Shown piece by piece: positions 1 through 64,000 of a stretch of 64,000 bases of DNA. The DNA lies in contig NZ_AP022586.1 of NCBI RefSeq assembly GCF_010731695.1, forward strand, positions 4,402,001 to 4,466,000. The letters run 5' to 3'. Each line of letters opens with the position of its first letter. Within the stretch, counting starts at the first letter, position 1. The translations under genes were made by a program, and so were the position numbers. This stretch comes from Mycolicibacterium litorale. Its GTDB lineage: Bacteria > Actinomycetota > Actinomycetes > Mycobacteriales > Mycobacteriaceae. Below the pieces are notes generated by a model. The model did no database searches and was not told where the DNA came from. It was given only the letters and a program-made list of their open reading frames with translations.

Positions 1-1
1 T

Positions 2-1303
2 GTCCGCGATGCGCTGCTGGGGCGGCCGAGCCCCGACCTCGACTTCACCACCGATGCGCGGCCCGAACAGATGCAGGCATTCCTGCGTCCGTGGGCCGAC
101 GCGCTGTGGGACACCGGTATCGAGTTCGGCACCATCGGCGTCGGCAAGCGTGACCACCGCCTGGAGATCACGACGTTCCGTGCCGACAGTTACGACCAGG
201 TGTCGCGCAACCCACAGGTGCGGTACGGCGACCGGCTCGAGGACGATCTGGTGCGCCGCGACTTCACCGTCAACGCGATGGCGGTGGCGATCACCGCCGA
301 CGGGCTCGGCGCATTCCACGACCCGCTGGGCGGTCTGGCCGCGCTGCGTGCCAGGACGCTCGACACCCCGTCGGCGCCCGAGGTGTCGTTCGGTGACGAT
401 CCGCTGCGGATGCTGCGGGCGGCCCGCTTCACCTCGCAGCTGCAGTTCCAGGTGGCGCCGCGGGTGCTGGCCGCGATGACCGCGATGGCCGCGCAGTTGT
501 CGCGGATCACCGTCGAGCGGGTGGCCGTGGAGCTGGACAAGCTGCTCCTGGGCGCAGACCCGGTGGTCGGTATCGACCTGATGGTGCAGACCGGGCTCGG
601 TGACGTCGTGCTGCCGGAGGTCGGTGGTATGCGGATGGCCATCGACGAGCACCACCAGCACAAGGACGTCTACTGGCATTCGCTGACCGTGCTGCGCCAG
701 GCGATCGACCTCGAGGACGACGGGCCCGATCTGGTGTTGCGGTGGGCGGCGCTGCTGCACGACATCGGCAAACCGGCGACGCGGCGCCACGAACCCGACG
801 GCGGGGTGAGCTTCCACCACCACGAGGTCGTCGGCGCGAAGATGGTCCGCAAGCGGATGCGCGCGCTCAAGTACTCCAAGCAGATGGTCGAGGACGTCTC
901 GCAGCTGGTGTTCCTGCACCTGCGGTTCCACGGCTACGGCGACGGCAAGTGGACGGATTCGGCGGTGCGCCGCTACGTCACCGACGCCGGCCCGCTGCTG
1001 TCGCGGCTGCACAAGTTGGTGCGCGCGGACTGCACGACCCGCAACAAGCGGCGCGCCGCGCGACTGCAGGCCAACTACGACGATCTCGAGCGGCGGATCA
1101 CCGAACTGGCCGCGCAGGAGGATCTGCAGCGGGTGCGGCCCGACCTCGACGGCAACGAGATCATGACGCTGCTCGGCATCCCCGCGGGTCCGCAGGTGGG
1201 GGAGGCGTGGCGGTATCTGAAGGAACTGCGCCTCGACCGCGGCCCGATGTCGCACGACGAGGCGGTCGACGAACTGATGAAGTGGTGGAACGCCAAGCAG
1301 TAG
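2..1303 (+). CDS. pcnA: CCA tRNA nucleotidyltransferase, 3' part
   Basis: Adds or repairs the 3' CCA end of tRNAs in the cytoplasm. The reading frame is open from base 2, so the start lies upstream of the window. The nucleotidyltransferase head shows the metal-binding DLDFTT motif at the very beginning and the RRDFTVNAMA motif about 80 residues later, followed by RMLRAARF. A central HD-domain (LHDIGKP, then a distal HH pair) matches the actinobacterial pcnA/CCA-HD architecture. The C-terminus ends in a helical region with no additional domain. The next gene on this strand begins about 180 bp downstream, so no operon is evident. Confidence 0.93.
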   Translation, partial: VRDALLGRPSPDLDFTTDARPEQMQAFLRPWADALWDTGIEFGTIGVGKRDHRLEITTFRADSYDQVSRNPQVRYGDRLEDDLVRRDFTVNAMAVAITADGLGAFHDPLGGLAALRARTLDTPSAPEVSFGDDPLRMLRAARFTSQLQFQVAPRVLAAMTAMAAQLSRITVERVAVELDKLLLGADPVVGIDLMVQTGLGDVVLPEVGGMRMAIDEHHQHKDVYWHSLTVLRQAIDLEDDGPDLVLRWAALLHDIGKPATRRHEPDGGVSFHHHEVVGAKMVRKRMRALKYSKQMVEDVSQLVFLHLRFHGYGDGKWTDSAVRRYVTDAGPLLSRLHKLVRADCTTRNKRRAARLQANYDDLERRITELAAQEDLQRVRPDLDGNEIMTLLGIPAGPQVGEAWRYLKELRLDRGPMSHDEAVDELMKWWNAKQ

Positions 1304-1482
1304 CCCGCCTCGTTCCGCGAGCGTGCGTGTCTGCTCCGCGACACGCCGCCCCGCGCTCTGCGCCTGCGCACCTTCGCGCCGTGCCGAGCGTGCGCGCCAC
1401 CGGCGAAGGGAACCTGGCCCGGCCGCCCGGCGTCTGAATGCGTATGGAGTACTGCCTGGGCGACGCGGAGGGATCGACCACG

Positions 1483-1941
1483 ATGTGGACCGCTGAACCG
1501 GACGTCGACACCGACGCCGACGGGGTGTTCGACGCGGTCGGTCTCGACCTCGACGGAGACGGCCGCATCGACGATGCGCTGGCCGACCACGACGGTGACG
1601 GGCTGGCCGAACTGGCCGCGCGCGACCTCGACGACGACGACGTCACCGAGGCGTTCTTCAGCGACGACGGATCGGGCACCTGGATGCTCAGCGTCGACCG
1701 CACCGGCCAGGTGCGCTGGTTCGGCCTCGACGGCGTCGAGCAGACAGGTGGGCCGATCGTCGATCTCGACGCCGACGGGCAGGCCGACGACAGGCTCGTC
1801 GACAGCGACGGGGACGGGCTGGCCGACCGGGCGTTCAGCGGTGACACCGCGCATGTCGACACCGACCGCGACGGCCGATGGGACGTGAGGTTGTCCGACG
1901 GCGACGCCGACGGGCGCGCCGATTCGGCCGCCGAGATGTGA
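1483..1941 (+). CDS. Asp-rich calcium-binding-type repeat protein (hypothetical)
   Basis: A small very acidic protein of 152 residues built almost entirely of DxDxDG-type units (DTDADG, DLDGDG, DHDGDG, DLDADG, DSDGDG, DTDRDG, DGDADG). These resemble the calcium loops of EF-hand, dockerin or thrombospondin type-3 repeats. The middle (DDGSGTWMLSV, VRWFGLDGVEQTGG) is a short beta-like spacer. No signal peptide or membrane segment is visible. I prefer the ATG at 1483 because GGAGGG lies 10 bases upstream; an in-frame ATG at 1438 would give 167 residues. Calcium binding is inferred from the loops only. The function is unknown. Confidence 0.7.
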   Translation: MWTAEPDVDTDADGVFDAVGLDLDGDGRIDDALADHDGDGLAELAARDLDDDDVTEAFFSDDGSGTWMLSVDRTGQVRWFGLDGVEQTGGPIVDLDADGQADDRLVDSDGDGLADRAFSGDTAHVDTDRDGRWDVRLSDGDADGRADSAAEM

Positions 1942-1996
1942 CCCCTCTGTCCGCCATACGGTTTACGGCGGGGTAAATCGGGCTACCGCTTCTGCC

Positions 1997-3253
1997 ATGA
2001 CCGGCCACGAAATGCTCGTCGGCCGCTACGAACTGCGCGACACGCTGGGCCTTGGCGGAATGGCGGAGGTCCGCGACGCTTGGGACACGCGCCTGGACCG
2101 TGCGGTCGCGGTCAAGCTGCTGCATCCGTCCCTGCGGGCTCAGCCGGATGTGCGCGGCCGCTTCGAGGCGGAAGCGCGTTCGGCGGCCGCACTCACGCAC
2201 CCGAACATCGTCGCCGTGCACGACTACGGCGAGGACGACGGCACGCCGTTCATCGTGATGGAGCGGCTGCCGGGCCGCACCCTCGGCGACGTGATCGACG
2301 AGGGACCGCTGTCACCGGCGCAGGTGCGGGCCATGCTCGACGAGGTGCTGGCGGCCCTGGAGGTCGCCCATGCGGCCGGCGTGCTGCACCGCGACATCAA
2401 ACCGGGCAACATCTTGCTCTCGGCCGACGCCAACAGCCTCAAGGTGGCCGACTTCGGCATCGCCAAGACCGGCGGTGCCGCGCTCACGCTGACCGGTCAG
2501 CTCGTCGGAACCCTGGCGTACATGAGTCCCGAACGGGTCATGGGGGCGCCGGCGTCGGTCGCCGACGATCTCTACGCCGTCGGTGTGATGGCCTACGAGG
2601 CGCTGCTCGGACGGCGGGCCTTCCCGCAGGACAACCCCGCTGCGGTGGCCCGCGCCATCGTGGACGACCCGCCGCCACCGGTGGCCGCGTTGCGCGCCGA
2701 CGTCGATTCCGTCCTCGCCGGCGTGATCGACCGGGCGATGACCCGGGATCCGCGGCAGCGTTTCGCCGGCGCCAAACAGATGCGCTCCGCCCTCGCGGGC
2801 GACCCCGGCGCGCTGTTCACCACGCCGGTCGCCATGCCGGTCGCCATGCCGGTCATGCAGCCGATCACCGCCCCGGTCGGCCCGCCGATCACCCGGACGT
2901 TCGCCACACCCACGGCCGGTGTGCCAAAGCGCTCGAGCCGCTCGCCGCGCGCCCGCGCGGTGGCGGGCGCCGCCGCGGTGCTGGCCGCCTTCGCGGTCGC
3001 GGTTGTCGCGTTGGCGATGGATCCGTTCTCGCCCGCACCCGCCCAGAAGCCCGTGAGCACCAGCGCCCCCGTGCCGCCTCCACTGCCGCCGACGACACCA
3101 CCGCCCCCGCCCACACCGCCACCGCCACCGACGATGGCTCCGGTCGTCGAGCAACCGCAGCCGGTGGCGCCACCGAAGAACGAGATGAAGAAGCCGGAGA
3201 AGGGCCCGGGCCACAACAACGGCAAGGGCAACGGCAACGGAAAGCGGGGTTAG
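1997..3253 (+). CDS. Membrane-anchored Ser/Thr protein kinase with proline-rich extracytoplasmic tail
   Basis: A eukaryotic-type kinase of 418 residues. The catalytic domain (about 10-265) has the glycine loop LGLGGMAEV, lysine K40 in VAVKLL, HRDIKPGN with D133, DFG at 152-154 and SPER in place of APE, so it looks active. A Pro/Met-rich linker leads to one membrane segment (about 321-341). A 75-residue tail of PPP runs, ending in an Asn/Gly/Lys-rich stretch, would lie outside the membrane. There are no PASTA repeats, so it is not PknB; it belongs to the wider mycobacterial Pkn group. Its stop is one base from the stop of the convergent gene. Confidence 0.88.
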   Translation: MTGHEMLVGRYELRDTLGLGGMAEVRDAWDTRLDRAVAVKLLHPSLRAQPDVRGRFEAEARSAAALTHPNIVAVHDYGEDDGTPFIVMERLPGRTLGDVIDEGPLSPAQVRAMLDEVLAALEVAHAAGVLHRDIKPGNILLSADANSLKVADFGIAKTGGAALTLTGQLVGTLAYMSPERVMGAPASVADDLYAVGVMAYEALLGRRAFPQDNPAAVARAIVDDPPPPVAALRADVDSVLAGVIDRAMTRDPRQRFAGAKQMRSALAGDPGALFTTPVAMPVAMPVMQPITAPVGPPITRTFATPTAGVPKRSSRSPRARAVAGAAAVLAAFAVAVVALAMDPFSPAPAQKPVSTSAPVPPPLPPTTPPPPPTPPPPPTMAPVVEQPQPVAPPKNEMKKPEKGPGHNNGKGNGNGKRG

Positions 3254-3254
3254 T

Positions 3255-4031
3255 TCAGCCGCGACCCTTGCCCGGCGGCCCCGCGAAGGCCTGCGCAATG
3301 GTCAGCCACCGCTCGGCGTCCGGGCCGGTGGCAACCAGATCCAGCTCGGCGCGCGCACGGCGCTGGGTGACCAGCAGGCAGAAGTCCTCGGCGGATCCGG
3401 TGACCCGCTGTTCGGCGTCGGCCGGCCCCCACCTCCACAGCGACCCGTCGGGTGCGCGTAGTTCCACGTGAAACGGTGCGGTGGGCGCGGGCAGGCCGTG
3501 GACGGCGAAGGCGAAGTCTCGGGTGCGCACACCGATGTGCGCGACGGACCGCAACCGCGCGGTCGGTGCGCGGCGCACACCGAGCGCATCGGCGACGTCG
3601 AGTCCGTGCGCCCACGTCTCCATCAGCCGGGCGGTGGCCATCGACGGCGCACTCATCGGCGGCCCGAACCACGGCAGCTTGCGGCCGTCCTCGACGGTGA
3701 GCAGCGCATCGTGCAGCAGGCGCCGGGTGACCCGCCAGTCCGCGAGCAGCTCCGGCGGCTCGGTTGAAGCGAGATCCTCGGCGGCGCGGTCGACGAAACC
3801 CGTCGGATCTTCGGCCGCGCGGCCCAGGACGACGTTGAAGCCGGGCTCGTCGGTGACCGATAGCAGCGCGACCCGGTCGGTCCACAGCAGGTGCGCGATC
3901 TGATGGGCGATCGTCCATCCCGGCGCCGGCGTCGCCAGCGACCACTGCTCGTCGGGCAGATCGGCGATCAGCGCATCGAGTTCGTCGCTCTCCGCCCGCA
4001 GGTCGGCGACGAGAGGTGCTGCGGAGGCCAT
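3255..4031 (-). CDS. TIGR03084-type DinB/mycothiol-dependent maleylpyruvate isomerase-like protein
   Basis: 258 residues. The N-terminus ([24 protein letters not shown] followed by [19 protein letters not shown]) is the four-helix DinB/MDMPI metal-binding fold, with His residues in the AHQIAHL helix. An EL.GE-like second half carries further His residues ([14 protein letters not shown]). The family is linked to mycothiol-dependent chemistry or to unknown roles; the substrate cannot be told from sequence. By remembered gene order it corresponds to M. tuberculosis Rv0036c. It is followed on the same strand, 9 bp upstream, by the MFS gene, so the two may be co-transcribed. Confidence 0.85.
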
Positions 4032-4040
4032 GGCCCGAGA

Positions 4041-5321
4041 CTAGTTGCGTGCCTGCCTGCGGCCCAGCACCGCGTGCAACGCCAGCCCGGCGAGGTAGAC
4101 GCCGACACCCGCGGCCGCCAGACCCGGCGCGCGGCCGTCGGCCGGTATGACCACCGCGGCGGCCGCTATCGCCCCGATGAACGCCATCCAGAACAGCGAA
4201 TCCTGAACCGTGAAGACGTGGCCGCGCAGCGCGTCGTCGACGTCGATCTGCATCGCGGTGTCGGCGCACAGCTTGACGACCTGCCCGGCCGCTCCGAGCA
4301 GCGCTCCGCTGACCACCATCACGGGCAGCTGGAGCCCCACCGCCGCGAGCTGGATGGCCGCGGCCGCGAGCAGGGCTCCGTTGGCCGTGCGGTAGCGGCC
4401 CCAGCGGGTGATCAGCGACGGGGTCGCCACGGTGGCGAGGAACGACCCGGTGCCCGTGGCGGCGACGAACAGCACCGCGGTGCCCAGTCCGGCGACGGCC
4501 GCGGTGTCGCTGTGGCGCACCATCACCAGCACGAGCAGCGTGTTGATCCCGAAGACGACGCGGTGCGCGCTGAGACCGGCCAGGGTGGCCGCGACCGTGC
4601 GCACCGACAGCACGGTGCGCGCCCCGTGCACCCATCCCGTCGCGACCGCGTAGGCGACCGAACCGTGGACGGCGCGTGCGCTGTCGTCGGGACCGAGCAC
4701 GTGCGGGCCGATCCGCACCGACAGCAGCAGCGCCAGCGCCACCGGCAGCGCGGCGATGAGGATGATCGCCGCGGCACCGGTGTCGTCGGCGCCGAACGCC
4801 CAGCGCGGCAGCAACATGAAATTCGCGCCGAGGAACGCGGCCACCGCGCCGGTCGCGGCCGCCACGGAGTTCATCGCGACCACCTGCTCACGCGGCACCA
4901 CGTGCGGCAGCGCCGCCGAGAGCCCTGAGGAGACGAAGCGGGTGAACCCGTTGACCACCAACGCGCCCAACAGGATCGGCAGGTCGCCGGCCCGGCCGGA
5001 GAGCAGCGAGGCCACCCCGAGCACCAGCAGCAGGCGGGCCAGGTTGGCGCCGATCAGCACCAGCCGCCGGTCCCACCGGTCCAGCAGGGCGCCGGCGAAC
5101 GGACCGAGTATCGAGTACGGCAGGAACAGCACCGCGAACGATCCGGCGATCGCCCACGGGTCCGCGGCGCGGTCGGGGTTGAACAGGATCGCCCCGGCCA
5201 GTCCGGCCTGGAACAGGCCGTCACCGAACTGGCTGACGGCGCGGAGTTCGAGCAGCCGCCAGAACTCCGGGAGCCCACGCACCGACCGCCAGACGGCTTT
5301 CGGCGCGCGAGCGTCAACCAC
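4041..5321 (-). CDS. MFS transporter (Rv0037c-like)
   Basis: A 426-residue integral membrane protein with about 12 hydrophobic segments. It has the MFS loop motif [10 protein letters not shown] between helices 2 and 3 and an internal repeat of the fold. The N-terminus ([28 protein letters not shown]) resembles exporters of the major facilitator superfamily with unknown cargo. The start is GTG at 5321. It lies directly upstream of the TIGR03084-type gene in the same orientation, matching the Rv0037c-Rv0036c pair of M. tuberculosis as I remember it. It is divergent from the YqgE gene across about 130 bp. Confidence 0.87.
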
Positions 5322-5450
5322 TTGTTTTCACGTCCTGTCCCGGCGCAAGAGTTTGCGAAGAGGCGCCGAGGTGCACGGCACCGCACCCACATTACAAATG
5401 TCGGGCGGGACCCACCTTGTCCACCACATCGGCACCATGCCGGTGACATG

Positions 5451-6065
5451 ATGGTGAACGTGGCGCAGTCAGAGGATCCCGAGGATTTCATCGCGCCCGC
5501 GGCGCAGCGGGTGCGCGCGGGAACGCTGTTGCTCGCCAACACCGACCTGCTCGAGCCGACGTTCCGGCGCAGCGTCATCTACATCGTCGAACACAACGAC
5601 GGCGGAACGCTCGGGGTGGTGCTGAACCGGCCGAGCGAAACCGCCGTGTACAACGTGCTGCCCCAGTGGGCGAAGCTGGCGGCCAAACCGAAGACGATGT
5701 TCATCGGCGGGCCGGTGAAGCGGGATGCCGCGCTGTGCCTGGCGACACTGCGCGCCGGCGTGGAGGCCACCGGAGTCCCGGGGCTGCGGCACGTGCAGGG
5801 CCGCATGGTGATGGTGGACCTCGACGCGGATCCCGAACCGCTGGCCCCGGTGCTCGAAGGCGTGCGGATTTTCGCCGGATACTCCGGCTGGACCATCGGC
5901 CAGCTCGAGGGTGAGATCGAACGCGACGACTGGATCGTCTTGTCCGCGTTGCCCTCTGACGTGCTCATCGAGCCGCGGGTCGACCTGTGGGCGCGGGTGC
6001 TACGCCGTCAGCCGCTGCCGCTGTCGTTGTTGGCGACCCACCCGATCGACGTCAGCCGCAACTAG
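5451..6065 (+). CDS. YqgE/AlgH family protein (UPF0301, Rv0038-like)
   Basis: A protein of about 204 residues with the hallmarks of the YqgE/AlgH family: RAGTLLLANTDLLEPTF near the start, YIVEHNDGGTLGVVLNRP, FIGGPV, and GYSGWTIGQLEGE followed by DDWIV near the end. The family is cytoplasmic and its biochemical role is unsettled; AlgH was named from alginate regulation in Pseudomonas. Two tandem ATGs (5448, 5451) precede the conserved EDPEDFIAPAAQRVRAGTL segment. The longer open frame back to 5322 looks non-coding. No strong ribosome-binding site is seen, so the exact start is uncertain by a few codons. Confidence 0.88.
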   Translation: MVNVAQSEDPEDFIAPAAQRVRAGTLLLANTDLLEPTFRRSVIYIVEHNDGGTLGVVLNRPSETAVYNVLPQWAKLAAKPKTMFIGGPVKRDAALCLATLRAGVEATGVPGLRHVQGRMVMVDLDADPEPLAPVLEGVRIFAGYSGWTIGQLEGEIERDDWIVLSALPSDVLIEPRVDLWARVLRRQPLPLSLLATHPIDVSRN

Positions 6066-6066
6066 C

Positions 6067-6417
6067 TCACCGGCAGGACAGCGCGCAGCTGGCGCAGGCG
6101 CCCGCACAATCGGCGTCGGCGACCGTCGCCGCCTCGGCCTGGGCGACGACCTTCGCGCTCTGCCAGCAGCCCGCGACCACCGTGCCCAGGGCGCCGACAA
6201 CACAGGCGATCACGGCCAGCACGCCCGTGTGCGACGGCGCCGCCAGGGCGACCACGCCGCCGGCCGCCAGCATCACAGCGGCGGCGAGCTGGGTGGGGGC
6301 CACCGCCCGCAGGATCTGCCGCCGGGGGTCGTCCGTACGGGGCCGGCTCAGCAGCCACAGCCCGAGGATTCCGACCGCGACGGCGGCACACAAGCAGAGC
6401 ACCGCAGCGACGACCAT
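6067..6417 (-). CDS. Small conserved membrane protein with Cys-rich C-terminus (Rv0039c-like)
   Basis: 116 residues, ATG at 6417. Three hydrophobic segments are visible (about 2-23, 40-60, 64-86), the first followed by a basic cytosolic-type loop (SRPRTDDPRRQ). The last 15 residues are unusual: four Cys in DADCAGACASCALSCR, a spacing that could bind a metal or form disulfides. The function is unknown. Position and size match the M. tuberculosis gene between Rv0038 and Rv0040c. The stop is two bases beyond the convergent yqgE stop. A longer open frame running through this gene in the same phase covers the Mtc28 region and is spurious. Confidence 0.75.
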   Translation of the reverse strand: MVVAAVLCLCAAVAVGILGLWLLSRPRTDDPRRQILRAVAPTQLAAAVMLAAGGVVALAAPSHTGVLAVIACVVGALGTVVAGCWQSAKVVAQAEAATVADADCAGACASCALSCR

Positions 6418-6450
6418 GGGATCCAAGGATACGAGGCGGGGTTCGAGCGC

Positions 6451-6482
6451 GTCCCCCGGGCGCCAGGCTTCGCCCGGGGGAC
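6451..6482 (-). terminator. Perfect 12-bp GC hairpin after mtc28
   Basis: Arms 6451-6462 (GTCCCCCGGGCG) and 6471-6482 are perfect complements around an 8-base loop. They begin 6 bases beyond the stop codon of the Mtc28-like gene on the minus strand. There is no U-run, which is usual for mycobacterial intrinsic terminators. Confidence 0.6.
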
Positions 6483-6488
6483 GACGTC

Positions 6489-7397
6489 TCAGGGCAGCCC
6501 GAGCGGCGCCGGCAGGGGTGCCAGCCCGGGCGCGGGCGGAGCCGGGGGCGCCGGCGGCGGGGGCGCGACCGCCGGTTGGGCGGTGGGCGACTTGACCTTG
6601 AACCCGGTGACGATCGCATCGGTGGCGTCGGCGGCGGGGACCGCCTGCTCGACGGTGGTCGTCACCGCGAGCGACACCAGGTAACGGTCGGGCCCGGAGG
6701 AGGCGATGAGGTGGCGCCGAGAGGTGTTCAGCGTCATCGAGTTCTCGCGGTAGGTGCCCTCGATGAGCGAGGACGGCATCCCGTCGTAGGGCGCCAGCGA
6801 CGCATCGGTGGACCGCCACGCCGGCAGCATCTGGCTGTCGATGAAACCGTGGCTGATGGCCTCGTCGGGGTTGAAGTCGCCCAGCAGCTTGTACACCTTG
6901 AGCTGCGCGTTCGACGAGTACAGCCCGTCGCCGCCGACCCGGTCGGCGATCACCGCGAACGCCTCGGGCACGTTGGGGTCGGGGATGTAGGCCCAGCCGC
7001 GGGGCATCGGCAGCGTGATGTTGAGCGCTTTGAAGTCGCGCGCGGCCTGCGGCTGCATGGTGACGCCCTTGGCGCGGAAGAACTCGGCGATCGTCCCGGA
7101 CGAGGCGGGCAGGATGCTGGGCGCGGTCGGTGCGGTCGGTGCCGTCGGTGCGATGGCGGCCGGCACCGTTCCGGCGCTGGGGCTGAGGACCGCGCCGGCG
7201 ACGCCGGGGGTGGCCACCGCCTCGGGCACCGCCGCCACTGTGGCAGGGGCCACGGCCACGGTGGCCGGACCGGGTACGGGGGGTTGTGGGAAGACGGGTT
7301 CTGCCGTTGCGGTCGCACCGGCGAAGCCGACCAGTCCGGCCACGCCTGCAGCCACACCTCCTGCCAGAACCCGCCAGTGACGGGCTTTCTCGATCAT
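6489..7397 (-). CDS. Secreted proline-rich antigen, Mtc28/LpqN family
   Basis: 302 residues, ATG at 7397. The N-terminal signal peptide (RHWRVLAGGVAAGVAGLVGFAGATATA) has a likely AxA cleavage before EPVFPQPP. A Pro/Ala/Val-rich low-complexity stretch follows to about residue 95. The C-terminal domain (about 100-280) carries the LpqN/LpqT-type signatures LPMPRGWAYIPDPN and YRENSMTLNTSRRHLI, and ends in a Pro-rich tail. In M. tuberculosis the orthologue (Rv0040c, mtc28) is a secreted antigen of unknown function. It is divergent from leuS across 211 bp, with a hairpin terminator just past its stop. Confidence 0.86.
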   Translation of the reverse strand: MIEKARHWRVLAGGVAAGVAGLVGFAGATATAEPVFPQPPVPGPATVAVAPATVAAVPEAVATPGVAGAVLSPSAGTVPAAIAPTAPTAPTAPSILPASSGTIAEFFRAKGVTMQPQAARDFKALNITLPMPRGWAYIPDPNVPEAFAVIADRVGGDGLYSSNAQLKVYKLLGDFNPDEAISHGFIDSQMLPAWRSTDASLAPYDGMPSSLIEGTYRENSMTLNTSRRHLIASSGPDRYLVSLAVTTTVEQAVPAADATDAIVTGFKVKSPTAQPAVAPPPPAPPAPPAPGLAPLPAPLGLP

Positions 7398-7594
7398 CGA
7401 CGCAGTCCTTCTCCCGTGGTGAGGGGCTCGTCACGCCCCTGAGGTCAGGCGCCGACTGTATCCACGCGCTCACAGCGGTCACCAGGGCTGGAACCGACCT
7501 GGGATCAAGCCCTGACTTCGCCGCAACGCAACCGATACCGAGACGTGTCCTGCGGCTGCCCGCAGACGGCCGCGAGCCCCGCCGAAACGCTCCT

Positions 7595-7602
7595 TATACC
7601 CT
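7595..7602 (+). promoter_or_regulatory. Probable -10 element of a leaderless leuS promoter
   Basis: TATACCCT lies at 7595-7602 and contains the mycobacterial TANNNT pattern (TACCCT, 7597-7602). A transcription start 6-7 bases downstream would fall on or next to the GTG at 7609, and there is no Shine-Dalgarno sequence, so leuS is probably leaderless. Confidence 0.5.
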
Positions 7603-7608
7603 GTTGGC

Positions 7609-10485
7609 GTGACCGAGTCCCCGACCACGCAGCCCGACCGGGCAGCCGATGCCGACACCCCGCAGCACCGCTACACCGCAGAGCTCGCGGGGCAGATCGA
7701 GCAGACATGGCAGCAGACGTGGGCGGCCGACGGCACCTTCAACGTGCCCAACCCGGTCGGTGAGCTGGCGGCGCCGGACGGTGTGGTGCCGGTCGACAAG
7801 ATGTTCGTGCAGGACATGTTCCCGTACCCGTCGGGGGAGGGCCTGCACGTCGGGCATCCCCTGGGCTACATCGCCACCGACGTCTACGCCCGCTACTACC
7901 GCATGACCGGCCGCAATGTGTTGCACGCGTTGGGTTTCGACGCGTTCGGCCTGCCGGCCGAGCAGTACGCGGTGCAGACCGGCACGCATCCGCGGATCCG
8001 CACCGAGGCCAACATCGTCAACTTCCGCCGCCAACTGGGCCGGCTGGGGCTCGGCCATGACACCCGGCGCAGCTTCTCGACCACCGACGTCGACTTCTAC
8101 ACCTGGACGCAGTGGATCTTCCTGCAGATCTACAACGCCTGGTTCGACCGTGACGTGCAGAAGGCCCGCCCGATCGCGGAGCTGGTCGCGGAGTTCGAAT
8201 CGGGCGCGCGCGCGCTCGACGACGGGCGCCGGTGGTTGGACTTGAGTGCCGGTGAGCGCGCCGACGTCGTGGACTCCTATCGGCTGGTGTACCGCGCCGA
8301 CTCGATGGTCAACTGGTGCCCCGGGCTGGGCACGGTGCTCGCCAACGAAGAGGTCACCGCCGACGGCCGCAGCGACCGCGGCAACTTCCCGGTGTTCCGG
8401 AAGCGTCTGCGCCAGTGGATGATGCGCATCACCGCCTACTCCGACCGCCTGCTTGAGGACCTGGACGTCCTCGACTGGCCGGAGAAGGTCAAGACGATGC
8501 AGCGCAACTGGATCGGCCGGTCGACCGGCGCCGTGGTCTTCTTCGGGGTGCCTTCGGCCCCTGACGCCGGTGACATCGAGGTGTTCACCACCCGGCCTGA
8601 CACGCTGTTCGGCGCGACGTATCTGGTGCTCGCGCCCGAACATCCGCTCGTCGAGCAGTTGACGGCCGCGCAGTGGCCCGACGGCGTCGACACCCGCTGG
8701 ACGTTCGGCGCGGCGACGCCGGGGGAGGCGGTCGCGGCCTACCGCACCTCGATCGCCGCGAAGAGCGATCTGGAGCGCCAGGAGAACAAGACCAAGACCG
8801 GCGCGTTCTTGGGCGCTTACGCCCTCAATCCGGCCAACGGCCAACGGGTTCCGATCTTCATTGCCGACTACGTGCTGATCGGGTACGGAACCGGCGCGAT
8901 CATGGCGGTGCCGGGCCACGATCAGCGCGACTGGGAGTTCGCACAGGAATTCGGGCTGCCGGTGGTCGAGGTGATCGCGGGCGGCGATGTGTCGGAGGCG
9001 GCGTACGCCGGTGACGGTGAGCTGGTCAACTCCGACTACCTCGACGGGTTGGACGTGGCGGCGGCCAAGGCGGCGATCACCGAGCGGCTGGTCGCCGACG
9101 GCCGCGGGCGGGCGCGGGTCGAGTACAAGCTGCGCGACTGGTTGTTCGCCCGCCAGCGGTACTGGGGTGAGCCGTTCCCGATCGTCTACGACAGCGACGG
9201 CCGTCCGCATCCGTTACCGGAATCCGCGTTGCCCGTTGAGCTTCCGGATGTGCCGGATTACTCGCCGGTGTTGTTCGACCCGGACGACGCGGACAGTGAA
9301 CCGAATCCGCCGCTGAACAAGGCCACCGACTGGGTGCACGTCGAGCTCGATCTCGGTGACGGGTTGCAGACCTACACCCGTGACACCAACGTCATGCCGC
9401 AGTGGGCGGGCAGCTCCTGGTACGAGCTGCGCTACACCGATCCGCTGAACAAGGAAGCGTTGTGCGCCAGGGAGAACGAGGCGTACTGGATGGGCCCGCG
9501 GCCCGACGTCCACGGCCCGCAGGATCCCGGGGGAGTGGACCTCTACGTCGGCGGTGTGGAGCACGCGGTGCTGCACCTGCTGTATTCGCGGTTCTGGCAC
9601 AAGGTGCTCTACGACCTGGGCCACGTGAGTTCGCGGGAGCCCTACCGCCGGCTGGTGAACCAGGGCTACATCCAGGCGTTCGCGTACACCGATTCGCGCG
9701 GGTCGTATGTGCCTGCCGCCGAGGTCGTCGAGCGGGACGGGAAGTTCTTCTGGCCCGGCCCCGACGGTGAGGTCGAGGTCTTTCAGGAGTTCGGCAAGAT
9801 CGGCAAGAGCCTGAAGAACTCGGTCTCGCCGGACGAGATCTGCGACAACTACGGGGCCGACACCCTGCGGGTCTACGAGATGTCGATGGGCCCGCTGGAG
9901 GCGTCGCGGCCGTGGGCCACCAAGGATGTCGTGGGCGCGCACCGGTTCCTGCAGCGGGTGTGGCGGCTGGTGGTCGACGAGCAGACCGGTGCGGTGCGCG
10001 TCGCCAATCACGAGGCGCTCGACACCGACACGCTGCGGGTGTTGCACCGCACGGTGGCCGGCGTCTCGGAAGACTATGCGGCGCTTCGTAACAACACCGC
10101 GGCCGCCAAGCTGATCGAGTACACCAACCACCTCACCAAGGAGGGGGTGACGGCCCGCGCGGCCATCGAACCGCTGGTGCTGATGGTCGCCCCGCTGGCC
10201 CCGCATCTGGCCGAGGAACTGTGGCGGCGGATGGGCAACGACACGTCGCTGGCGCACGGGCCGTTCCCGGTGGCCGATCCGCAGTACCTGGTGACCGACA
10301 CCGTCGAATACCCCGTGCAGGTCAACGGCAAGGTGCGCAGCCGCATCACCGTCGACGCCGATGCGGACAAGGGCACGCTCGAGGCGGCGGCGCTGGCCGA
10401 CGAGAAGGTGCAAGCGTTCCTGAACGGCGCGACGCCGAGGAAGGTGATCGTCGTCCCCGGCCGCCTGGTCAACCTCGTCATCTAG
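7609..10485 (+). CDS. leuS: Leucyl-tRNA synthetase
   Basis: A class I aminoacyl-tRNA synthetase of 958 residues that charges tRNA-Leu in the cytoplasm. The HIGH-type motif is HVGH (80-83) within [17 protein letters not shown]. The CP1 editing domain follows in the middle third ([21 protein letters not shown], then [15 protein letters not shown]). The KMSKS-type loop reads KIGKSLKN at about 730, before the anticodon-binding helices and the small C-terminal domain. The GTG start is supported by the full N-terminus and by a -10 element placed for leaderless transcription. The stop is followed after one base by a 49-bp palindrome. Confidence 0.97.
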
Positions 10486-10486
10486 C

Positions 10487-10535
10487 GATTTCGGTGTAGT
10501 TCGTTGCGCTCGCCGCAATCAACTACACCGAAACC
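10487..10535. repeat. 49-bp palindromic repeat, left copy
   Basis: Arms 10487-10508 and 10514-10535 pair at 19 of 22 positions around the loop CTCGC; the core is TTTCGGTGTAGTT/AACTACACCGAAA. It starts one base after the leuS stop and contains the TTG start of the next gene. It is about 86 percent identical (42/49) to the copy at 11316-11364. It may also serve as the leuS terminator. Confidence 0.85.
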
Positions 10536-11328
10536 GCCCGATGTGGAACCGGTTGAGCCCAGGTGGCGTCCTTTTGACGTGCTCAACGAGTATCTACGTC
10601 GACACGATGGCGTCTTGACACTGGATCAGGCCCTCGAGGTCGGGCTCAGTCGGTACGCCGTGAACAGGCGAGTGAAGTCGGGTCAGTGGCGTCGGTGTTC
10701 GCGTGGCGTGTACTTCGTCGACGACCGGCCGTTCACCGACGCGGCGCGCCTGCGCGCGGCGGTATGGGGTTACGGCGGCCACGCCGTCGCTAGTGGGCTG
10801 GCCGCCGCCTGGTGGCACGGCCTGACGATGTTCGCCCCGGATGTCGTCGAGGTGACCATGCCCCGCAATGGCAGCGGAAGGAGCCGACCGGGATCCAAGC
10901 TTCGCCGGCGTGATCTGGAGTCCGCCGACATCGATGTGCAGCGCGGCCTTCGGGTTACCGCCGTCCCGCTCACCGTCATCGAAGCAGCGGTGCGGATCCG
11001 CGGCGGCGCCAAGATCATGGACCGAGCGCTGCAGAACAACATGGAGCTCCGCCAACTCTGGCACGCACACCTACGTAACAAGGGCCGCTACGGCTCACCT
11101 GCGGCGCGAATCTTGTTGCAGGCGGCCGACACCGGTGCGCACTCCGAAGCGGAACGACTCTTCATCCGGTTGACTTTCCACAGTGAGTCGGGCGATTTCC
11201 ACCACGATCGTGTCCGGCAGAACGCCATCACGCTGCTGGGCTGGCAGGTGTTGAGGTTCACCTGGCTGGACCTCACCGAGTATCCCGAACGGGTGATCGC
11301 CACCCTTCGCACCGTGATTTCGGTGTAG
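10504..11328 (+). CDS. AbiEi-domain protein with truncated DUF559-type nuclease remnant
   Basis: 274 residues if the TTG at 10504 is used; GTGs at 10543 and further in are alternatives. Residues about 25-100 form an AbiEi-type winged-helix domain (YLRRHDGVLTLDQALEVGLSRY, then CSRGVYFVDD and GLAAAWWHGL). The tail (HSEAERLFIRL, then FHHDRVRQNAITLLGW and VLRFTWLDL) is the flank of a DUF559/Vsr-like endonuclease. The segment that normally lies between (D-x-n-ExD core) is absent, suggesting an in-frame deletion and a nuclease-dead protein. The start and stop codons both lie inside flanking palindromes. It could be an orphan antitoxin-like regulator. The family call is by motif, the deletion by comparison from memory. 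Confidence 0.7.
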   Translation: MRSPQSTTPKPPDVEPVEPRWRPFDVLNEYLRRHDGVLTLDQALEVGLSRYAVNRRVKSGQWRRCSRGVYFVDDRPFTDAARLRAAVWGYGGHAVASGLAAAWWHGLTMFAPDVVEVTMPRNGSGRSRPGSKLRRRDLESADIDVQRGLRVTAVPLTVIEAAVRIRGGAKIMDRALQNNMELRQLWHAHLRNKGRYGSPAARILLQAADTGAHSEAERLFIRLTFHSESGDFHHDRVRQNAITLLGWQVLRFTWLDLTEYPERVIATLRTVISV

Positions 11329-11364
11329 ATCGTCGCGCTCACCGCAACCGACGACACCGAAATC
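11316..11364. repeat. 49-bp palindromic repeat, right copy
   Basis: Arms 11316-11337 and 11343-11364 pair at 17 of 22 positions around the loop CTCAC. It begins just before the stop codon of the AbiEi-domain gene, which lies inside it (11326-11328), and ends 3 bases before the stop of the convergent SDR gene. It is a direct copy of 10487-10535, with seven differences in 49 bases. Confidence 0.85.
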
Positions 11365-11366
11365 AC

Positions 11367-12035
11367 CTAGCGCGGGCGGACGATCACCTCGTGGATGTGC
11401 GCGTCGAGCGGGGCGTTGACCGCGTCGGCAGTCACCCGCGCGACTGTCTCGGCGCTCAGGAAGTCGGTCGGGTTGTAGTCGCGGCCCTCGTAGGCCCGCA
11501 GATCTTGCTGCATCTCGGTGGCGATCCGCCCGGGGTGCACGGACGTGACCCGCAGCCCGGGCTCGTCGTTGCGCAGGGAGTCGGCGAACGACCGCAACGC
11601 GAACTTGCTCGCCGAATACGACGCCAGCCCGGGTGAGGCGTTGATGCCCGACCCGGAATTGATGAACACCACCTGACCGTCCGAGGCCGCCCGCAGCGCA
11701 GGCAGGAGCGCCAGGGTCAGCGCCACTGCGCCGATCACGTTGACGTTCATGGTGGCCCGCCACTCGTCGACGGTCGACTCGGCGACCCGCGCCGGATAGG
11801 CGACACCGGCGTTGTGGATGAGCACGTCGAGTTCGACGATCGGTTCGACGGCCGCCGGGATCGCGTCGATGTCGTCGAAGTCGATCTCCCACGTGGTGGC
11901 CCCGAGCCGCTGCGCCACCTCGTCGAGCTGCGCCGATGGGCGCCCGGCGAGGAACAGCGTGTGGGTCGGCGCCAGCGCCGTGGCGACGGCCGCCCCGAGG
12001 CCGCGGCCGGCGCCTGTGATCATCGCGGTCGGCAT
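11367..12035 (-). CDS. Short-chain dehydrogenase/reductase (SDR)
   Basis: 222 residues. It has the N-terminal Rossmann motif TGAGRGLG (8-15), the NAG motif (HNAGVAYPA), a Ser at the catalytic position (VVFINSGSG) and YSASKFA with the Tyr-Lys pair, so it should be an active NAD(P)-dependent oxidoreductase. The substrate is unknown. Its stop lies 3 bases from the right-hand palindrome. It is divergent from the glucosylglycerate hydrolase gene across about 50 bp, and the two may share a regulatory region. Confidence 0.87.
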   Translation of the reverse strand: MPTAMITGAGRGLGAAVATALAPTHTLFLAGRPSAQLDEVAQRLGATTWEIDFDDIDAIPAAVEPIVELDVLIHNAGVAYPARVAESTVDEWRATMNVNVIGAVALTLALLPALRAASDGQVVFINSGSGINASPGLASYSASKFALRSFADSLRNDEPGLRVTSVHPGRIATEMQQDLRAYEGRDYNPTDFLSAETVARVTADAVNAPLDAHIHEVIVRPR

Positions 12036-12088
12036 GTCGCAACCCTACCGACCTGCGCGCAACGCCCAACCGTCGCATGATTGAACGG

Positions 12089-13429
12089 ATGCCACACGAT
12101 CCCAGCTTCGCGCCCACGCAACTCGCGGCCCGCGCCGCGTACCTCCTGCGCGGCAACGACCTGGGCGCGATGACCACCGCGGCGCCGCTGCTCTACCCGC
12201 ACATGTGGAGCTGGGACGCGGCGTTCGTGGCGATCGGGCTGGCGCCGTTGAGCGTCGAGCGCGCGGTCGTCGAACTCGACACGTTGCTGTCCGCCCAGTG
12301 GCGCAACGGGATGATCCCGCACATCGTGTTCGCCAACGGTGTCGACGGCTACTTCCCCGGCCCGGCGCGGTGGGCGTGCTCGGCGCTGGCGGCCGACGCG
12401 CCCCGCACCCGCCACACGTCGGGCATCACGCAGCCTCCGGTGCACGCGATCGCGGTGCAGCGCATCCTCGACCACGCCAGGACCCGCGGCCGCTCGACGC
12501 GCGCGGTGGCCGAGGCGTTCCTCGACCGGCGCTGGGGCGACCTGGTGCGCTGGCACCGCTGGCTCGCCGAATGCCGGGACCAGAACGGTCGCGGCCGCAT
12601 CACGCTGTACCACGGCTGGGAGTCCGGCATGGACAACTCCCCGCGGTGGGATGCCGCCTACGCCAAGGTGATTCCCGGTGCGGTGCCCGAGTACCAGCGT
12701 GAGGACAACGCGATCATCACCGACTCCAGCCAGCGGCCGTCCGACCACGAGTACGACCGCTATCTGTGGCTGCTCGAGGAGATGAAGTCCGCCCGCTACG
12801 ACGATCATCTGCTCCCGAAGGTGATGAGCTTCGCCGTCGAGGACGTGTTCGTCTCGGCGATCTTCTCGGTGGCCTGTCAGGTGCTGGCCGAGATCGGGGA
12901 GGACTACAAGCGCCCGAACGCCGACGTGCGTGACCTCTACTCCTGGGCCGAGCGGTTCCGCGCCGGCGTCATCGAGACGACGGATCAACGCACCGGCGCG
13001 GCAAGGGATTTCGATGTTCGGGCGGACAAGTGGGTGGCCACCGAGACCGTCGCCCAGTTCGCCCCGCTGCTGTGCGGCGGGCTGCCGCACAACCGGGAGC
13101 GGGCGTTGCTGCGGCTGCTGGAGGGTCCGCGGTTCTGCGGGCACCCGGATCTGAAGTACGCATGCATTCCGTCGACGTCGCCGGTGTCGCGGGATTTCCG
13201 GCCGCGCGAATATTGGCGCGGCCCGATCTGGCCGGTGATGACGTGGCTGTTCGCCTGGTGTTTCGCCCGCCGCGGCTGGGCTGAACGGGCCCGGGTGTTG
13301 CGGCACGAGGGGTTGCGGCAGGCCAGCGACGGAACGTTCGCCGAGTACTACGAACCGTTCACCGGGGAACCGCTGGGCAGCATGCAGCAGTCGTGGACCG
13401 CGGCCGCGGTGCTCGACTGGCTCGGTTAG
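12089..13429 (+). CDS. ggh: Glucosylglycerate hydrolase (GH63-type)
   Basis: Hydrolyses glucosylglycerate (and probably mannosylglycerate) to sugar and glycerate, releasing a compatible solute that fast-growing mycobacteria store under nitrogen limitation. With the start at ATG 12089 the protein has 446 residues. The key positions then fall at W42-D43 (MWSWDAAF), D182 (HGWESGMDN) and E419 (FAEYYEPFTGE), exactly the numbering I recall for the M. hassiacum enzyme, which is why I prefer 12089 to the ATG at 12077. The fold is an (alpha/alpha)6 barrel and no signal peptide is present. The gene is absent from M. tuberculosis. Its 3' end overlaps the convergent MarR gene by 4 bases. Confidence 0.88.
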   Translation: MPHDPSFAPTQLAARAAYLLRGNDLGAMTTAAPLLYPHMWSWDAAFVAIGLAPLSVERAVVELDTLLSAQWRNGMIPHIVFANGVDGYFPGPARWACSALAADAPRTRHTSGITQPPVHAIAVQRILDHARTRGRSTRAVAEAFLDRRWGDLVRWHRWLAECRDQNGRGRITLYHGWESGMDNSPRWDAAYAKVIPGAVPEYQREDNAIITDSSQRPSDHEYDRYLWLLEEMKSARYDDHLLPKVMSFAVEDVFVSAIFSVACQVLAEIGEDYKRPNADVRDLYSWAERFRAGVIETTDQRTGAARDFDVRADKWVATETVAQFAPLLCGGLPHNRERALLRLLEGPRFCGHPDLKYACIPSTSPVSRDFRPREYWRGPIWPVMTWLFAWCFARRGWAERARVLRHEGLRQASDGTFAEYYEPFTGEPLGSMQQSWTAAAVLDWLG

Positions 13430-13890
13430 CTCTTCTCTTCGTGCTGGTCGGCGAGCCGCTCGAGCGGGGCCAGCGCGCTGGCCAGCGTGTGCAGCTCTTC
13501 CTCACTGAGCTTGGCCAGCAGTGTGCTCAGGTGTGCGCGCCGGGTGGCGAGTGCCTCGCGGTGCTGCACCAGGCCCTCCGGAGTCACCTCGACCAGCACG
13601 GCACGCAGGTCCGAGGGGTCGCGTGAGCGTTTGACCAGTCCGAGCTTCTCGAGCCGGCGGATCGCGACGGTGGTGGTGGGGGTCCGGACGCGTTCGTGCG
13701 CCGCCAACTCCGTCATCCGCATGGGGCCGCAGTCGAGCAGCGTCAGCAGGATGGACAGCTGGGCGAGCGTCAGATCGCCGCCCTCGGTACCCCGGTTGGC
13801 ATCTCCTCGGCGCAGGACGGAGAACACCTTGGACAGCACCCGCTGGAGCTCACCCGCGAGCTCGGTGACCGGCGTCTGGGTCTCCACCAT
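13426..13890 (-). CDS. MarR-family transcriptional regulator (Rv0042c-like)
   Basis: 154 residues from ATG 13890; the open frame continues upstream to 13947 without family similarity. The winged helix shows LTLAQLSILLTLLDCGPMRMTELAAHERVRTPTTTVAIRRLEKLGLVKRS followed by the wing SRDPSDLRAVLVEVTPEG. The C-terminal helices form the dimer interface. A single Cys (LLDCG) is present but not at the OhrR position. The ligand and targets are unknown. It lies 53 bp downstream of glnQ on the same strand and matches Rv0042c of M. tuberculosis by position relative to leuS. Confidence 0.85.
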   Translation of the reverse strand: MVETQTPVTELAGELQRVLSKVFSVLRRGDANRGTEGGDLTLAQLSILLTLLDCGPMRMTELAAHERVRTPTTTVAIRRLEKLGLVKRSRDPSDLRAVLVEVTPEGLVQHREALATRRAHLSTLLAKLSEEELHTLASALAPLERLADQHEEKS

Positions 13891-13943
13891 AGTTCGCCAG
13901 TCTAACGTGTCGGTGCCTGCCGTAATGCTTTTGGACGTTAATT

Positions 13944-14687
13944 TCACAGGACCTGGGACAGGAACTTCTGCAACCGTTCGGTCTGGGCGGCGTCGAAGAT
14001 CTGATCCGGCGGTCCGGCCTCCACGACCTGGCCCTGATCCATGAACACCACCGAGTCGGCCGTCGACCGGGCAAAGCCCATCTCGTGGGTGACCACCACC
14101 ATCGTCATTCCGTCGGCGGCCAGTTCGGCCATCAGCGCGAGGATGCCCTTGACCAGTTCCGGGTCCAGGGCAGAGGTGGCCTCGTCGAAGAACATCACCT
14201 GCGGCGACATCGCCAAGGCACGCGCGATCGCGACCCGCTGTTGCTGACCACCGGACAGCGTGCCGGGCCGCACGTCGGCCTTCTGCCGCAGTCCGACCCG
14301 GTCGAGCTGGGCCATCCCGAGTTCGCGCGCCTCCTCGGCGGGCAGCTTCTTCAGCTTGCGCGGCGCCAGCGTGACGTTGTCGAGCACGCTGCGGTGCGGG
14401 AACAGGTTGAACTGCTGGAACACCATGCCGATGCGTTGCCGCAGCTGGTCGGGGTTGTCCTTGAGCACCGACCGTCCGTCGAGCAGGATGTCGCCGCGGT
14501 CGGGTTCGTAGAGCCGGTTCAGGGTCCGCAGCAGGGTCGACTTGCCCGAGCCCGACGGTCCGATCACCGCGGCGGTCTTGCCGGCGGGCACGTCGATGTC
14601 GACGCCGCGCAGCACCTTGTTGGGTCCGAAGGCGACGTGGATGTCGTTGGCGGCCAACGACACCGGATCGATGGATGCGTCGGCCAT
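13944..14687 (-). CDS. glnQ: Polar amino-acid ABC transporter ATPase (GlnQ-type)
   Basis: 247 residues. It has Walker A GPSGSGKST (43-51), the Q-loop in FQQFNLFPH, signature LSGGQQQR (144-151), Walker B MFFDEATSALDP and the H-loop (VTHEMGFA). This is the PAAT/GlnQ subfamily, which energises uptake of glutamine, glutamate or other polar amino acids. Its ATG overlaps the TGA of the upstream permease gene (TGATG), indicating translational coupling. With the next gene it forms a complete two-gene importer. Confidence 0.93.
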   Translation of the reverse strand: MADASIDPVSLAANDIHVAFGPNKVLRGVDIDVPAGKTAAVIGPSGSGKSTLLRTLNRLYEPDRGDILLDGRSVLKDNPDQLRQRIGMVFQQFNLFPHRSVLDNVTLAPRKLKKLPAEEARELGMAQLDRVGLRQKADVRPGTLSGGQQQRVAIARALAMSPQVMFFDEATSALDPELVKGILALMAELAADGMTMVVVTHEMGFARSTADSVVFMDQGQVVEAGPPDQIFDAAQTERLQKFLSQVL

Positions 14688-16462
14688 CAGATCATCTCCT
14701 GTGTCGCCGCCGGCGCCACGGTGGGCGGATCCTCCGCGGTGGGCCGCCGTCCGCGGCGCAGCCGGGCGTCGAGGTAGTTGACCAGGTGGGTCAGCGGAAT
14801 GGTCAGCAGCAGATAGAACAACCCGGCGGCGACGAGCGGGCTCAGGCTGCCGGTCTGGGCGTTGAGGTCTCGGCCCACCTGGAACAGTTCGCGCTGGTCG
14901 GCGACGAGTCCGAGGAAGTACACCAGCGACGACGCCTTGAGCAGCGAGATGAACTGGTTCATCAAGGCCGGCAGCACGCGCCGCACCCCCTGCGGGATCA
15001 CGACCAGCCGCATCGACGACGAGTAACTGAAGCCCAGCGCGCGCGACGCTTCCAGCTGTCCGGTCTCCACGCTCTGGATGCCGGACCGGAAGATCTCGCC
15101 GATGTAGGCCGCGGCCATCAGCCCCAGGGCGGCGATGCCCAGCGGGAAGGGATTGTTCCCGGTGAGCCCGCCGACGACGGGTCCGACGCCCAGGCCGATG
15201 AGCAGGATGATCACCACTTCGGGCAGCCCGCGGAAGATGTCGGTGTACACTCGCGCCGGCCAGCGCAGCAGCCGGGAACGCGAGATCCCGGCGACGGCCA
15301 GCGCCATCCCCAGCACCAGCCCGATGACCGCGGCGCTGACCGTGAGGATCAGCGTGTTGGGCAGGCCGGTCTTGATCAGGTCGGGGACGGCCTGCCGGTA
15401 GAGGTCCCAGTTCAGGAAAGAATCCGACAGCTGGCGCAGGGTGGATTTGGGCGCGGCGGGCCCGACGTCGGTTTCCTCCTGCTCGGCGGCGATGGCCGCG
15501 AAGTCGGGCAGCTGCGGGGCCGGTGCCGCCTTCGATCCGGGTTTCCAGCCCGGCGGCAGCGCGCGCGGCACCCAGTCGGAGTAGAGCCGCGCCCAGGTGC
15601 CGTCGGCGATCACCGCGTCGAGGCCGGAGTTCAGCGCGTCGATCAGCGGCTGGTTCTCCTTGGCGACGGCGTAGGCGATGAAGTTGTCGAGGCTGAACGT
15701 GTTCTCGATGATCGCGGCCGGGTCGCCGGCCTGCACGGTGCCCTCCGCCTGCGCCGACGGTGCCACCCACGCGTCGATCTGGCGGGTCTTGAGGCTGGCG
15801 TAGACGGTGTTGTAGTCGGGGAAGATCACCGGCTGCAGGCGCAGCGTGTCGACGACGTAGGCCTCCTGCACCGTGCCTTGCACGACGCCGATGCGCTGGC
15901 CGGGCCCCAGTTTCTCGAAGCCGTCGATCGGGGAGCCGCTGGGCACGACCAGCGAGAAGTATCCGAAGTCGTAGCCGTTGGTGAAGCCGACAGTGCGCCG
16001 GCGGGCGTCGGTGGTGGTGATGGAGGAGGAGCCGACGTCGAAGCGGCGCGCGGCGGTCTGGGCGAGCAGCCCGGAGAACTCGGTGCCGACGAAGTTGACC
16101 TGAAGCCCGAGTTTGTCGGCGATGGCGCGCAGCAGTTCGTTGTCGAATCCGGTGAACTGACCGGCGGAGTCGATGCAGATGCTCGGCGGCGCGTCGGACA
16201 GCGTGCCGACGGTGATCACGCCGGGCGTGCCGAGTCCGAGGGTGTTGACGTCGATGCTGTCCAGCGGCCGCACGGATTCGGTGGTGTAGCGGTCGGCTTC
16301 CGGCCCCTGCGCGGCGGCGGCGAGGTTGGTGGGCAGCGGGCTGGCGCTCTCCACGCCCGGCGGCGCGCACTGGTCGGTCTGTGCGCCGGCAGGCGCGGCG
16401 CAACACAGCGTGAGCACCATCAGCATCGTCGTGATCAGTGCCGCGATCCGTCCGACGTTCAT
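14687..16462 (-). CDS. Fused substrate-binding protein and permease of a polar amino-acid ABC transporter (GlnH-GlnP)
   Basis: 591 residues, ATG at 16462. A signal peptide (about 1-28, ending GAQTDQCAPP) leads into an SBP_bac_3 domain (about 75-300; ITVGTLSDAPPSICIDSAGQFTGF and AQTAARRFDVG are typical). A linker and a HisM/GlnP permease domain with about five membrane segments (335-560) follow, including the cytoplasmic EAA loop (EASRALGFSYSSSMRLVVIP). Tethering the binding protein to the permease is known in Gram-positives. The substrate is probably glutamine or glutamate, but this is inferred from family only. A GntR gene lies 9 bp upstream on the same strand and may control it. Confidence 0.92.
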   Translation of the reverse strand: MNVGRIAALITTMLMVLTLCCAAPAGAQTDQCAPPGVESASPLPTNLAAAAQGPEADRYTTESVRPLDSIDVNTLGLGTPGVITVGTLSDAPPSICIDSAGQFTGFDNELLRAIADKLGLQVNFVGTEFSGLLAQTAARRFDVGSSSITTTDARRRTVGFTNGYDFGYFSLVVPSGSPIDGFEKLGPGQRIGVVQGTVQEAYVVDTLRLQPVIFPDYNTVYASLKTRQIDAWVAPSAQAEGTVQAGDPAAIIENTFSLDNFIAYAVAKENQPLIDALNSGLDAVIADGTWARLYSDWVPRALPPGWKPGSKAAPAPQLPDFAAIAAEQEETDVGPAAPKSTLRQLSDSFLNWDLYRQAVPDLIKTGLPNTLILTVSAAVIGLVLGMALAVAGISRSRLLRWPARVYTDIFRGLPEVVIILLIGLGVGPVVGGLTGNNPFPLGIAALGLMAAAYIGEIFRSGIQSVETGQLEASRALGFSYSSSMRLVVIPQGVRRVLPALMNQFISLLKASSLVYFLGLVADQRELFQVGRDLNAQTGSLSPLVAAGLFYLLLTIPLTHLVNYLDARLRRGRRPTAEDPPTVAPAATQEMI

Positions 16463-16471
16463 GGGTGGACC

Positions 16472-17134
16472 CTAACCACCGGAGCCCCCGAGCACCCCTC
16501 GGCGGGTCAGCTCGGCGATCATGATCGTCGCCATCAGGTCGGATCGTTCGAGGCAGGCGGTGCGCGCACCGACCGGGTCCCGGTCGTGGATGGCCGCCGC
16601 CTCCTGCTGGTAGGTCGGCAGGAACTCGGCCCGCACCCGGGGATAGGACAGCCAGAAATCGGATGCGGCGAACCACTGCGACGCGTGGATCGCCGCGCGC
16701 AGCCGCGGTCCCGCGCACGCGTTGTTGACGACGTCGCGGAACCGCTGGCAGGAATCCTGGAAGTCCGCCCGGCTCTTGCCTTTTCGCATGTGCTGCAGGG
16801 CGTCGTCGACGGCGCCGAGCAGGGCGTCGCTCGGCGCGATGGCCGCCCGCGCGGACGCGATGCCGTTGAGCACCCCGTACAGCTCGTGGTGTTCGGCCAA
16901 CGACACCTCGTCGAACCGTTCGACGAACGCCCCGCGGTGATAGCGGGTCGACACGATGCCGTCGTGTTCGAGCTGCACCATGGCTTCCTGGATCGGGACG
17001 CGGCTGACGCCGAGCGCCGCGGCGATCGCATTGCGATCGATGCGGTGCCCACCGCGCAGCCGGCCCGTCAGCACCTGGTCGATGACGTGCGCGACGACCT
17101 GGTCCTTCTCCTTGACCCCGTAGCGTTTCGGCAT
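16472..17134 (-). CDS. GntR-family regulator with FCD effector domain (Rv0043c-like)
   Basis: 220 residues. The winged helix (about 10-75) has the FadR-type pattern GGHRIDRNAIAAALGVSRVPIQEAMVQLEHDGIVSTRYHRGAFV. The FCD domain (about 85-210) shows the Arg/Asp/His metal-ligand-type helices (DSCQRFRDVVNNA, HASQWFAASDFW). FCD regulators sense small carboxylic acids or metals. It lies immediately upstream of the glnHP-glnQ pair in the same direction and just downstream of the LLM gene, so it could regulate either. By position it matches Rv0043c. Confidence 0.87.
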   Translation of the reverse strand: MPKRYGVKEKDQVVAHVIDQVLTGRLRGGHRIDRNAIAAALGVSRVPIQEAMVQLEHDGIVSTRYHRGAFVERFDEVSLAEHHELYGVLNGIASARAAIAPSDALLGAVDDALQHMRKGKSRADFQDSCQRFRDVVNNACAGPRLRAAIHASQWFAASDFWLSYPRVRAEFLPTYQQEAAAIHDRDPVGARTACLERSDLMATIMIAELTRRGVLGGSGG

Positions 17135-17153
17135 CCGGCCGGGAGGGGATGCG

Positions 17154-17951
17154 CTACCGGTTGTCCCGCCAGCGGCACAGCGCTTCGGCGGCGGACAGGT
17201 CGTAGTCCGGCCCGTTGACCCCGATCGTGAGGAGGCTGACGCCGAGGCCGACGAGCGCGTCGGCTTCGGCGAGCATCGCCTCCTCGCTGCTTTCGGGCAC
17301 CCCGGACGACCGCTCGACGGCCGACGGATCGCGTCCGACGTCGGCGCAGTGCCGGTCGAGCACCTCGGCCTTGCCCGGGTAGGTGGCGCGGTCGGTGAAC
17401 CCGTGCCAGATGTCGGCGTACTCGGCGACCAGCCGCAGCGTCTTGCGCTCGCCCTGCCCGCCGATCAGGATCGGGATGTCGCGCGTCGGGGCGGGGTTGA
17501 GTTTGGCCAGCCGCGACGTGATCCGCGGCAGCGCCTGAGCCAGGTCGTCGAGGCGGCTTCCGGCTGTGCCGAACTCGTAGCCGTACTCGTCGTAGTCCTT
17601 CTGTTTCCAGCCCGAGCCGATGCCGAGGATCAGCCGGCCGTCGCTGATGTGGTCGACGGTGCGCGCCATGTCGGCGAGCAGTTCGGGGTTGCGGTAGGAA
17701 TTGCACGTGACCAGCGCGCCGATCTCGATGCGTGAGGTCTGCTCGGCCCAGGCGGCCAGCATGGTCCAGCACTCGTAGTGGGCGCCGTCCGGGTCGCCGT
17801 ACAGCGGGAAGAAGTGGTCCCAGTTGAAGGCGACGTCGACACCGATGTCCTCGCAGCGGCGCACCGCGTCTCGAATGTGCCGGTACTCCGGGGAATGTTG
17901 GGGTTGCAGCTGGACGCCGATGCGCACGGGGCGCCCTGTGGGGGAGGTCAC
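17154..17951 (-). CDS. LLM-class F420-dependent oxidoreductase (Rv0044c-like)
   Basis: 265 residues from GTG 17951. A luciferase-like TIM barrel with VRIGVQLQPQHS at the first strand, VDVAFNWDHFFPLYGDPDG, RIEIGALVTCNSYRNPELLADMARTVDHISDGRLILGIGSGW (the classic LLM core) and IPILIGGQGERKTLRLVAEYAD. Such proteins in mycobacteria use coenzyme F420; the substrate is unknown. The open frame extends about 200 bases further upstream but without similarity. Length and context match Rv0044c. It is followed by the GntR gene after 19 bp. Confidence 0.9.
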   Translation of the reverse strand: MTSPTGRPVRIGVQLQPQHSPEYRHIRDAVRRCEDIGVDVAFNWDHFFPLYGDPDGAHYECWTMLAAWAEQTSRIEIGALVTCNSYRNPELLADMARTVDHISDGRLILGIGSGWKQKDYDEYGYEFGTAGSRLDDLAQALPRITSRLAKLNPAPTRDIPILIGGQGERKTLRLVAEYADIWHGFTDRATYPGKAEVLDRHCADVGRDPSAVERSSGVPESSEEAMLAEADALVGLGVSLLTIGVNGPDYDLSAAEALCRWRDNR

Positions 17952-17983
17952 GAAATCCACCGTAGCCGGATGCCGGCCAGTCC

Positions 17984-19060
17984 TCAGCCGAAGCGGAGCT
18001 GAATGCGGTGGTCCTCGTCGGTGACGTAGAACATCTGCCCGGACTCGACCGCGATGCCCTCGACGTTGCGCAGGCCGGGGAAGTCCCGGATCAGCTCGGC
18101 CGGCACGCCGGCGTCGTGACCGCCGTCGGTGGGCAGCGTGAAACGCCAATGTGAGCAGTGTTCGACGGCGCCCTCGGGGTGGTCCTCGAGGAGAACCGAG
18201 CCCTTGTCGGTCGCGTCGATCGAGCCGACGATCGCGTCGTATGTCTCACCGCCCGTGTGGGAAAGGGCGCGGAAGCCGACCAGGGCACCGTGCGGCGACA
18301 CGCCGGTCAGCTCCCACACGTGTTCGACGCTCGGCCACGTCTCGTCGGCCTCGAACATGGCGGGCACGCCGGACAGCTCGACGAGGATCGGCTCGCCCTC
18401 GGCGGTGGTGGGAAACCGCAACGCCAGCAGCAGGTTCCCGTTGGGGCGGAAGGCGGCTCCCTCGATGTTGATCGGTACGTCGCGGTCGGTCAACCGGTCG
18501 ACCCAGGTCTTGCTGCGTTGGGTGCCGCGCTCGATGGTGCGGGCGATGAAACGGGTACGCACGCTGTCACCGGGCGTGATCGCGACGACCCGGGAAGCGT
18601 CCAGTGCGTCGTTGATCAGCCGGTGCAGGCGGAATTGGTTGCGCCGGATCTCGATCGGGAGCTCCGACTCGGGCACCCTGCGGTCGATCGACTGTTCGTC
18701 GAAACGCGCGATGAAGGCGCGCTTGGCCTGCAGCGGCCCTGCCTTGGAGCCGTAGTGCGAGCCCACCACATAGACCCAGCCGTCGTGCCGTGCGACCGCC
18801 TCGGCGTCCTCGGTCCGGGCCTGCTCCTCACCGGCGAGTGCCGGCAGGGGGTGGATCTCCCAGCCGCTGTCGGGCGCCGCCCCCGCGGCATGGCCGAGTA
18901 CCGCGACGGAATCCTCGACCGAACCCTCGTCGAGCACGGTCCAGAAGCCGAAATCCCACCCGTGCGCGTCCAGCAGCGCCTGATTGTCGACGGGTACCAG
19001 GTCCGAGGCCTCGTTCCCCGAGTGGGCGAGATCCACAGTGGTGAGCGCCGACGATGTCAC
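17984..19060 (-). CDS. DUF3616-like probable beta-propeller protein
   Basis: 358 residues, GTG start at 19060. No signal peptide or membrane segment. The sequence alternates short hydrophobic strands and polar turns: EDAEAVARHDGWVYVVGSHYGSK, NIEGAAFRPNGNLLLALRFP, SPHGALVGFRALS and NVEGIAVESGQMFYVTDEDH. EGxA-type turns of this kind are typical of DUF3616/SdiA-regulated-like propellers that resemble phytases or esterases. The function is unknown. It lies 25 bp from the PhoX-type phosphatase gene on the same strand, so the two may be co-expressed. The domain label is from memory of the pattern. Confidence 0.65.
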   Translation of the reverse strand: MTSSALTTVDLAHSGNEASDLVPVDNQALLDAHGWDFGFWTVLDEGSVEDSVAVLGHAAGAAPDSGWEIHPLPALAGEEQARTEDAEAVARHDGWVYVVGSHYGSKAGPLQAKRAFIARFDEQSIDRRVPESELPIEIRRNQFRLHRLINDALDASRVVAITPGDSVRTRFIARTIERGTQRSKTWVDRLTDRDVPINIEGAAFRPNGNLLLALRFPTTAEGEPILVELSGVPAMFEADETWPSVEHVWELTGVSPHGALVGFRALSHTGGETYDAIVGSIDATDKGSVLLEDHPEGAVEHCSHWRFTLPTDGGHDAGVPAELIRDFPGLRNVEGIAVESGQMFYVTDEDHRIQLRFG

Positions 19061-19085
19061 CCGGAGATGTTAGCGGCGCCCGATG

Positions 19086-21155
19086 CTAGACGCCGATCCG
19101 CCCACCGGCCTTCCACACCGCCACCACCGAGGGCCGCGCCGTGCCGTTGCCGCCCTCGGGCCACCGGGACAGCGGATTGTCGATGCTGTTGTCGTCGTTC
19201 TCGCCGGGATGCTGCACGCACACCGTCACGACGTCGTCGGTGACCACCGGACCGCACGTCTCCGCACCGATGGGAACGGTGAGGAATTGTTTGGTCTCCC
19301 CGCGGTTCTCGCCGTCGAGCGCGACGGCGAACAGGCCGTCGTTGGAGTCGAGCGCATTGCCGTCGGTGGAGATCCACAGGTTGCCGTGGCTGTCGAACGC
19401 GAGGTTGTCCGGGCAGGAGATCGGGCTGACCTTCGTCTTGTCGAATCCGGCGTAGTAGGTGTCGGCGGCGGCGGGGTCGCCGCACACCAGCAGCAGATCC
19501 CAGGTGAAGTCGGTGCCGGCGTGGTTGTCGGTGATCTCGAGGATCTGTCCGCTCTTGTTGTCGTTGCGGGGGTTGGCCGCGTCGACTCCCGGTTCGCCCG
19601 GCGCGCCGCGCTCGTCGTTGTTGGTCAGCGCAACGTAGATCTTGCCGGTCTCGGGGTGGGCTTCCACATCTTCGGGGCGGTCCATCTTCGTGGCGCCGGC
19701 CTTGTCGGCGGCCATCCGGGTGAACACGGCGGCCTCCTGGGCGGTGATGCCGCCAACCAGCGACTCGGCCTGACCGCCCGGTCCGGACTTCAGCAGCGGC
19801 AGCCAGGTGCCGGTGCCGCTGAACGAGCCCTTCTTCGGCAGCGTGCCGGAGCCGTCGATCTCGGCGGCGGGGATGTCGCTGGAGAGTTTGGCGACGTACA
19901 GCGTGCCCTCGTCGAGGATGGTCATGTTGTGCGCCATGGCCGCGGCATCGCGTCCGGGCCGGATCTTCTTGGCGGAGACGAACTTGTACAGGTAGTCGAA
20001 GCGCTCGTCGTCACCGGTGTAGGCGACGACCGTGCCGTCATCGGCGACGTGGATGTTGGCGCCCTCGTGCTTGAAGCGGCCGAGGGCGCTGTGCTTGACC
20101 GGGGTGGACTGCGGATCCCACGGATTGAGTTCGACGACGTAGCCGAACCGGTTCACCTCGTTCGGTGTCTGCGTGACATCGAAGCGGGAATCGAAAGTCT
20201 CCCACCGAAGTTCGGACGGTTCCAGAGCCACGCCGTAGCGGTCCTGGCGGTCGGCGACCACCGGCGGAGGCGGGGGCGAGCCCTCTGCGGCGCCGAAGTA
20301 GCTGTGGAAGTTCTCCTCCCCGGAAAGCACTGTGCCCCAGGGGGTTACCCCCCCAGCGCAGTTGGCGAAGGTACCGGCGACGGTGCGGCCACTCGGGTCC
20401 GCGTCGGTGATGACGAACTCGGTGCCCGCCGCGGGCCCGGTCAGCGTGAACGGGGTGTCGGCGGTGATGCGCCGGTTGTAGCGGCCCATCACCGGCTTGA
20501 GTCCCTGCGGTGTGCGCTCGACCTCGACGACGCCCATCCCGATCGCGGCGATCTCGATGTCGAATTGTTCACGGGTCGGTGCGTCGGGGTTGTAACCGGC
20601 GAACATGAACTGCGGCGTGACGTATTCGAAGTTGGTGACGAGCAGGAAATGGTCGGGCTGGCCTTCGATCGGCAGCAGTGCGGCGAAGTCGTTGTTGAAG
20701 CCGAACTGGCCGCGTTGCGCCGCGCCGCTCTGGCGGGTGACGTCGAAGGCCGGCGCGTCGGGCAGCACAGGATCGCCCCAGCTGATCACCACGGCCTGCT
20801 GGTATCCGTCGGGGATCACGACGGCGTCCTCGCTGTTGGGTGCGACCGCGGTGAACTTCATGCCGGGGCGCGGTTCGAGGGGGGCGGCTTCCGACGGGCT
20901 CGCCGCCGGGGCGGTGTCGTTGCCGCCGCAGGCCGCGAGCATCGATCCGGCACCGACCGCGAGCACCGTCACGCCGGTGGCCTGCAGGAGCGAGCGGCGG
21001 TTGAGCTGCTTGACGATGTCGCCGAAGTACTCGTTGTCGCTGGTGTTGGGAACCGGTTTCGAGCAGGCGTCGCCGCACTTGTAGCGGCAGGTGATGTGTT
21101 GGCGCCTGGACTTTCCATCGTGGGAGACAAAGAGATTCAACGGCATCAAGGCCAT
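19086..21155 (-). CDS. PhoX-family (DUF839) secreted alkaline phosphatase
   Basis: 689 residues from ATG 21155. The N-terminus has a Cys cluster (CRYKCGDACSKP) characteristic of actinobacterial DUF839 proteins. A Tat-type motif RRSLLQATGVTVLAVG and a lipobox-like LAAC follow, so export by Tat is expected. The PhoX core includes GGVTPWGTVLSGEEN and WETFDSRFDV, acidic Ca/Fe-binding stretches (VAYTGDDERFDYLYKFVS), MDRPEDVEAHPETGKIYVALTNND and a C-terminal NLAFDSHGNLWISTDGN. The family releases phosphate from organic esters using Ca and Fe cofactors. A direct-repeat site resembling a PHO box lies about 90 bases upstream. Upstream in-frame codons to 21380 are not supported. Confidence 0.9.
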   Translation of the reverse strand: MALMPLNLFVSHDGKSRRQHITCRYKCGDACSKPVPNTSDNEYFGDIVKQLNRRSLLQATGVTVLAVGAGSMLAACGGNDTAPAASPSEAAPLEPRPGMKFTAVAPNSEDAVVIPDGYQQAVVISWGDPVLPDAPAFDVTRQSGAAQRGQFGFNNDFAALLPIEGQPDHFLLVTNFEYVTPQFMFAGYNPDAPTREQFDIEIAAIGMGVVEVERTPQGLKPVMGRYNRRITADTPFTLTGPAAGTEFVITDADPSGRTVAGTFANCAGGVTPWGTVLSGEENFHSYFGAAEGSPPPPPVVADRQDRYGVALEPSELRWETFDSRFDVTQTPNEVNRFGYVVELNPWDPQSTPVKHSALGRFKHEGANIHVADDGTVVAYTGDDERFDYLYKFVSAKKIRPGRDAAAMAHNMTILDEGTLYVAKLSSDIPAAEIDGSGTLPKKGSFSGTGTWLPLLKSGPGGQAESLVGGITAQEAAVFTRMAADKAGATKMDRPEDVEAHPETGKIYVALTNNDERGAPGEPGVDAANPRNDNKSGQILEITDNHAGTDFTWDLLLVCGDPAAADTYYAGFDKTKVSPISCPDNLAFDSHGNLWISTDGNALDSNDGLFAVALDGENRGETKQFLTVPIGAETCGPVVTDDVVTVCVQHPGENDDNSIDNPLSRWPEGGNGTARPSVVAVWKAGGRIGV

Positions 21156-21240
21156 GGCCGGCGGAGTCCTTCCGTACTGACGGCCGCGGGCTGAGCGGCC
21201 GAACGGGCGGAAAGTTACGGCAGCCGGGCGAGCGGCAGGC

Positions 21241-21257
21241 GATGAACAGGTGAACAG
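21241..21257 (-). promoter_or_regulatory. Candidate PHO-box-like direct repeat upstream of phoX
   Basis: On the minus strand the site reads CTGTTCAC CTGTTCAT, two tandem CTGTTCA units with an 8-base period, about 86-102 bases upstream of the PhoX start. GTTCAcc-type tandem units are known for actinobacterial phosphate response regulators (PhoP/RegX3). Binding is inferred. It lies between divergent genes and could serve both. Confidence 0.45.
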
Positions 21258-21362
21258 CGGGTTGCCGGATCCGGCCGACTCGTGCGGATTCAACGAATTT
21301 GCTGCGCGATCGCGTGGCGGAACGATAACGTCCCGGCAAGAAAATAACGAGGGGGTCAATAC

Positions 21363-23195
21363 ATGGCGGTTCGTCGGCACGCACGTCGGGCGGAGGGCTT
21401 CGCGGTCCGGCGTTGGTTGCAGGTGGGGGCGGCGTCGGCCGGGGTCGGGGCGGGGTTGCTCGGATTCTCGCTGCTGGGGCCGCAGGTCGGGACGGCGGCA
21501 GCGGACACGGCGGGGGAGAGTTCGACGTCCTCGAGCGCCGCGACCTCCGACGACGACGCCAAGCCTGCCGAGTCCGCGAACACACTCGACGACACCGCGA
21601 CTGACGACACCGCCGCAGACGAGTCGGCGGATGACGACTCCGCGACTGACGACAGCGCCGCGGACGAGGAAGCAGAAGCCGACCTCGACGACGAAGCCGA
21701 CCTCGCCGAAGAGGCCGCCGAACTCGCCGAAGAGGCCGAGGCCGACGACGCCGATGACCCGACCTCCCGTGACCGGGCGAGCGGGTCTGCCGATGCCGAT
21801 GCAGACACCGCAGATCTGGCGGAAAGCACTGCCGCCGAGACCGATTCGCCTCGGCCGCCCACCGCTGTCAGGGTCAGTACACCGCGGAATCCCGTCAGCA
21901 ACTGGAGTGAGTTCGCCGGGCAGTCGATCGACAAGTGGACGACGTCGTCACAGGGCTGGATCAAGTCGCTGCCGGTCGACAGCCAGGCCCAGTACCACCT
22001 CGCCGGCGCGCTGTGGGCGACCCGGCGCACCCTGTTCAACCAGGCGCCCGATGTGGCGCCTATCCAGATCAGCGGCAAGCTCGACGGCCCGATGACCGGC
22101 ACCGTGGGGGCGGTCGACCCCGACGGGGACCGGCTGGTCTACGTACTCACCAGGGGTCCGAGCTCGGGGTCCGTGCAACTCAACGCCGACGGCACCTACA
22201 CCTACACTCCCGGCGAAGGTTTCGACGGCGTCGACACGTTCCGGGTCGTGGCGATCGACGTCGGCCCGCATGTCAACCTGCTCGACCCGTTCCGCCCGGT
22301 GGGTACCCGCGCCACCAATCTGGTCAACCAGCGCGCCATCAGGTTCGACTTCACCTACACCACGGGCAGCGAACACTGGACACCCGAACGCCGGCAGGCG
22401 CTGCAGGATGCGGCCGATGACCTGGTGCTGTATTTCCTCGTGACCAAACCGGTCGTCCTCACCTACGAGGTCACCGCGCTGGACGATCCGGACTCGACCA
22501 CTCTCGCGTCGGCGGGCAGCGATCTCATCAGCGACGACCCCGGCTTCTGGCCGACGATCGTGCAGCACAAGCTGCTCACCGGCGAGGATGCGAACGGGTC
22601 GGCCGCCGACGGCGGCATCGACTGGAACTTCGGTAACGAGTGGGCCCTCGGGGATGTTGTCGGCCCCGATGAGTTCGACTTCAACTCGACGGCGATCCAC
22701 GAACTGCTGCACTCGTTCGGGTTCCTGTCGGGCACGGGAGCCCCCGGTGAGAACGAGGAGGTAGTCGCCTGGGTGCTCTTCGACAAGTTCATGGTCACCC
22801 GGGACCGCGCCCGTCCCATCAACCGTGATTTCCAGTGGGACACCGCCTTCGACCCCAATCTCACGGGCGGAGACGGTGGCCTGTACTTCGGTGGCGTCCA
22901 TGCCGTCAGCGCGTACGGCGATCTGGTGCCGCTGTACACCCCTGACCCGTGGGCAGAGGGCAGCTCGACCAGCCACCTCGATGACGACACGTTCTCCGGT
23001 TCGGATCAGAAGGTCATGAACGCCGGATCCGGCACCGGCTTCGTCGTCCGGGCGCTGAGTCCGCTCGAGCTCGGCATCCTGCGGGATCTCGGATACCGCG
23101 TCGATGCGCCGCCGCCCGCCGTTGCGGCGATGGCGTTGATCGGCTTCCTGTTCGTCGGCCGGCGGTGGCGTGGGGAAGCCCTCGCGAATCGTTAG
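21363..23195 (+). CDS. Secreted acidic protein with Ig-like and metalloprotease-like domains
   Basis: 610 residues, ATG with GAGGGGG upstream. It starts with a basic N-region and hydrophobic signal (WLQVGAASAGVGAGLLGFSLL). An extreme Asp/Glu/Ala/Ser/Thr-rich stretch follows (about 50-165). Next is a cadherin/Ig-like unit (VGAVDPDGDRLVYVLTRGPSSGSVQLNADGTYTYTP). The C-terminal half carries a zinc-protease motif HELLHSFGF (H446, E447, H450) and a Met-turn-like KVMNAGSG followed by ALSPLELGILRDLGYRV, as in bacterial HExxH proteases of the NF038122 type. The protein ends in one membrane segment and RRWRG, which may anchor it. Convergent, overlapping the Rv0045c-like gene by 4 bases. Confidence 0.78.
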   Translation: MAVRRHARRAEGFAVRRWLQVGAASAGVGAGLLGFSLLGPQVGTAAADTAGESSTSSSAATSDDDAKPAESANTLDDTATDDTAADESADDDSATDDSAADEEAEADLDDEADLAEEAAELAEEAEADDADDPTSRDRASGSADADADTADLAESTAAETDSPRPPTAVRVSTPRNPVSNWSEFAGQSIDKWTTSSQGWIKSLPVDSQAQYHLAGALWATRRTLFNQAPDVAPIQISGKLDGPMTGTVGAVDPDGDRLVYVLTRGPSSGSVQLNADGTYTYTPGEGFDGVDTFRVVAIDVGPHVNLLDPFRPVGTRATNLVNQRAIRFDFTYTTGSEHWTPERRQALQDAADDLVLYFLVTKPVVLTYEVTALDDPDSTTLASAGSDLISDDPGFWPTIVQHKLLTGEDANGSAADGGIDWNFGNEWALGDVVGPDEFDFNSTAIHELLHSFGFLSGTGAPGENEEVVAWVLFDKFMVTRDRARPINRDFQWDTAFDPNLTGGDGGLYFGGVHAVSAYGDLVPLYTPDPWAEGSSTSHLDDDTFSGSDQKVMNAGSGTGFVVRALSPLELGILRDLGYRVDAPPPAVAAMALIGFLFVGRRWRGEALANR

Positions 23196-24082
23196 CGGTC
23201 GAGCACTCCGCGCAGGATCTCGACGAGCGCCTGCGGCTGGTCGCCCTGCACGGAGTGCCCCGAGTTCTCGACCACGTGAGTGCGCTGAAATCCCGGGGCG
23301 CTCTTGGCGAAGGCCTCGGCGTCCTCGTCGTTGACGAAGAACGACTTCGCCCCGCGGACCAGCGTGGTGGGCATGGTGATCGAGGGCACGTCGTCCCACA
23401 GTCCCTGGAAGCCGTCGCCGGTGCGGAACGAGTCGTAGCGCCAGGTCCAGGTGCCGTCGTCCAGCCGCTTCGAATTGTGGAACACCCCGCGCCGCAACGA
23501 CTTCCGATCGCGGTGCGGCGAGGCGGCGACTGTCGCGTCGAGCATCGCCTCGAACGACGGGAAGGTGCGGTCGCCGCGCACCAACGCGACCGCACCCAGT
23601 TGCGCCTGGGTCATCTGTTCGTGGCGTTCGGGCGCCGAGGGGGTGACGTCGACGAGGACGAGCTCGGGCACCAGTGCCGGTTCGGTGGCCGCGATGCGCA
23701 GCGCGGTCAGCCCACCCAGTGACATCCCGACGACCAGCCGCGGGTGCGGCGCCCACTCCCGCAGGACGGGGCGCAACGTCTCGGCGTTGAGCTTGGGGCC
23801 GTAGTCGCCGTCCTCCCGCCACGCCGAGCGGCCGTGCCCGGGCAGATCGATCGCCAGGGCTGGCACCCCCAGGCCGAGAATGACGGTGTCCCAGGTGTGG
23901 GCGTTCTGTCCGCCGCCGTGCAGGAACACCACCTGCGGCTCGTCGTCGCCCCACTTGATGGCGCTGACGGGTCCGGCGTCGATGCGCGCCACCGGTGGAA
24001 TCGTCGTGGCGCCGATCTGCTCGGCGTTCTCGGGCAGCAGCGCGAACTCGTCGACGTCGAGCAGTTCAGCATCGGTGACCAC
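23192..24082 (-). CDS. Alpha/beta hydrolase (Rv0045c-like esterase)
   Basis: 296 residues, GTG at 24082. It has the oxyanion HGGGQNAHTWD, the IDLPGHGRSAW strand, the nucleophile elbow GMSLGG (Ser) and a terminal His in VENSGHSVQGDQP, so the triad appears complete. Rv0045c of M. tuberculosis is an esterase of unknown physiological substrate, and ino1 follows it there as here. A 22-bp inverted repeat separates this gene from ino1 upstream on the same strand. Confidence 0.88.
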   Translation of the reverse strand: MVTDAELLDVDEFALLPENAEQIGATTIPPVARIDAGPVSAIKWGDDEPQVVFLHGGGQNAHTWDTVILGLGVPALAIDLPGHGRSAWREDGDYGPKLNAETLRPVLREWAPHPRLVVGMSLGGLTALRIAATEPALVPELVLVDVTPSAPERHEQMTQAQLGAVALVRGDRTFPSFEAMLDATVAASPHRDRKSLRRGVFHNSKRLDDGTWTWRYDSFRTGDGFQGLWDDVPSITMPTTLVRGAKSFFVNDEDAEAFAKSAPGFQRTHVVENSGHSVQGDQPQALVEILRGVLDR

Positions 24083-24095
24083 CTGCCCTTTATAC

Positions 24096-24155
24096 GACGA
24101 AACTGCGGTGAGATCGCCCCTTGGTCGGGAATCGCGATCTCACCGCAGTCTCGGC
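24096..24155. repeat. 22-bp-arm inverted repeat between ino1 and the hydrolase gene
   Basis: Arms 24096-24117 and 24134-24155 pair at 20 of 22 positions (core ACTGCGGTGAGATCGC and its perfect complement) around a 16-base loop. It lies 12 bases beyond the ino1 stop (minus strand) and 13 bases before the hydrolase start. It probably terminates ino1 transcription, or it may be a dispersed palindromic repeat. Confidence 0.75.
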
Positions 24156-24166
24156 GAGGAAGAGGG

Positions 24167-25246
24167 TCAGCCCTCGATGAAGGTCTCCAGCTGGGTGCGG
24201 GCGACATCGTCGGGCAGCTGCTTCGGGGGGCTCTTCATCAGGTACGCCGACGCGGCTTCGACGGGGCCGCCGATCCCGCGGTCCTTGGCGATCTTCGCCG
24301 CACGCACCGCGTCGATGATGACGCCGGCCGAGTTCGGCGAGTCCCACACCTCGAGCTTGTACTCCAGGTTCAGCGGCACGTCGCCGAAAGCGCGGCCCTC
24401 CAGGCGCACGTAGGCCCACTTGCGGTCGTCGAGCCAGCCGACGTGGTCGGACGGGCCGATGTGGACGTCCTTGGTGTTGAACTCGCGCTGCAGGTTGCTC
24501 GTGACGGCCTGGGTCTTGGAGATCTTCTTGGACTCCAGCCGCGAACGCTCGAGCATGTTGAGGAAGTCCATGTTGCCGCCGACGTTGAGCTGCATGGTGC
24601 GGTCGAGCTGCACGCCGCGGTCCTCGAACAGCTTGGCCATCACGCGGTGGGTGATGGTGGCGCCGACCTGGCTCTTGATGTCGTCACCGACGATCGGCAC
24701 GCCGGCGTCCTCGAACTTCTTGGCCCACTCGGGATCGCTGGCGATGAAGACCGGCAGTGCGTTGACGAAGGCCACGCCGGCGTCGATCGCGCACTGGGCG
24801 TAGAACTTGTCGGCCTCTTCGGAACCCACCGGCAGGTAGGACACCAGCACGTCGACCTCGGCGTCCTTGAGCGCCTTGACCACGTCGACGGCTTCGGCGT
24901 CGGAGATCTCGATGGTCTCCTCGTAGTACTTGCCGATGCCGTCGAGCGTCGGGCCGCGCTGCACGACCACGTCGGTCGGCGGGACGTCGGCGATCTTGAT
25001 GGTGTTGTTCTCCGAGGCGAAGATGGCCTCGGACAGGTCGAAGCCGACCTTCTTGGCGTCCACGTCGAACGCGGCGACGAACTTGACGTCGCGGACGTGG
25101 TACGGCCCGAAGCGCACGTGCATCAGACCGGGCACGGTCGCGTTCTCGTCTGCGTCCTTGTAGTACTGCACGCCCTGTACCAGCGAGGACGCGCAGTTCC
25201 CAACGCCGACAATGGCGACTCGGATGTCTCCTGCGTGCTCAGTCAT
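24167..25246 (-). CDS. ino1: Inositol-1-phosphate synthase
   Basis: 359 residues. Converts glucose 6-phosphate to inositol 3-phosphate (NAD-dependent), the first step towards phosphatidylinositol, mannosides, lipoarabinomannan and mycothiol. It shows the N-terminal Rossmann motif [20 protein letters not shown], the [26 protein letters not shown] region, [18 protein letters not shown] and the catalytic-region [15 protein letters not shown] followed by [12 protein letters not shown]. It is the short actinobacterial form close to 360-370 residues. PadR lies 72 bp upstream on the same strand, as in M. tuberculosis (Rv0047c-Rv0046c). Confidence 0.96.
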
Positions 25247-25318
25247 GGCCGTTCTCTCCCTCTCGTACTGATATTCGGTAGTGCTGTCCTTGGTCGCCCC
25301 GGTTCAAGGCTGCTGTCC

Positions 25319-25864
25319 TCACGTGTTGTCCGGGCTTCCCTGCCCGAGACGTTCCGCCGCGATGAGTTCGTTGAGCCATTTCACTTCGCGCTCGCTGGAC
25401 TCCAACCCGAGCTGGTGCAGCTGCCGGGTGTATCGGTCGAATGAGCTGCTGGCCCGCGCCACTGCTTCACGCAGGCCTTCGCGACGTTCCTCCACCTGAC
25501 GACGGCGACCCTCCAGGATCCGCATCCGGGCCTCGGCCGGGGTGCGGTTGAAGAAGGCGAGATGCACACCGAACCCGTCGTCGGAGTAGTTCTGCGGACC
25601 GGTGTCCGCCACGAGCTCGGCGAAGCGCTGCTTGCCGGCGTCGGTCAATTGGTAGACACGTCGTGCTCGGCGCCGCGTCACGGTGCCGGCCGGGGCGGCG
25701 TCTTCCACGATCAGCCCGTCGATCTGCATGCGGCGCAGCGCCGGGTACAGCGAACCGTATGAGAAGGCACGGAACGCACCCAGCAGACCGGTCAGGCGTT
25801 TACGCAGTTCATAGCCGTGCATCGGCGATTCGAGCAGCAGACCGAGAATGGCGAGTTCCAGCAC
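25319..25864 (-). CDS. PadR-family transcriptional regulator (Rv0047c-like)
   Basis: 181 residues, GTG start. The PadR winged helix occupies the N-terminus (LELAILGLLLESPMHGYELRKRLTGLLG, FSYGSLYPALRRMQIDGLI, RRVYQLTDAGKQRFAEL). A C-terminal Vir-type helical dimerisation region (RILEGRRRQVEERREGLREAV) follows. The gene lies directly upstream of ino1 in the same orientation and probably regulates itself and perhaps ino1; the 72-bp gap contains an AT-rich stretch around 25262-25283. The promoter side (25900-25945) also holds ATATATTCG-like sequence. Confidence 0.88.
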   Translation of the reverse strand: MLELAILGLLLESPMHGYELRKRLTGLLGAFRAFSYGSLYPALRRMQIDGLIVEDAAPAGTVTRRRARRVYQLTDAGKQRFAELVADTGPQNYSDDGFGVHLAFFNRTPAEARMRILEGRRRQVEERREGLREAVARASSSFDRYTRQLHQLGLESSEREVKWLNELIAAERLGQGSPDNT

Positions 25865-26000
25865 CCGGAACCACCCCCCTCTTGATCTGCACCGTCGTTA
25901 CGACGCATCGACACCTCGCAAAATAGTATCGCGCCGATATATTCGACGCCACTTCGGTGCGTTGCCTGCTGTTCCCCTGCGCGTAACCCGCGCCGATCGT

Positions 26001-26879
26001 TCAGCTGCTCGGTGGCCAGATTGCCTTGGTGCTGCCGTCCGGGTACAGCTCGATGCGCCCGGTGCCGAAGTCGCTGCTCGCGACGATTTCGACGGTGACG
26101 AGGTCAGGGGTCGCGGGGTCGGCCGACGGTCCGATCCGCAGCCAGGTGTCGGTGACGTCGGCGCGGTTCATCCCCAGGGTGTCGGGCGCACCCCGCATCA
26201 CCGCGAGCGTCTTCTCGTAGTCGAACTTCGCCAGGTCCACCAGCCGGTCGTCGCTGCTCAGCGTGCTGGGCGAGCCCCAGGGGTCACCCCATCCGCCGCG
26301 ATAGTCGTAGTTCTGCTGGCGCCGGTTGTCCGATGGGTCGGGGCGGTCCAGTGAGGCGTAGTCGGCGCGGATGTCCAGTTCGTAGCCCATGGTGCTGCCG
26401 AAGCGCTGCCGCATCTGCTCGAACAGCCCGGTGAGCCCGTTGAGCGACTGCAGCTGCCGCGGCGGGGTCAGCACGACGGGTTCGATCCCGTCGGCTTTGG
26501 CGCCGGGGTCGGTCTGGAAATCCAGCGGCGAACTGGTGTTGCCGTAGAGGCCCCAGCCGATGCACATGCCCAACACGACGAGCACCGCGGCCATCGCCGC
26601 CTTGACGCCCCACCCCGCCCGCACCGGCAGGCGCCGCCGCTTCGGTCTGCTCAGGTCCGGCAGCTGCACCGGCGCGTTGGCCGTCTGGAGGTCAGAGACC
26701 AGCGCCTGAAGTTCGCCCAGCGTCGCGGCGTGCGTGGCGGCTTTGACCCGCTCGCCGTGCTCGGCCATCGACAGTTGCCCTTCGCTGAGCGCGGTGTCGA
26801 GCACCTGGCAGGTGTCGTTGCGGTCGCTGTCCTTTGCCCGGGTTCCCGCCGTCGGCCGCCCTGAGCTGCTCACTGCCAC
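26001..26879 (-). CDS. DUF1707-domain membrane protein (Rv0048c-like)
   Basis: 292 residues from GTG 26879 (GTG 26873 is an alternative). The N-terminus has the DUF1707/SHOCT-like motif (SDRNDTCQVLDTALSEGQLSMAEHGERVKAATHAATLGELQALVSDL). A basic patch and one membrane helix (KAAMAAVLVVLGMCIGWGLYG) follow. The 150-residue outer domain begins at about 140 (DGIEPVVLTPPRQLQSLNGL) and ends with GRIELYPDGSTKAIWPPSS. The function is unknown. The longer upstream open frame is an artefact of antisense overlap. It is divergent from the DUF5318-ponA1 operon. Confidence 0.82.
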   Translation of the reverse strand: MAVSSSGRPTAGTRAKDSDRNDTCQVLDTALSEGQLSMAEHGERVKAATHAATLGELQALVSDLQTANAPVQLPDLSRPKRRRLPVRAGWGVKAAMAAVLVVLGMCIGWGLYGNTSSPLDFQTDPGAKADGIEPVVLTPPRQLQSLNGLTGLFEQMRQRFGSTMGYELDIRADYASLDRPDPSDNRRQQNYDYRGGWGDPWGSPSTLSSDDRLVDLAKFDYEKTLAVMRGAPDTLGMNRADVTDTWLRIGPSADPATPDLVTVEIVASSDFGTGRIELYPDGSTKAIWPPSS

Positions 26880-26977
26880 GCCAGGATCGTAAGAGTTCCA
26901 CGGTGAACGCCGCAGACCAGACGCGGAATTGGGGGTCACGATGCGGCGTCTGCCGATCGGCGCGCAGAGGGCCGACG

Positions 26978-26983
26978 TACTCT
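26978..26983 (+). promoter_or_regulatory. Probable -10 element, leaderless promoter of the DUF5318-ponA1 operon
   Basis: TACTCT matches TANNNT and sits 7 bases before the GTG at 26991, which would place the transcription start at or next to the start codon. No Shine-Dalgarno sequence precedes the gene. Confidence 0.45.
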
Positions 26984-26990
26984 GGTCTGC

Positions 26991-27416
26991 GTGCGATTGC
27001 AGAGACAGGTGGTGGACTACGCGCTTCGGCGCCGCTCCCTGCTGGCTGAGGTCTACTCGGGGCGCACCGGCGTCTCGGAGGTCTGCGACGCCAATCCCTA
27101 TCTGCTGCGCGCCGCGAAGTTCCACGGCAAGCAGAGCTCGGTGATGTGCCCGATCTGCCGCAAGGAGCAGCTCACGCTGGTGTCCTGGGTGTTCGGGGAT
27201 CATCTGGGCCCGGTGTCCGGGTCGGCGCGAACCGCCGAGGAGCTGGTTCTGCTGGCCACCAAGTTCGACGAGTTCTCCGTACATGTGGTGGAGGTATGCC
27301 GAACCTGTGAATGGAATCACCTGGTGAAGTCCTATGTGCTCGGCGCGGTGCGGCCTCCGAAGGCCCCGCGCGGTACCCGGCCGGCGCGCAAGAGCGCGCG
27401 TACGGCGAGTGAATAG
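26991..27416 (+). CDS. DUF5318 zinc-ribbon-like protein (Rv0049-like)
   Basis: 141 residues, GTG start. The sequence begins RQVVDYALRRRSLLAEVYSGRTGVSEVCDANPYLLRAAKFHG. Two Cys pairs follow, CPIC (about 53-56) and CRTC (about 103-106), consistent with one zinc site. The tail is strongly basic (RPARKSARTASE). The function is unknown, but the family is confined to actinobacteria and its gene sits directly before ponA1 here (8-bp overlap) as it does in M. tuberculosis, which suggests a role linked to envelope growth. Confidence 0.85.
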   Translation: MRLQRQVVDYALRRRSLLAEVYSGRTGVSEVCDANPYLLRAAKFHGKQSSVMCPICRKEQLTLVSWVFGDHLGPVSGSARTAEELVLLATKFDEFSVHVVEVCRTCEWNHLVKSYVLGAVRPPKAPRGTRPARKSARTASE

Positions 27417-29988
27417 CGAAGGGCGCCACGAACGGTCAGCCGGCGATGTCCGTAGGGGACACGGGGCTGACGGTGTCGGCGCGCCGCCTCCAGCATCCGG
27501 CCCCCGGCACGCGGACCGGGGCCGTCCGCCGCGTCCCGCCGACGGACCCGTGCGCCGGCCGCCCGAGCCGCCCCGCGGGAACCGTCCGCCCCGCGCGCCC
27601 GACGACGGCCGGACCGCGATCCTGCCGCAGTACCGCGACGAACCGCCGGCCCATCTGCGCGATCCCATCGACGTGGTCAAGGCCGCGCTCGACGGCACCC
27701 CTCCGCAGAAGCCGCCGCCCCCTCCGCGTCGACCCGGCGGCGGAGGCGGCAGGGGTGGCGAGGGACCGCCCGGTCCGCCGCCGCCCGGTGCGCGCCCGCA
27801 CTGGCGCGAGCAGATCAACTGGAAGTGGGTCCGGCGCGGCCTGATCGCCGCGGCCGCCGTCCTGATCGTGCTTCCGCTGGTCACGTTCGGAATGGCCTAC
27901 ATGATCGTCGATGTGCCCAACCCGGGCGACATCCGCACGAACCAGGTGTCGACGATCCTCGCCAGCGACGGCAGTGAGATCGCGAAGATCGTTCCGCCCG
28001 AGGGCAACCGCGTCGACGTCAACATCGACCAGATCCCGGTGCACGTGCGCGACGCGGTGATGGCCGCCGAGGACCGCGACTTCTACTCCAACCCGGGTTT
28101 CTCGTTCACCGGGTTCGCCCGCGCCATCAAGAACAACGTGCTCGGTGGTGACGTGCAGGGCGGGTCGACGATCACCCAGCAGTACGTGAAGAACGCCCTC
28201 GTCGGATCGGAGCGTTCGGGACTGGGCGGGGTGACGCGTAAGGCCAAGGAGTTGGTCATCTCGACGAAGATGTCCAGCGAATGGTCCAAAGACCAGGTGA
28301 TGCAGTCGTATCTCAACATCATCTATTTCGGTCGCGGCGCGTACGGGGTGGCCGCGGCGTCGAAGGCCTACTTCAACAAGCCGGTCGAACAGCTCACCGT
28401 CTCCGAGGGCGCACTGCTCGCCGCGCTCATCCAGCGGCCGTCCGCGCTCGATCCGGCCATCGATCCCGAGGGTGCGGCCGAGCGGTGGAACTGGGTGCTC
28501 GACGGAATGGTCGAGATCGGCGCCCTGTCCGAGGCGGACCGCGCCGCGCAGGTCTTCCCGCCGACGGTCCCGCCGGATGTGGCGCAGACCCAGAACCAGA
28601 CGACGGGTCCCAACGGTCTGATCGAGCGGCAGGTGCAGCGTGAGCTGCTCGAGTTGTTCAACATCAGCGAGCAGCAGCTCAACACCGAGGGGCTGCAGAT
28701 CACCACGACGATCGACCCGAAGGCGCAGCGCGCCGCCGAGGACGCCGTCGCAGAGTATCTCGACGGCCAGGACCCCGATATGCGCACCGCGGTGGTGTCG
28801 ATCGATCCGAAGACCGGCGGCGTCAAGGCGTACTACGGCGGTTCGGACGCCAACGGATTCGACTTCGCGCAGGCCGGTCTGCCGACCGGTTCGTCGTTCA
28901 AGGTGTTCGCGCTGGTGGCCGCGCTGCAGCAGGGCATCGGCCTGGGCTACCAGATCGACAGCTCACCGCTGGAGGTCGACGGCATCAAGATCGGCAACGT
29001 CGAGGGCAACAGCTGCGGCACCTGCAACATCGCCGAGGCACTGAAGCGTTCGCTGAACACGAGCTACTACCGCCTGATGCTCGAGCTGAACAACGGCCCG
29101 CAGGACGTGGCCGACGCGGCTCACCAGGCCGGGATCGCCGAAAGCTTCCCCGGTGTCGATCACACGCTGAGCGAGGACGGTAAGGGCGGACCGCCGAACA
29201 ACGGCATCGTGCTCGGCCAGTACCAGTCCCGCGTGATCGACATGGCGTCGGCGTACGCGACGCTCGCAGCGTCCGGCGTCTACCACAAACCGCACTTCGT
29301 GCAGAAGGTCGTCAACTCGCAGGGCGACGTGCTGTTCGACGCCTCGCAGGAGGACAACAGCGGCGAGCAGCGCATCGACAAGGCCGTCGCCGACAACGTC
29401 ACCTCCGCGATGCAGCCGATCGCGGCGTACTCGAACGGTCACGCGCTGGCGGGCGGGCGGCCGTCGGCGGCCAAGACGGGCACCAACCAGCTCGGCGACA
29501 CCGGCGCGAACCGTGACGCGTGGATGGTCGGGTTCACCCCGTCGCTGTCGACCGCGGTCTGGGTCGGCACGGTCGACGGCACGAAACCGCTCGAGAACAA
29601 GTGGGGTTCCCCGGTGTACGGGTCCGGTCTGCCGTCGGACATCTGGAAGGCCACGATGGACGGCGCGCTCGAGGACACCGACAACGAGTCGTTCCCGAAG
29701 CCCGAGGAGATCGGCGGATACGCGGGTGTGCCGCAGGCGCCGCCGCGTCCGACGGCCACCTCGACGCTGGTGCCGACCCCGTCGGAGACGGTCATCCAGC
29801 CGACGCTCGAAGTCGCGCCGGGCATCACCATCCCGCTCGGCCCGCCGACGACCGTGCCGGTCGGGCCGCCGCCGCCGGTCGGCGCACCGGTGCCCACGCC
29901 GGGCGTGCCGGCACCCGGGGTTCCTGTGCAGCCGCAGCCGGTCGTCCCCGGCGCCCCCGTACCGCCTGGTCCGCTGCCGCCTCCGTGA
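27409..29988 (+). CDS. ponA1: Bifunctional penicillin-binding protein 1A (PonA1)
   Basis: 859 residues from GTG 27409. A long cytoplasmic tail rich in Arg, Pro and Gly (about 1-140; DDGRTAILPQY holds a Thr that could be an STPK site, as PonA1 is a known kinase target) precedes one membrane helix (LIAAAAVLIVLPLVTFGMAYMI). The GT51 transglycosylase domain contains AAEDRDFYSNPG and QGGSTITQQYVKN. The transpeptidase domain has TGSSFKVF (SxxK), SLN and KTGTN. A C-terminal Pro-rich tail follows. It polymerises and crosslinks peptidoglycan. It overlaps DUF5318 by 8 bp and the next gene by 4 bp (GTGA), so it is translationally coupled. Confidence 0.94.
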   Translation: MNSEGRHERSAGDVRRGHGADGVGAPPPASGPRHADRGRPPRPADGPVRRPPEPPRGNRPPRAPDDGRTAILPQYRDEPPAHLRDPIDVVKAALDGTPPQKPPPPPRRPGGGGGRGGEGPPGPPPPGARPHWREQINWKWVRRGLIAAAAVLIVLPLVTFGMAYMIVDVPNPGDIRTNQVSTILASDGSEIAKIVPPEGNRVDVNIDQIPVHVRDAVMAAEDRDFYSNPGFSFTGFARAIKNNVLGGDVQGGSTITQQYVKNALVGSERSGLGGVTRKAKELVISTKMSSEWSKDQVMQSYLNIIYFGRGAYGVAAASKAYFNKPVEQLTVSEGALLAALIQRPSALDPAIDPEGAAERWNWVLDGMVEIGALSEADRAAQVFPPTVPPDVAQTQNQTTGPNGLIERQVQRELLELFNISEQQLNTEGLQITTTIDPKAQRAAEDAVAEYLDGQDPDMRTAVVSIDPKTGGVKAYYGGSDANGFDFAQAGLPTGSSFKVFALVAALQQGIGLGYQIDSSPLEVDGIKIGNVEGNSCGTCNIAEALKRSLNTSYYRLMLELNNGPQDVADAAHQAGIAESFPGVDHTLSEDGKGGPPNNGIVLGQYQSRVIDMASAYATLAASGVYHKPHFVQKVVNSQGDVLFDASQEDNSGEQRIDKAVADNVTSAMQPIAAYSNGHALAGGRPSAAKTGTNQLGDTGANRDAWMVGFTPSLSTAVWVGTVDGTKPLENKWGSPVYGSGLPSDIWKATMDGALEDTDNESFPKPEEIGGYAGVPQAPPRPTATSTLVPTPSETVIQPTLEVAPGITIPLGPPTTVPVGPPPPVGAPVPTPGVPAPGVPVQPQPVVPGAPVPPGPLPPP

Positions 29989-31637
29989 CGGCGGACGAGC
30001 AGCCGGACCGGTCCGGATGGGTTGCGCCGGTGCCACCCGCGCCGGACCGGCGTAGCGTCGACGACCGCGATCTGCCCAGCCGTACCGACCGGATCGGGGC
30101 GGCGCTGGCGGAGACCGTCGGCGGTCCCGTCGGCCGGCACGCTCTGATCGGCAGGCAGCGGTTCATGACGCCGCTGCGGGTGATGCTCGTCATCGCCGTC
30201 GTGTTCCTGGCGCTGGGTTATTCGACCAAGGCCGCGTGCCTGCAGAGCACCGGCACCGGGTCAGCCGATCAGCGGGTGGCCAACTGGGAGAACAACCGCG
30301 CCTATTACGAGCTCTGCTATTCCGACACCGTGCCGCTCTACACCGCCGAGCTGCTGAACCAGGGCAAGTTCCCGTACAAGTCGAGTTGGCTCGAGACCGA
30401 CAGCAGCGGGGAGCCGCGGATCACGTACGACGGTCAGATCGCCGTCCGGTACATGGAGTATCCGGTGCTGACCGGGCTGTACCAGTACGTCTCGATGGCG
30501 CTGGCCAAGACGTATTCGGCGGTCACCCGGGCGGTGTCGATCCCGGTGATCGCCGAGGTGGTGATGTTCTTCAACATCGCCGCCGTCGGTCTGGCGCTGG
30601 CGTGGCTGGCAACGGTGTGGGCGACGGCGATGCTGGCCGGCCGCCGGGTGTGGGATGGCGCGCTGGTCGCCGCGTCACCGCTGGTGGTCTTTCAGATCTT
30701 CACCAATTTCGACGCGCTGGCAACGGCTTTCGCGGTCGGTGCCCTGCTCGCCTGGGCGCGGCGAAGACCGGTGCTCGCCGGTGCGCTGATCGGGTTGGGT
30801 GTGGCGGCGAAGCTGTATCCGCTGCTGCTGTTGGTTCCGCTGGTGGTGCTGGCGGTGCGGACGGGGCGGCTGCGCGAGGTCGGGAAGACGGCGGCGACGG
30901 CTGCGGCCACCTGGCTGGTGGTCAACCTGCCGATCATGGCGTTGTTCCCGCGCGGATGGTCGGAGTTCTTCCGGCTCAGCACCCGTCGCGGGGACGACAT
31001 GGACTCGTTGTACAACGTCGTGAAGTCGTTCACCGGGTGGCGCGGGTTCGACCCCGATCTCGGCTTCTGGCAGCCCCCGACCGTCCTCAACACGGTCACC
31101 GCGGCGCTGTTCGCCGCCTGCTGCATCGCCATCGCGTACATCGCGTTGACGGCCCGGCAGCGGCCGCGGGTCGCGCAGTTGGCGTTCCTGGTGGTGGCGG
31201 CGTTCCTGCTGACCAACAAGGTGTGGAGTCCGCAGTTCTCGCTGTGGCTGGTGCCGCTGGCCGTGCTGGCGTTGCCGCACCGCCGGATCCTGTTGGCGTG
31301 GATGACGATCGACGCGCTGGTGTGGATTCCGCGGATGCTCTACCTGTACGGCGAGTCCAACCGCGGGCTGCCCGAGCAGTGGTTCACCGCGACGGTGCTG
31401 CTGCGCGACATCGCGGTGATCACGTTGTGCGCGTTGGTCATCCGCCAGATCTACCGGCCCGCCCAGGACCTGGTCCGGTGGGGCGGGCGGGTCGACGACC
31501 CGGCGGGCGGGGTGTTCGACCGCGCTCCTGACGACCCACCGCGCTGGCTGCCGGACTGGTTGCGGCCCTCGGACCGGCGGGTCCGGGTGAGCGCCGCACC
31601 GGCCGCACCCGAGGCGGAGCCGGCGCCGGTGCGGTGA
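29985..31637 (+). CDS. GT87/DUF2029-type polytopic mannosyltransferase-like protein (Rv0051-like)
   Basis: 550 residues from GTG 29985. An N-terminal cytoplasmic segment of about 60 residues is followed by about 10 membrane helices. A large first outer loop carries the acidic/aromatic residues typical of polyprenyl-phosphate-sugar-dependent GT-C enzymes (CYSDTVPLYTAELLNQGKFPY, YMEYPVLTGLYQYV). GALIGLGVAAKLYPLLLLVPL is the family's conserved helix pair. It probably transfers a mannose-type sugar from a lipid donor to an envelope acceptor; the substrate is unknown. Coupling to ponA1 suggests coordinated envelope synthesis. Confidence 0.85.
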   Translation: MTADEQPDRSGWVAPVPPAPDRRSVDDRDLPSRTDRIGAALAETVGGPVGRHALIGRQRFMTPLRVMLVIAVVFLALGYSTKAACLQSTGTGSADQRVANWENNRAYYELCYSDTVPLYTAELLNQGKFPYKSSWLETDSSGEPRITYDGQIAVRYMEYPVLTGLYQYVSMALAKTYSAVTRAVSIPVIAEVVMFFNIAAVGLALAWLATVWATAMLAGRRVWDGALVAASPLVVFQIFTNFDALATAFAVGALLAWARRRPVLAGALIGLGVAAKLYPLLLLVPLVVLAVRTGRLREVGKTAATAAATWLVVNLPIMALFPRGWSEFFRLSTRRGDDMDSLYNVVKSFTGWRGFDPDLGFWQPPTVLNTVTAALFAACCIAIAYIALTARQRPRVAQLAFLVVAAFLLTNKVWSPQFSLWLVPLAVLALPHRRILLAWMTIDALVWIPRMLYLYGESNRGLPEQWFTATVLLRDIAVITLCALVIRQIYRPAQDLVRWGGRVDDPAGGVFDRAPDDPPRWLPDWLRPSDRRVRVSAAPAAPEAEPAPVR

Positions 31638-31695
31638 CGATTTCGCAGCTCAGCAGTCTTTCCTGTAGCCTGGGCCGGTTGCCGACGCAGGCGAC

Positions 31696-31741
31696 CCTCC
31701 TGCCACGGAATCCTCCGTGGCCGCACTACGACCATAGGAGG
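31696..31741 (+). promoter_or_regulatory. bS6:bS18-type autoregulatory leader of the rpsF operon
   Basis: CCTCCT (31696-31701) is complementary to the Shine-Dalgarno AGGAGG (31736-31741). Between them a perfect 7-bp hairpin (CCACGGA 31703-31709 with TCCGTGG 31714-31720, loop ATCC) is followed immediately by CCG (31721-31723). This layout, a hairpin next to an unpaired CCG inside a stem that hides the SD, is the known S6:S18-complex binding motif of rpsF leaders. The match is by eye. Confidence 0.65.
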
Positions 31742-31754
31742 TGATGAGGTTCTA

Positions 31755-32045
31755 ATGCGTCCATACGAAATCATGGTCATCCTCGACCCCACCCTTGACG
31801 AGCGCACCGTAGCGCCCTCGCTGGAGACGTTCCTGAACGTCATCCGCAAGGACGGCGGAAGTGTCGACAAGGTCGACATCTGGGGCCGCCGGCGGCTGGC
31901 GTACGAGATCGCCAAGCACGCCGAAGGCATCTACGCGGTGATCGACGTGAAGGCCGCCCCGGCCACGGTGACCGAGCTCGACCGTCAGCTCAGCCTGAAC
32001 GAGTCGGTACTGCGCACCAAGGTCATGAGGACCGACAAGCACTGA
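31755..32045 (+). CDS. rpsF: Small ribosomal subunit protein bS6
   Basis: 96 residues: [19 protein letters not shown], then [32 protein letters not shown] and VLRTKVMR, typical of bS6 (ferredoxin-like fold, partner of bS18 on the platform of the 30S subunit). AGGAGG lies 13 bases upstream of the ATG and is part of a regulatory leader. A tiny frame ATG AGG TTC TAA (31744-31755) ends overlapping the rpsF ATG. First gene of rpsF-ssb-rpsR-rplI. Confidence 0.96.
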
Positions 32046-32120
32046 TCACCGAACGGCTGTGGGTGTCATGCGCCTTGCGTAGGCTCGCGCCCAATATGCC
32101 GTCCATTTCAGGAGGACCCA

Positions 32121-32648
32121 GTGGCTGGTGACACCACCATCACCGTCGTCGGAAACCTGACCGCCGACCCGGAATTGCGGTTCACACCGTCCGGTGCGGC
32201 TGTCGCCAACTTCACCGTGGCGTCGACACCGCGGATCTACGACCGCCAGAGCGGGGAGTGGAAGGACGGCGAAGCGCTGTTCTTGCGCTGCAACATCTGG
32301 CGCGAGGCCGCCGAGAACGTGGCCGAGAGCCTGACCCGAGGGTCTCGAGTGATCGTGACCGGTCGACTCAAGCAGCGCTCGTTCGAAACCCGCGAGGGTG
32401 AGAAGCGCACCGTCATGGAGGTCGAGGTCGACGAGATCGGCCCGTCGCTGAAATACGCGACCGCCAAGGTCAACAAGGCCAGCCGCGGTGGCGGCGGTGG
32501 CGGCGGCTTCGGCGGTGGCGGCGGCGGCTTCTCCGGTGGCGGATCCCGCGCTGGCGGTGGTGGGCAGTCGGCTCCGGCTGAGGACCCGTGGGGCAGCGCC
32601 CCGGCATCGGGTTCCTTCAACGGCGCCGACGACGAGCCCCCCTTCTGA
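32121..32648 (+). CDS. ssb: Single-stranded DNA-binding protein
   Basis: 175 residues, GTG start with AGGAGG 6 bases upstream. The OB fold (about 1-115) begins [34 protein letters not shown] and includes [19 protein letters not shown] glycine-rich linker (runs of [13 protein letters not shown]) follows, with the acidic tip DDEPPF that recruits replication and repair partners. Tetrameric SSB coats single-stranded DNA. It sits between rpsF and rpsR in the conserved operon. Confidence 0.97.
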
Positions 32649-32697
32649 GTGGCTTCCTGAAGCACTCCACAAGCGATTCTGAGAAAGAGATAGCGAT

Positions 32698-32952
32698 ATG
32701 GCCAAGTCCAACAAGCGGCGGCCGGCACCGGAAAAGCCGGTCAAGACCCGCAAGTGCGTGTTCTGCTCCAAGAAGGGCCAGAACATCGATTACAAGGACA
32801 CCGCACTGCTGCGCACCTACATCAGCGAGCGCGGCAAGATCCGTGCCCGTCGGGTGACCGGTAACTGCGTGCAGCACCAGCGCGACATCGCGGTTGCGGT
32901 GAAGAACGCCCGCGAGGTGGCGCTGCTGCCGTTCGGTTCGTCCACGCGGTAG
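32698..32952 (+). CDS. rpsR: Small ribosomal subunit protein bS18, zinc-binding (C+) form
   Basis: 84 residues with KCVFC (C20, C23) and GNCVQH (C57, H60), a complete zinc-ligand set. This is therefore the C+ paralogue used in zinc-replete ribosomes (rpsR1, Rv0055-like) rather than the Zur-controlled C- form. The remainder ([25 protein letters not shown]) is the typical bS18 helix. A purine-rich ribosome-binding site (GAGAAAGAGA) precedes the ATG. The product forms the bS6:bS18 heterodimer that likely represses this operon through the leader. Confidence 0.95.
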
Positions 32953-32981
32953 TCCGCCACCGGAAACGAAAGATCAACGAG

Positions 32982-33440
32982 ATGAAACTGATTCTTACCG
33001 CCGAGGTGGATCACCTGGGTGAGCCCGGTGACACCGTGGAAGTCAAGGACGGCTACGGCCGCAACTACCTGCTGCCGCGCGGGCTGGCGATCGTGGCCAG
33101 CCGCGGTGCCCAGCGCCAGGCGGATGACATCCGTCGTGCCCGTGAGATCAAGACCGTTCGCGGCCTGGAGCACGCCAACGAGATCAAGCAGGCGATCGAG
33201 GCGCTCGAGGGTGTCGAGCTCGCGGTGAACGCCTCGGCCGATACCGGCAAGCTGTTCGGTTCGGTCACGGCCGCCGATGTGACCGCCGCGATCAAGAAGG
33301 CCGGCGGGCCGAATCTCGACAAGCGGACCGTTCTGCTGCCGAAGGCACACATCAAGAGCCTTGGCGAGCACCAGGTCACGGTGCGGCTGCACCCGGGTGT
33401 GGAAGCCTCGGTGTCGCTGACTGTCGTCGCCGAAGGCTGA
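32982..33440 (+). CDS. rplI: Large ribosomal subunit protein bL9
   Basis: 152 residues: [40 protein letters not shown] is the N-terminal rRNA-binding domain. A long connecting helix ([29 protein letters not shown]) and a C-terminal domain with [31 protein letters not shown] follow. It ends the ribosomal operon, with a strong hairpin terminator starting 15 bases after the stop. Confidence 0.96.
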
Positions 33441-33454
33441 CGCCAGCGTCAATA

Positions 33455-33492
33455 CGCCCGGGTGGGAACCGATCGTGGTTCCTACCCGGGCG
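33455..33492 (+). terminator. Intrinsic-type terminator after rplI
   Basis: A 16-bp stem (33455-33470, CGCCCGGGTGGGAACC; 33477-33492) with one G-U pair and the 6-base loop GATCGT, followed by TTGCTGTGTCGT. It closes the rpsF-ssb-rpsR-rplI operon. Confidence 0.8.
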
Positions 33493-33889
33493 TTGCTGTG
33501 TCGTCTGGCGAACATCGGCAATAGTTGTTTCCTTAGCGAACGTTATGCGCTGTTAACCTCCACGCCCCTCCGGCGCTACTCAACACGCCCGGGTAGTCAA
33601 CCCAACACGACACGCCGGGGAAGTTTCTATCCACAACGATCTACCAGGCCTGTGGTGCGCTTATCTGCGGTGATATCCGAATAACGAACGGTTGTCCACA
33701 GGTTCTCCCCAAGACGTCAACACACCTGTCCTGATCTATGCACAGTCGCTCCACAGGTTGGTCAACAGGGTTGTCCGCGGACCGCCTCAGCAACGTCTAA
33801 CGTTGGCGCTCGCGCGGAGTTGTCGGTGCGGTTTCCTACAGTCGCGGCGAGTGGAAAACGAACTGGCGTTCGATCGATTAGGGGGTCTC
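33493..33889 (+). promoter_or_regulatory. dnaB upstream region with cluster of DnaA-box-like 9-mers
   Basis: Non-coding and richer in A/T than its surroundings. It holds five same-strand 9-mers related to the DnaA box: CTATCCACA (33627), TTGTCCACA (33692, the mycobacterial consensus), CTATGCACA (33736), CGCTCCACA (33747) and TTGTCCGCG (33771). TTGGTCAACA lies at 33758. They lie 110-265 bases before the dnaB start, so DnaA could regulate dnaB here. Binding is inferred. Confidence 0.55.
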
Positions 33890-35272
33890 GTGGCTGTCGT
33901 GGACGACCGTGGTCATCCGGACATGGACGAAGGGCCGCCCCGGGAGGATTTCGGCCGCCAGCCACCGCACGACGCCGCCGCGGAGCAGGCCGTGCTCGGC
34001 GGCATGCTGCTCAGCAAGGACGCGATCGCCGACGTGCTGGAGCGGTTGCGTCCCGGCGACTTCTACCGCCCGGTGCACCAGAACATCTACGACGCGATCC
34101 TCGATCTGTACGGGCGCGGTGAGCCTGCTGACGCGGTCACGGTGGCCGCCGAATTGGATCGGCGCGGACTGCTGCGGCGGATCGGCGGGGCGCCGTATCT
34201 GCACACGCTGATCTCGACGGTGCCGACGGCGGCGAATGCGGGTTTCTACGCGGGCATCGTGTCCGAGAAGGCGCTGCTGCGGCGGCTGGTGGAGGCCGGC
34301 ACCCGCGTCGTGCAGTACGGCTATGCGGGTGCGGAGGGCGCCGACGTCGCGGAGGTCGTGGACCGCGCCCAGGCCGAGATCTACGACGTGGTCGACCGGC
34401 GGTCCTCCGAGGACTTCGCGGTGCTGGAGAGCCTGCTGCAGCCGACGATGGACGAGATCGACGCCATCGCCTCGCAGGGCGGCATCTCGCGTGGTGTGCC
34501 GACGGGGTTCACCGAACTCGACGAGCTGACGAACGGTCTGCACTCCGGGCAGATGATCGTCATCGCGGCGCGTCCGGGTATGGGGAAATCGACTCTGGGA
34601 CTGGATTTCATGCGGTCGTGCTCGATCAACCACCAGCTGCCCAGCGTGATCTTCTCGCTGGAAATGAGCAAGTCCGAGATCGTCATGCGCATGCTGTCGG
34701 CGGAGGCGAAGATCAAGCTCGCCGATATGCGATCGGGCCGGATGAGCGATGACGACTGGACGCGGTTGGCGCGCCGCATGAGTGAGATCAGTGAGGCACC
34801 GCTCTACATCGACGACTCGCCGAATCTGACGATGATGGAGATCCGCGCAAAGGCACGGCGATTGCACCAGAAGGCCGGGCTGCGGCTGATCGTCATCGAC
34901 TACCTGCAGCTGATGACGTCGGGCAAGAAGGTGGAGTCGCGCCAGCAGGAAGTCTCGGAGTTCTCCCGAAACATGAAGCTGCTGGCCAAGGAACTCGAAG
35001 TCCCGGTGATCGCGATGAGCCAGCTGAACCGCGGTCCGGAGCAACGGACCGACAAGAAGCCGATGCTGTCGGACCTCCGTGAATCGGGCGCCATCGAGCA
35101 GGACGCCGACATGGTGATTCTGCTGCACCGGCCGGACGCCTTCGAGCGCGACGACCCCCGCGGTGGCGAAGCGGACCTCATCGTGGCCAAGCACCGCAAC
35201 GGGCCGACGAAGACGATCACCGTTGCGCACCAACTGCATTTGTCGCGGTTCGCCAACATGGCGCATACGTAG
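33890..35272 (+). CDS. dnaB: Replicative DNA helicase DnaB, intein-free
   Basis: 460 residues from GTG 33890, with AGGGGG just upstream. The N-terminal primase-interacting domain contains AAEQAVLGGMLLSKDAIADVLERLRPGDFY. The RecA-like motor has Walker A (RPGMGKST), the IFSLEMSKSEIVMR strand, Walker B LIVIDYLQLM and the arginine-finger region SQLNRGPEQRTDKKPMLSDLRESGAIEQDADMV. At the DLRESG-xIEQDAD position, where M. tuberculosis DnaB carries an intein, the sequence is continuous. Open codons upstream of the GTG to 33692 are non-coding. It unwinds DNA at the replication fork. Confidence 0.96.
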   Translation: MAVVDDRGHPDMDEGPPREDFGRQPPHDAAAEQAVLGGMLLSKDAIADVLERLRPGDFYRPVHQNIYDAILDLYGRGEPADAVTVAAELDRRGLLRRIGGAPYLHTLISTVPTAANAGFYAGIVSEKALLRRLVEAGTRVVQYGYAGAEGADVAEVVDRAQAEIYDVVDRRSSEDFAVLESLLQPTMDEIDAIASQGGISRGVPTGFTELDELTNGLHSGQMIVIAARPGMGKSTLGLDFMRSCSINHQLPSVIFSLEMSKSEIVMRMLSAEAKIKLADMRSGRMSDDDWTRLARRMSEISEAPLYIDDSPNLTMMEIRAKARRLHQKAGLRLIVIDYLQLMTSGKKVESRQQEVSEFSRNMKLLAKELEVPVIAMSQLNRGPEQRTDKKPMLSDLRESGAIEQDADMVILLHRPDAFERDDPRGGEADLIVAKHRNGPTKTITVAHQLHLSRFANMAHT

Positions 35273-35346
35273 AGGCGGTCGGCGGCGTCTCCGGTTCAAT
35301 GTCAGTTCCTCACTCGATGTTCAGGCGACGTCCGAAAGGTAAGGAA

Positions 35347-35373
35347 ATGACTCTTCTCGGCTCATCGGATTGA
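35347..35373 (+). other. Possible 8-codon leader ORF or gene-start scar
   Basis: ATG to TGA encoding MTLLGSSD, preceded by the strong ribosome-binding site AAGGTAAGGA. It lies between dnaB and the next gene. It could be a leader peptide or the start of a gene lost by deletion at this variable junction. Nothing else is recognisable in 35273-35392. Confidence 0.3.
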
Positions 35374-35392
35374 GGGCGGCGGTGCCCAAATC

Positions 35393-36421
35393 GTGAGCGT
35401 AGGTAACCGCGCGGAGCATAAGGTTTCTACTACCGTGAACTGCAACTTCTTTACTACCCTCGAGAGTTTCGGCGAGCGGTTTGAAAGCAAGATCGCGGGA
35501 CGGCCAGTCACAATCTTGATGCCGGTCATCGAAACCGCAGGCGGAAAGATGGTGGCGCTTGCGCCAGATGCTGACCGCCTCAGCTCGGACGATCTCTACA
35601 ACGCGCTACTGATGCGCGGAGGATCAATGTGGGCAAGGTTCATACTCGGCGGCGACGGCCCGCTGTATGAGCCCCGGATCGCCAACGTCTCAATGCTTGG
35701 CGTCAAGGCAACCCTTCGTGCAGCAGACGTCGCCGACTACGAGTCCCTTCGCAAACTCGAACGTCGCGCCGACGACTGGTGGGCCGCGGTAACGTCTTGG
35801 ATTGAAGTTCTCAGCGGGCAGGACATCAAACAGATTGGTCCCGCTAGACAGTTGTGGCACAACGGCACACACCTTCAGTTCTTTCCACTTAACGAACAGG
35901 AGCGATTGGAGAGCGCTATCAGCGCCGCGACGCCGGATGTGTCCGGAGTCGTCAGCTCAGATCAACTGCGCGCCAGCTTTCTCCACGCAGGAAACGGTCA
36001 GCTACCGCCAGACGAGTGGCTGTTTCTGCGCGATGCGCGGTCGTTGCATAGGGCAGGCGAGTACCGCCGAGCACTCATCGATGTGGGTAGTGCTGCCGAA
36101 GTGGCCCTGGCGCGAATCGTCGAGAATGAACTGGCAGACAGAAGCGAGTCACCTGCCTTCATCGCCGGAAAATTGAGCGCGATGGAATCGCTAACACTCG
36201 GACAGAAGATTGGATACGTGGAGGGTCATCTGAAGCTACGGAAGCTCCCTCCAAGCTTCGAGTCAGTGGTCTTGAATAAGCGGAACGATGCTGTCCACCT
36301 ACGTCCAACGCGCAAGATCGACGCCGAACGCGCTATCGGGAAGACCACGAAGCTCGTAGAGCGAGCCACACCGTTAGCGTCCCTACTATGCGCGAGTGGG
36401 CCAGCTGGTCGTGACGGCTAA
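35393..36421 (+). CDS. Unrecognised protein with HEPN-like C-terminal domain (candidate defence gene)
   Basis: 342 residues, GTG at 35393; a GTG ten codons on is possible. I do not recognise the N-terminal about 200 residues, which are soluble-type with no membrane segments. The C-terminal about 130 residues are all-helical, with LRDARSLHRAGEYRRALIDVGSAAEVAL followed by KRNDAVHL. The R297-x4-H302 motif with a polar residue after Arg, after a helix rich in Ala/Glu, is the pattern of HEPN RNase domains. Codon usage is visibly less GC-rich at third positions than in neighbours, suggesting transfer. It sits directly downstream of dnaB, where M. tuberculosis carries the DarTG toxin-antitoxin genes as I recall. 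Function is inferred only. Confidence 0.55.
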   Translation: MSVGNRAEHKVSTTVNCNFFTTLESFGERFESKIAGRPVTILMPVIETAGGKMVALAPDADRLSSDDLYNALLMRGGSMWARFILGGDGPLYEPRIANVSMLGVKATLRAADVADYESLRKLERRADDWWAAVTSWIEVLSGQDIKQIGPARQLWHNGTHLQFFPLNEQERLESAISAATPDVSGVVSSDQLRASFLHAGNGQLPPDEWLFLRDARSLHRAGEYRRALIDVGSAAEVALARIVENELADRSESPAFIAGKLSAMESLTLGQKIGYVEGHLKLRKLPPSFESVVLNKRNDAVHLRPTRKIDAERAIGKTTKLVERATPLASLLCASGPAGRDG

Positions 36422-36710
36422 TTCGGCGAGGCGAGTCCTGACGCACCGAGATAGAGCACACCGCCAAGGCGGCTGAACGCACTCTATGGCGCCCCCGCAC
36501 TTTGTAGACGTATGGCGCACGGGCGCGCGGTAGCTACTCGAGGCGGACAGTTCGAACGGGCGGTGGCTTCGCGGAAGGCCGCCCCACAGCCAACTCGTTT
36601 ACGACGTCTTCGCGCCCACGCACCGATCGCCGCGACGGGGGTCGAGCAAGAGGCGGTCAGCAGGAGACCCTTGGCCTGAGTGCGTGATTCCGGGACATGG
36701 AGTCGAACCT
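36422..36710. other. 289-bp gap without recognised features
   Basis: No convincing open frame, RNA or repeat in this stretch. A tRNA T-arm-like string (rc of GGAGTCGAACCTC, around 36702-36714) does not fold into a tRNA. Confidence 0.4.
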
Positions 36711-37028
36711 CTACTGAAGTGGGGAGCTTGGAATCGACTGAAGCCTTACCGTATGCGTCGAGGTGATGAGGGACATGTCGAAGTCCGCGTGGTCCTCGGT
36801 GAAGTCGACACTGTGGCGGTAGATGTCGGCGAGTCGTGCCGGGTTGGCACCTGGCGGATACTCGACGAGCGCGACCACTCGGTGCCCGTCCGGGGCGCCG
36901 TCGATCCAGACGCCTTGGACGGTGATGCCGTGCTTGCGCAGGCTTTCGATATGGCGAGGCCAGAAGTGCGTGGTGTACTGGCGAAGCGCCTCTGCGCTGG
37001 CCAATGTGTAGGTGTGTAGTTCGACCAC
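36711..37028 (-). CDS. NIPSNAP-family protein
   Basis: 105 residues from GTG 37028, chosen because AAGGAG lies 7 bases upstream; the open frame continues 18 codons further but without similarity. VVELHTYTLASAEALRQYTTHFWPRHIESLRKHGITVQGVWID and HRVVALVEYPPGANPARL match the NIPSNAP ferredoxin-like dimeric barrel. Bacterial members often accompany dehydrogenases in degradative operons; no enzymatic role is assured. It is the last gene of a three-gene minus-strand run with two SDRs under a divergent TetR gene. Confidence 0.8.
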   Translation of the reverse strand: MVELHTYTLASAEALRQYTTHFWPRHIESLRKHGITVQGVWIDGAPDGHRVVALVEYPPGANPARLADIYRHSVDFTEDHADFDMSLITSTHTVRLQSIPSSPLQ

Positions 37029-37110
37029 CTTGCGCTCCTTCTCATTTCCGGGACACGACAGTGCCAACCTCCGTGGTCGCACCGCCGCGATGAGGATCTC
37101 CGGCTTCGCC

Positions 37111-37989
37111 CTAGCGGTCCTCGGATCCGAGGGGGTCCAGTTGATCGTTGGTGGCGTCGTCGGCGGCGGTGGAAACGCTGATGGCCGCCCACTTTTCGTC
37201 GGTGGCGAGCAGGTCCCGTCCGGCGGCGGTGGCGTAGCGGTAGGCGTCGGGGCCCATTAGGAGTCGGCTGGGCGGATCGGGCATGTCGACGATCTCGAGC
37301 AGCAGCGCGGCGACCTTGGCGGGGTCACTGGCGCCGAGGTTCTCCGGGCTGCTCATGGCGGCGGCAGCGCCGACGGTGGCGGCGTACTCGTCGCGGATGG
37401 GGTCGATGCGCATTGAGGAGCCTGCCCAGTCGGTTCGCATGCCGCCGGGTTCCAGGACGGTGACCTTGATGCCCAGCGGCGCGACCTCGCGGGCCAGTAC
37501 GCCCGAGAATCCGGTGACCGCCCACTTGGCCGACTGATAGGCGGCCAGGCCCGGCCGTGCCAGTCGTCCGCCGACAGAGGACACCTGAACGATATGTCCG
37601 GCGCGCTGGGCGCGCATAACGGGTAGTGCCGCCTGGGTCAGTCGCACCACACCGAAGAAGTTGGTGTCGATCTGAGCGCGGAAGTCAGCGAAGTCGACGT
37701 CCTCGATGGCCCCCATGTTGGCGTAGCCGGCGTTGTTCACCAGCACGTCGAGCCTGCCGAACGTGCCGACGGCAGTATCGACTGCAGCGCGCACATGTTC
37801 TTCGTTGGTGACGTCGAGTTCGACGACGGCCAGGCGGTCGGAGTGCGCCGCGGCAAGGTCGTCGAGCGCCGAGGTCGAGCGGACACCGGCGACCACGCGG
37901 TGTCCGGCATTCAGGGCAGCCTCGGTGATGGCACGCCCGAGCCCACGGGAGGCGCCGGAGACGAGGAAGACGTGTGAGTGATCGGTCAT
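37111..37989 (-). CDS. SDR-family oxidoreductase
   Basis: 292 residues. It has Rossmann motif SGASRGLG (11-18), VNNAGYANMG, Ser in VQVSSVGGRLARPG, and YQSAKWA with Tyr and Lys in place, so an active classical SDR. The C-terminal extension (MDPPSRLL-type region with GPDAYRYATAAGRDLLATDEKW) is typical of the oxidoreductases near 280 residues. The substrate is unknown. It lies 40 bp downstream of the second SDR and 82 bp upstream of the NIPSNAP gene, probably one operon. Confidence 0.88.
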   Translation of the reverse strand: MTDHSHVFLVSGASRGLGRAITEAALNAGHRVVAGVRSTSALDDLAAAHSDRLAVVELDVTNEEHVRAAVDTAVGTFGRLDVLVNNAGYANMGAIEDVDFADFRAQIDTNFFGVVRLTQAALPVMRAQRAGHIVQVSSVGGRLARPGLAAYQSAKWAVTGFSGVLAREVAPLGIKVTVLEPGGMRTDWAGSSMRIDPIRDEYAATVGAAAAMSSPENLGASDPAKVAALLLEIVDMPDPPSRLLMGPDAYRYATAAGRDLLATDEKWAAISVSTAADDATNDQLDPLGSEDR

Positions 37990-38029
37990 GGCAGTTCCTG
38001 ACTATGAATGGTTGTTTTTTGCGGGAGTC

Positions 38030-38821
38030 TCACGAGATAGTGCGCACGGTGCCGCCGTCGACGCGGAGGTCGGCACCGCTGATGTAGTCGGCGTGCGAGC
38101 TGGCCAGAAAGGTGACGGCAGCGGCGATCTGCTCGGGTCGACCGAATCGGCCGATGTCATTGGGGAACCACTTCGCGGAGGCGGCCTTCTCGATGGCGTC
38201 CCAACCCGGACCCCATCCGTGCTCCGCGGCGGCGCGAAGCGTCATGTCGCGGGTGGGCTCGGTGAGGATCGCTCCCGGTGCGACGACGTTGGCAGTGACT
38301 CCGGTGCCGGCCAACTCGCGGGCGAGTGACACCGTGAGGTTGTGTCGCGCCGCCAGCGTGGCGGTGTAATGCGGCAGAGTGGCCGCGGGTTGCAGTGCCA
38401 ATCCGCCGCCGATCGTGATGACCCGGCCCCACCCGCGACGCCGCATGCCGGGTACCAGGTGCTCGATCATGCGCACGCCCGAAACGACGTTGACCTGATA
38501 GATCTGCGACCACTGCTCGTCATCCAGTTCCGACCAGCCCCGATCGTCGTAGTAGCCGGCGTTGTTGACCAAGATGTCGACCTCGCCGGCAGCCTCGGCG
38601 ACGGCGGCGGCCCCGGCACTCGACGCCAGGTCACCGAGCACTGCGACGGCATTGCCGCCGCCCGCGCTGATCTCGCCGGCAACCGCGTGGGTCCGCGCAG
38701 GGTCACGCCCGTGAACAACTACCGAAGAGCCCTCTGCGGCAAGCATTGCGGCAATCGACCGACCTAGCCCCGCGCTTGCACCGGTGACCAGAGCTCGCTT
38801 TCCAGACAACCCCATGTCCAT
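38030..38821 (-). CDS. Divergent SDR-family protein lacking catalytic Ser and Lys
   Basis: 263 residues from ATG 38821, supported by GGAGG 5 bases upstream; ATGs at 38833 and 38815 are alternatives. The cofactor end is normal: TGASAGLGRS, HGRDPART, VDILVNNAGYYDD. The active site is not. Where relatives have ISS the sequence is IGGG, and YxxxK reads YTATL, so Ser and Lys are replaced by Gly and Leu while Tyr stays. The C-terminus (SGADLRVDGGTVRTIS) is classical. It may bind nucleotide or ligand without normal SDR chemistry, or work with altered chemistry. First gene of the TetR-divergent operon. Confidence 0.83.
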   Translation of the reverse strand: MDMGLSGKRALVTGASAGLGRSIAAMLAAEGSSVVVHGRDPARTHAVAGEISAGGGNAVAVLGDLASSAGAAAVAEAAGEVDILVNNAGYYDDRGWSELDDEQWSQIYQVNVVSGVRMIEHLVPGMRRRGWGRVITIGGGLALQPAATLPHYTATLAARHNLTVSLARELAGTGVTANVVAPGAILTEPTRDMTLRAAAEHGWGPGWDAIEKAASAKWFPNDIGRFGRPEQIAAAVTFLASSHADYISGADLRVDGGTVRTIS

Positions 38822-38833
38822 CACGGCCTCCAT

Positions 38834-38877
38834 AGTCTACGGACGTATACATACCTTCGTGTATACGAACGTAGACT
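38834..38877. promoter_or_regulatory. 18-bp-arm inverted repeat, likely TetR operator
   Basis: Arms 38834-38851 (AGTCTACGGACGTATACA) and 38860-38877 pair at 16 of 18 positions around TACCTTCG. It lies between the divergent SDR operon and the TetR gene, where binding would block both promoters. Confidence 0.75.
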
Positions 38878-38906
38878 TACGAGGCTGTATTCCCTACCGT
38901 GGAGCC

Positions 38907-39485
38907 ATGCCAGCCGGCCCTTCGCGATCGCGTAATGCCGCCGCGACACGCAACGACATTCTGAAGTCCGCCATTCGGCACTTTGCGCGCGCCGGATACG
39001 ACGGTGTCGGTGTACGCGAGATCGCCGGCGACGCCGGCGTCACCGCCATGTTGGTGAACCGGTACTTCGGGTCGAAAGAGCAGCTGTTCGCCGAGGCAGT
39101 CGAGGTCTCATTCGCGCCGCCGGTTTTCGTCGCCGAGAACGCCGACGCCCTCGCCCGCGACGTCGCCACGGCGCTGATCACCCGCTCCGCCAGGGAGACC
39201 GATGACCTGGCGCCGTTTCTGATCATGCTGCGGTCGGCTTCGAACCCGCGGGCCATCGAGATCGTGCGCGAGGCGATCGAGCGTCACGTCGGCAAGCGAT
39301 TGGCCGGCCAGCTTCCCCAGCCGGGGCGACAGGTCCGCAGCGATGTACTGCTGTCGGTGATCAGCGGCGTGCTGCTCATGCGCCGAGTGGTCGGCACTCG
39401 GGCGCTCAATGGCCGCAACACTGATCAGCTCGTCGATCTTCTCGAGGCGGTGTTCGACACCATTGCCGAGACCCCGCTGAGCTGA
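38907..39485 (+). CDS. TetR-family transcriptional regulator
   Basis: 192 residues from ATG 38907. The HTH is classic: RNDILKSAIRHFARAGYDGVGVREIAGDAGVTAMLVNRYFGSKEQLFAEAV. The C-terminal ligand domain (AENADALARDVATALITRS, FLIMLRSASNPRAIEIVREAIERHV) resembles TetR_C regulators of oxidoreductase operons. The frame continues upstream through the operator region to 38784, but that part is non-coding. It faces away from the SDR-SDR-NIPSNAP operon, with a strong inverted repeat between; it most likely represses that operon and itself. The inducer is unknown. Confidence 0.9.
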   Translation: MPAGPSRSRNAAATRNDILKSAIRHFARAGYDGVGVREIAGDAGVTAMLVNRYFGSKEQLFAEAVEVSFAPPVFVAENADALARDVATALITRSARETDDLAPFLIMLRSASNPRAIEIVREAIERHVGKRLAGQLPQPGRQVRSDVLLSVISGVLLMRRVVGTRALNGRNTDQLVDLLEAVFDTIAETPLS

Positions 39486-39500
39486 CGGTAGGCGGGACTG

Positions 39501-40072
39501 TCATGGTGACCGCGTGGCGCGCGTGACGTAGCCGGCGATCAATGCGTACATCTGCTCGGTGACTTGATGGGCCGTGCTCATGATGTTGTAGCCGTGATCA
39601 ACGCCGGTCACCTCGTGGTAATCGACCAATGATCCTGCAGCGTGGAGCTTTTCGGCGTACCTGTGGGCTTCGTTTCGCAGCCGGTCGTGCTCGGCGGTCA
39701 CCACGACGGCCGGTGCGATGCCGACGATGCTGTCACTGTTGGCGCCCCAGGCCGGCGACGCCAGCCGGTGGCGGCGCTGCTTCCGGTCGGGGATGTACGC
39801 GGTATCGAAGACCCGCCCATCCAGGGCTTGAGCATCCTTCGCTAGCCGGGCACGGCGCAGGAGCTGGCGGGCGTGCCTGCGCAGTTCCTCGCCTGCCGGG
39901 GTCAATCGGATCTGCTGGCGGGACCGGTCGAACAGCTGAACGGCAGCTCGTCCTCGAGTTTCTTGATCGACGTCGACAGGGCCGACTGGACGACGTGGAC
40001 GCGTTGCGCGGCGCGAGTGAAACTCATGTCGTCGGCGACGGCCGTGAAGTACTCGAGTTGACGCGGCTCCAT
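39501..40072 (-). pseudogene. Chimeric remnant: LysR N-terminus frameshifted and joined to an esterase C-terminus
   Basis: The 5' part, starting at ATG 40072, encodes a LysR HTH ([43 protein letters not shown]). Just after EDEL, one base appears missing at GAGCTGCCGTTCAG. The correct continuation ([42 protein letters not shown]) lies in the next frame. That frame then runs without a stop into the end of an alpha/beta hydrolase (VVVTAEHDRLRNEAHRYAEKL, with catalytic-type Asp, and VDHGYNIM with His), lacking the nucleophile half. This looks like a deletion joining two neighbouring genes plus a frameshift; neither half should be functional. Confidence 0.78.
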
Positions 40073-40225
40073 CCGAACGAAGCTATCAGCGCAGGCGATG
40101 CGCGCCACCGCTCGTCGGATCGTGCCGGCGATGCATGTGACTACGAGGCATGAGCCCGCCCACGGGCAGCCAGACGCCGTCGGACTCGTCGCGCTAACCG
40201 AGGCGCCACGGTCCGAAAGCAGGTG

Positions 40226-40254
40226 TTGACCTTGACGCTACGGCAACTTATAGC
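40226..40254 (+). promoter_or_regulatory. Promoter with MerR-type dyad before the TipA-like regulator
   Basis: A -35 element TTGACC (40226-40231) and a -10 element TATAGC (40249-40254) flank an imperfect dyad TTGACG CTA CGGCAA (40232-40246). MerR proteins bind in this spacer position. The start codon follows at 40285. Confidence 0.5.
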
Positions 40255-40284
40255 GTGGAAATCGGTCACACAGTGAGAGGTCGA

Positions 40285-41049
40285 GTGTCGGTGAGTTGGT
40301 CGATTCAGCAGGTAGCACGCGTGTCCGGCGTGACGGCACGCACCTTGCGCTACTACGACGAGATCGGTCTGCTGCAGCCGGCTCGTGTCGGCGCGAATGG
40401 CTACCGCTATTACGAGCATGCGGAGTTGTTGCGGCTGCAGGAAATCCTGTTGCTGCGTGAGCTTGGTTTGGATCTGGCCACGATCGGGGCTGTCGTCAAT
40501 GCCCAACACGATCCGATCGAGGCGCTACGGCGCTATCACCTGCGTCTCGTCGAGGAGCGGGCCCGGTTGGATCGTCTGTCGGCCACCGTTGCGGCCACGA
40601 TTCAGCGACTAGAGGAAGGAATCGACATGCCTGTGGAAGACCTGTTCAAGGGTTTCGAGTTCAGCCCGGAGTACATCGAGCGCGAAGCGCACCGCGCCCG
40701 CGATACTCGTGACCAGCGCGCGGTTACCGAGATGCAACGCATCACCGCAGACTGGGGTGACGAAGAATTCCGATCGTTCAATGCTGAAGGCGCACAGCTC
40801 GAAAGCCGGATGCTGGCTCTACTACGTGACGGTGTGGCTCACGACGACGAGGCGGCATTCGAGGTGCTCGACGAGGACCTCGCGTTGCAGCGCAAGGTGT
40901 GGAGTCCCGACAGAGATGGCTACGTCCGACTCGCAGAGGCTCTTACGGAGCCATCGGAATGGAACGCTCACATGGTGTCCCTGGACCCCCGGCTGCCCGC
41001 CTATCTCCGTGACGCGATGCTCGCGTACGCCAACGCGCGGATGCAGTAA
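40285..41049 (+). CDS. MerR-family regulator with TipAS-like effector domain
   Basis: 254 residues from GTG 40285, with GAGAGG 6 bases upstream. The MerR winged helix has WSIQQVARVSGVTARTLRYYDEIGLLQPARVGANGYRYYEHAELLRLQEILLLRELG. A dimerisation helix follows (HLRLVEERARLDRLSATVAATIQRLEEG). The C-terminal domain (about 105-250; FKGFEFSPEYIEREAHRAR, SLDPRLPAYLRDAMLAYA) is TipAS-like, which binds thiopeptides and other ligands in Streptomyces. It probably autoregulates through a dyad in its promoter. Target genes besides itself are unknown; the downstream hydrolase is a candidate. Confidence 0.85.
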   Translation: MSVSWSIQQVARVSGVTARTLRYYDEIGLLQPARVGANGYRYYEHAELLRLQEILLLRELGLDLATIGAVVNAQHDPIEALRRYHLRLVEERARLDRLSATVAATIQRLEEGIDMPVEDLFKGFEFSPEYIEREAHRARDTRDQRAVTEMQRITADWGDEEFRSFNAEGAQLESRMLALLRDGVAHDDEAAFEVLDEDLALQRKVWSPDRDGYVRLAEALTEPSEWNAHMVSLDPRLPAYLRDAMLAYANARMQ

Positions 41050-41276
41050 CGGCTTCAGCGAAGCGTTGAGCCACCGGAGACGCCCATGGTGCACGTTCGA
41101 GGAGCCGGCATCGACGACGGGCTGCCAGGAGCGTCGTGAACATCGCTGAATACGATACGCCGCACGCCGAGGGAAGACCCTGTCCAACACATGATTCTGC
41201 TTCTCTGCTGACGTGGGGTCATGCAGACTTACGTAGGGCACGGGTAAGGGTTCTCGACGGAGGACGTGGCTTGGCG

Positions 41277-42146
41277 ATGGGGGCTGCACCACTGGGAGAG
41301 CATCGTCGGCAGACGACCACCGCATCTGGTCCGGTGGGTTACCTCGATGTCGGCCAGGGGCGCACGGCGGTGTTCGTCCATGGTCTGTTGACCAACAGCT
41401 TGTTGTGGCGCCATGTCATCTCGGCAGTAGCGTCTGACAGTCGACGTTGCGTGGCGATCGATCTCCCCGGGCACGGTCACACGCCGCCGGCACATGCCGA
41501 TGCTGATGTCTCGCTGACGGGGCTGGCGCAGCGGGTCATCGAACTGATCGAGCACCTCGGCTTAAAGCGAATCGATCTGGTGGCCAACGACACCGGCGGC
41601 GCGGTCGCTCAAATCGTCGCTGCACGTTCGGGCGACAGAATATCGACGTTGACGTTGGCGAACTGCGACACCGAGGGCAATACCCCGCCGTGGCTTTTCG
41701 CGCCGGTGACGGCTGTAGCCCGGGCTGGACTTCTTCCCCGGGTCGGTCCGTATCTGGCTGCTCGACGGCGGCTGGTACGGGCAGTGCTCGCCATCGGCTA
41801 CCAGCATCCGGGCCGGATTCCCGACGAAGTGGTCGAGGCGTACTGTCGTCCCGTTCTGGGCACGCCAGACGCCTCGCGCGCACTCGCGCGGATCATCACC
41901 GCGCTGTCGTCGAAAGATCTTGCAGCGGTGCGGCCCCAGCTGGGCGCGCTCAGGGCCCCGACACTCATCGTCTGGGGTACCGGCGACTTCTTATTCCGCA
42001 CGAAGTGGGCCCATCGGCTGGCTGCTTCCATCCCGGCGACGGTAGACATCCAGTGGATCGAGGGCGCGCGCATGCACTTCCCTGACGAGCGGTCCCAACA
42101 GTTCCACGACCTGCTGACGCGTCACTGGGCCGCCCACGTCGAGTAG
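41277..42146 (+). CDS. Alpha/beta hydrolase with Asp nucleophile (dehalogenase/epoxide-hydrolase type)
   Basis: 289 residues from ATG 41277; a GTG at 41136 in the same frame would add 47 residues without similarity. It shows the oxyanion VFVHGLLTNSLLWRHV, AIDLPGHGHTPP, a nucleophile elbow ANDTGG where Asp replaces Ser, WGTGDFLFRTKWA (acid region) and ARMHFPDE with the catalytic His. Asp nucleophiles are typical of haloalkane dehalogenases and epoxide hydrolases, which go through an ester intermediate. The substrate is unknown. It lies 227 bp after the MerR-type gene on the same strand. Confidence 0.8.
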   Translation: MGAAPLGEHRRQTTTASGPVGYLDVGQGRTAVFVHGLLTNSLLWRHVISAVASDSRRCVAIDLPGHGHTPPAHADADVSLTGLAQRVIELIEHLGLKRIDLVANDTGGAVAQIVAARSGDRISTLTLANCDTEGNTPPWLFAPVTAVARAGLLPRVGPYLAARRRLVRAVLAIGYQHPGRIPDEVVEAYCRPVLGTPDASRALARIITALSSKDLAAVRPQLGALRAPTLIVWGTGDFLFRTKWAHRLAASIPATVDIQWIEGARMHFPDERSQQFHDLLTRHWAAHVE

Positions 42147-42197
42147 CGCGCGACGCTCCTACCGGGGCGGCGTGACATGTCGCGGCGCGCCGTGGCA

Positions 42198-43157
42198 TCA
42201 GAACGCTGTGGACAGCAGGTCCAGGAGTGCCGCGTTGACTTCGTCGGGTCGTTCCTGCTGAATCCAGTGTCCGGCGCCGGCGATGATGATCTCGCGGTAA
42301 GGGCCGGTGACGACCTCGCCGTGGCGGTCGGTGCGGGTGAACGACAGCACGGGATCATCGCCGCCGGCGATGAACAGTGCGGGAACGGTGATCGTGGATG
42401 CGGGCGGGGCTGCCGTCAGCTCCCAGTTCCGGTCGAAGTTGCGATACCAGTTCAACGCGCCGGTGAATCCGGTGCGACTGAATTCGCTGATGTAATAGTC
42501 GAGTTCGTGGCGCTTCAGCCAGTGTGGAAGTTCTGCAGGCTCGGGCAGGCGATCGACATAGCTTTGCGGGCCAGGCCTTTGCATGTCGGCGAGCTGCTGG
42601 CGGTCGACGCGTGGAGCGGCGATAATACGTCGGATCGTCGTGGCCGGGTCGCGGCCCAAATCAAGGTCGGCGATCCCGGGCTCCTGAAAGTACAGGATGT
42701 AGAAGAAGTTGTCGCCCACGGCTTCACGCCAGATCTTGGTGGGGGGCCTGCGTGACCGGGGCACCGGCGGTCCGCTCAACCCGGCCACTCCGGCGACGCG
42801 GCGCGGATGCAGCAAGGGCAACGCCCAGGTGACGATCGAACCCCAGTCATGGCCGACGAAGACTGCCTGCTCGGCGCCGACGTCGTCGAGCAGGCCCACA
42901 AGATCAGCGGTCAGATGGTCGATCGAGTAGGCGTCGATCGCAGCCGGACGGGAGGAGCCGCCGTAGCCCCGCTGATCGGGAGCGAGTACCCGGTATCCAC
43001 CCGCGGCGAGCACGGGAATCTGGTGGCGCCATGAGAACGCCAGTTCGGGGAATCCGTGGGCCAGCACCACGACTGGGTCACCGGGTTCACCGCAGTCGAG
43101 TGTGCGTAGTCGCACACCGTTGGTCGCGATAACCCGCTCGGAGATCTCGGGTGCCAT
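42198..43157 (-). CDS. Epoxide hydrolase (alpha/beta fold)
   Basis: 319 residues, ATG at 43157. It has HGFPELAFSWRHQIP (oxyanion HGFPE motif), APDQRGYGGSSRP, the nucleophile GHDWGS with Asp, a lid containing Tyr residues (RTGFTGALNWYRNFDRNWEL, the proton-donor Tyr region) and GAGHWIQQERP with the catalytic His. This is the full signature of EphA/EphB-type mycobacterial epoxide hydrolases, which open epoxides to diols in lipid metabolism or detoxification. It lies 60 bp upstream of the LLM gene's stop on the same strand; no operon partner is certain. Confidence 0.9.
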   Translation of the reverse strand: MAPEISERVIATNGVRLRTLDCGEPGDPVVVLAHGFPELAFSWRHQIPVLAAGGYRVLAPDQRGYGGSSRPAAIDAYSIDHLTADLVGLLDDVGAEQAVFVGHDWGSIVTWALPLLHPRRVAGVAGLSGPPVPRSRRPPTKIWREAVGDNFFYILYFQEPGIADLDLGRDPATTIRRIIAAPRVDRQQLADMQRPGPQSYVDRLPEPAELPHWLKRHELDYYISEFSRTGFTGALNWYRNFDRNWELTAAPPASTITVPALFIAGGDDPVLSFTRTDRHGEVVTGPYREIIIAGAGHWIQQERPDEVNAALLDLLSTAF

Positions 43158-43217
43158 CGTCGTACTGAATCACAATGCGGCCACTCGCTCACGAATTCGC
43201 GTGTATCCAACCCCCAG

Positions 43218-44117
43218 TCAGAGTGGCAATACGGAGGCCAGTTCGCGCAGCGCCGGCCGCGGGTCCGTGGTCGGCCGATCGCCGAGGATCTGGACGACGA
43301 CGTGATCGGCGCCCGCGTCGAGGTGCGCGGTGACCGACGCGGCGGCCTGCTCGGGGCTTCCCATCGCGACCAGCGCGCGGGCCAACCGGTCAGATCCGCC
43401 GGGCACCAGGTCGGACTCGTCGAAACCCTGTCGCAGCCACGAGTTTCGATAGTTCTGCAGCGGCACATAGAACCCGATGTGGGTGTGCGCGCGCCGGAGC
43501 TGATCCTCGGCGTCACCGCCGATTGCCACGGCCTGCTCGGAGATGACCCATTTGTCCGGTCCCAGGATCGCCCGCGTCGCTGCGGTCTGTTCGGGTGTGA
43601 CCAGATAGGGGTGGGCGCCGTCGGCGAGCTCACCGGACAGTTCGATCATGTTGGGGCCGAGGGCGGCCAGGACGCGGGCGGGCCGGGCGCCTTCTTCGAT
43701 CTCCGGGGGCAGGGCGTTCATCCGATCCAGGTAGGTGCGCATCGTCGCGAGCGGCTTGCCGTAGGTGCCCTTCATGTTCTCCTCCACGAAGGGGGCATGG
43801 CTGACGCCGAGACCGAGCACGAACCGCCCGGGATACAGCGCCGCCAGGGTGCGGGCGCCGCCTTCTGCGGGTGTCGGGATTCGGAAGTGGATGTTGGCGA
43901 TGCCGGTGCCGACGACGAGGCGGTCGGTGGCAGCCAGGAAGGCCGCGGACTCGACGAGCGCGTCCTTGCCACCGCCTTCGGGCATGAAGAGCGATCCGAA
44001 GCCCAGCGCTTCGATCTCGCGAGTGATGCCTTGCGCCTCGCGAATCGGCCAGGGTTCGCTGTTCCACCAGACACCGACACGACTCGGGAAGTCAACGGCG
44101 GCAGTCTTGTTCGTCAG
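43218..44117 (-). CDS. LLM-class F420-dependent oxidoreductase with no standard start codon
   Basis: About 299 residues. LLM features are FLAATDRLVVGTGIANIHFR, LYPGRFVLGLGVSHAPFVEENMKGTYGKPLATMRTYL and ADHVVVQILGDRPTTDPRPALREL, as in the TIGR03620 group. Family similarity continues upstream of the first ATG (43985, MPEGGG): the frame encodes RVGVWWNSEPWPIREAQ and LGFGSLF, which are the expected first strand and helix. Between the stop at 44151 and that ATG there is no ATG, GTG or TTG; a CTG at 44117 (LTNKTAAV) is the best candidate. Either a CTG start is used or the start codon was lost. It directly follows the MarR gene in the same frame. Confidence 0.78.
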   Translation of the reverse strand: MTNKTAAVDFPSRVGVWWNSEPWPIREAQGITREIEALGFGSLFMPEGGGKDALVESAAFLAATDRLVVGTGIANIHFRIPTPAEGGARTLAALYPGRFVLGLGVSHAPFVEENMKGTYGKPLATMRTYLDRMNALPPEIEEGARPARVLAALGPNMIELSGELADGAHPYLVTPEQTAATRAILGPDKWVISEQAVAIGGDAEDQLRRAHTHIGFYVPLQNYRNSWLRQGFDESDLVPGGSDRLARALVAMGSPEQAAASVTAHLDAGADHVVVQILGDRPTTDPRPALRELASVLPL

Positions 44118-44150
44118 AGGTACTACTTTCGTGAGCAGGTCGAGCGGAGA

Positions 44151-44618
44151 TCAATCGACGACCGGGTGTGCGAGCCCGTCGAGCGTCTGCCGGAGGTCAT
44201 CGATGCCCTCCCAGGTCAATTGGCAGGCCGACTTGATCTTCGCGTTGACACCGCGAATCTCGGGTTCCATGGCGCGTGCTCGAGCGGTGACGTCGACCAA
44301 CACGCGGCGTTCGTCGGAGGGGTCCCGTACGCGCGTGACCATCCCGGCGGCCTCCAGGCGTTTGACCAAAGGCGTGATGGTGCCGGTGTCCATGTCGAGC
44401 CGGGCCCCGAGCGCGCCAACCGTCTGGGGCGCGTTGTCGAGGAGGGCCAGCATTGCCAGGTACTGCGGAAACGTCAGACCCAGCGGTTCCAGAAAGGGTT
44501 TGTGCAGCCGGACCACCCGGTTGGCGGCCCCGTACAGCGCGAAGGACAGGGCTTGGCCCAACTGGTCCCGACAGGCCGACGTCGGTTCCGTGGACTTTCC
44601 CCTTGACTGCGATTCCAT
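44151..44618 (-). CDS. MarR/OhrR-like regulator with Ser at the peroxidatic Cys position
   Basis: 155 residues. The core YGAANRVVRLHKPFLEPLGLTFPQYLAMLALLDNAPQTVGALGARLDMDTGTITPLVKRLEAAGMVTRVRDPSDERRVLVDVT is OhrR-type. OhrR proteins sense organic peroxides through a Cys in QLCFALY; here that element is ALSFALY (S25), while the only nearby Cys is C16. One-Cys sensing by the usual route is therefore unlikely. The gene is divergent from the nitroreductase, with a dyad GCTA-gacaa-TAGC (44624-44636) just upstream of its ATG. It is followed by the LLM gene after 33 bases. Confidence 0.85.
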   Translation of the reverse strand: MESQSRGKSTEPTSACRDQLGQALSFALYGAANRVVRLHKPFLEPLGLTFPQYLAMLALLDNAPQTVGALGARLDMDTGTITPLVKRLEAAGMVTRVRDPSDERRVLVDVTARARAMEPEIRGVNAKIKSACQLTWEGIDDLRQTLDGLAHPVVD

Positions 44619-44623
44619 AGTAC

Positions 44624-44636
44624 GCTAGACAATAGC
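44624..44636. promoter_or_regulatory. Short dyad in the marR-nitroreductase divergent promoter
   Basis: GCTA GACAA TAGC, a perfect 4-bp-arm dyad 5 bases upstream of the MarR start. Possible operator; the arms are short, so confidence is low. Confidence 0.3.
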
Positions 44637-44704
44637 ACGCGAGAGGCTGCTGTGCCAGTGCCGACGCGGCGCCTCTCCCGCACCAGCCAGAGCGAGAAAC
44701 ATTG

Positions 44705-45400
44705 ATGACGACGTCCACCACCCCACTGGTCGACCTGCTGCGGTCGCGGTACTCCGTGCGGAAATTCCTTCCCACCCCGATGTCGGCCGCCGACATCCGC
44801 GGCGTGCTCGAAGACGCCCAGACATCACCGTCGAACAGCAACACCCAGCCGTGGGCCGTGCACGTGGTGTCGGGCGCGGCACGGGACGCGATCAGCGGGG
44901 GGATGCTCCGGGCCCATGAGGAAGGACGAACGTCCTCGGACTTCACGTTCGGTTACGGAGACGGCCTCTACGCCTCACGCGCACAGCACCACGGCGCAAC
45001 GCTTTACGAGGCCCTGGGTGTGGCCCGATCCGACGTCGAGGGAAGGAATGACGTCGTCCGCGACAACCTGCGCTTCTACGGCGCGCCGCACGCAGCCTTC
45101 CTCTTCATGCCGTTGCTCGGTGACGGGGTACGCACCGCCGGCGACATCGGCATGTACGCGCAGACCTTCCTGCTGTCACTGACCGCGCGGGGCTTTCACG
45201 GCATACCGCAGACGATTCTCGGCATGTACGCCGATGTCGTCCGCGAGGTTCTCGGCGTACCCGAGGAGTTGAAGCTGCTGTTCGGGATCTCATTCGGCAC
45301 GGCCGATCCCGCCGCCAAGGTGAACGAGCTTCGTATGCACCGACTTCCGATGGAGCAGAGCGTCGTGTTCCACGATGAGCCGGCCTGGGGTCGAGGCTGA
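44705..45400 (+). CDS. Nitroreductase-family flavoprotein
   Basis: 231 residues from ATG 44705. LRSRYSVRKFLPTPMSAADIRGVLEDAQTSPSNSNTQPW is the FMN-binding start of the nitroreductase fold. GDIGMYAQTFLLSLTARGFHGIPQTILGMYADVVREVLGVPEELKLLFGISFGTAD carries the second FMN region. It reduces nitro compounds or quinones with NAD(P)H; the natural substrate is unknown. It is divergent from the MarR/OhrR-like gene, which most likely regulates it. Confidence 0.9.
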   Translation: MTTSTTPLVDLLRSRYSVRKFLPTPMSAADIRGVLEDAQTSPSNSNTQPWAVHVVSGAARDAISGGMLRAHEEGRTSSDFTFGYGDGLYASRAQHHGATLYEALGVARSDVEGRNDVVRDNLRFYGAPHAAFLFMPLLGDGVRTAGDIGMYAQTFLLSLTARGFHGIPQTILGMYADVVREVLGVPEELKLLFGISFGTADPAAKVNELRMHRLPMEQSVVFHDEPAWGRG

Positions 45401-45431
45401 ACTGCTCTGAATGCGACCGACCGCCCGGGCG

Positions 45432-45965
45432 CTACAGCATCGATTTCAAGACCAGGACGGCGACCGCGGACACGATGCCTGTCGCGATGCTGGCCACCGC
45501 CCACGACGCGCCTTGTCGCTGCCACGGCCGGCCATGGTCCAGTGCCAGTGCGCCGGCGCCGGTGCAGGCGATGACCGCGCCGGCGGTCGCGTAGAGCAAG
45601 GCTGGTTGATATCCGGCCGGGCCGAACAGCCCGCCCGACCAGGTAGCGGTGATGGCATTGAGCATCACACCGACGACGATGGCGCCGGCCAACGGCGTGA
45701 ACAAGCCCAGCAGCAGCAAGAGCCCGCCCACCACCTCGAGCAGTCCGGCGACGGCAGCGAAGAAAACGCCTGGGCTGTAGCCGATCTGCTCGAACACGGC
45801 GCCCGTCTCGGTCAGGCCTTGACCGCCGAACCACCCGAAGAGCTTCTGCAGGCCTGCGGCAGCCAGCAGTGCGCCGAACACGACGCGGAGGAGCAACAGT
45901 CCGACGTCCCCGGCGCCGACACGGCCGGAGGTATCCGTAGTCAGTTGTGAGTCAGTGATGTTCAT
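45432..45965 (-). CDS. DoxX-family membrane protein
   Basis: 177 residues with four hydrophobic segments. LLLLRVVFGALLAAAGLQKLFGWFGGQGL and YSPGVFFAAVAGLLEVVGGLLLLLGLFTPLAGAIVVGVMLNAI are the DoxX signature, followed by a short-chain C-terminal helix pair. In mycobacteria a DoxX protein takes part in a membrane oxidoreductase complex with SodA and SseA linked to thiol and radical stress; whether this paralogue does so is unknown. A MerR-type dyad in its promoter suggests redox control. Confidence 0.88.
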   Translation of the reverse strand: MNITDSQLTTDTSGRVGAGDVGLLLLRVVFGALLAAAGLQKLFGWFGGQGLTETGAVFEQIGYSPGVFFAAVAGLLEVVGGLLLLLGLFTPLAGAIVVGVMLNAITATWSGGLFGPAGYQPALLYATAGAVIACTGAGALALDHGRPWQRQGASWAVASIATGIVSAVAVLVLKSML

Positions 45966-46472
45966 GACATGAAACGGTAGAACCTGAACAAAACTTCAGG
46001 TCAAGGGTTTCGGGTCGGCATTGCGCACCCTGGTCGACCGTCCGGCCGGCGTGCGGGCGGCAACGCATATCCAGTCAGACGAATGGTGTGACGTTCCATA
46101 CACATTGGTCGCTCAACTGTTGGCGGTCCACCTCGTCTACCACGCGTTTTGTCAAATCGTTTGATCGTTTACTAAAGTCGGCGGCTAACTCTGACAGGGC
46201 AGTGACCCCAGAACAACGCAATGTAGGCCACATTCCGCCAGACAGTGGCAGTAGTCGTTCCGGGTGATGTATCGGCGCCGCGTCCACCGCGCGTCGCTCC
46301 CGCTGTCCTGCGTGTAGCAATAGCCCTCTGCTGGCCTGCATCTGGTCGTGTCGGCAGTCAGTCGCTGTCTACCAATCAGAGTCCAACGCCGTCTCTCGAG
46401 CGCCTGAGAGGCGGGTTGGCGGGGAGGGGAGCCCTGTACGGGGGAGCTCACACCTCCACAGAAGAAAGAACC
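45966..46472. other. 507-bp intergenic region with promoter-like sites and a long leader
   Basis: It contains the DoxX promoter dyad (45982-46001). An AT-rich patch follows with the perfect dyad TCAAA-TCG-TTTGA (46152-46164), the repeated ATCGTTT and a TAAAGT -10-like hexamer (about 46172). About 290 bases then precede the secreted lysozyme-like gene, which would have a long 5' leader. I could not match this leader to a known riboswitch. Confidence 0.45.
45982..46001 (-). promoter_or_regulatory. MerR-type operator/promoter of doxX
   Basis: ACCTGAA-caaaac-TTCAGGT, a perfect 7-bp-arm dyad. On the minus strand it overlaps a -35-like TTGACC (46004-45999) and is followed by TACCGT about 19 bases further on. 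A long spacer occupied by ACCTnAA/TTnAGGT is characteristic of redox-type MerR regulators. No MerR gene adjoins it. Confidence 0.6.
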
Positions 46473-47192
46473 ATGCCGAAGCTCGACCGATTGACGAAGT
46501 TCGCAGATCAGAACCAAGTAAAGACGCTCATCACCGCTGTTCTCATCACTGCCGGTGCCGGGGGCGCTGCTCTCGGCGTTTCACCGGACCACACGCCTAC
46601 AGCCGCCCCGGTTGCGCAGCCGGCGGTCGACGATGCGGCACCTGTCCGCGCCGGGACTGCCCCCACGGCCCCCGCGCCGGTGATCGCGCCCGCCCCCGTC
46701 GCCCCTCAGCCGGTGCTCGTGTCCAAAGATTCCGGCCCGCAGGACATCGTCAAGGCCATCGTGAGCCAGGGCCAGGCCGCCGGGCTGCCCGCAGACCAGA
46801 TCCAGACCGTCATCGCCACCGCGAAGATCGAATCGGCCTTCCGCCCGGCGGTGTCCGGAGGTGTGCAGCCCTACGGCGGCCCGGGGACCGCTGCCGATGA
46901 GGTCTTCGGCCTGTTCCAGGAGAAAGCCAGCTTCGGCACCGTCGCCGAACGCCAAGACCCCAATAAGGCGATTGCCCGATTCATCGTCCGGTTCACCGAG
47001 GCGTTCAGGAAGTACGGCATCACTGGCGACACCGTGCAGGCGGCTACGCTCGCGCAGAACCCGCAACTGCTCAAGACCAGGCGCGGGGTCGGAACCGGCT
47101 ACTACAACACCGTCAAGGCCGCGATGCGAGAGGCCAATGACCTCTACAACCAGGCGGCCGCACCCCCGCCGCCGCAAACAGTCCTCCGCTAG
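46473..47192 (+). CDS. Secreted lysozyme-like (transglycosylase-type) protein
   Basis: 239 residues from ATG 46473 with a purine-rich ribosome-binding site (GAAGAAAG). A hydrophobic segment at about 18-36 acts as signal or anchor. A Pro/Ala/Val-rich linker follows to about 85. The folded domain (about 86-225) has DIVKAIVSQGQAAGLPADQIQTVIATAKIESAFRPAV, with E120 in the position of a soluble lytic transglycosylase catalytic Glu, then VFGLFQEKASFGT and a helical end. It probably cleaves or binds peptidoglycan; activity is inferred. The next secreted gene begins 117 bp downstream on the same strand. Confidence 0.75.
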   Translation: MPKLDRLTKFADQNQVKTLITAVLITAGAGGAALGVSPDHTPTAAPVAQPAVDDAAPVRAGTAPTAPAPVIAPAPVAPQPVLVSKDSGPQDIVKAIVSQGQAAGLPADQIQTVIATAKIESAFRPAVSGGVQPYGGPGTAADEVFGLFQEKASFGTVAERQDPNKAIARFIVRFTEAFRKYGITGDTVQAATLAQNPQLLKTRRGVGTGYYNTVKAAMREANDLYNQAAAPPPPQTVLR

Positions 47193-47308
47193 CTGGACTG
47201 CGAGGGCACCGCACGTCACCACGGAGGAGTGGACATCGCCGGTGTCAATTCGTAGCCTTGCCCGGGACACCGACAGCCGGGCCGAGAGCGGTCCTCGAGC
47301 GAAGGACC

Positions 47309-48391
47309 GTGACAATCCGCGTGACCGGGGTGCGCCACCTACTTCGGCGAACGGTGTGCGGTGTCGCGACCACGGCCTTCGTGCTGACCATCTCGCTGGG
47401 CGACGTCAAGGCGGACCCGGCAGCTGACGCGTTGTCCGAGCTCAACGAGTTGTCCCGGCAGGCCGTGCAGAGCCGCGAGGCCGTCACGGCGGCCCAGCGT
47501 GATGCCGACGCCAAACTGGCTGCGCAGGCCGCGGCGGTCGACCGCCACCGCGCCGACCTGGCGGCACTGCAGGCCGCGAACTCTCAGCTGGCGCCTTCTC
47601 AGGACGCTGTCGACAGGATCGCGGCGATGCACTACATGAGTGGTCGTGACGGTCAGTTCGCGGCGGTGCTGACTGCGACCTCCCCCCAACAGCTGATCGA
47701 CCAGCTGTCGCTGCAGCGGACGGTCGGCGCAGGCATTGCCGACCAGTTGGCGACCTTCCACGCAGCACGGGAGCGCGCGGCCGCCGCCGCGCAGGCGTCA
47801 GAGAGATCGGCCGACGACGCCGTCGCCGCGGCGGAGTCGGCCGCCGCGGTGCGCGCAGAACTGCAAGCCAAATTGAGCGAGTTGCTGCGTCAGATCGCCG
47901 CTGCGGAGGCGCAGTACGCGGCTTTGTCACCGCAGCAGCAGGCGGTGGTCAACACGCAGCCGGCCATCGCCGCGATGCCCGGCCTGCCGCCCGGCGACGT
48001 GGCGCCGCCGCCGGCCGTCGCCATACCGGAGATCGCCGAGGCGTTGCCTGTCGGCGTCGCATCAGAAGCCGGCTTACAGCCCAACGCCGTCCTGGCCGCG
48101 AGGGCCGTGAGCCGACAGTTCCCCCAGATCGCCGACATCGACGGAGTCCGGCCGGACTCGAAGCCGTGGCATCCCAGCGGCCTGGCGATCGACATCATGA
48201 TCCCCAACCCGGAAAGCCCCGAGGGCATCGCGCTCGGGGATCAGATCCTCGCGTTCGCGATGAGCAATGCGGGCCGGTTCGGGCTACAGGACGTGATCTG
48301 GCGCGGCACCTATTACACGCCGGCCGGTCCGCAGGCATCGGGATACGGCCATTACGACCACGTGCACATCACGGTGACGCCACGCCGCTGA
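47309..48391 (+). CDS. Secreted coiled-coil protein with M15-peptidase-like C-terminal domain
   Basis: 360 residues from GTG 47309 (GAAGGA upstream). A signal peptide (about 1-33) is followed by a long alpha-helical coiled coil (about 40-210; ELNELSRQAVQSREAVTAAQRDADAKLAAQ, then ELQAKLSELLRQIAAAEAQYAAL) like the RipA/PcsB regulatory helices. The C-terminal domain (about 265-360) has HPSGLAIDIMIPNPES and GHYDHVHITV, matching the metal-ligand pattern HxxGxAxD...HxDHxH of M15-type D-Ala-D-Ala peptidases. It probably acts on the cell wall. It is convergent with the DUF1906 gene. Confidence 0.78.
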   Translation: MTIRVTGVRHLLRRTVCGVATTAFVLTISLGDVKADPAADALSELNELSRQAVQSREAVTAAQRDADAKLAAQAAAVDRHRADLAALQAANSQLAPSQDAVDRIAAMHYMSGRDGQFAAVLTATSPQQLIDQLSLQRTVGAGIADQLATFHAARERAAAAAQASERSADDAVAAAESAAAVRAELQAKLSELLRQIAAAEAQYAALSPQQQAVVNTQPAIAAMPGLPPGDVAPPPAVAIPEIAEALPVGVASEAGLQPNAVLAARAVSRQFPQIADIDGVRPDSKPWHPSGLAIDIMIPNPESPEGIALGDQILAFAMSNAGRFGLQDVIWRGTYYTPAGPQASGYGHYDHVHITVTPRR

Positions 48392-48396
48392 CCGAT

Positions 48397-49164
48397 TCAA
48401 GGATGTAGGTTCCACTGGCCGCAATCCTGGGCCAGCACGTCGTTGACGTCGACGCGGATGCCGCCGACCACCGGTCCAGGATTCGAGGCGGTGTCGATGA
48501 TGCGCTGGTACAGCACTGCGGCGGGGTAGACCTGACCATTGGACCACGACCGGGTCTGCCAGGCCCACACCTTGCCGGGTGACCGCGACCTCCCGATGAC
48601 GCCGTCGGCCGCAGCCCACTGGCACGTCCTGATGCCCCCGTAGATCCCGGTGCGCTGCACGCCGATCACCGAATTGATTCCGCGAAACCACGGCAACGCA
48701 ACGGTATTCCATGTCTCACGGTCGATGTCGTCGTCGACGCTGAAGAAGATCGGGGCGCTCTGGCCGCCCCCGGCGGCGGTGTGCAGTTGCCACCCGGTGC
48801 GAGCGTCGGCAACGCCCCCGGCGTACCCGCGGGTGAAGTCCGACGGCGCCGTTCCGCCCGGCTTGCCGTACTGGTAGTTGCTGACGATCACCAAACCGGC
48901 GGCGGCCAGCGACCTCGCGTAGGGCAGGGTGATCGGCTTGGCGCCGAAGGACGAACCGGGCCGCGAGGTCGAGACGTAGTTGATCACCCCGGCGTGGCCG
49001 GCGGCCCGGATGTCCTGTGCCGGGATCTGGCGCATGGCGTAGTCGATCAGCGTGGGAGCGGCGGCCGCGGCCGCGGGGGTGCGGGAACCTGTCGCCGCAC
49101 CGAGCCCGGCCAGCGCCGACGCGCCGAGGGCGTAGCGCAGTGCGTCACGCCGGGATATCGACAC
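48397..49164 (-). CDS. Tat-exported DUF1906 glycoside-hydrolase-like protein
   Basis: 255 residues, GTG start. The N-terminus ISRRDALRYALGASALAGLGAATG is a twin-arginine signal. The mature domain (about 38-255) begins TLIDYAMRQIPAQDIRAAGHAGVINYVS and has PIFFSVDDDIDRETW, YGGIRTCQWAA and VYPAAVLYQRII, characteristic of DUF1906 TIM-barrel proteins related to GH25-like hydrolases. The DDD acidic cluster is at the expected catalytic end of the barrel. The function is unproven; a cell-wall role is likely from export and neighbours. It lies 70 bp beyond the end of the topoisomerase genes. Confidence 0.85.
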   Translation of the reverse strand: MSISRRDALRYALGASALAGLGAATGSRTPAAAAAAPTLIDYAMRQIPAQDIRAAGHAGVINYVSTSRPGSSFGAKPITLPYARSLAAAGLVIVSNYQYGKPGGTAPSDFTRGYAGGVADARTGWQLHTAAGGGQSAPIFFSVDDDIDRETWNTVALPWFRGINSVIGVQRTGIYGGIRTCQWAAADGVIGRSRSPGKVWAWQTRSWSNGQVYPAAVLYQRIIDTASNPGPVVGGIRVDVNDVLAQDCGQWNLHP

Positions 49165-49234
49165 CGGGCGATGTTAACAAAGTGGCGCTTGTGATTGACG
49201 TGACCTCTGCGTCGTGTCGGCTCGAAGCCGCGCC

Positions 49235-51379
49235 CTACTGGGCGGGCGTCACATCGCTGCCGGAACCCTTGATCGACGCCTTCGCGCGGCGCTCGGCACG
49301 AACCGCCCGCTTCCCGCGCACGAACCCCGTCGCTGACACCGATGCCGACAGCAACGCGGTTTCACCGTTGACGAACGGGTGAAACCCGACGCCGGCGCCC
49401 CCACGCCCCTTCACCGGGATGTCCGCGACTTCGGTGACCTTCCAACCCTTTTCGGAGATCGACAGGATGGCTTCGCCGTTTGCGCACGTGAGCGGCAGCG
49501 CAGCGATGACGGTGTCCAAGGGGTCACCCGGCGCCAACTTCACCCCGGCCACGCCGTTGCCTGCCGCGCCCTGCGGATTCACCGCGGCGGGGTCGATACG
49601 GAGCACCCTTCCGCGCCGCGTCACCAAGGCCAGGTGTGAACCCGCAGCCAGAACTCCGGAGCGCAGCAACCCGGTGATGTCCGGGGCGACCGGGATGTCG
49701 CGGATCTTGTACGGCAGCCCGCCGCCGGTGGTGAACTTGACCCGCCCGTCGGTCCAGACCGCCCAGCCCAACCCAGAGGTGAGCAGCTCGCCGTGGCTGT
49801 CGGAGAACACGCCGCGATCGTCAAGCCGCCAAGCCGCGTTGACCTTTCGTTCGCGGGAGCCGTCCTCGGCGGCGCCGGACGTGACCGGAGTGGCCTCGGC
49901 GTCCAGCACGGTGCGGCGATCGAACTCGGGCCCTTTGAACAGCTTCGCCGTCTCGACCAACTCCTGGTCGATCACTTTGCGCCGGGCGTCCGGATTCGAC
50001 ACCAGTTCGGTGAGCACGGCGAACTCGGCGTCCAACTTCTCGGCCTCGGCCCGCAGTTCGATCACGTCGAGCTTGGTCAGGCGGCGAAGCTGCAACGCCA
50101 GCACGTAGTCGGCCTGGACCGCGTCGATCGCGAACCGGTCCTGTAAGCCCTGGCGGGCCTCATCGACGGTGTCGGACCCGCGGATCACCGCCACGGCGGC
50201 GTCGATGTCCAGGTGAATGGTCATCAGGCCGGCCACCAGATGGCGTCGCGCGGTGACCTTCTCGAGCCGGTACTCGCTGCGGTGCAGCACAACTGAATCG
50301 CGCAGCGACAGGAACGCCGCGATCAGCTCACGCACCGACCACCAGCGCGGCACCCGATTCTCGTCGAGTGCCACCAGGCTGGCGGCGAACGTCCCTTCCA
50401 ACGGTGTCAGGGCCAGCAGTTGATCGCGGATCTGCTCGGCACTGTGGCCGCGTTTCGCAGTGACGACGATGCGCAGCCCGTTGCGGCGGTCGGTGAGGTC
50501 GGACATGTCGGCCACACCGGGCATCTCCCCGGACTCGACCAGTGCCCGGATCCGTTCCTGCACGGTGTTGCTGGCCACACCGGGCGGCAGCTCGGTGATG
50601 ACGCAGTTCTTTCCGTCGACCGACACCGTGCCGCGCACCGTGAACGCTCCGCGGCCGGTGGTGACGTACTCGCGCAGCCCGGCCTCGCCCACCACCGTTG
50701 CGCCGCAGCCCCAGTCCGGGCCGGGGATCAGCTTCATCAGCCTGTCGTCGGTCATGTTCGGGGTCTTCAGCAGCGCCCGGCAGGCGGCCATGACCTCGCG
50801 TGGATTGTGCGCGGGCACTTTGGTGGCCCAGCCCTCGGCGATGCCGACCGCCCCGTTGCAGAGCAGCACCGGCCACCGGGCCGGCAGCACCGTCGGCTCG
50901 GTCCACTCACCGTCGAAGGTGGGCACCATCGGCACCGCGTGATCGTCGAGTTCGGCGGTCAGTGCCGCGCCGGGCGCGGACAACCGCATCTCGGTGTAGC
51001 GGTCAGCCGCGGGGATGTCGCCCTGGATGCGTGGGAAAGCACCTTGTCCGTCAATGACTTTCACCCGCTGGAACTCGGCAGCCATCAGCGCAGCGGCTCC
51101 GTACATCGACGCGCCGCCGTGCGGGTGCAGGTTGCCGGTGACCGCCGAACAGACCTTCGAGGACTTCTGGGGTTTGTTGCCGGGCAGCAGCCGCGAGTCG
51201 TGCATCTGGTAGAGCAGGCGTCGCTGGCCCGGCTTGAGCCCGTCGAACGCGGACGGGATGGCGCGGTCGCTGACGCTGTAGAGCGCGAAGGTCAGCTGGT
51301 AGTGGTTCCAGTACTCGTCGGCGCTCTGGTCGAGGACCAGATCCGGATTCTGCTCAGGGACATCCAGGGTGGCGGTCAC
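49235..51379 (-). CDS. Second type II topoisomerase, A subunit (TopoM/GyrA-like)
   Basis: 714 residues, GTG at 51379. The breakage-reunion domain has SDRAIPSAFDGLKPGQRRLLYQMHD, GASMYGAAALMAAEF and the active-site Tyr in RYTEMRLS. The C-terminal part is a six-bladed pinwheel-like region but lacks an obvious GyrA box. At 714 residues it is shorter than normal mycobacterial GyrA (about 840). It pairs with the GyrB-like gene 18 bp upstream. This matches the atypical type II enzyme TopoM described in M. smegmatis, reported to introduce positive supercoils; that activity is inferred here by family. Confidence 0.85.
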   Translation of the reverse strand: MTATLDVPEQNPDLVLDQSADEYWNHYQLTFALYSVSDRAIPSAFDGLKPGQRRLLYQMHDSRLLPGNKPQKSSKVCSAVTGNLHPHGGASMYGAAALMAAEFQRVKVIDGQGAFPRIQGDIPAADRYTEMRLSAPGAALTAELDDHAVPMVPTFDGEWTEPTVLPARWPVLLCNGAVGIAEGWATKVPAHNPREVMAACRALLKTPNMTDDRLMKLIPGPDWGCGATVVGEAGLREYVTTGRGAFTVRGTVSVDGKNCVITELPPGVASNTVQERIRALVESGEMPGVADMSDLTDRRNGLRIVVTAKRGHSAEQIRDQLLALTPLEGTFAASLVALDENRVPRWWSVRELIAAFLSLRDSVVLHRSEYRLEKVTARRHLVAGLMTIHLDIDAAVAVIRGSDTVDEARQGLQDRFAIDAVQADYVLALQLRRLTKLDVIELRAEAEKLDAEFAVLTELVSNPDARRKVIDQELVETAKLFKGPEFDRRTVLDAEATPVTSGAAEDGSRERKVNAAWRLDDRGVFSDSHGELLTSGLGWAVWTDGRVKFTTGGGLPYKIRDIPVAPDITGLLRSGVLAAGSHLALVTRRGRVLRIDPAAVNPQGAAGNGVAGVKLAPGDPLDTVIAALPLTCANGEAILSISEKGWKVTEVADIPVKGRGGAGVGFHPFVNGETALLSASVSATGFVRGKRAVRAERRAKASIKGSGSDVTPAQ

Positions 51380-51397
51380 GATGTTTGTCCACGTCTC

Positions 51398-53431
51398 CTA
51401 GTCGAGGTCCAGCGCGGAGGTGTCGACGCGGGAGGCGACATCGGCCATCCACGTGCGCCTGCCCTCGGGTGGCCCGCCGAACAGCGTGTGGTGCAGCTTG
51501 GCGTCACCGTCATCGAGGTGTACTCGGATCACGGTGCGCCGCTGCGGGTCCAGCACCGTGTTCCAGAAGTCGTCGGCATCCATCTCGCCAAGACCCTTGT
51601 TGCGCTGCACCTCCACTTTGCGCTTGGACGTGGCTCTCATCTGCACGACGGCGGCGTCGCGCTCGGACTCGTCCTGACAGTAGATCCGCTGCTGGCCGTC
51701 TTTGACCACGAACAGCGGCGGCAGCGTCACATAGACCATCCCGGCCTCGACCAGCGGCCGGTAGAAGTCCAGGAACATCGAGATGAGGCTCGAGTTGATG
51801 TTGCCCCCGTCGGGGTCGGCGTCGGAGGCGAACAGGATCCGGTCGTAGCGGCACAGTTCCGGGTCGCAGTGGTCGCGGACGCCGCAGCCCAAGATGCGTT
51901 CGATCGCATCGAATTCGTCCTTGACCCGCGCCTTGCTGAGGGTGAATCCATAGACGTTGGGCGGCTTGCCTTTCAGGGGGAACGCGGCCTGGAAGGTCGC
52001 GTCGCGCGCCGCTTTGATGGTGCCCAGCGCGGAGTCGCCCTCGCACAGGAACAGCTCGGCTCCTGATCCGCGTCCTGTCTCGCGGCAGGGCAGCAACTTC
52101 GGCGGCAGCGACAGGTTCGTGCCGAGACCTTTGGCCTTGGACGCCGCTCGGGACCGGGCTTTCGCGCCTTCGGCGCTGCGCCGCGCTCGGGCCGCCTCCA
52201 GCGCCATTTTGGTCCACAGCGACACGGTGTCGCCGTTGGCGGGATTGGCCGCCCAGATGGTGACGCTGCGCGCGACGTCCGGGGCCATCGCCACGTTCAG
52301 CGACCGCGAGGACACCGCGGTTTTGGCCTGGGAGTCCCAGGACACATCGGGTGCGCGGGTGTCCACGGCGAGTGCGGTCACCGCAGCGAAGTCCTGTGCC
52401 TCCGGGCCGTCCTCACCTTTGGCCAGCCCCAGGTCGCGGATGCGGGATGCGCGGTCAGCCAGGGCTTCCGACAGCCCCTTCACCGCGGCGGTCAGATGAG
52501 AACCACCGCCGGGGGTGCGCACGGTGTTGCAGAAGGCAGCGACGGTGGCCGGTTCGGCTGGGCCCGCGGTCAGCGACCACCGGAACGGGGTCGGGCCGCG
52601 GCCGGTGGTGTACTCGCCACGCCCCTCGACCACCGCGCGCACGCCGGGAACGGGAGTGCCGGCGGCGGTGCACATGAGGTCCAGCAGCGTCTCGGTGCCC
52701 CACGGCCCGCTGAACGGCTCGAGAAGCTCGGGCCGGACGTCGTCGTCGGGCCAGCCTTCGTCGATGACGATCAGGTGCACCCCCGGCGACATCCGCGCCG
52801 CGGCGTGCGCCCGCAGCAGCACTTCGTTGATGTCGATGCTGGAGTCCGGCACCACGGCCGGGTCGAAGAGGATGCGGACCGTGGTGCCGTGCGAATCCGG
52901 TTTGCGGTTGCCGGAACCACGCAGTTTCTGTGTGTCGGCGCGGGTGAACGGTGCGTTCGGGTCGAACTCCTTGCCGTCGAACACCCCGGGGTAGCCACCG
53001 CCGAAACTCTGCAGGTACGTCTTCCCGGCGCGGCGAACCGTCACGTCGGTCCGTGTGGAGATGAATACCGCTGCGGCCGCGCCGATTCCATTCAGACCGG
53101 CGCCGGTGCTGACAGCGTCGGTGTGTGCGGAGAACTTGCCGCCCGCTCGTGCTGTTCCCAGCGTCTTGACGATGCCGTTCTTCCCGTTCGCCGGGTCCGA
53201 GTCGACGGGCAGGCCGCGGCCGTCGTCGGAGACGCTGACGGATCCGTCGGTGTGCAGGGTGATGGTGACGGTGGATCCGCCGTGGCTGGGATCGGCCACC
53301 TCTTCGATCGCGTTGTCCACGAGCTCCCGCAACGCGGTGTTGAGCACGTCCAGACCCAGGTTCACCGCAGGCCGCAGGCGTGTGTGCTGGACATCGTCGA
53401 GCTCGGTGATGTCAGCCGCGGTGTAACTCAC
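51398..53431 (-). CDS. Second type II topoisomerase, B subunit (TopoM/GyrB-like)
   Basis: 677 residues, GTG at 53431. The GHKL ATPase has LRELVDNAIEEVADP (motif I), VSDDGRGLPVD (motif II) and TGAGLNGIGAAAA. The TOPRIM domain is divergent: EGDSALGTIK where gyrases have EGDSAGG, and SDADPDGGNINS where they have TDADVDGAHI, but the acidic Mg ligands E and DxD are kept. The C-terminus has NKGLGEMDADDFWNTVLDP. It supplies ATP turnover for the A subunit encoded 18 bp downstream; the pair is clearly one operon. Confidence 0.87.
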   Translation of the reverse strand: MSYTAADITELDDVQHTRLRPAVNLGLDVLNTALRELVDNAIEEVADPSHGGSTVTITLHTDGSVSVSDDGRGLPVDSDPANGKNGIVKTLGTARAGGKFSAHTDAVSTGAGLNGIGAAAAVFISTRTDVTVRRAGKTYLQSFGGGYPGVFDGKEFDPNAPFTRADTQKLRGSGNRKPDSHGTTVRILFDPAVVPDSSIDINEVLLRAHAAARMSPGVHLIVIDEGWPDDDVRPELLEPFSGPWGTETLLDLMCTAAGTPVPGVRAVVEGRGEYTTGRGPTPFRWSLTAGPAEPATVAAFCNTVRTPGGGSHLTAAVKGLSEALADRASRIRDLGLAKGEDGPEAQDFAAVTALAVDTRAPDVSWDSQAKTAVSSRSLNVAMAPDVARSVTIWAANPANGDTVSLWTKMALEAARARRSAEGAKARSRAASKAKGLGTNLSLPPKLLPCRETGRGSGAELFLCEGDSALGTIKAARDATFQAAFPLKGKPPNVYGFTLSKARVKDEFDAIERILGCGVRDHCDPELCRYDRILFASDADPDGGNINSSLISMFLDFYRPLVEAGMVYVTLPPLFVVKDGQQRIYCQDESERDAAVVQMRATSKRKVEVQRNKGLGEMDADDFWNTVLDPQRRTVIRVHLDDGDAKLHHTLFGGPPEGRRTWMADVASRVDTSALDLD

Positions 53432-53494
53432 TGCTCGTCTTCTCCATCAACGCCGGTGGGTGCCGGAGGAATGGTAGACGGCAGGCCCGACATC

Positions 53495-54724
53495 TCAGCG
53501 CATCCCGGGCCGCCGGTCGGTCCAGCGCTGCAGAAGCACCGACACGGTCAGTACGGCCAGGCCTGCGACGGTCAGCGCCGCACCCGCTGCGGCGGGAGCG
53601 GTATAGCCGAGGCCGGCGGAGATCACCATGCCGCCGATCCAGGCGCCTGCTGCGTTGGCGATGTTCAGTGCGGAGTGGTTGAGCGCCGCTGCCAGCGTCT
53701 GCGCGTCGTGCGCCACGTCCATCAAGCGGGTCTGCAGGGCGGGTCCGATCGACGAGCCGGTCGCGCCGATGAAAAACAGGCCGAGCATGGCCGTCCACGG
53801 GTTGTGGGCGGCGAAGACGAAGAGCGCCAGCACTATTCCCAGGGACGTCATCGACGCGTACAGGCCGCGGATCACCGAGACGTCGGCCATGCGGCCGCCC
53901 ACCAGGTTGCCGATCACCATGCCGGAACCGAACGCCATGAGGCCGAGCGGGATCAGGCCTCGTGACACTCCGGCGACATCGGTCAGCGTGGTCGACACAT
54001 AGGTGTACACCGCGAACATGCCGCCGAAGCCGACCATCCCGACCAGCAGGGCGAGCCAGACCTGCACGCGTTTGAGTGCACCGAGTTCGGTGAGGGGACT
54101 CGTCACGTGCATGCCGCGCATGTCGGGCACCCAGAACCGGATTGCGGCCAGTGTGATGGCGCCGACGGCGACGACCAGCGCGAAGGCACTGCGCCACCCG
54201 AAGTGCTGCCCGAGCCACGACGCCACCGGAACGCCGAGGACCGTCGCCACGGTGAGTCCGCTCAACACATACGCAACGGCCTTGGCCCGGTTGCGCGGAC
54301 CCATGAGGTGCGCGGCAACCAGCGCGGCAATGCCGAAGAACGCCCCGTGCGGCAGGCCGGCGATGAAGCGCGCCGCCATGAGCGTGGCGTAGGAGGGGGC
54401 GAACATGCTGGCCAGGTTGGCGACGGTGAACAGGACCATCAGCCCCAGCAACAGCGTTTTGCGCGGCATGCGCGCGGTGAGCGCGGCGATCAGCGGCGCG
54501 CCGATGACGACGCCCAGGGCATACGCGGAGATGACGTGGCCTGCGACCGGCTCGGTGATACGCAGGCCGGCTGCGATGTCAGGGAGCAGGCCCATCGCGA
54601 CGAACTCGGTGGTGCCGATGCCGAACCCGCCGAGGGCGAGTGCCATCACGGCGAGCCACCGGACGGTCGGGTCGGGCGCGACGACGGACATGGGTCCAGA
54701 CGGGCGCGACAAGGTTCGGGTCAT
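53495..54724 (-). CDS. MFS transporter, DHA1 (AraJ/PbuE-like) drug or sugar exporter
   Basis: 409 residues from ATG 54724, with 12 predicted helices. The first helix pair contains ALGGFGIGTTEFVAMGLLPDIA, a signature of DHA1 exporters related to AraJ, PbuE and CmlR. MGPRNRAKAVAYVLSGLTVATVLGVPVASWLGQHFGWRSAF is the central loop and motif C region. The cargo is unknown. It is divergent from a ROK-family gene across 57 bp containing a 12-bp palindrome, so the ROK protein may control it. Confidence 0.9.
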   Translation of the reverse strand: MTRTLSRPSGPMSVVAPDPTVRWLAVMALALGGFGIGTTEFVAMGLLPDIAAGLRITEPVAGHVISAYALGVVIGAPLIAALTARMPRKTLLLGLMVLFTVANLASMFAPSYATLMAARFIAGLPHGAFFGIAALVAAHLMGPRNRAKAVAYVLSGLTVATVLGVPVASWLGQHFGWRSAFALVVAVGAITLAAIRFWVPDMRGMHVTSPLTELGALKRVQVWLALLVGMVGFGGMFAVYTYVSTTLTDVAGVSRGLIPLGLMAFGSGMVIGNLVGGRMADVSVIRGLYASMTSLGIVLALFVFAAHNPWTAMLGLFFIGATGSSIGPALQTRLMDVAHDAQTLAAALNHSALNIANAAGAWIGGMVISAGLGYTAPAAAGAALTVAGLAVLTVSVLLQRWTDRRPGMR

Positions 54725-54758
54725 GGTGTCGACGGTAGACCTACTTATGCATGCGCTC

Positions 54759-54775
54759 AAACGGACTTCCGTCTT
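54759..54775. promoter_or_regulatory. Palindrome in the MFS-ROK divergent promoter
   Basis: The central ACGGA-CT-TCCGT (54761-54772) is a perfect 12-bp palindrome, with flanks partly extending the symmetry. It is a likely operator for the ROK regulator. Confidence 0.45.
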
Positions 54776-54781
54776 TCGTGG

Positions 54782-55975
54782 GTGAAAGTGGCGAACCTTA
54801 CGCCGGTGCGGTTGAATCGAGGTGTGACGAGCGTCGGCGATGTGTTCGCCCTGATCCGCGAACTCCGGGTCACCACCCGGGCGGAACTGGTGGCCAGGAC
54901 GTCGCTCTCGCGCACCGCGGTGACGGCCCGCGTGGCCGCGCTCCTGGAACTCGGGCTGGTCGCCGAAACCGAGCGTGCACCGTCGACCGGGGGACGGCCC
55001 GCCACCACGCTGAGCTTCGACGCCGACGCAGGCATCGTCGTGTGCGTCGCGATCGGGATCAGTCGCACCCGCATGGCGGTCTGCAACCTCGCCGGCGAGA
55101 TCGTCGCCACTGCGGACATCGACCAAGAGGTCGCCCTGGGCCCCGACGACCTGCTGCCGGACGTGGTCAAGCGCCTCGACGCGCTTCTCGCCGAGCATCC
55201 GGACGTGCCGGTGTACGGCATCGGCGTGAGCCTCCCCGGACCCGTCGACCGGGAACGGGGTTGCAGCCGGGACTCGCCGATCCTGCGCGGCTGGGACGGG
55301 GTTCCGTTGCGTCCGTACTTCGAGGAGATCTCCAACGCCCGCGTCCTGCTGGACAACGACGCCAACGCCATCGCCCTCGGCGAGCGTGGCGGCAACCTGG
55401 AACGCATCGACGACCTACTGGTCCTGAAGGTCTCGACGGGGTTGGGCGCCGGCATCATCGCCGGCGGCGCGCTGCAGCGCGGCGCCACCCAGGCGGCGGG
55501 CGAGTTCGGCCACAACAAGACCCCTGCGGCAGCGGGACTTTCGTGCCGGTGCGGTGACACGGGCTGCCTGGAGGCGATCGCGGCGGGCTGGGCGGTGGTA
55601 CATGCGCTACAGCAACGTGGCTATTCGGTGCGGCATATGCGCGACGTCGTCGAACTCGCGCACGCCGGCGATCCCGAGGTCCGCCGGATGATCCGCGACA
55701 GCGGCAGGCACATCGGCGGAGTCGTCGCCGCAGCGGTCAACCTGCTCAACCCGAAGGTGCTCGTCATCGCGGGTGATCTCGCGGGGGCCTACGAGATCTT
55801 CGTCGCTGGGCTACGGGAAACGCTGTACGGCAACGCAACCGCGATGTCCACGCGCGAACTCGAGGTCGTGCAGGCCGCCCACGCCGGACACTCGGCCGTC
55901 TTCGGCACGGCGACCATGGTGCTCGAAGAAGTGCTGAGCCCCCGCGCCGTCGACGCGCTGGTGGCGCTGAGCTGA
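54782..55975 (+). CDS. ROK-family transcriptional regulator/sugar kinase-like protein
   Basis: 397 residues from GTG 54782 (GTG 54788 is also possible). An N-terminal winged helix (TSVGDVFALIRELRVTTRAELVARTSLSRTAVTARVAALLELGLV) is fused to a ROK domain. That domain has GIGVSLPGPVDRERG, LLDNDANAIALGERGG (DNDA with the catalytic-type Asp), KVSTGLGAGIIAGGALQRGA, GEFGHNKT and the zinc motif CRCGDTGCLEA. NagC/Mlc-type members regulate sugar genes. The upstream open frame to 54107 is antisense to MFS and non-coding. It may repress the divergent MFS gene. Confidence 0.9.
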   Translation: MKVANLTPVRLNRGVTSVGDVFALIRELRVTTRAELVARTSLSRTAVTARVAALLELGLVAETERAPSTGGRPATTLSFDADAGIVVCVAIGISRTRMAVCNLAGEIVATADIDQEVALGPDDLLPDVVKRLDALLAEHPDVPVYGIGVSLPGPVDRERGCSRDSPILRGWDGVPLRPYFEEISNARVLLDNDANAIALGERGGNLERIDDLLVLKVSTGLGAGIIAGGALQRGATQAAGEFGHNKTPAAAGLSCRCGDTGCLEAIAAGWAVVHALQQRGYSVRHMRDVVELAHAGDPEVRRMIRDSGRHIGGVVAAAVNLLNPKVLVIAGDLAGAYEIFVAGLRETLYGNATAMSTRELEVVQAAHAGHSAVFGTATMVLEEVLSPRAVDALVALS

Positions 55976-55976
55976 G

Positions 55977-56906
55977 TCAGATCCTGCCGCCCGGGAACAT
56001 GGTCTTGACGGCCTGAGTGACGTTGTCGCGGGCGGCGGCGGCGCTGGTGGGGTCCAGCGAGCCGATCGCCATCACGTAACGGCGGTCGGGCCCGATCGCG
56101 CCGGTGGACACGTGCAATTGGTTGCCGCCGTTCCAGCAGCAGAACCAGCCCTGCTTGACCGCGACCGGCTCGGCGTAGAGCCCCTCGGGAATGCCGAACC
56201 GCTGCGGATACCCGTCGGTGCCTGTCGGCGTCGACTGCGCGAGGTTGCCGATGATGACGTCGGCCTGTTCGGGTGGCAGCCCACCGGCGCCGTCCAACAG
56301 CATGTCGTAGTAACGGACGAGATCGGCCGCCGTGCTCTGCGTGACGTCCCAGTGCCCGTTGTAGGGGGCGGTCGTACCGGTCAACCCGTACCGGTCCTTG
56401 ATCCGCGCGATGATCGCATTCCCACCGCTGCGGTCCCAGAACATCTGCGCCGCACTGTCATCGGAGGAGCGCAGCATGACGTCGAGCGACCTACGGTCGG
56501 CGGCGGAAAGGGTCGTCTTGCCCTCCGACTCCTGCAGCAGCAGGTCGTCGGCGATGAAGAGCTTCACCACAGACGCGATGGGAAAGGGCTTGTCGGTCCC
56601 GTTGGAGAAGGTCTGGCCGGTGTTGCGGTCCAACACGACGACCTCGATATCGGCCCCGGACGCGGCCGCGTCGGCGGTGGCTTGACGGACACGGGCGTCG
56701 AGTCCGTCCAGTGGCGCCGACGGCTGAGCTGGTGGGGCCGCAGGGAATGCGGGCAGTGAGGCCTGCGGAGTGACGACCGGTGCCTGCGGGGTGTTCTCAG
56801 TGGCCGGCGGTGAACCCCAGACCTGTGCCTCGCAGCCGCTCACGAGCAACGCCACAGAGACGATTGCCGCGCTCGTCATCGTCCATTTGGACAGCCGTGG
56901 GTGCAT
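55977..56906 (-). CDS. LppW-like lipoprotein with beta-lactamase/transpeptidase fold
   Basis: 309 residues, ATG at 56906 with GGAGG upstream. Signal with lipobox LLVSGC (C25) predicts membrane anchoring by lipidation. A Pro/Ala linker reaches about 66. The serine-hydrolase motifs are SVVK (S112, K115), an SDD in place of SDN (148-150) and KQG (251-253) in place of KTG. The pattern resembles LppW-type mycobacterial lipoproteins rather than true beta-lactamases, and no Glu166-type motif is obvious. CC in GWFCCWNGG is notable. Whether it is catalytic is unclear. Confidence 0.8.
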   Translation of the reverse strand: MHPRLSKWTMTSAAIVSVALLVSGCEAQVWGSPPATENTPQAPVVTPQASLPAFPAAPPAQPSAPLDGLDARVRQATADAAASGADIEVVVLDRNTGQTFSNGTDKPFPIASVVKLFIADDLLLQESEGKTTLSAADRRSLDVMLRSSDDSAAQMFWDRSGGNAIIARIKDRYGLTGTTAPYNGHWDVTQSTAADLVRYYDMLLDGAGGLPPEQADVIIGNLAQSTPTGTDGYPQRFGIPEGLYAEPVAVKQGWFCCWNGGNQLHVSTGAIGPDRRYVMAIGSLDPTSAAAARDNVTQAVKTMFPGGRI

Positions 56907-57055
56907 GAAACGCCTCCAAACAGATTCTGGACCACCGGAGCGGGGTCAACGCTGCGTACCCACCGCATACCCCAGCGTAATCGTCTGACGCGGAGGCCAG
57001 GGGGCCGCGTCAGACCGAGGCCGGTGAGACGCCGTCAACCTGGTTAGGTTGACGT

Positions 57056-57733
57056 ATGGCAATCGACCTTCACGCGGTGGTCGTCGAGGCTGACGAACCT
57101 GTGCGGTTGGCCCGGTTCTGGGCGGACCTCCTCGAGGCGGAAGCCTCGAACATCGGCGGCGAGGAAAGCGTTGCCGTGCAGCTCGAGGACGGAGTGGTGC
57201 TGGAATTCGTTCCGGCGACCCAGTCCAAGGAGGGCAAGAATCGGCTGCACCTCGACTTGGCGTCCGAATCCGAGGGACATCAAACGACGTTGGTCGAAGC
57301 AGCGTGTCGTCTCGGCGGCGCACTGGCCGACATCGGACAGGATTCAGTGCCGTGGGTGGTGCTCGCCGACCCGGAGGGGAACGAGTTCTGCGTACTCGAG
57401 CCGCGCGACGAGTACCGCGGCTGCGGCCCGGTGGCCGCGGTGGTGACCGATACCCATGACCCCGTTGCCGTCGCTCGGTTCTTGTCGGACAACCTGGGAT
57501 TCCCGATGACCCGCGCTCATCCGGATTACGCGTCGCTGCGCCGTGACGGCGGATCGTGGCTGGAATTCGTCCGTAATCCGCACCGACCGCAGAGGCAAGG
57601 CCGTCTGCACCTGCAGTTCGCTGCGCAGAGCCCACCTCCCGGCCAAGCCGCCACGGACTGCCCGGTATGCCCGCACCAGGCCACCGCGGCGTCCGACCCG
57701 GAGAGCACGCTTTTCTGCATCTCGCCCGGCTAG
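57056..57733 (+). CDS. VOC (glyoxalase-like) two-domain protein with altered C-terminus
   Basis: 225 residues. The first VOC domain (about 1-115) runs IDLHAVVVEADEPVRLARFWADLL to VVLADPEGNEFCVLEPR. The second (about 125-225) starts VAAVVTDTHDPVAVARFLSDNLGFPM and reaches RLHLQFA. The stretch before its final DPEST-LFCISPG is shorter than in domain 1, and holds CPVC instead of the expected helix. The second metal/substrate site may be damaged, or the protein adapted. The family includes glyoxalases and dioxygenases; the function is unknown. Confidence 0.78.
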   Translation: MAIDLHAVVVEADEPVRLARFWADLLEAEASNIGGEESVAVQLEDGVVLEFVPATQSKEGKNRLHLDLASESEGHQTTLVEAACRLGGALADIGQDSVPWVVLADPEGNEFCVLEPRDEYRGCGPVAAVVTDTHDPVAVARFLSDNLGFPMTRAHPDYASLRRDGGSWLEFVRNPHRPQRQGRLHLQFAAQSPPPGQAATDCPVCPHQATAASDPESTLFCISPG

Positions 57734-57772
57734 AGTGCTGAAACGTGTGGCTGCCATCACATGACGTCACCC

Positions 57773-57788
57773 CGGCCCTGACGGGCTG
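57773..57788. terminator. Short hairpin between convergent genes
   Basis: GCCC-TGAC-GGGC (57775-57786), with weak outer pairing around it, between the VOC stop and the ATP-grasp stop. It is a possible bidirectional terminator. Confidence 0.35.
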
Positions 57789-58685
57789 TCATCGGTATCG
57801 CCGCGGAACGGTCCAGTGCCGTCCGAACTCGGCGTTGAAGTACTCGGGATCGAAATGGCTGTCCCCTCCTGCGGGGAAGCTCGTCAGCTCACCGAAGACG
57901 ATGCGTCCGTCGACGCTGTACAGGTCGACCCGCACGAAGTCGGTGTCGGCGCCGAGTCGTTCGGCCACCTCGATCATCTCGCGGAGTCGAGCGGGCTTTT
58001 CCGGCTCCGGGTCGGCCCACGTCGGCCCGCCGCGAAGCGGCACGTGTTCCCAGTCCGGTCGGAAGAAGTCCTGCGTTCTCCTGTCGAACCGTCCCGCGTC
58101 GACCTGTACGTAGGCGCAGTGGCCATGGAAGACGAAGAACTTGTAGTCAGTGGGGATCGCGCCGTCTGCGCCGGCGAGTAGTTCCTCGACGATGACTTGC
58201 CGCGGCATCTGCCCGTACACCCATTCTCTGTTAGGCCCTTGGCCGTACAGCTGCGCCACCCAGCCCTGCGCGATGCGGACGACGTCCTGCCGGGAGGCGA
58301 ATTCAGGGCGGACGTGCTGGTAACTCCAGTTGCCCGGCTCCGTCGGCAGGCGCGCCGCGGACGGTGCGCTCTCCGAGACGACGATGGCCGCCCCACTTCC
58401 GTGAGTCGGCTTGACCACGTAAGCATGTGGCAGGTTCACGTCGTACAGGTCTGACGGGTCGCCGACGACCGCGTGCGCGTGCGGAAGATATTGGGACCCA
58501 ACGACTGCCGCCACGTGATCCCGCACCGCCGCCTTGTCGGCGAACGTCACGACCAGGGGGCGGTGATCGCGCAGCATCTTGTAGCGGACCTTTTCCCGAA
58601 AAGTGCGGGGGTGGCGGGTGCGCCAGAGCCGTACCGCCCGCACAATGCTGCTCTGTTCGCGCCAGCGGACGTCGGTGGGTTTCAC
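57789..58685 (-). CDS. TupA-type ATP-grasp family protein
   Basis: 298 residues, GTG start. FREKVRYKMLRDHRPLVVTFADKAAVRDHVAAVVGSQYLP is the opening of the TupA-like ATP-grasp family. HAYVVKPTHGSGAAIVVSES contains the ATP-binding loop, and VIVEELLAGADGAIPTDYKFFVFHG and DFVRVDLYSVDGRIVFGELTSFPAGG the Mg-binding acidic residues. TupA-like proteins ligate acidic groups or sugars in surface-polymer synthesis (teichuronopeptide). Here the gene stands alone, without sugar-polymer neighbours, so the acceptor is unknown. It is convergent with the VOC gene. Confidence 0.85.
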   Translation of the reverse strand: MKPTDVRWREQSSIVRAVRLWRTRHPRTFREKVRYKMLRDHRPLVVTFADKAAVRDHVAAVVGSQYLPHAHAVVGDPSDLYDVNLPHAYVVKPTHGSGAAIVVSESAPSAARLPTEPGNWSYQHVRPEFASRQDVVRIAQGWVAQLYGQGPNREWVYGQMPRQVIVEELLAGADGAIPTDYKFFVFHGHCAYVQVDAGRFDRRTQDFFRPDWEHVPLRGGPTWADPEPEKPARLREMIEVAERLGADTDFVRVDLYSVDGRIVFGELTSFPAGGDSHFDPEYFNAEFGRHWTVPRRYR

Positions 58686-58722
58686 GCGCTCAGGCTACGG
58701 TCCCCGGGAAGCGCTCCTGCGG

Positions 58723-59676
58723 TCACTCCCGGCGGTGATCCACACCGTCGACATCGCGGCCCCCGTCAAGGCCGGCGCGACCTGGCACGTCCGCAGATCG
58801 CAGAGCGGTCACCGCGATTCGCGCGGTGTCGCCGATTGCTCGGTCGACGATCGGCAGGTAGGCGTCGGAGCGCGCGGCGCGGGTGAACACCGAGACCGCG
58901 ACGGGAATCTCCTCCGGGAAGGCGACGACGGCGATCTCGTTGCGGATGGGTCCGATCGTGCCGGTTTTGCCGGCCACGACCACGTCAGCGAAGGGAAAGG
59001 CGGATCTGATCCGGTGTGGCCAGATCTGCTGACTCAGAATCGTTCTCATGATCTGTGAGGATTCGGGTGAGGCCGCACGGCCGGTCCAGATCGCGGTCAG
59101 CATGGCGTTGGTGTCAGCGGCGCTGGTTGCGGTGGTGTACGCCGGGTCGAACGCTGCGCTGTCGTGGATGGTGTTGTTGCTGCCGAGCAGCCCGACCGCT
59201 TCGTCGAGCGTCAGGGCACCGGTGTCGTGGATGACCTGACGTTGCAGTGTCGCGGTGCCGCCGACCACGCGCGTGCTGGCGAGGCCGAGATCTTCGATCA
59301 CGTCGTCGATGGTGTCCAGCTCGACGGCGGCGAGAAGGACATCGGCAGCGGCGTTGTCGGACAGCGTGATCATCATGCGGGCGAGGTCCAGCCAGGACAG
59401 CGTGACCGGGTCGGAGAACAGGCTGATGCCGGTGGGGCCGGGAGTGCAGTCGCCGGGGACGACGCGAACCGTGCCGTGGGGGTCGAGCCGGCCGGCGTCG
59501 AAGGCGCGTGCCGCGGCGATCAGCACGAGGACCTTGTACACCGAAGCTGCTACGACCGGCGCGTCGCCACTGATGTCGATGACGGGTCCCGTCGCGCCGA
59601 CGCGTTCGGCGCGCAGCCATCCGCGGCAGCCGGCGTCGGTGAACGCGGCGGTGATCTGGTCCTCGGTGGATGTCAT
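58723..59676 (-). CDS. Cytosolic class A beta-lactamase-like serine hydrolase
   Basis: 317 residues, ATG 59676. Motifs are SVYK (S45, K48), SDN (106-108) and KTGT (237-240), a full set for an active-site-serine enzyme. There is no signal peptide or lipobox, so it should remain in the cytoplasm, where ordinary beta-lactamases would have no use. No ExxLN (Glu166) element is obvious in the omega-loop region. The last about 20 residues are charged and disordered (DVPGRAGLDGGRDVDGVDHRRE). Its ATG overlaps the TGA of the LysR gene (4 bases), so the two are co-expressed. It may be a peptidase or amidase. Confidence 0.82.
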   Translation of the reverse strand: MTSTEDQITAAFTDAGCRGWLRAERVGATGPVIDISGDAPVVAASVYKVLVLIAAARAFDAGRLDPHGTVRVVPGDCTPGPTGISLFSDPVTLSWLDLARMMITLSDNAAADVLLAAVELDTIDDVIEDLGLASTRVVGGTATLQRQVIHDTGALTLDEAVGLLGSNNTIHDSAAFDPAYTTATSAADTNAMLTAIWTGRAASPESSQIMRTILSQQIWPHRIRSAFPFADVVVAGKTGTIGPIRNEIAVVAFPEEIPVAVSVFTRAARSDAYLPIVDRAIGDTARIAVTALRSADVPGRAGLDGGRDVDGVDHRRE

Positions 59677-60554
59677 CGGTCGGCTCGCAGGAGCTGCCGG
59701 TCGACCGCGTAGGTCGCGTCGGCGAGGTCGACGCCGGGTGCGGTGACGATACGCAGGCGGAGGGCGACCTCATCGACCAGCATCCGGCGGTGCGTGGTGC
59801 CGGTGTGCACCGGGCCGCCGCCAGTGGCCAGGCCGAAGCAGCTGCCTGACGCGGCGGCCGCCGCCACGTCGCGGTGCGTCGACGCCGGGCGAGTGCTCGG
59901 ATCCAGGCCACGCCGGCGCAACTGGTCGATCAGGAGGTCGTGTGCGGGTGGATTGTCCTCTCGCGGCACGGTTGCCAGTTCCAGGTCCTGCAGCATCTGC
60001 GCCCGTGGTGCTGCCGCCTCGGCGGCGCGATGCCCGGCCGGGAGTACGACGCTGCGTGCCACCGAGACGACCGGTCCGGCGTCGAGCCCGTCGACCAGCA
60101 CCGGGTGTTGCACCACCGCGAGTTGGATTGCTCCGCGGCGCAATTCACTCAACAGCTGCGATGTGCCGGCGGTGACGGTGGTGACACCGACGTCGTCGCT
60201 CTCGAGCGTGCTGCGGATGCCGGCAACGCAGCGCGCCACCAGTTCGTCGTCCAACTGCGGAACGACACCCCACCGCACACCTTGCACTGACCCGAACATG
60301 TGCCGGGCGTCGTCGAGGAAGCGGGCGGAGTCGTCGACGATCAGCCGGGCGCGGGGGAGCAGCGCAGCCCCATGCGTGGTCACCACGGCGCCCTCGGAGG
60401 TGCGTTCGATGAGCTGCAGCCCGAGGTGCTTCTCCAGCCGGCGCAGGCCCTGCGATACCGGCGGTTGGGTCACCCCGAGGCTGGCTGCTGCGCGGCCGAA
60501 ATGCCGGTGCTCGGCGACCGCCACGAAGTAGCGAAGATGAGCGACCAAGTCCAC
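59673..60554 (-). CDS. LysR-family regulator next to beta-lactamase-fold genes
   Basis: 293 residues from GTG 60554; GTG 60575 is an alternative. The HTH is LRYFVAVAEHRHFGRAAASLGVTQPPVSQGLRRLEKHLGLQLIER. The effector domain follows (RWGVVPQLDDELVARCVAGIRSTL, then LRRGAIQLAVVQHPVLVDG). It is translationally coupled to the cytosolic serine hydrolase downstream and divergent from the two exported beta-lactamases (161 bp between starts). The arrangement resembles ampR-ampC, where a LysR protein controls a divergent beta-lactamase; that is inference from arrangement only. Confidence 0.87.
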   Translation of the reverse strand: MDLVAHLRYFVAVAEHRHFGRAAASLGVTQPPVSQGLRRLEKHLGLQLIERTSEGAVVTTHGAALLPRARLIVDDSARFLDDARHMFGSVQGVRWGVVPQLDDELVARCVAGIRSTLESDDVGVTTVTAGTSQLLSELRRGAIQLAVVQHPVLVDGLDAGPVVSVARSVVLPAGHRAAEAAAPRAQMLQDLELATVPREDNPPAHDLLIDQLRRRGLDPSTRPASTHRDVAAAAASGSCFGLATGGGPVHTGTTHRRMLVDEVALRLRIVTAPGVDLADATYAVDRQLLRADR

Positions 60555-60714
60555 GCCACCAGTCAACACGGCCACCCGTGCCGACGCGATCCGTTATCCA
60601 CCGGGAGTTGTCGTCGTAAAAAGCGCCACCTAGCTGGGGATATCGCCATCGGCTATGGCGGTGCCACGCAGCGCGACTTGGGCCCCGCGCCGATCCGAAT
60701 GAATCCTCGTCGTC

Positions 60715-61617
60715 GTGAATCAACGACTGACTCGACGTCAAGCGCTCCTTGGCGCGCTGGTGATCGGCGGCGCGGTGGCCGCCTCGCGGACCGCCGGGGC
60801 ATCGCCGCCGCAGCCGGCGCCGGCCGACGCGGACTTGATCGCGCTGGAGGATCGCCATGGCGCTCATATCGGCCTGTGGGCGGTGGACCTGATCTCCGGC
60901 CGGACGCTGGGGCACCGCGCCGATGAGCGCCTGGCGATGTGTTCGACGTTCAAGACCTACGCCGTCGGCCGAGTTCTGCAGCTGGCGGCCGGGGGTGCGC
61001 TCGACCTGGACACGGCCGTACCGATCGACGCGGCCGACATCGTGGTGGACTCACCCGTCACGAGCACTCGGATCGGGTCGAGCATGTCCCTGGCGGAGCT
61101 CTGCGACGCGGCGTTGACCCGCAGTGACAACACCGCCGGCAATGCGCTGCTGCGACGCATCGGCGGACCGGAGGCCGTCACTACCTTCGCGCGCGCCGTG
61201 GGGGACGAGGAGACGCGCCTGGACAGGTGGGAGCCCGACCTGAACGAGGCGTTGCCGGGCGATCCGCGCGACACCACGACACCGAGGGCGCTCAACAGCG
61301 GTTATCGCCGGCTGCTCGTCGACGACGCGCTCGACTCGCGGTCTCGCGAGCGCTTGGTGAGCTGGATGCGGGGAAACGTCACCTCTGGCAAGCGCTTCCG
61401 TGCCGGGTTGCCGGCCGGATGGACCAGCGCCGACAAGACCGGTGCCGGTGGCTTCGGCACCACCAACGACGCAGGGCTGTTGATCGGTCCGTCCGGACAG
61501 CGCGTTCTCCTCGCGGTGCTGACGCGATCGAGCGCCGAGCGCAGGGATTCCGATCCGCTCAACGCCGCGATCGCGGACACCGTCGCACTGACACTGTCTC
61601 GATTCGGCCACCACTAG
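60715..61617 (+). CDS. Class A beta-lactamase, Tat-exported, canonical motifs
   Basis: 300 residues, GTG at 60715. A twin-arginine signal RRQALLGALVIGGAVAA starts the protein. Active-site motifs are STFK (S77, K80), SDN (137-139), EPDLN (E173, N177; the deacylation Glu166-Asn170 element) and KTGAG (241-245). The omega loop GDPRDTTTPRA is standard. All residues needed to hydrolyse penicillins and related drugs are present. It is probably regulated by the divergent LysR gene and is followed after 13 bp by a second class A beta-lactamase gene. Confidence 0.93.
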   Translation: MNQRLTRRQALLGALVIGGAVAASRTAGASPPQPAPADADLIALEDRHGAHIGLWAVDLISGRTLGHRADERLAMCSTFKTYAVGRVLQLAAGGALDLDTAVPIDAADIVVDSPVTSTRIGSSMSLAELCDAALTRSDNTAGNALLRRIGGPEAVTTFARAVGDEETRLDRWEPDLNEALPGDPRDTTTPRALNSGYRRLLVDDALDSRSRERLVSWMRGNVTSGKRFRAGLPAGWTSADKTGAGGFGTTNDAGLLIGPSGQRVLLAVLTRSSAERRDSDPLNAAIADTVALTLSRFGHH

Positions 61618-61630
61618 CAAGCGAAGCACC

Positions 61631-62515
61631 ATGAAACCAGCCATGCATCAGCTCGATCGCCGGCGTTTCCTCACCGCCGCGGCGGTCGCCTCCGCAGCCG
61701 TGTGGGCTTGCCCACCCGCGGCAGCCGGCACCGAGCATCCCGCCTTGGCCGAGCTCGAACGGCGATTCGGTGCGCGCCTTGGCGTGTACGGGGTGGCCAC
61801 CGACACCGGCGCCACGGTCGCGTACCGGGCCGACGAGCGGTTCGCGTTCTGCTCGACATTCAAGGCGCTGGCCGCCGGGGCGGTGCTGCACCGCCATTCG
61901 GTGGCGCACCTCGATACGCGGGTCGGCTACACCGAGCACGACCTGATGAAGAGTTCGGTCATCACCCGGCGGCACGTCGCGACAGGCATGACCATCGGCG
62001 AGCTGTGCGACGCAGCCGTCCGCTTCAGTGACGGCACCGCGGGGAACCTGCTGCTGCGTGTCCTCGGCGGACCCGAGCAGCTCACCGCCTATGCCCGCAG
62101 CCTCGGCGATACCGTCACCAGAATGGACCGCGTGGAACCGCATGTCGCTGACGCGGTACCCGGCGATGTCCGGGACACGTCGTCTCCGCGCGCGCTGACC
62201 GAAGACATACGAGCGCTCCTGGTCGGCGACGCGCTGGGTCCGGCTGAGCGCGCTGTGTTGCAAGATCTGATGCAGCGCAACGCTACTCGGGCGGGGATGG
62301 AGCGGATACGCGCCGGCTTACCACCGGACTGGACGGTGGCGGACAAGACAGGCACCGGTGATTTCGGCACGCTCAACGACATCGCGGTCGTATGGCCGCC
62401 CCATCGCGCCCCACTGGCCATGGGGATCATGTCCACCAAGACGTCCAAGGACGCCGCGTATGACCCGGCGCTGCTCGCCGAGGCGGCACGCTATGTCGTG
62501 GGCGTGATCGCCTGA
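61631..62515 (+). CDS. Class A beta-lactamase, Tat-exported, BlaC-like SDG variant with altered omega loop
   Basis: 294 residues, ATG at 61631. Twin-arginine signal DRRRFLTAAAVASAAVWAC. Motifs are STFK (S75, K78), SDG (133-135; Gly at position 132 as in M. tuberculosis BlaC) and KTGTG (239-243). The ExxLN element reads EPHVA: Glu166 (E169) is kept, but Asn170 becomes Ala (A173). That residue positions the hydrolytic water in many class A enzymes, so turnover may differ from gene 1. The deacetylase gene starts 2 bp after its stop. Confidence 0.92.
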   Translation: MKPAMHQLDRRRFLTAAAVASAAVWACPPAAAGTEHPALAELERRFGARLGVYGVATDTGATVAYRADERFAFCSTFKALAAGAVLHRHSVAHLDTRVGYTEHDLMKSSVITRRHVATGMTIGELCDAAVRFSDGTAGNLLLRVLGGPEQLTAYARSLGDTVTRMDRVEPHVADAVPGDVRDTSSPRALTEDIRALLVGDALGPAERAVLQDLMQRNATRAGMERIRAGLPPDWTVADKTGTGDFGTLNDIAVVWPPHRAPLAMGIMSTKTSKDAAYDPALLAEAARYVVGVIA

Positions 62516-62517
62516 GG

Positions 62518-63234
62518 GTGTCGATGAGTCGGCGGTGGGTCAGACGCGTGACGGCGGCCGTGGCGGCCGTGGCGGTCGTCTGCGTGGGCGCCTACGTCGT
62601 GATGAATGCGCGGACATTCCAGCTCGCCGGCCGCCTGGTGCCTCGAGTCGCCACCGCGGAGAAGGTGGTGGCGCTGACCTTCGACGACGGGCCGTCACCG
62701 CACACTCCCGAGGTGTTGAGGGTACTGACCGATCTGAGGGTCCGCGCCACGTTCTATCTCAACGGCGAAGACCTGCAACGCTTTCCGCAGTTCGGAACCG
62801 CGATCGCGGTCGCGGGCCACGAAATCGGCAACCACTCCTTCTCGCATCGGCGCATGGTGCTGACATCGCCGGCCACGGTGGCCGCCGAGGTCGAGCGGAC
62901 CGACGCGGAGATCCGCGCTACCGGCTACACGGGCCCCATCACCTTCCGCCCACCGTATGGCAAGAAACTCTGGAGTCTCCCCGAGTATCTCGCCGACCAC
63001 GACCGCACCACCGTCATGTGGGACGTGGAGCCCGACTCCTCAGGCCCGCAGACCACCGCTGAGATCGTCAGGCGGGCGGTGGACGGTACGCAACCGGGGT
63101 CGGTCATCCTCATGCACGTGATGTTCGACGGGAGGGAGGCCTCGCGGGCGGCCATACCCGGCATCGTCTTCGCACTCCGCGAACGGGGCTATGACTTCGT
63201 CACGGTGTCGGATCTCCTCCAGCGCGGCGGGTGA
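62518..63234 (+). CDS. NodB-type polysaccharide deacetylase, membrane-anchored
   Basis: 238 residues from GTG 62518 (ATG 62524 also possible). One N-terminal membrane segment (VTAAVAAVAVVCVGAYVVM) acts as anchor or signal. The NodB domain has the complete set of motifs: TFDDGPS (Asp-Asp), GNHSFSHRRM (metal-binding His pair), RPPYGKK, MWDVEPDSSG and a terminal HVMFDG-type His. It would remove acetyl groups from peptidoglycan or another N-acetylated glycan outside the cell. The gene follows the beta-lactamase by 2 bp, so the three plus-strand genes probably form one operon. Confidence 0.92.
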   Translation: MSMSRRWVRRVTAAVAAVAVVCVGAYVVMNARTFQLAGRLVPRVATAEKVVALTFDDGPSPHTPEVLRVLTDLRVRATFYLNGEDLQRFPQFGTAIAVAGHEIGNHSFSHRRMVLTSPATVAAEVERTDAEIRATGYTGPITFRPPYGKKLWSLPEYLADHDRTTVMWDVEPDSSGPQTTAEIVRRAVDGTQPGSVILMHVMFDGREASRAAIPGIVFALRERGYDFVTVSDLLQRGG

Positions 63235-63311
63235 GGCCGCACAGCCGTTGGCGGCCGTCTCCGGCCGAAATCCGGCTGCGAATCGCATGCGAAGCTGGTG
63301 GGATCACGACC

Positions 63312-64000
63312 GTGGAGATTGATCACGCCATCCTCGAGCATTACCAGCAAGGCGTCGAGCGAGATCGGTTGAACACCTGGGGCCGCCTGGAGAAGGCTCG
63401 AACGCTGGACCTGATGAGCCGCTTCCTACCGCCGCCGCCCGCCGACGTGCTGGACATCGGTGGGGGAGAGGGTGTGTACGCGCTCCCGCTGGCCGCCGCG
63501 GGTTACCACGTCCGGCTCGTCGACCCGGTGCCACAGCATGTGGACGCGGCCCGCGCGGCCGCGTCCGGGAAGCCATACGCGTCACGAATCAGCAGTCACC
63601 TCGGTGATGCCCGCGATCTGCGCGAGGTCGACACCGGCAGTGTCGATGCCGTGCTGCTCCTCGGGCCCCTGTACCACCTCGTCGATCGTGACGACCGGGC
63701 CCGCGCCCTCGAGGAAGCCCATCGGGTGCTTCGTCCTGGCGGCATCGTGCTGGTGGCGGCCATCTCCCGGTTCGCCTCCGCGCTGGAGGGGCTGCGCACG
63801 GGTGCCGTTCACGACCCGCGTTTCGAAGCGATCGTCGCCGCCGACCTGCGTGATGGCGTGCACCGGAACCCTGAGGTCGGCACCAGGCCAGAGTGGTTCA
63901 CGCTGGCCTACTTTCACCGCCCTGAGGAGCTGCGCGACGAGGTGACCGGCGCGGGGTTCGCCGATGCGCGGGTGCTGGCAGTCGAGGGGCCCGTCGACAT
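63312..64000 (+). CDS. SAM-dependent methyltransferase, 5' part
   Basis: Starts at GTG 63312 and runs off the window. VEIDHAILEHYQQGVERDRLNTWGRLEKARTLDLMSRFL is the helical cap. Motif I is VLDIGGGEGVYALPLAAAGYHVRLVDPVPQHV. VDAVLLLGPLYHLVDRDDRARALEEAHRVLRPGGIVLVAA carries motifs II and III of class I methyltransferases. The substrate is unknown. It lies 77 bp after the deacetylase gene, on the same strand. I found no strong ribosome-binding site. Confidence 0.85.
   Translation, partial: MEIDHAILEHYQQGVERDRLNTWGRLEKARTLDLMSRFLPPPPADVLDIGGGEGVYALPLAAAGYHVRLVDPVPQHVDAARAAASGKPYASRISSHLGDARDLREVDTGSVDAVLLLGPLYHLVDRDDRARALEEAHRVLRPGGIVLVAAISRFASALEGLRTGAVHDPRFEAIVAADLRDGVHRNPEVGTRPEWFTLAYFHRPEELRDEVTGAGFADARVLAVEGPVD

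Follow-up and report, generated by a model that had tools for sequence, protein, structure and literature searches.

In the genome of Mycolicibacterium litorale, a gene for an AbiEi-like protein lies between two similar copies of a 49-bp palindrome. The locus raises the question of whether gene and palindromes together form a mobile unit and, if they do, how the palindromes relate to the protein. It was analysed within a window of 64,000 nucleotides, the whole stretch of DNA considered here, and compared with related loci in other genomes. A mobile unit with palindromes cognate to its protein is very probable.

The locus downstream of leuS

The left palindrome (10487..10535, forward strand) consists of two 24-bp arms around a single base (24+1+24), and the right palindrome (11316..11364, forward strand) contains the stop codon of the gene (TAG, 11326-11328). 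They are direct copies identical at 42 of 49 positions, as a preliminary description had reported, and the borders that it gave are also confirmed. The left palindrome starts one base after the stop codon (10483-10485) of the left neighbour (7609..10485, forward strand), and the right palindrome ends 2 bases short of the stop codon of the short-chain dehydrogenase (SDR) gene on the right (11367..12035, reverse strand). Pfam places a tRNA-ligase anticodon domain in the C-terminal part of the left neighbour, which we take to be leuS. Both neighbours are host genes, with leuS outside the unit, and a glycoside hydrolase is the other neighbour of the cassette in the window.

A pattern made from the left copy matches only that copy on either strand of the window, where 100 shuffles give an expectation of 0, and a scored palindrome scan of the whole window returns the two 49-mers and no others of that length. 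Folding of single-stranded DNA gives z-scores of -7.2 and -4.5 for the two. No intrinsic terminator (GC stem with a T-run) was found in 10300-11500, and an Rfam scan of the locus gave nothing useful, its one sub-threshold snoRNA-like match being taken as chance.

The gene had been described as starting at a TTG inside the left palindrome (10504), a codon which opens the mechanical reading frame only. Homologues share a conserved start of the V/M-L-N-E-like type, which here falls on GTG 10579, 43 bases beyond the left palindrome, giving a gene of 10579..11328 (forward strand). A candidate ECF-sigma-like promoter of the leaderless type, GGAAC-N17-CGTC (10545..10570, forward strand), lies directly before this start codon. 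The element is common to the family: GGAAC-N15-18-CGT is found between palindrome and start at 70 of 81 aligned loci, and GGAAC alone at 71 of 81 versus 5% of 2000 random 50-mers. The upstream palindrome ends ~10 bp 5' of GGAAC. In form the element resembles an ECF-sigma-type promoter serving a leaderless mRNA.

The protein matches Pfam AbiEi_4 (E 3e-11), with MTES_1575 and DUF559 matches under curated cut-offs, and NCBIfam returns no match for it. It is composed of an AbiEi-like DNA-binding part, with residues 1-184 folding like AbiEi and Rv2827c, and a homing-endonuclease-like nuclease domain. The closest solved fold to residues 187-285 is I-Bth0305I, tied with NGO0050, and the domain is a Vsr-like nuclease. 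Six of its residues (E192, D219, E230, D232, H237, and D246 in the numbering of homologue L042) are invariant across 59 homologues. Relative to close homologues, the window gene has an in-frame absence of 36 nuclease-core residues at ~11172/11173, which removes D219, E230, and D232 and leaves a remnant of the domain at 11161..11328 (forward strand). Intact homologues are present in many species. As the binding part is kept and the nuclease core is missing, cutting has most likely been lost. Judged from its sequence, the window copy is probably cut-dead, and most likely represents a relic, either inactive or regulatory, at a site that was inherited.

Palindromes of the gene family

The gene family, found in environmental mycobacteria, was represented by 80 homologous loci in Mycobacteriaceae, the best of 172 confirmed relatives. 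Upstream of the gene, a finer scan for palindromes gives a best-scoring stretch of exactly 49 bp at 79 of the 80 loci, and downstream at 60, versus 15 of 400 control windows. The threshold was set just above all controls bar one of the 400, which is itself a solitary palindrome of the same type. Above it are upstream palindromes at 70 loci, all of 49 bp, and downstream palindromes at 52, of which 51 are 49 bp, located at the gene stop. Both flanks carry 49-mers at 47 loci, while 10 upstream and 28 downstream positions fall below the threshold. Placement is equally regular, with the left palindrome ending 44-46 bp ahead of the start of the protein match in 61 of 70 loci and the right palindrome overlapping the stop region in most.

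The termini GATTT...AAATC and a central CG...CG are conserved and much of the remainder varies, with great differences between loci. The two copies of one locus are identical at 40.2 of 49 positions and copies from different loci at 28.7; at 31 of 47 loci the closest match of a copy is its own twin. The direct orientation of the twins fits better at 23 of the 47 loci and the inverted at 20, with four ties, and this near equality makes orientation uninformative. Distances between palindromes follow distances between proteins (Mantel r 0.389 over 70 loci; 0 of 2000 permutations as high). Both sides have changed in 18 of 24 stem pairs among 20 copies, a number reached in 2 of 500 shuffles, with the pairing percentage biased upward as the copies were hand-chosen as well paired. 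Selection for an RNA hairpin, sought by comparing mismatches, was not seen, as G-T (128) and A-C (123) mismatches are about equally frequent and so give no sign of selection on one strand.

Palindromes of this type are also dispersed through the genomes. At up to three mismatches, the pattern has 24 matches in the window's genome, including the two in the window, with none for a reversed control. A genome search for the 49-mer, as the preliminary description had proposed, finds the exact form in 8 of 100 genomes, the window's own included, all of the same genus. With a generic 49-mer pattern and each palindrome counted once, there are 24 in the window's genome (G000) and 29, 27, 37, 20, 27, and 12 in six others picked for holding family loci with clear palindromes; the control gives 0, and two of the listed matches are not palindromic. 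Three pairs at the spacing of the unit enclosed no known gene, in M. neoaurum (G104), M. elephantis (G101), and G103. Two of the three proved to bracket a gene of the family (L257 and L258; 64 and 67% identity), the pair L260 contains no such gene, and neither do five palindrome pairs with other spacings.

The dispersed copies resemble the pair at the gene of their own genome. Across 129 copies from G000 and G101-G105, identity to the own pair is 39.5 of 49, versus 31.7 when genome labels are shuffled (5000 shuffles, maximum 33.9). These 129 leave aside copies that bracket known genes, the two non-palindromic matches, and genome G100 (29 matches). The own pair ranks first among six, with ties included, for 97 copies, rising to 104 once the genes of L257 and L258 are added. 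With at least 36 of 49 identical positions required, 16 of 23 copies in M. neoaurum and 18 of 22 in M. elephantis can be assigned to a gene pair in the same genome, leaving 11 of the 45 without one. At 24 palindrome sites examined, 14 lie between convergent genes, 9 between tandem genes, and 1 between divergent genes, and the palindromes are usually right at stop codons. As a separate observation, two pairs in the window's genome resemble composite units (L004 1499-2583; L021 with L266). What each encloses looks like an ordinary host gene, identified by eye as a luciferase-like oxidoreductase in one and as an SDR in the other. Similar pairs surround SDR-like and CoA-transferase-like ORFs in M. 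agri (L261, L264).

A second, more distant AbiEi/DUF559 subfamily occurs in 46 of 61 genomes, with 2-12 matches per genome within the genus. The commonest length of the palindromes near its genes is 56-57 bp. At the 99% control level (200 control windows), 50 loci give 21 upstream palindromes, 18 downstream, and 11 on both sides, or 19, 17, and 10 of 48 when duplicate loci (L188=L168, L198=L173) are removed, with a few of the matches resembling ordinary terminators. Palindrome types seen beside these genes include CGAGTGTG, CGAGACT, and CCGAACGT (L016, L017, L153-L202). A lone 56-bp palindrome (CGAAACTGCGGTGAGATCG...CGATCTCACCGCAGTCTCG) lies in the window at 24098-24153, with a minus-strand ORF on each side. 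In its arms it is similar to the pair at a second-subfamily gene of the same genome (L186), indicating that the window also carries a solo copy of the second palindrome type.

A DUF559 gene on a Tsukamurella tyrosinosolvens plasmid (L152 3885-4960; 45% identity) has twin palindromes that differ in sequence from those above (TGCGGTGGAT...ATCCACCGCA), each weak alone, and GGAACC...CGTCC between palindrome and start. In a genome from another family of the same order (G077) the palindromes are weak and below threshold. A plasmid search matched 16 records, one of which covers at least 80% of the query.

Probable movement between sites and possible change in place

The upstream neighbour could be labelled in 78 of 82 loci (the 80, the window, and L023), grouped by best coding neighbour. 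The gene lies most often beside purC (29 loci), then after leuS (16, window included), at an alpha/beta hydrolase (9), and at an amino-acid permease (7). On a quick gene tree the 14 labels change at least 18 times, versus a shuffled mean of 45.1, which suggests a gene that is mostly inherited in place and occasionally moves; the 14 and the 18 are upper values, as one label (up10, 4 loci) is probably an antisense reading of the purC-side neighbour.

When related genes at different sites are compared (L110/L117, L023/L042, L091/L062, and L091/L070), homology starts no further than 6 bases from the left palindrome and stops within 6 bases of the right one. These limits identify the moving unit as palindrome-gene-palindrome. 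The preliminary description had suggested either a small mobile unit ending in the hairpins or a gene whose product would recognise them. The limits of homology, the correlation of palindrome with protein distances, and the dispersal of the palindromes lend support to both. No target-site duplication could be made out.

All 61 genomes contain the leuS tail, and the sequence beyond it was compared at 30 loci. The gene is present in five, four with both palindromes seen and one ending at a contig edge. Six have one palindrome without the gene, one has a decayed palindrome, and 18 have none by scan, although one of these 18 (L140) shows a palindrome-like stretch by eye. The preliminary description had asked for single-copy empty sites at this position in relatives, and the six sites with one palindrome may be of this kind. 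It had also held that palindromes at this place in strains lacking the gene would speak against it, and the same solitary copies do so as that point was worded. They are read here as the solo state of a mobile palindrome, since no palindrome stands at this site in 18 other genomes and the solitary copies come from several families. Their best match is the gene pair of the same genome in 4 of 7 cases. The exceptions are G034 and G035, in which the palindrome does not match the genome's gene, and G020, in which the own pair ranks third. In the genome closest by leuS tail (G002, 95%), 24 bp separate the end of leuS from the end of the SDR gene.

Thirteen palindrome sites of the window's genome were compared with G002 and G028, with flanks located for 11 in each. 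In G028, 6 of the 11 have a palindrome, of other families, with both flanks preserved at three sites and one flank at the other three. At seven shared positions, leuS included, the two genomes agree at 28.6 of 49 bases, versus 28.3 at unrelated positions, and within-genome identity is 42.1 of 49 in the window's genome and 34.1 in G028, or 39.7 without one odd copy. The G028 gene pair is matched by six of its seven copies at 40-43 of 49, the odd copy reaching 22. In this one comparison of three genomes, shared positions with unlike sequences point to palindromes replaced in place or to the same spots being struck repeatedly, and the G028 pattern could reflect repeated insertion at preferred spots.

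G002 has no family gene at E 1e-45. Two of its sites have a decayed palindrome of the window's family, three carry deletion scars, and six have no palindrome; palindromes thus look decayed where the gene is missing, within the same three-genome comparison. The scars lie inside palindromes (L211, L204, L207), for example GATTTCGGTG fused to CCGAAATC, and may be hairpin deletions or repaired cuts.

Proposed mechanism and known systems

The reading preferred here, with moderate confidence as to mechanism, is a homing-like nuclease element whose palindrome is both the binding site and the copied unit. The element would be ~0.9-1 kb long with two copies of the 49-bp palindrome as its ends, and its protein would bind the palindrome and have it as target. 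AbiEi binds inverted repeats of 23+3+23 bp (PMC7319586), which add up to 49, the palindrome length here. The AbiEi-like halves of a dimer may likewise read the two arms. The C-terminal EDxHD/Vsr-type domain would then cut the palindrome, and cut palindromes would be repaired by copying another palindrome or the whole palindrome-gene-palindrome unit. Palindromes would thereby spread, be overwritten in place by those of the resident family, and now and then gain the gene, with the upstream copy possibly serving autoregulation. The donor's palindromes are intact, and the protection of the donor known from classical homing is therefore missing, which counts against a homing reading. Also speaking against the preferred reading are the flanks below the palindrome threshold, among them 19 of 29 downstream flanks at the purC-side site, the solitary leuS palindromes of G034, G035, and G020, the pairs that enclose no family gene, the three G028 positions with a single flank, the 11 copies in M. 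neoaurum and M. elephantis that fit no gene pair, and the lack of a recognised target-site duplication.

Transposition in the manner of REP/RAYT systems is a less probable alternative, in which the nuclease would act on extruded hairpins or single strands and paste palindromes and unit into new 3'-end sites without homing repair. Both architecture and co-evolution are as published for RAYTs, and the strong hairpins, the bias to convergent and tandem sites, and the existence of palindrome-free leuS sites agree with it. Against it, Pfam finds no Y1 (HUH) model in the window protein and five others, matching AbiEi_4, DUF559, and MTES_1575 instead, and the folds are those of Vsr and I-Bth0305I. 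The GTAG/GTGG head is absent from 22 flanks and the consensus, the termini being those given above. The mismatch counts show no strand selection, and different families at one position in related species fit replacement better.

It is less probable again that the protein is primarily a site-specific DNA-binding regulator, with the upstream palindrome as an operator by the ECF-type promoter, the dispersed copies as regulon or decoys, and the nuclease secondary. The distance of ~10 bp to GGAAC suits an operator, AbiEi and Rv2827c autoregulate through inverted repeats, and the window copy retains binding without the cutting core. At the purC-side site the upstream palindrome is kept in 27 of 29 loci and the downstream one in 10. 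However, a single site of 24 lies between divergent genes, six nuclease residues are invariant, and the downstream twin and the presence of the unit at several sites are left unexplained. A role in defence or self/non-self recognition, the nuclease sparing or attacking DNA by its palindromes, is improbable. PADLOC AbiEi models do match the window protein, yet PADLOC detects no AbiEii nucleotidyltransferase toxin, partner toxin, or defence model in three neighbouring window genes, and tblastn with L042 finds no match in 50,697 phage records. Least credible are ordinary terminators or REPs that flank a gene by chance, a case which the preliminary description had named as contrary to its own. Position at stop codons would suit them, but a generic scan of the 80 loci placed 37 palindromes in the 39.7 kb formed by the 250 bp upstream and downstream of each gene, and 6 in the remaining sequence. 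The fixed 49-bp length, twin similarity, correlation with the protein, and lack of a T-run also speak against chance terminators.

Returning to the homing-like reading, it may, tentatively, represent a homing element of a new class, with the homing site as the mobile DNA. The cognate AbiEi-EDxHD nuclease would cut a 49-bp palindrome, which would then be rewritten with other copies as template. All palindromes of a genome would in this way keep pace with the resident nuclease, and the gene would hop between them. A second branch would do likewise with ~56-57 bp, and the design would reach Tsukamurella. If so, REP-like palindrome systems have originated twice, the second time with an unrelated enzyme, and a large group of mycobacterial genes annotated as 'DUF559 / type IV TA AbiEi' gains a role. 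It would also be an example from nature of short palindromes evolving in concert across a genome under one nuclease. Movement of such tiny palindromes becomes directly testable, as site, enzyme, cognate pairs, palindrome-free sites, and genomes with decayed palindromes are at hand. A literature search, largely without subscription papers, found no paper on DUF559 in mycobacteria, two unrelated ones on DUF559 and palindromes, and, among the titles and abstract openings listed, none naming such a system; an earlier description is possible.

In its working the system resembles both REP/RAYT and homing endonucleases, with the defining features of neither fully in evidence. In REPtrons a gene lies between two palindromes, cognate copies are dispersed between genes, and the two co-evolve (PMC2817692, PMC3733652, PMC3116915). 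The same arrangement (both palindromes at 47 of 80 loci, upstream at 70, downstream at 52), dispersed cognate copies, and co-evolution are found here. The enzyme differs, being AbiEi-DUF559 (Vsr/I-Bth0305I-like) rather than a HUH tyrosine transposase, and the palindromes are 49 bp, or most commonly 56-57 bp in the second subfamily, versus 20-40 in REP/RAYT. I-Bth0305I, an EDxHD homing endonuclease with a long dimeric target of ~60 bp (PMC3943268), shares the nuclease fold of residues 187-285. In the present family an AbiEi-like DNA-binding part is attached to that fold, the locus shows no intron or intein, and the palindromes are intact on both sides of the gene. The fold of residues 1-184 is shared with AbiEi and Rv2827c, from which the window protein's family differs in its attached nuclease domain and dispersed sites, and the window gene in having no partner toxin beside it. 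The very short patch repair endonuclease Vsr has the same nuclease fold, to which the additional DNA-binding part and the palindromes are added here.
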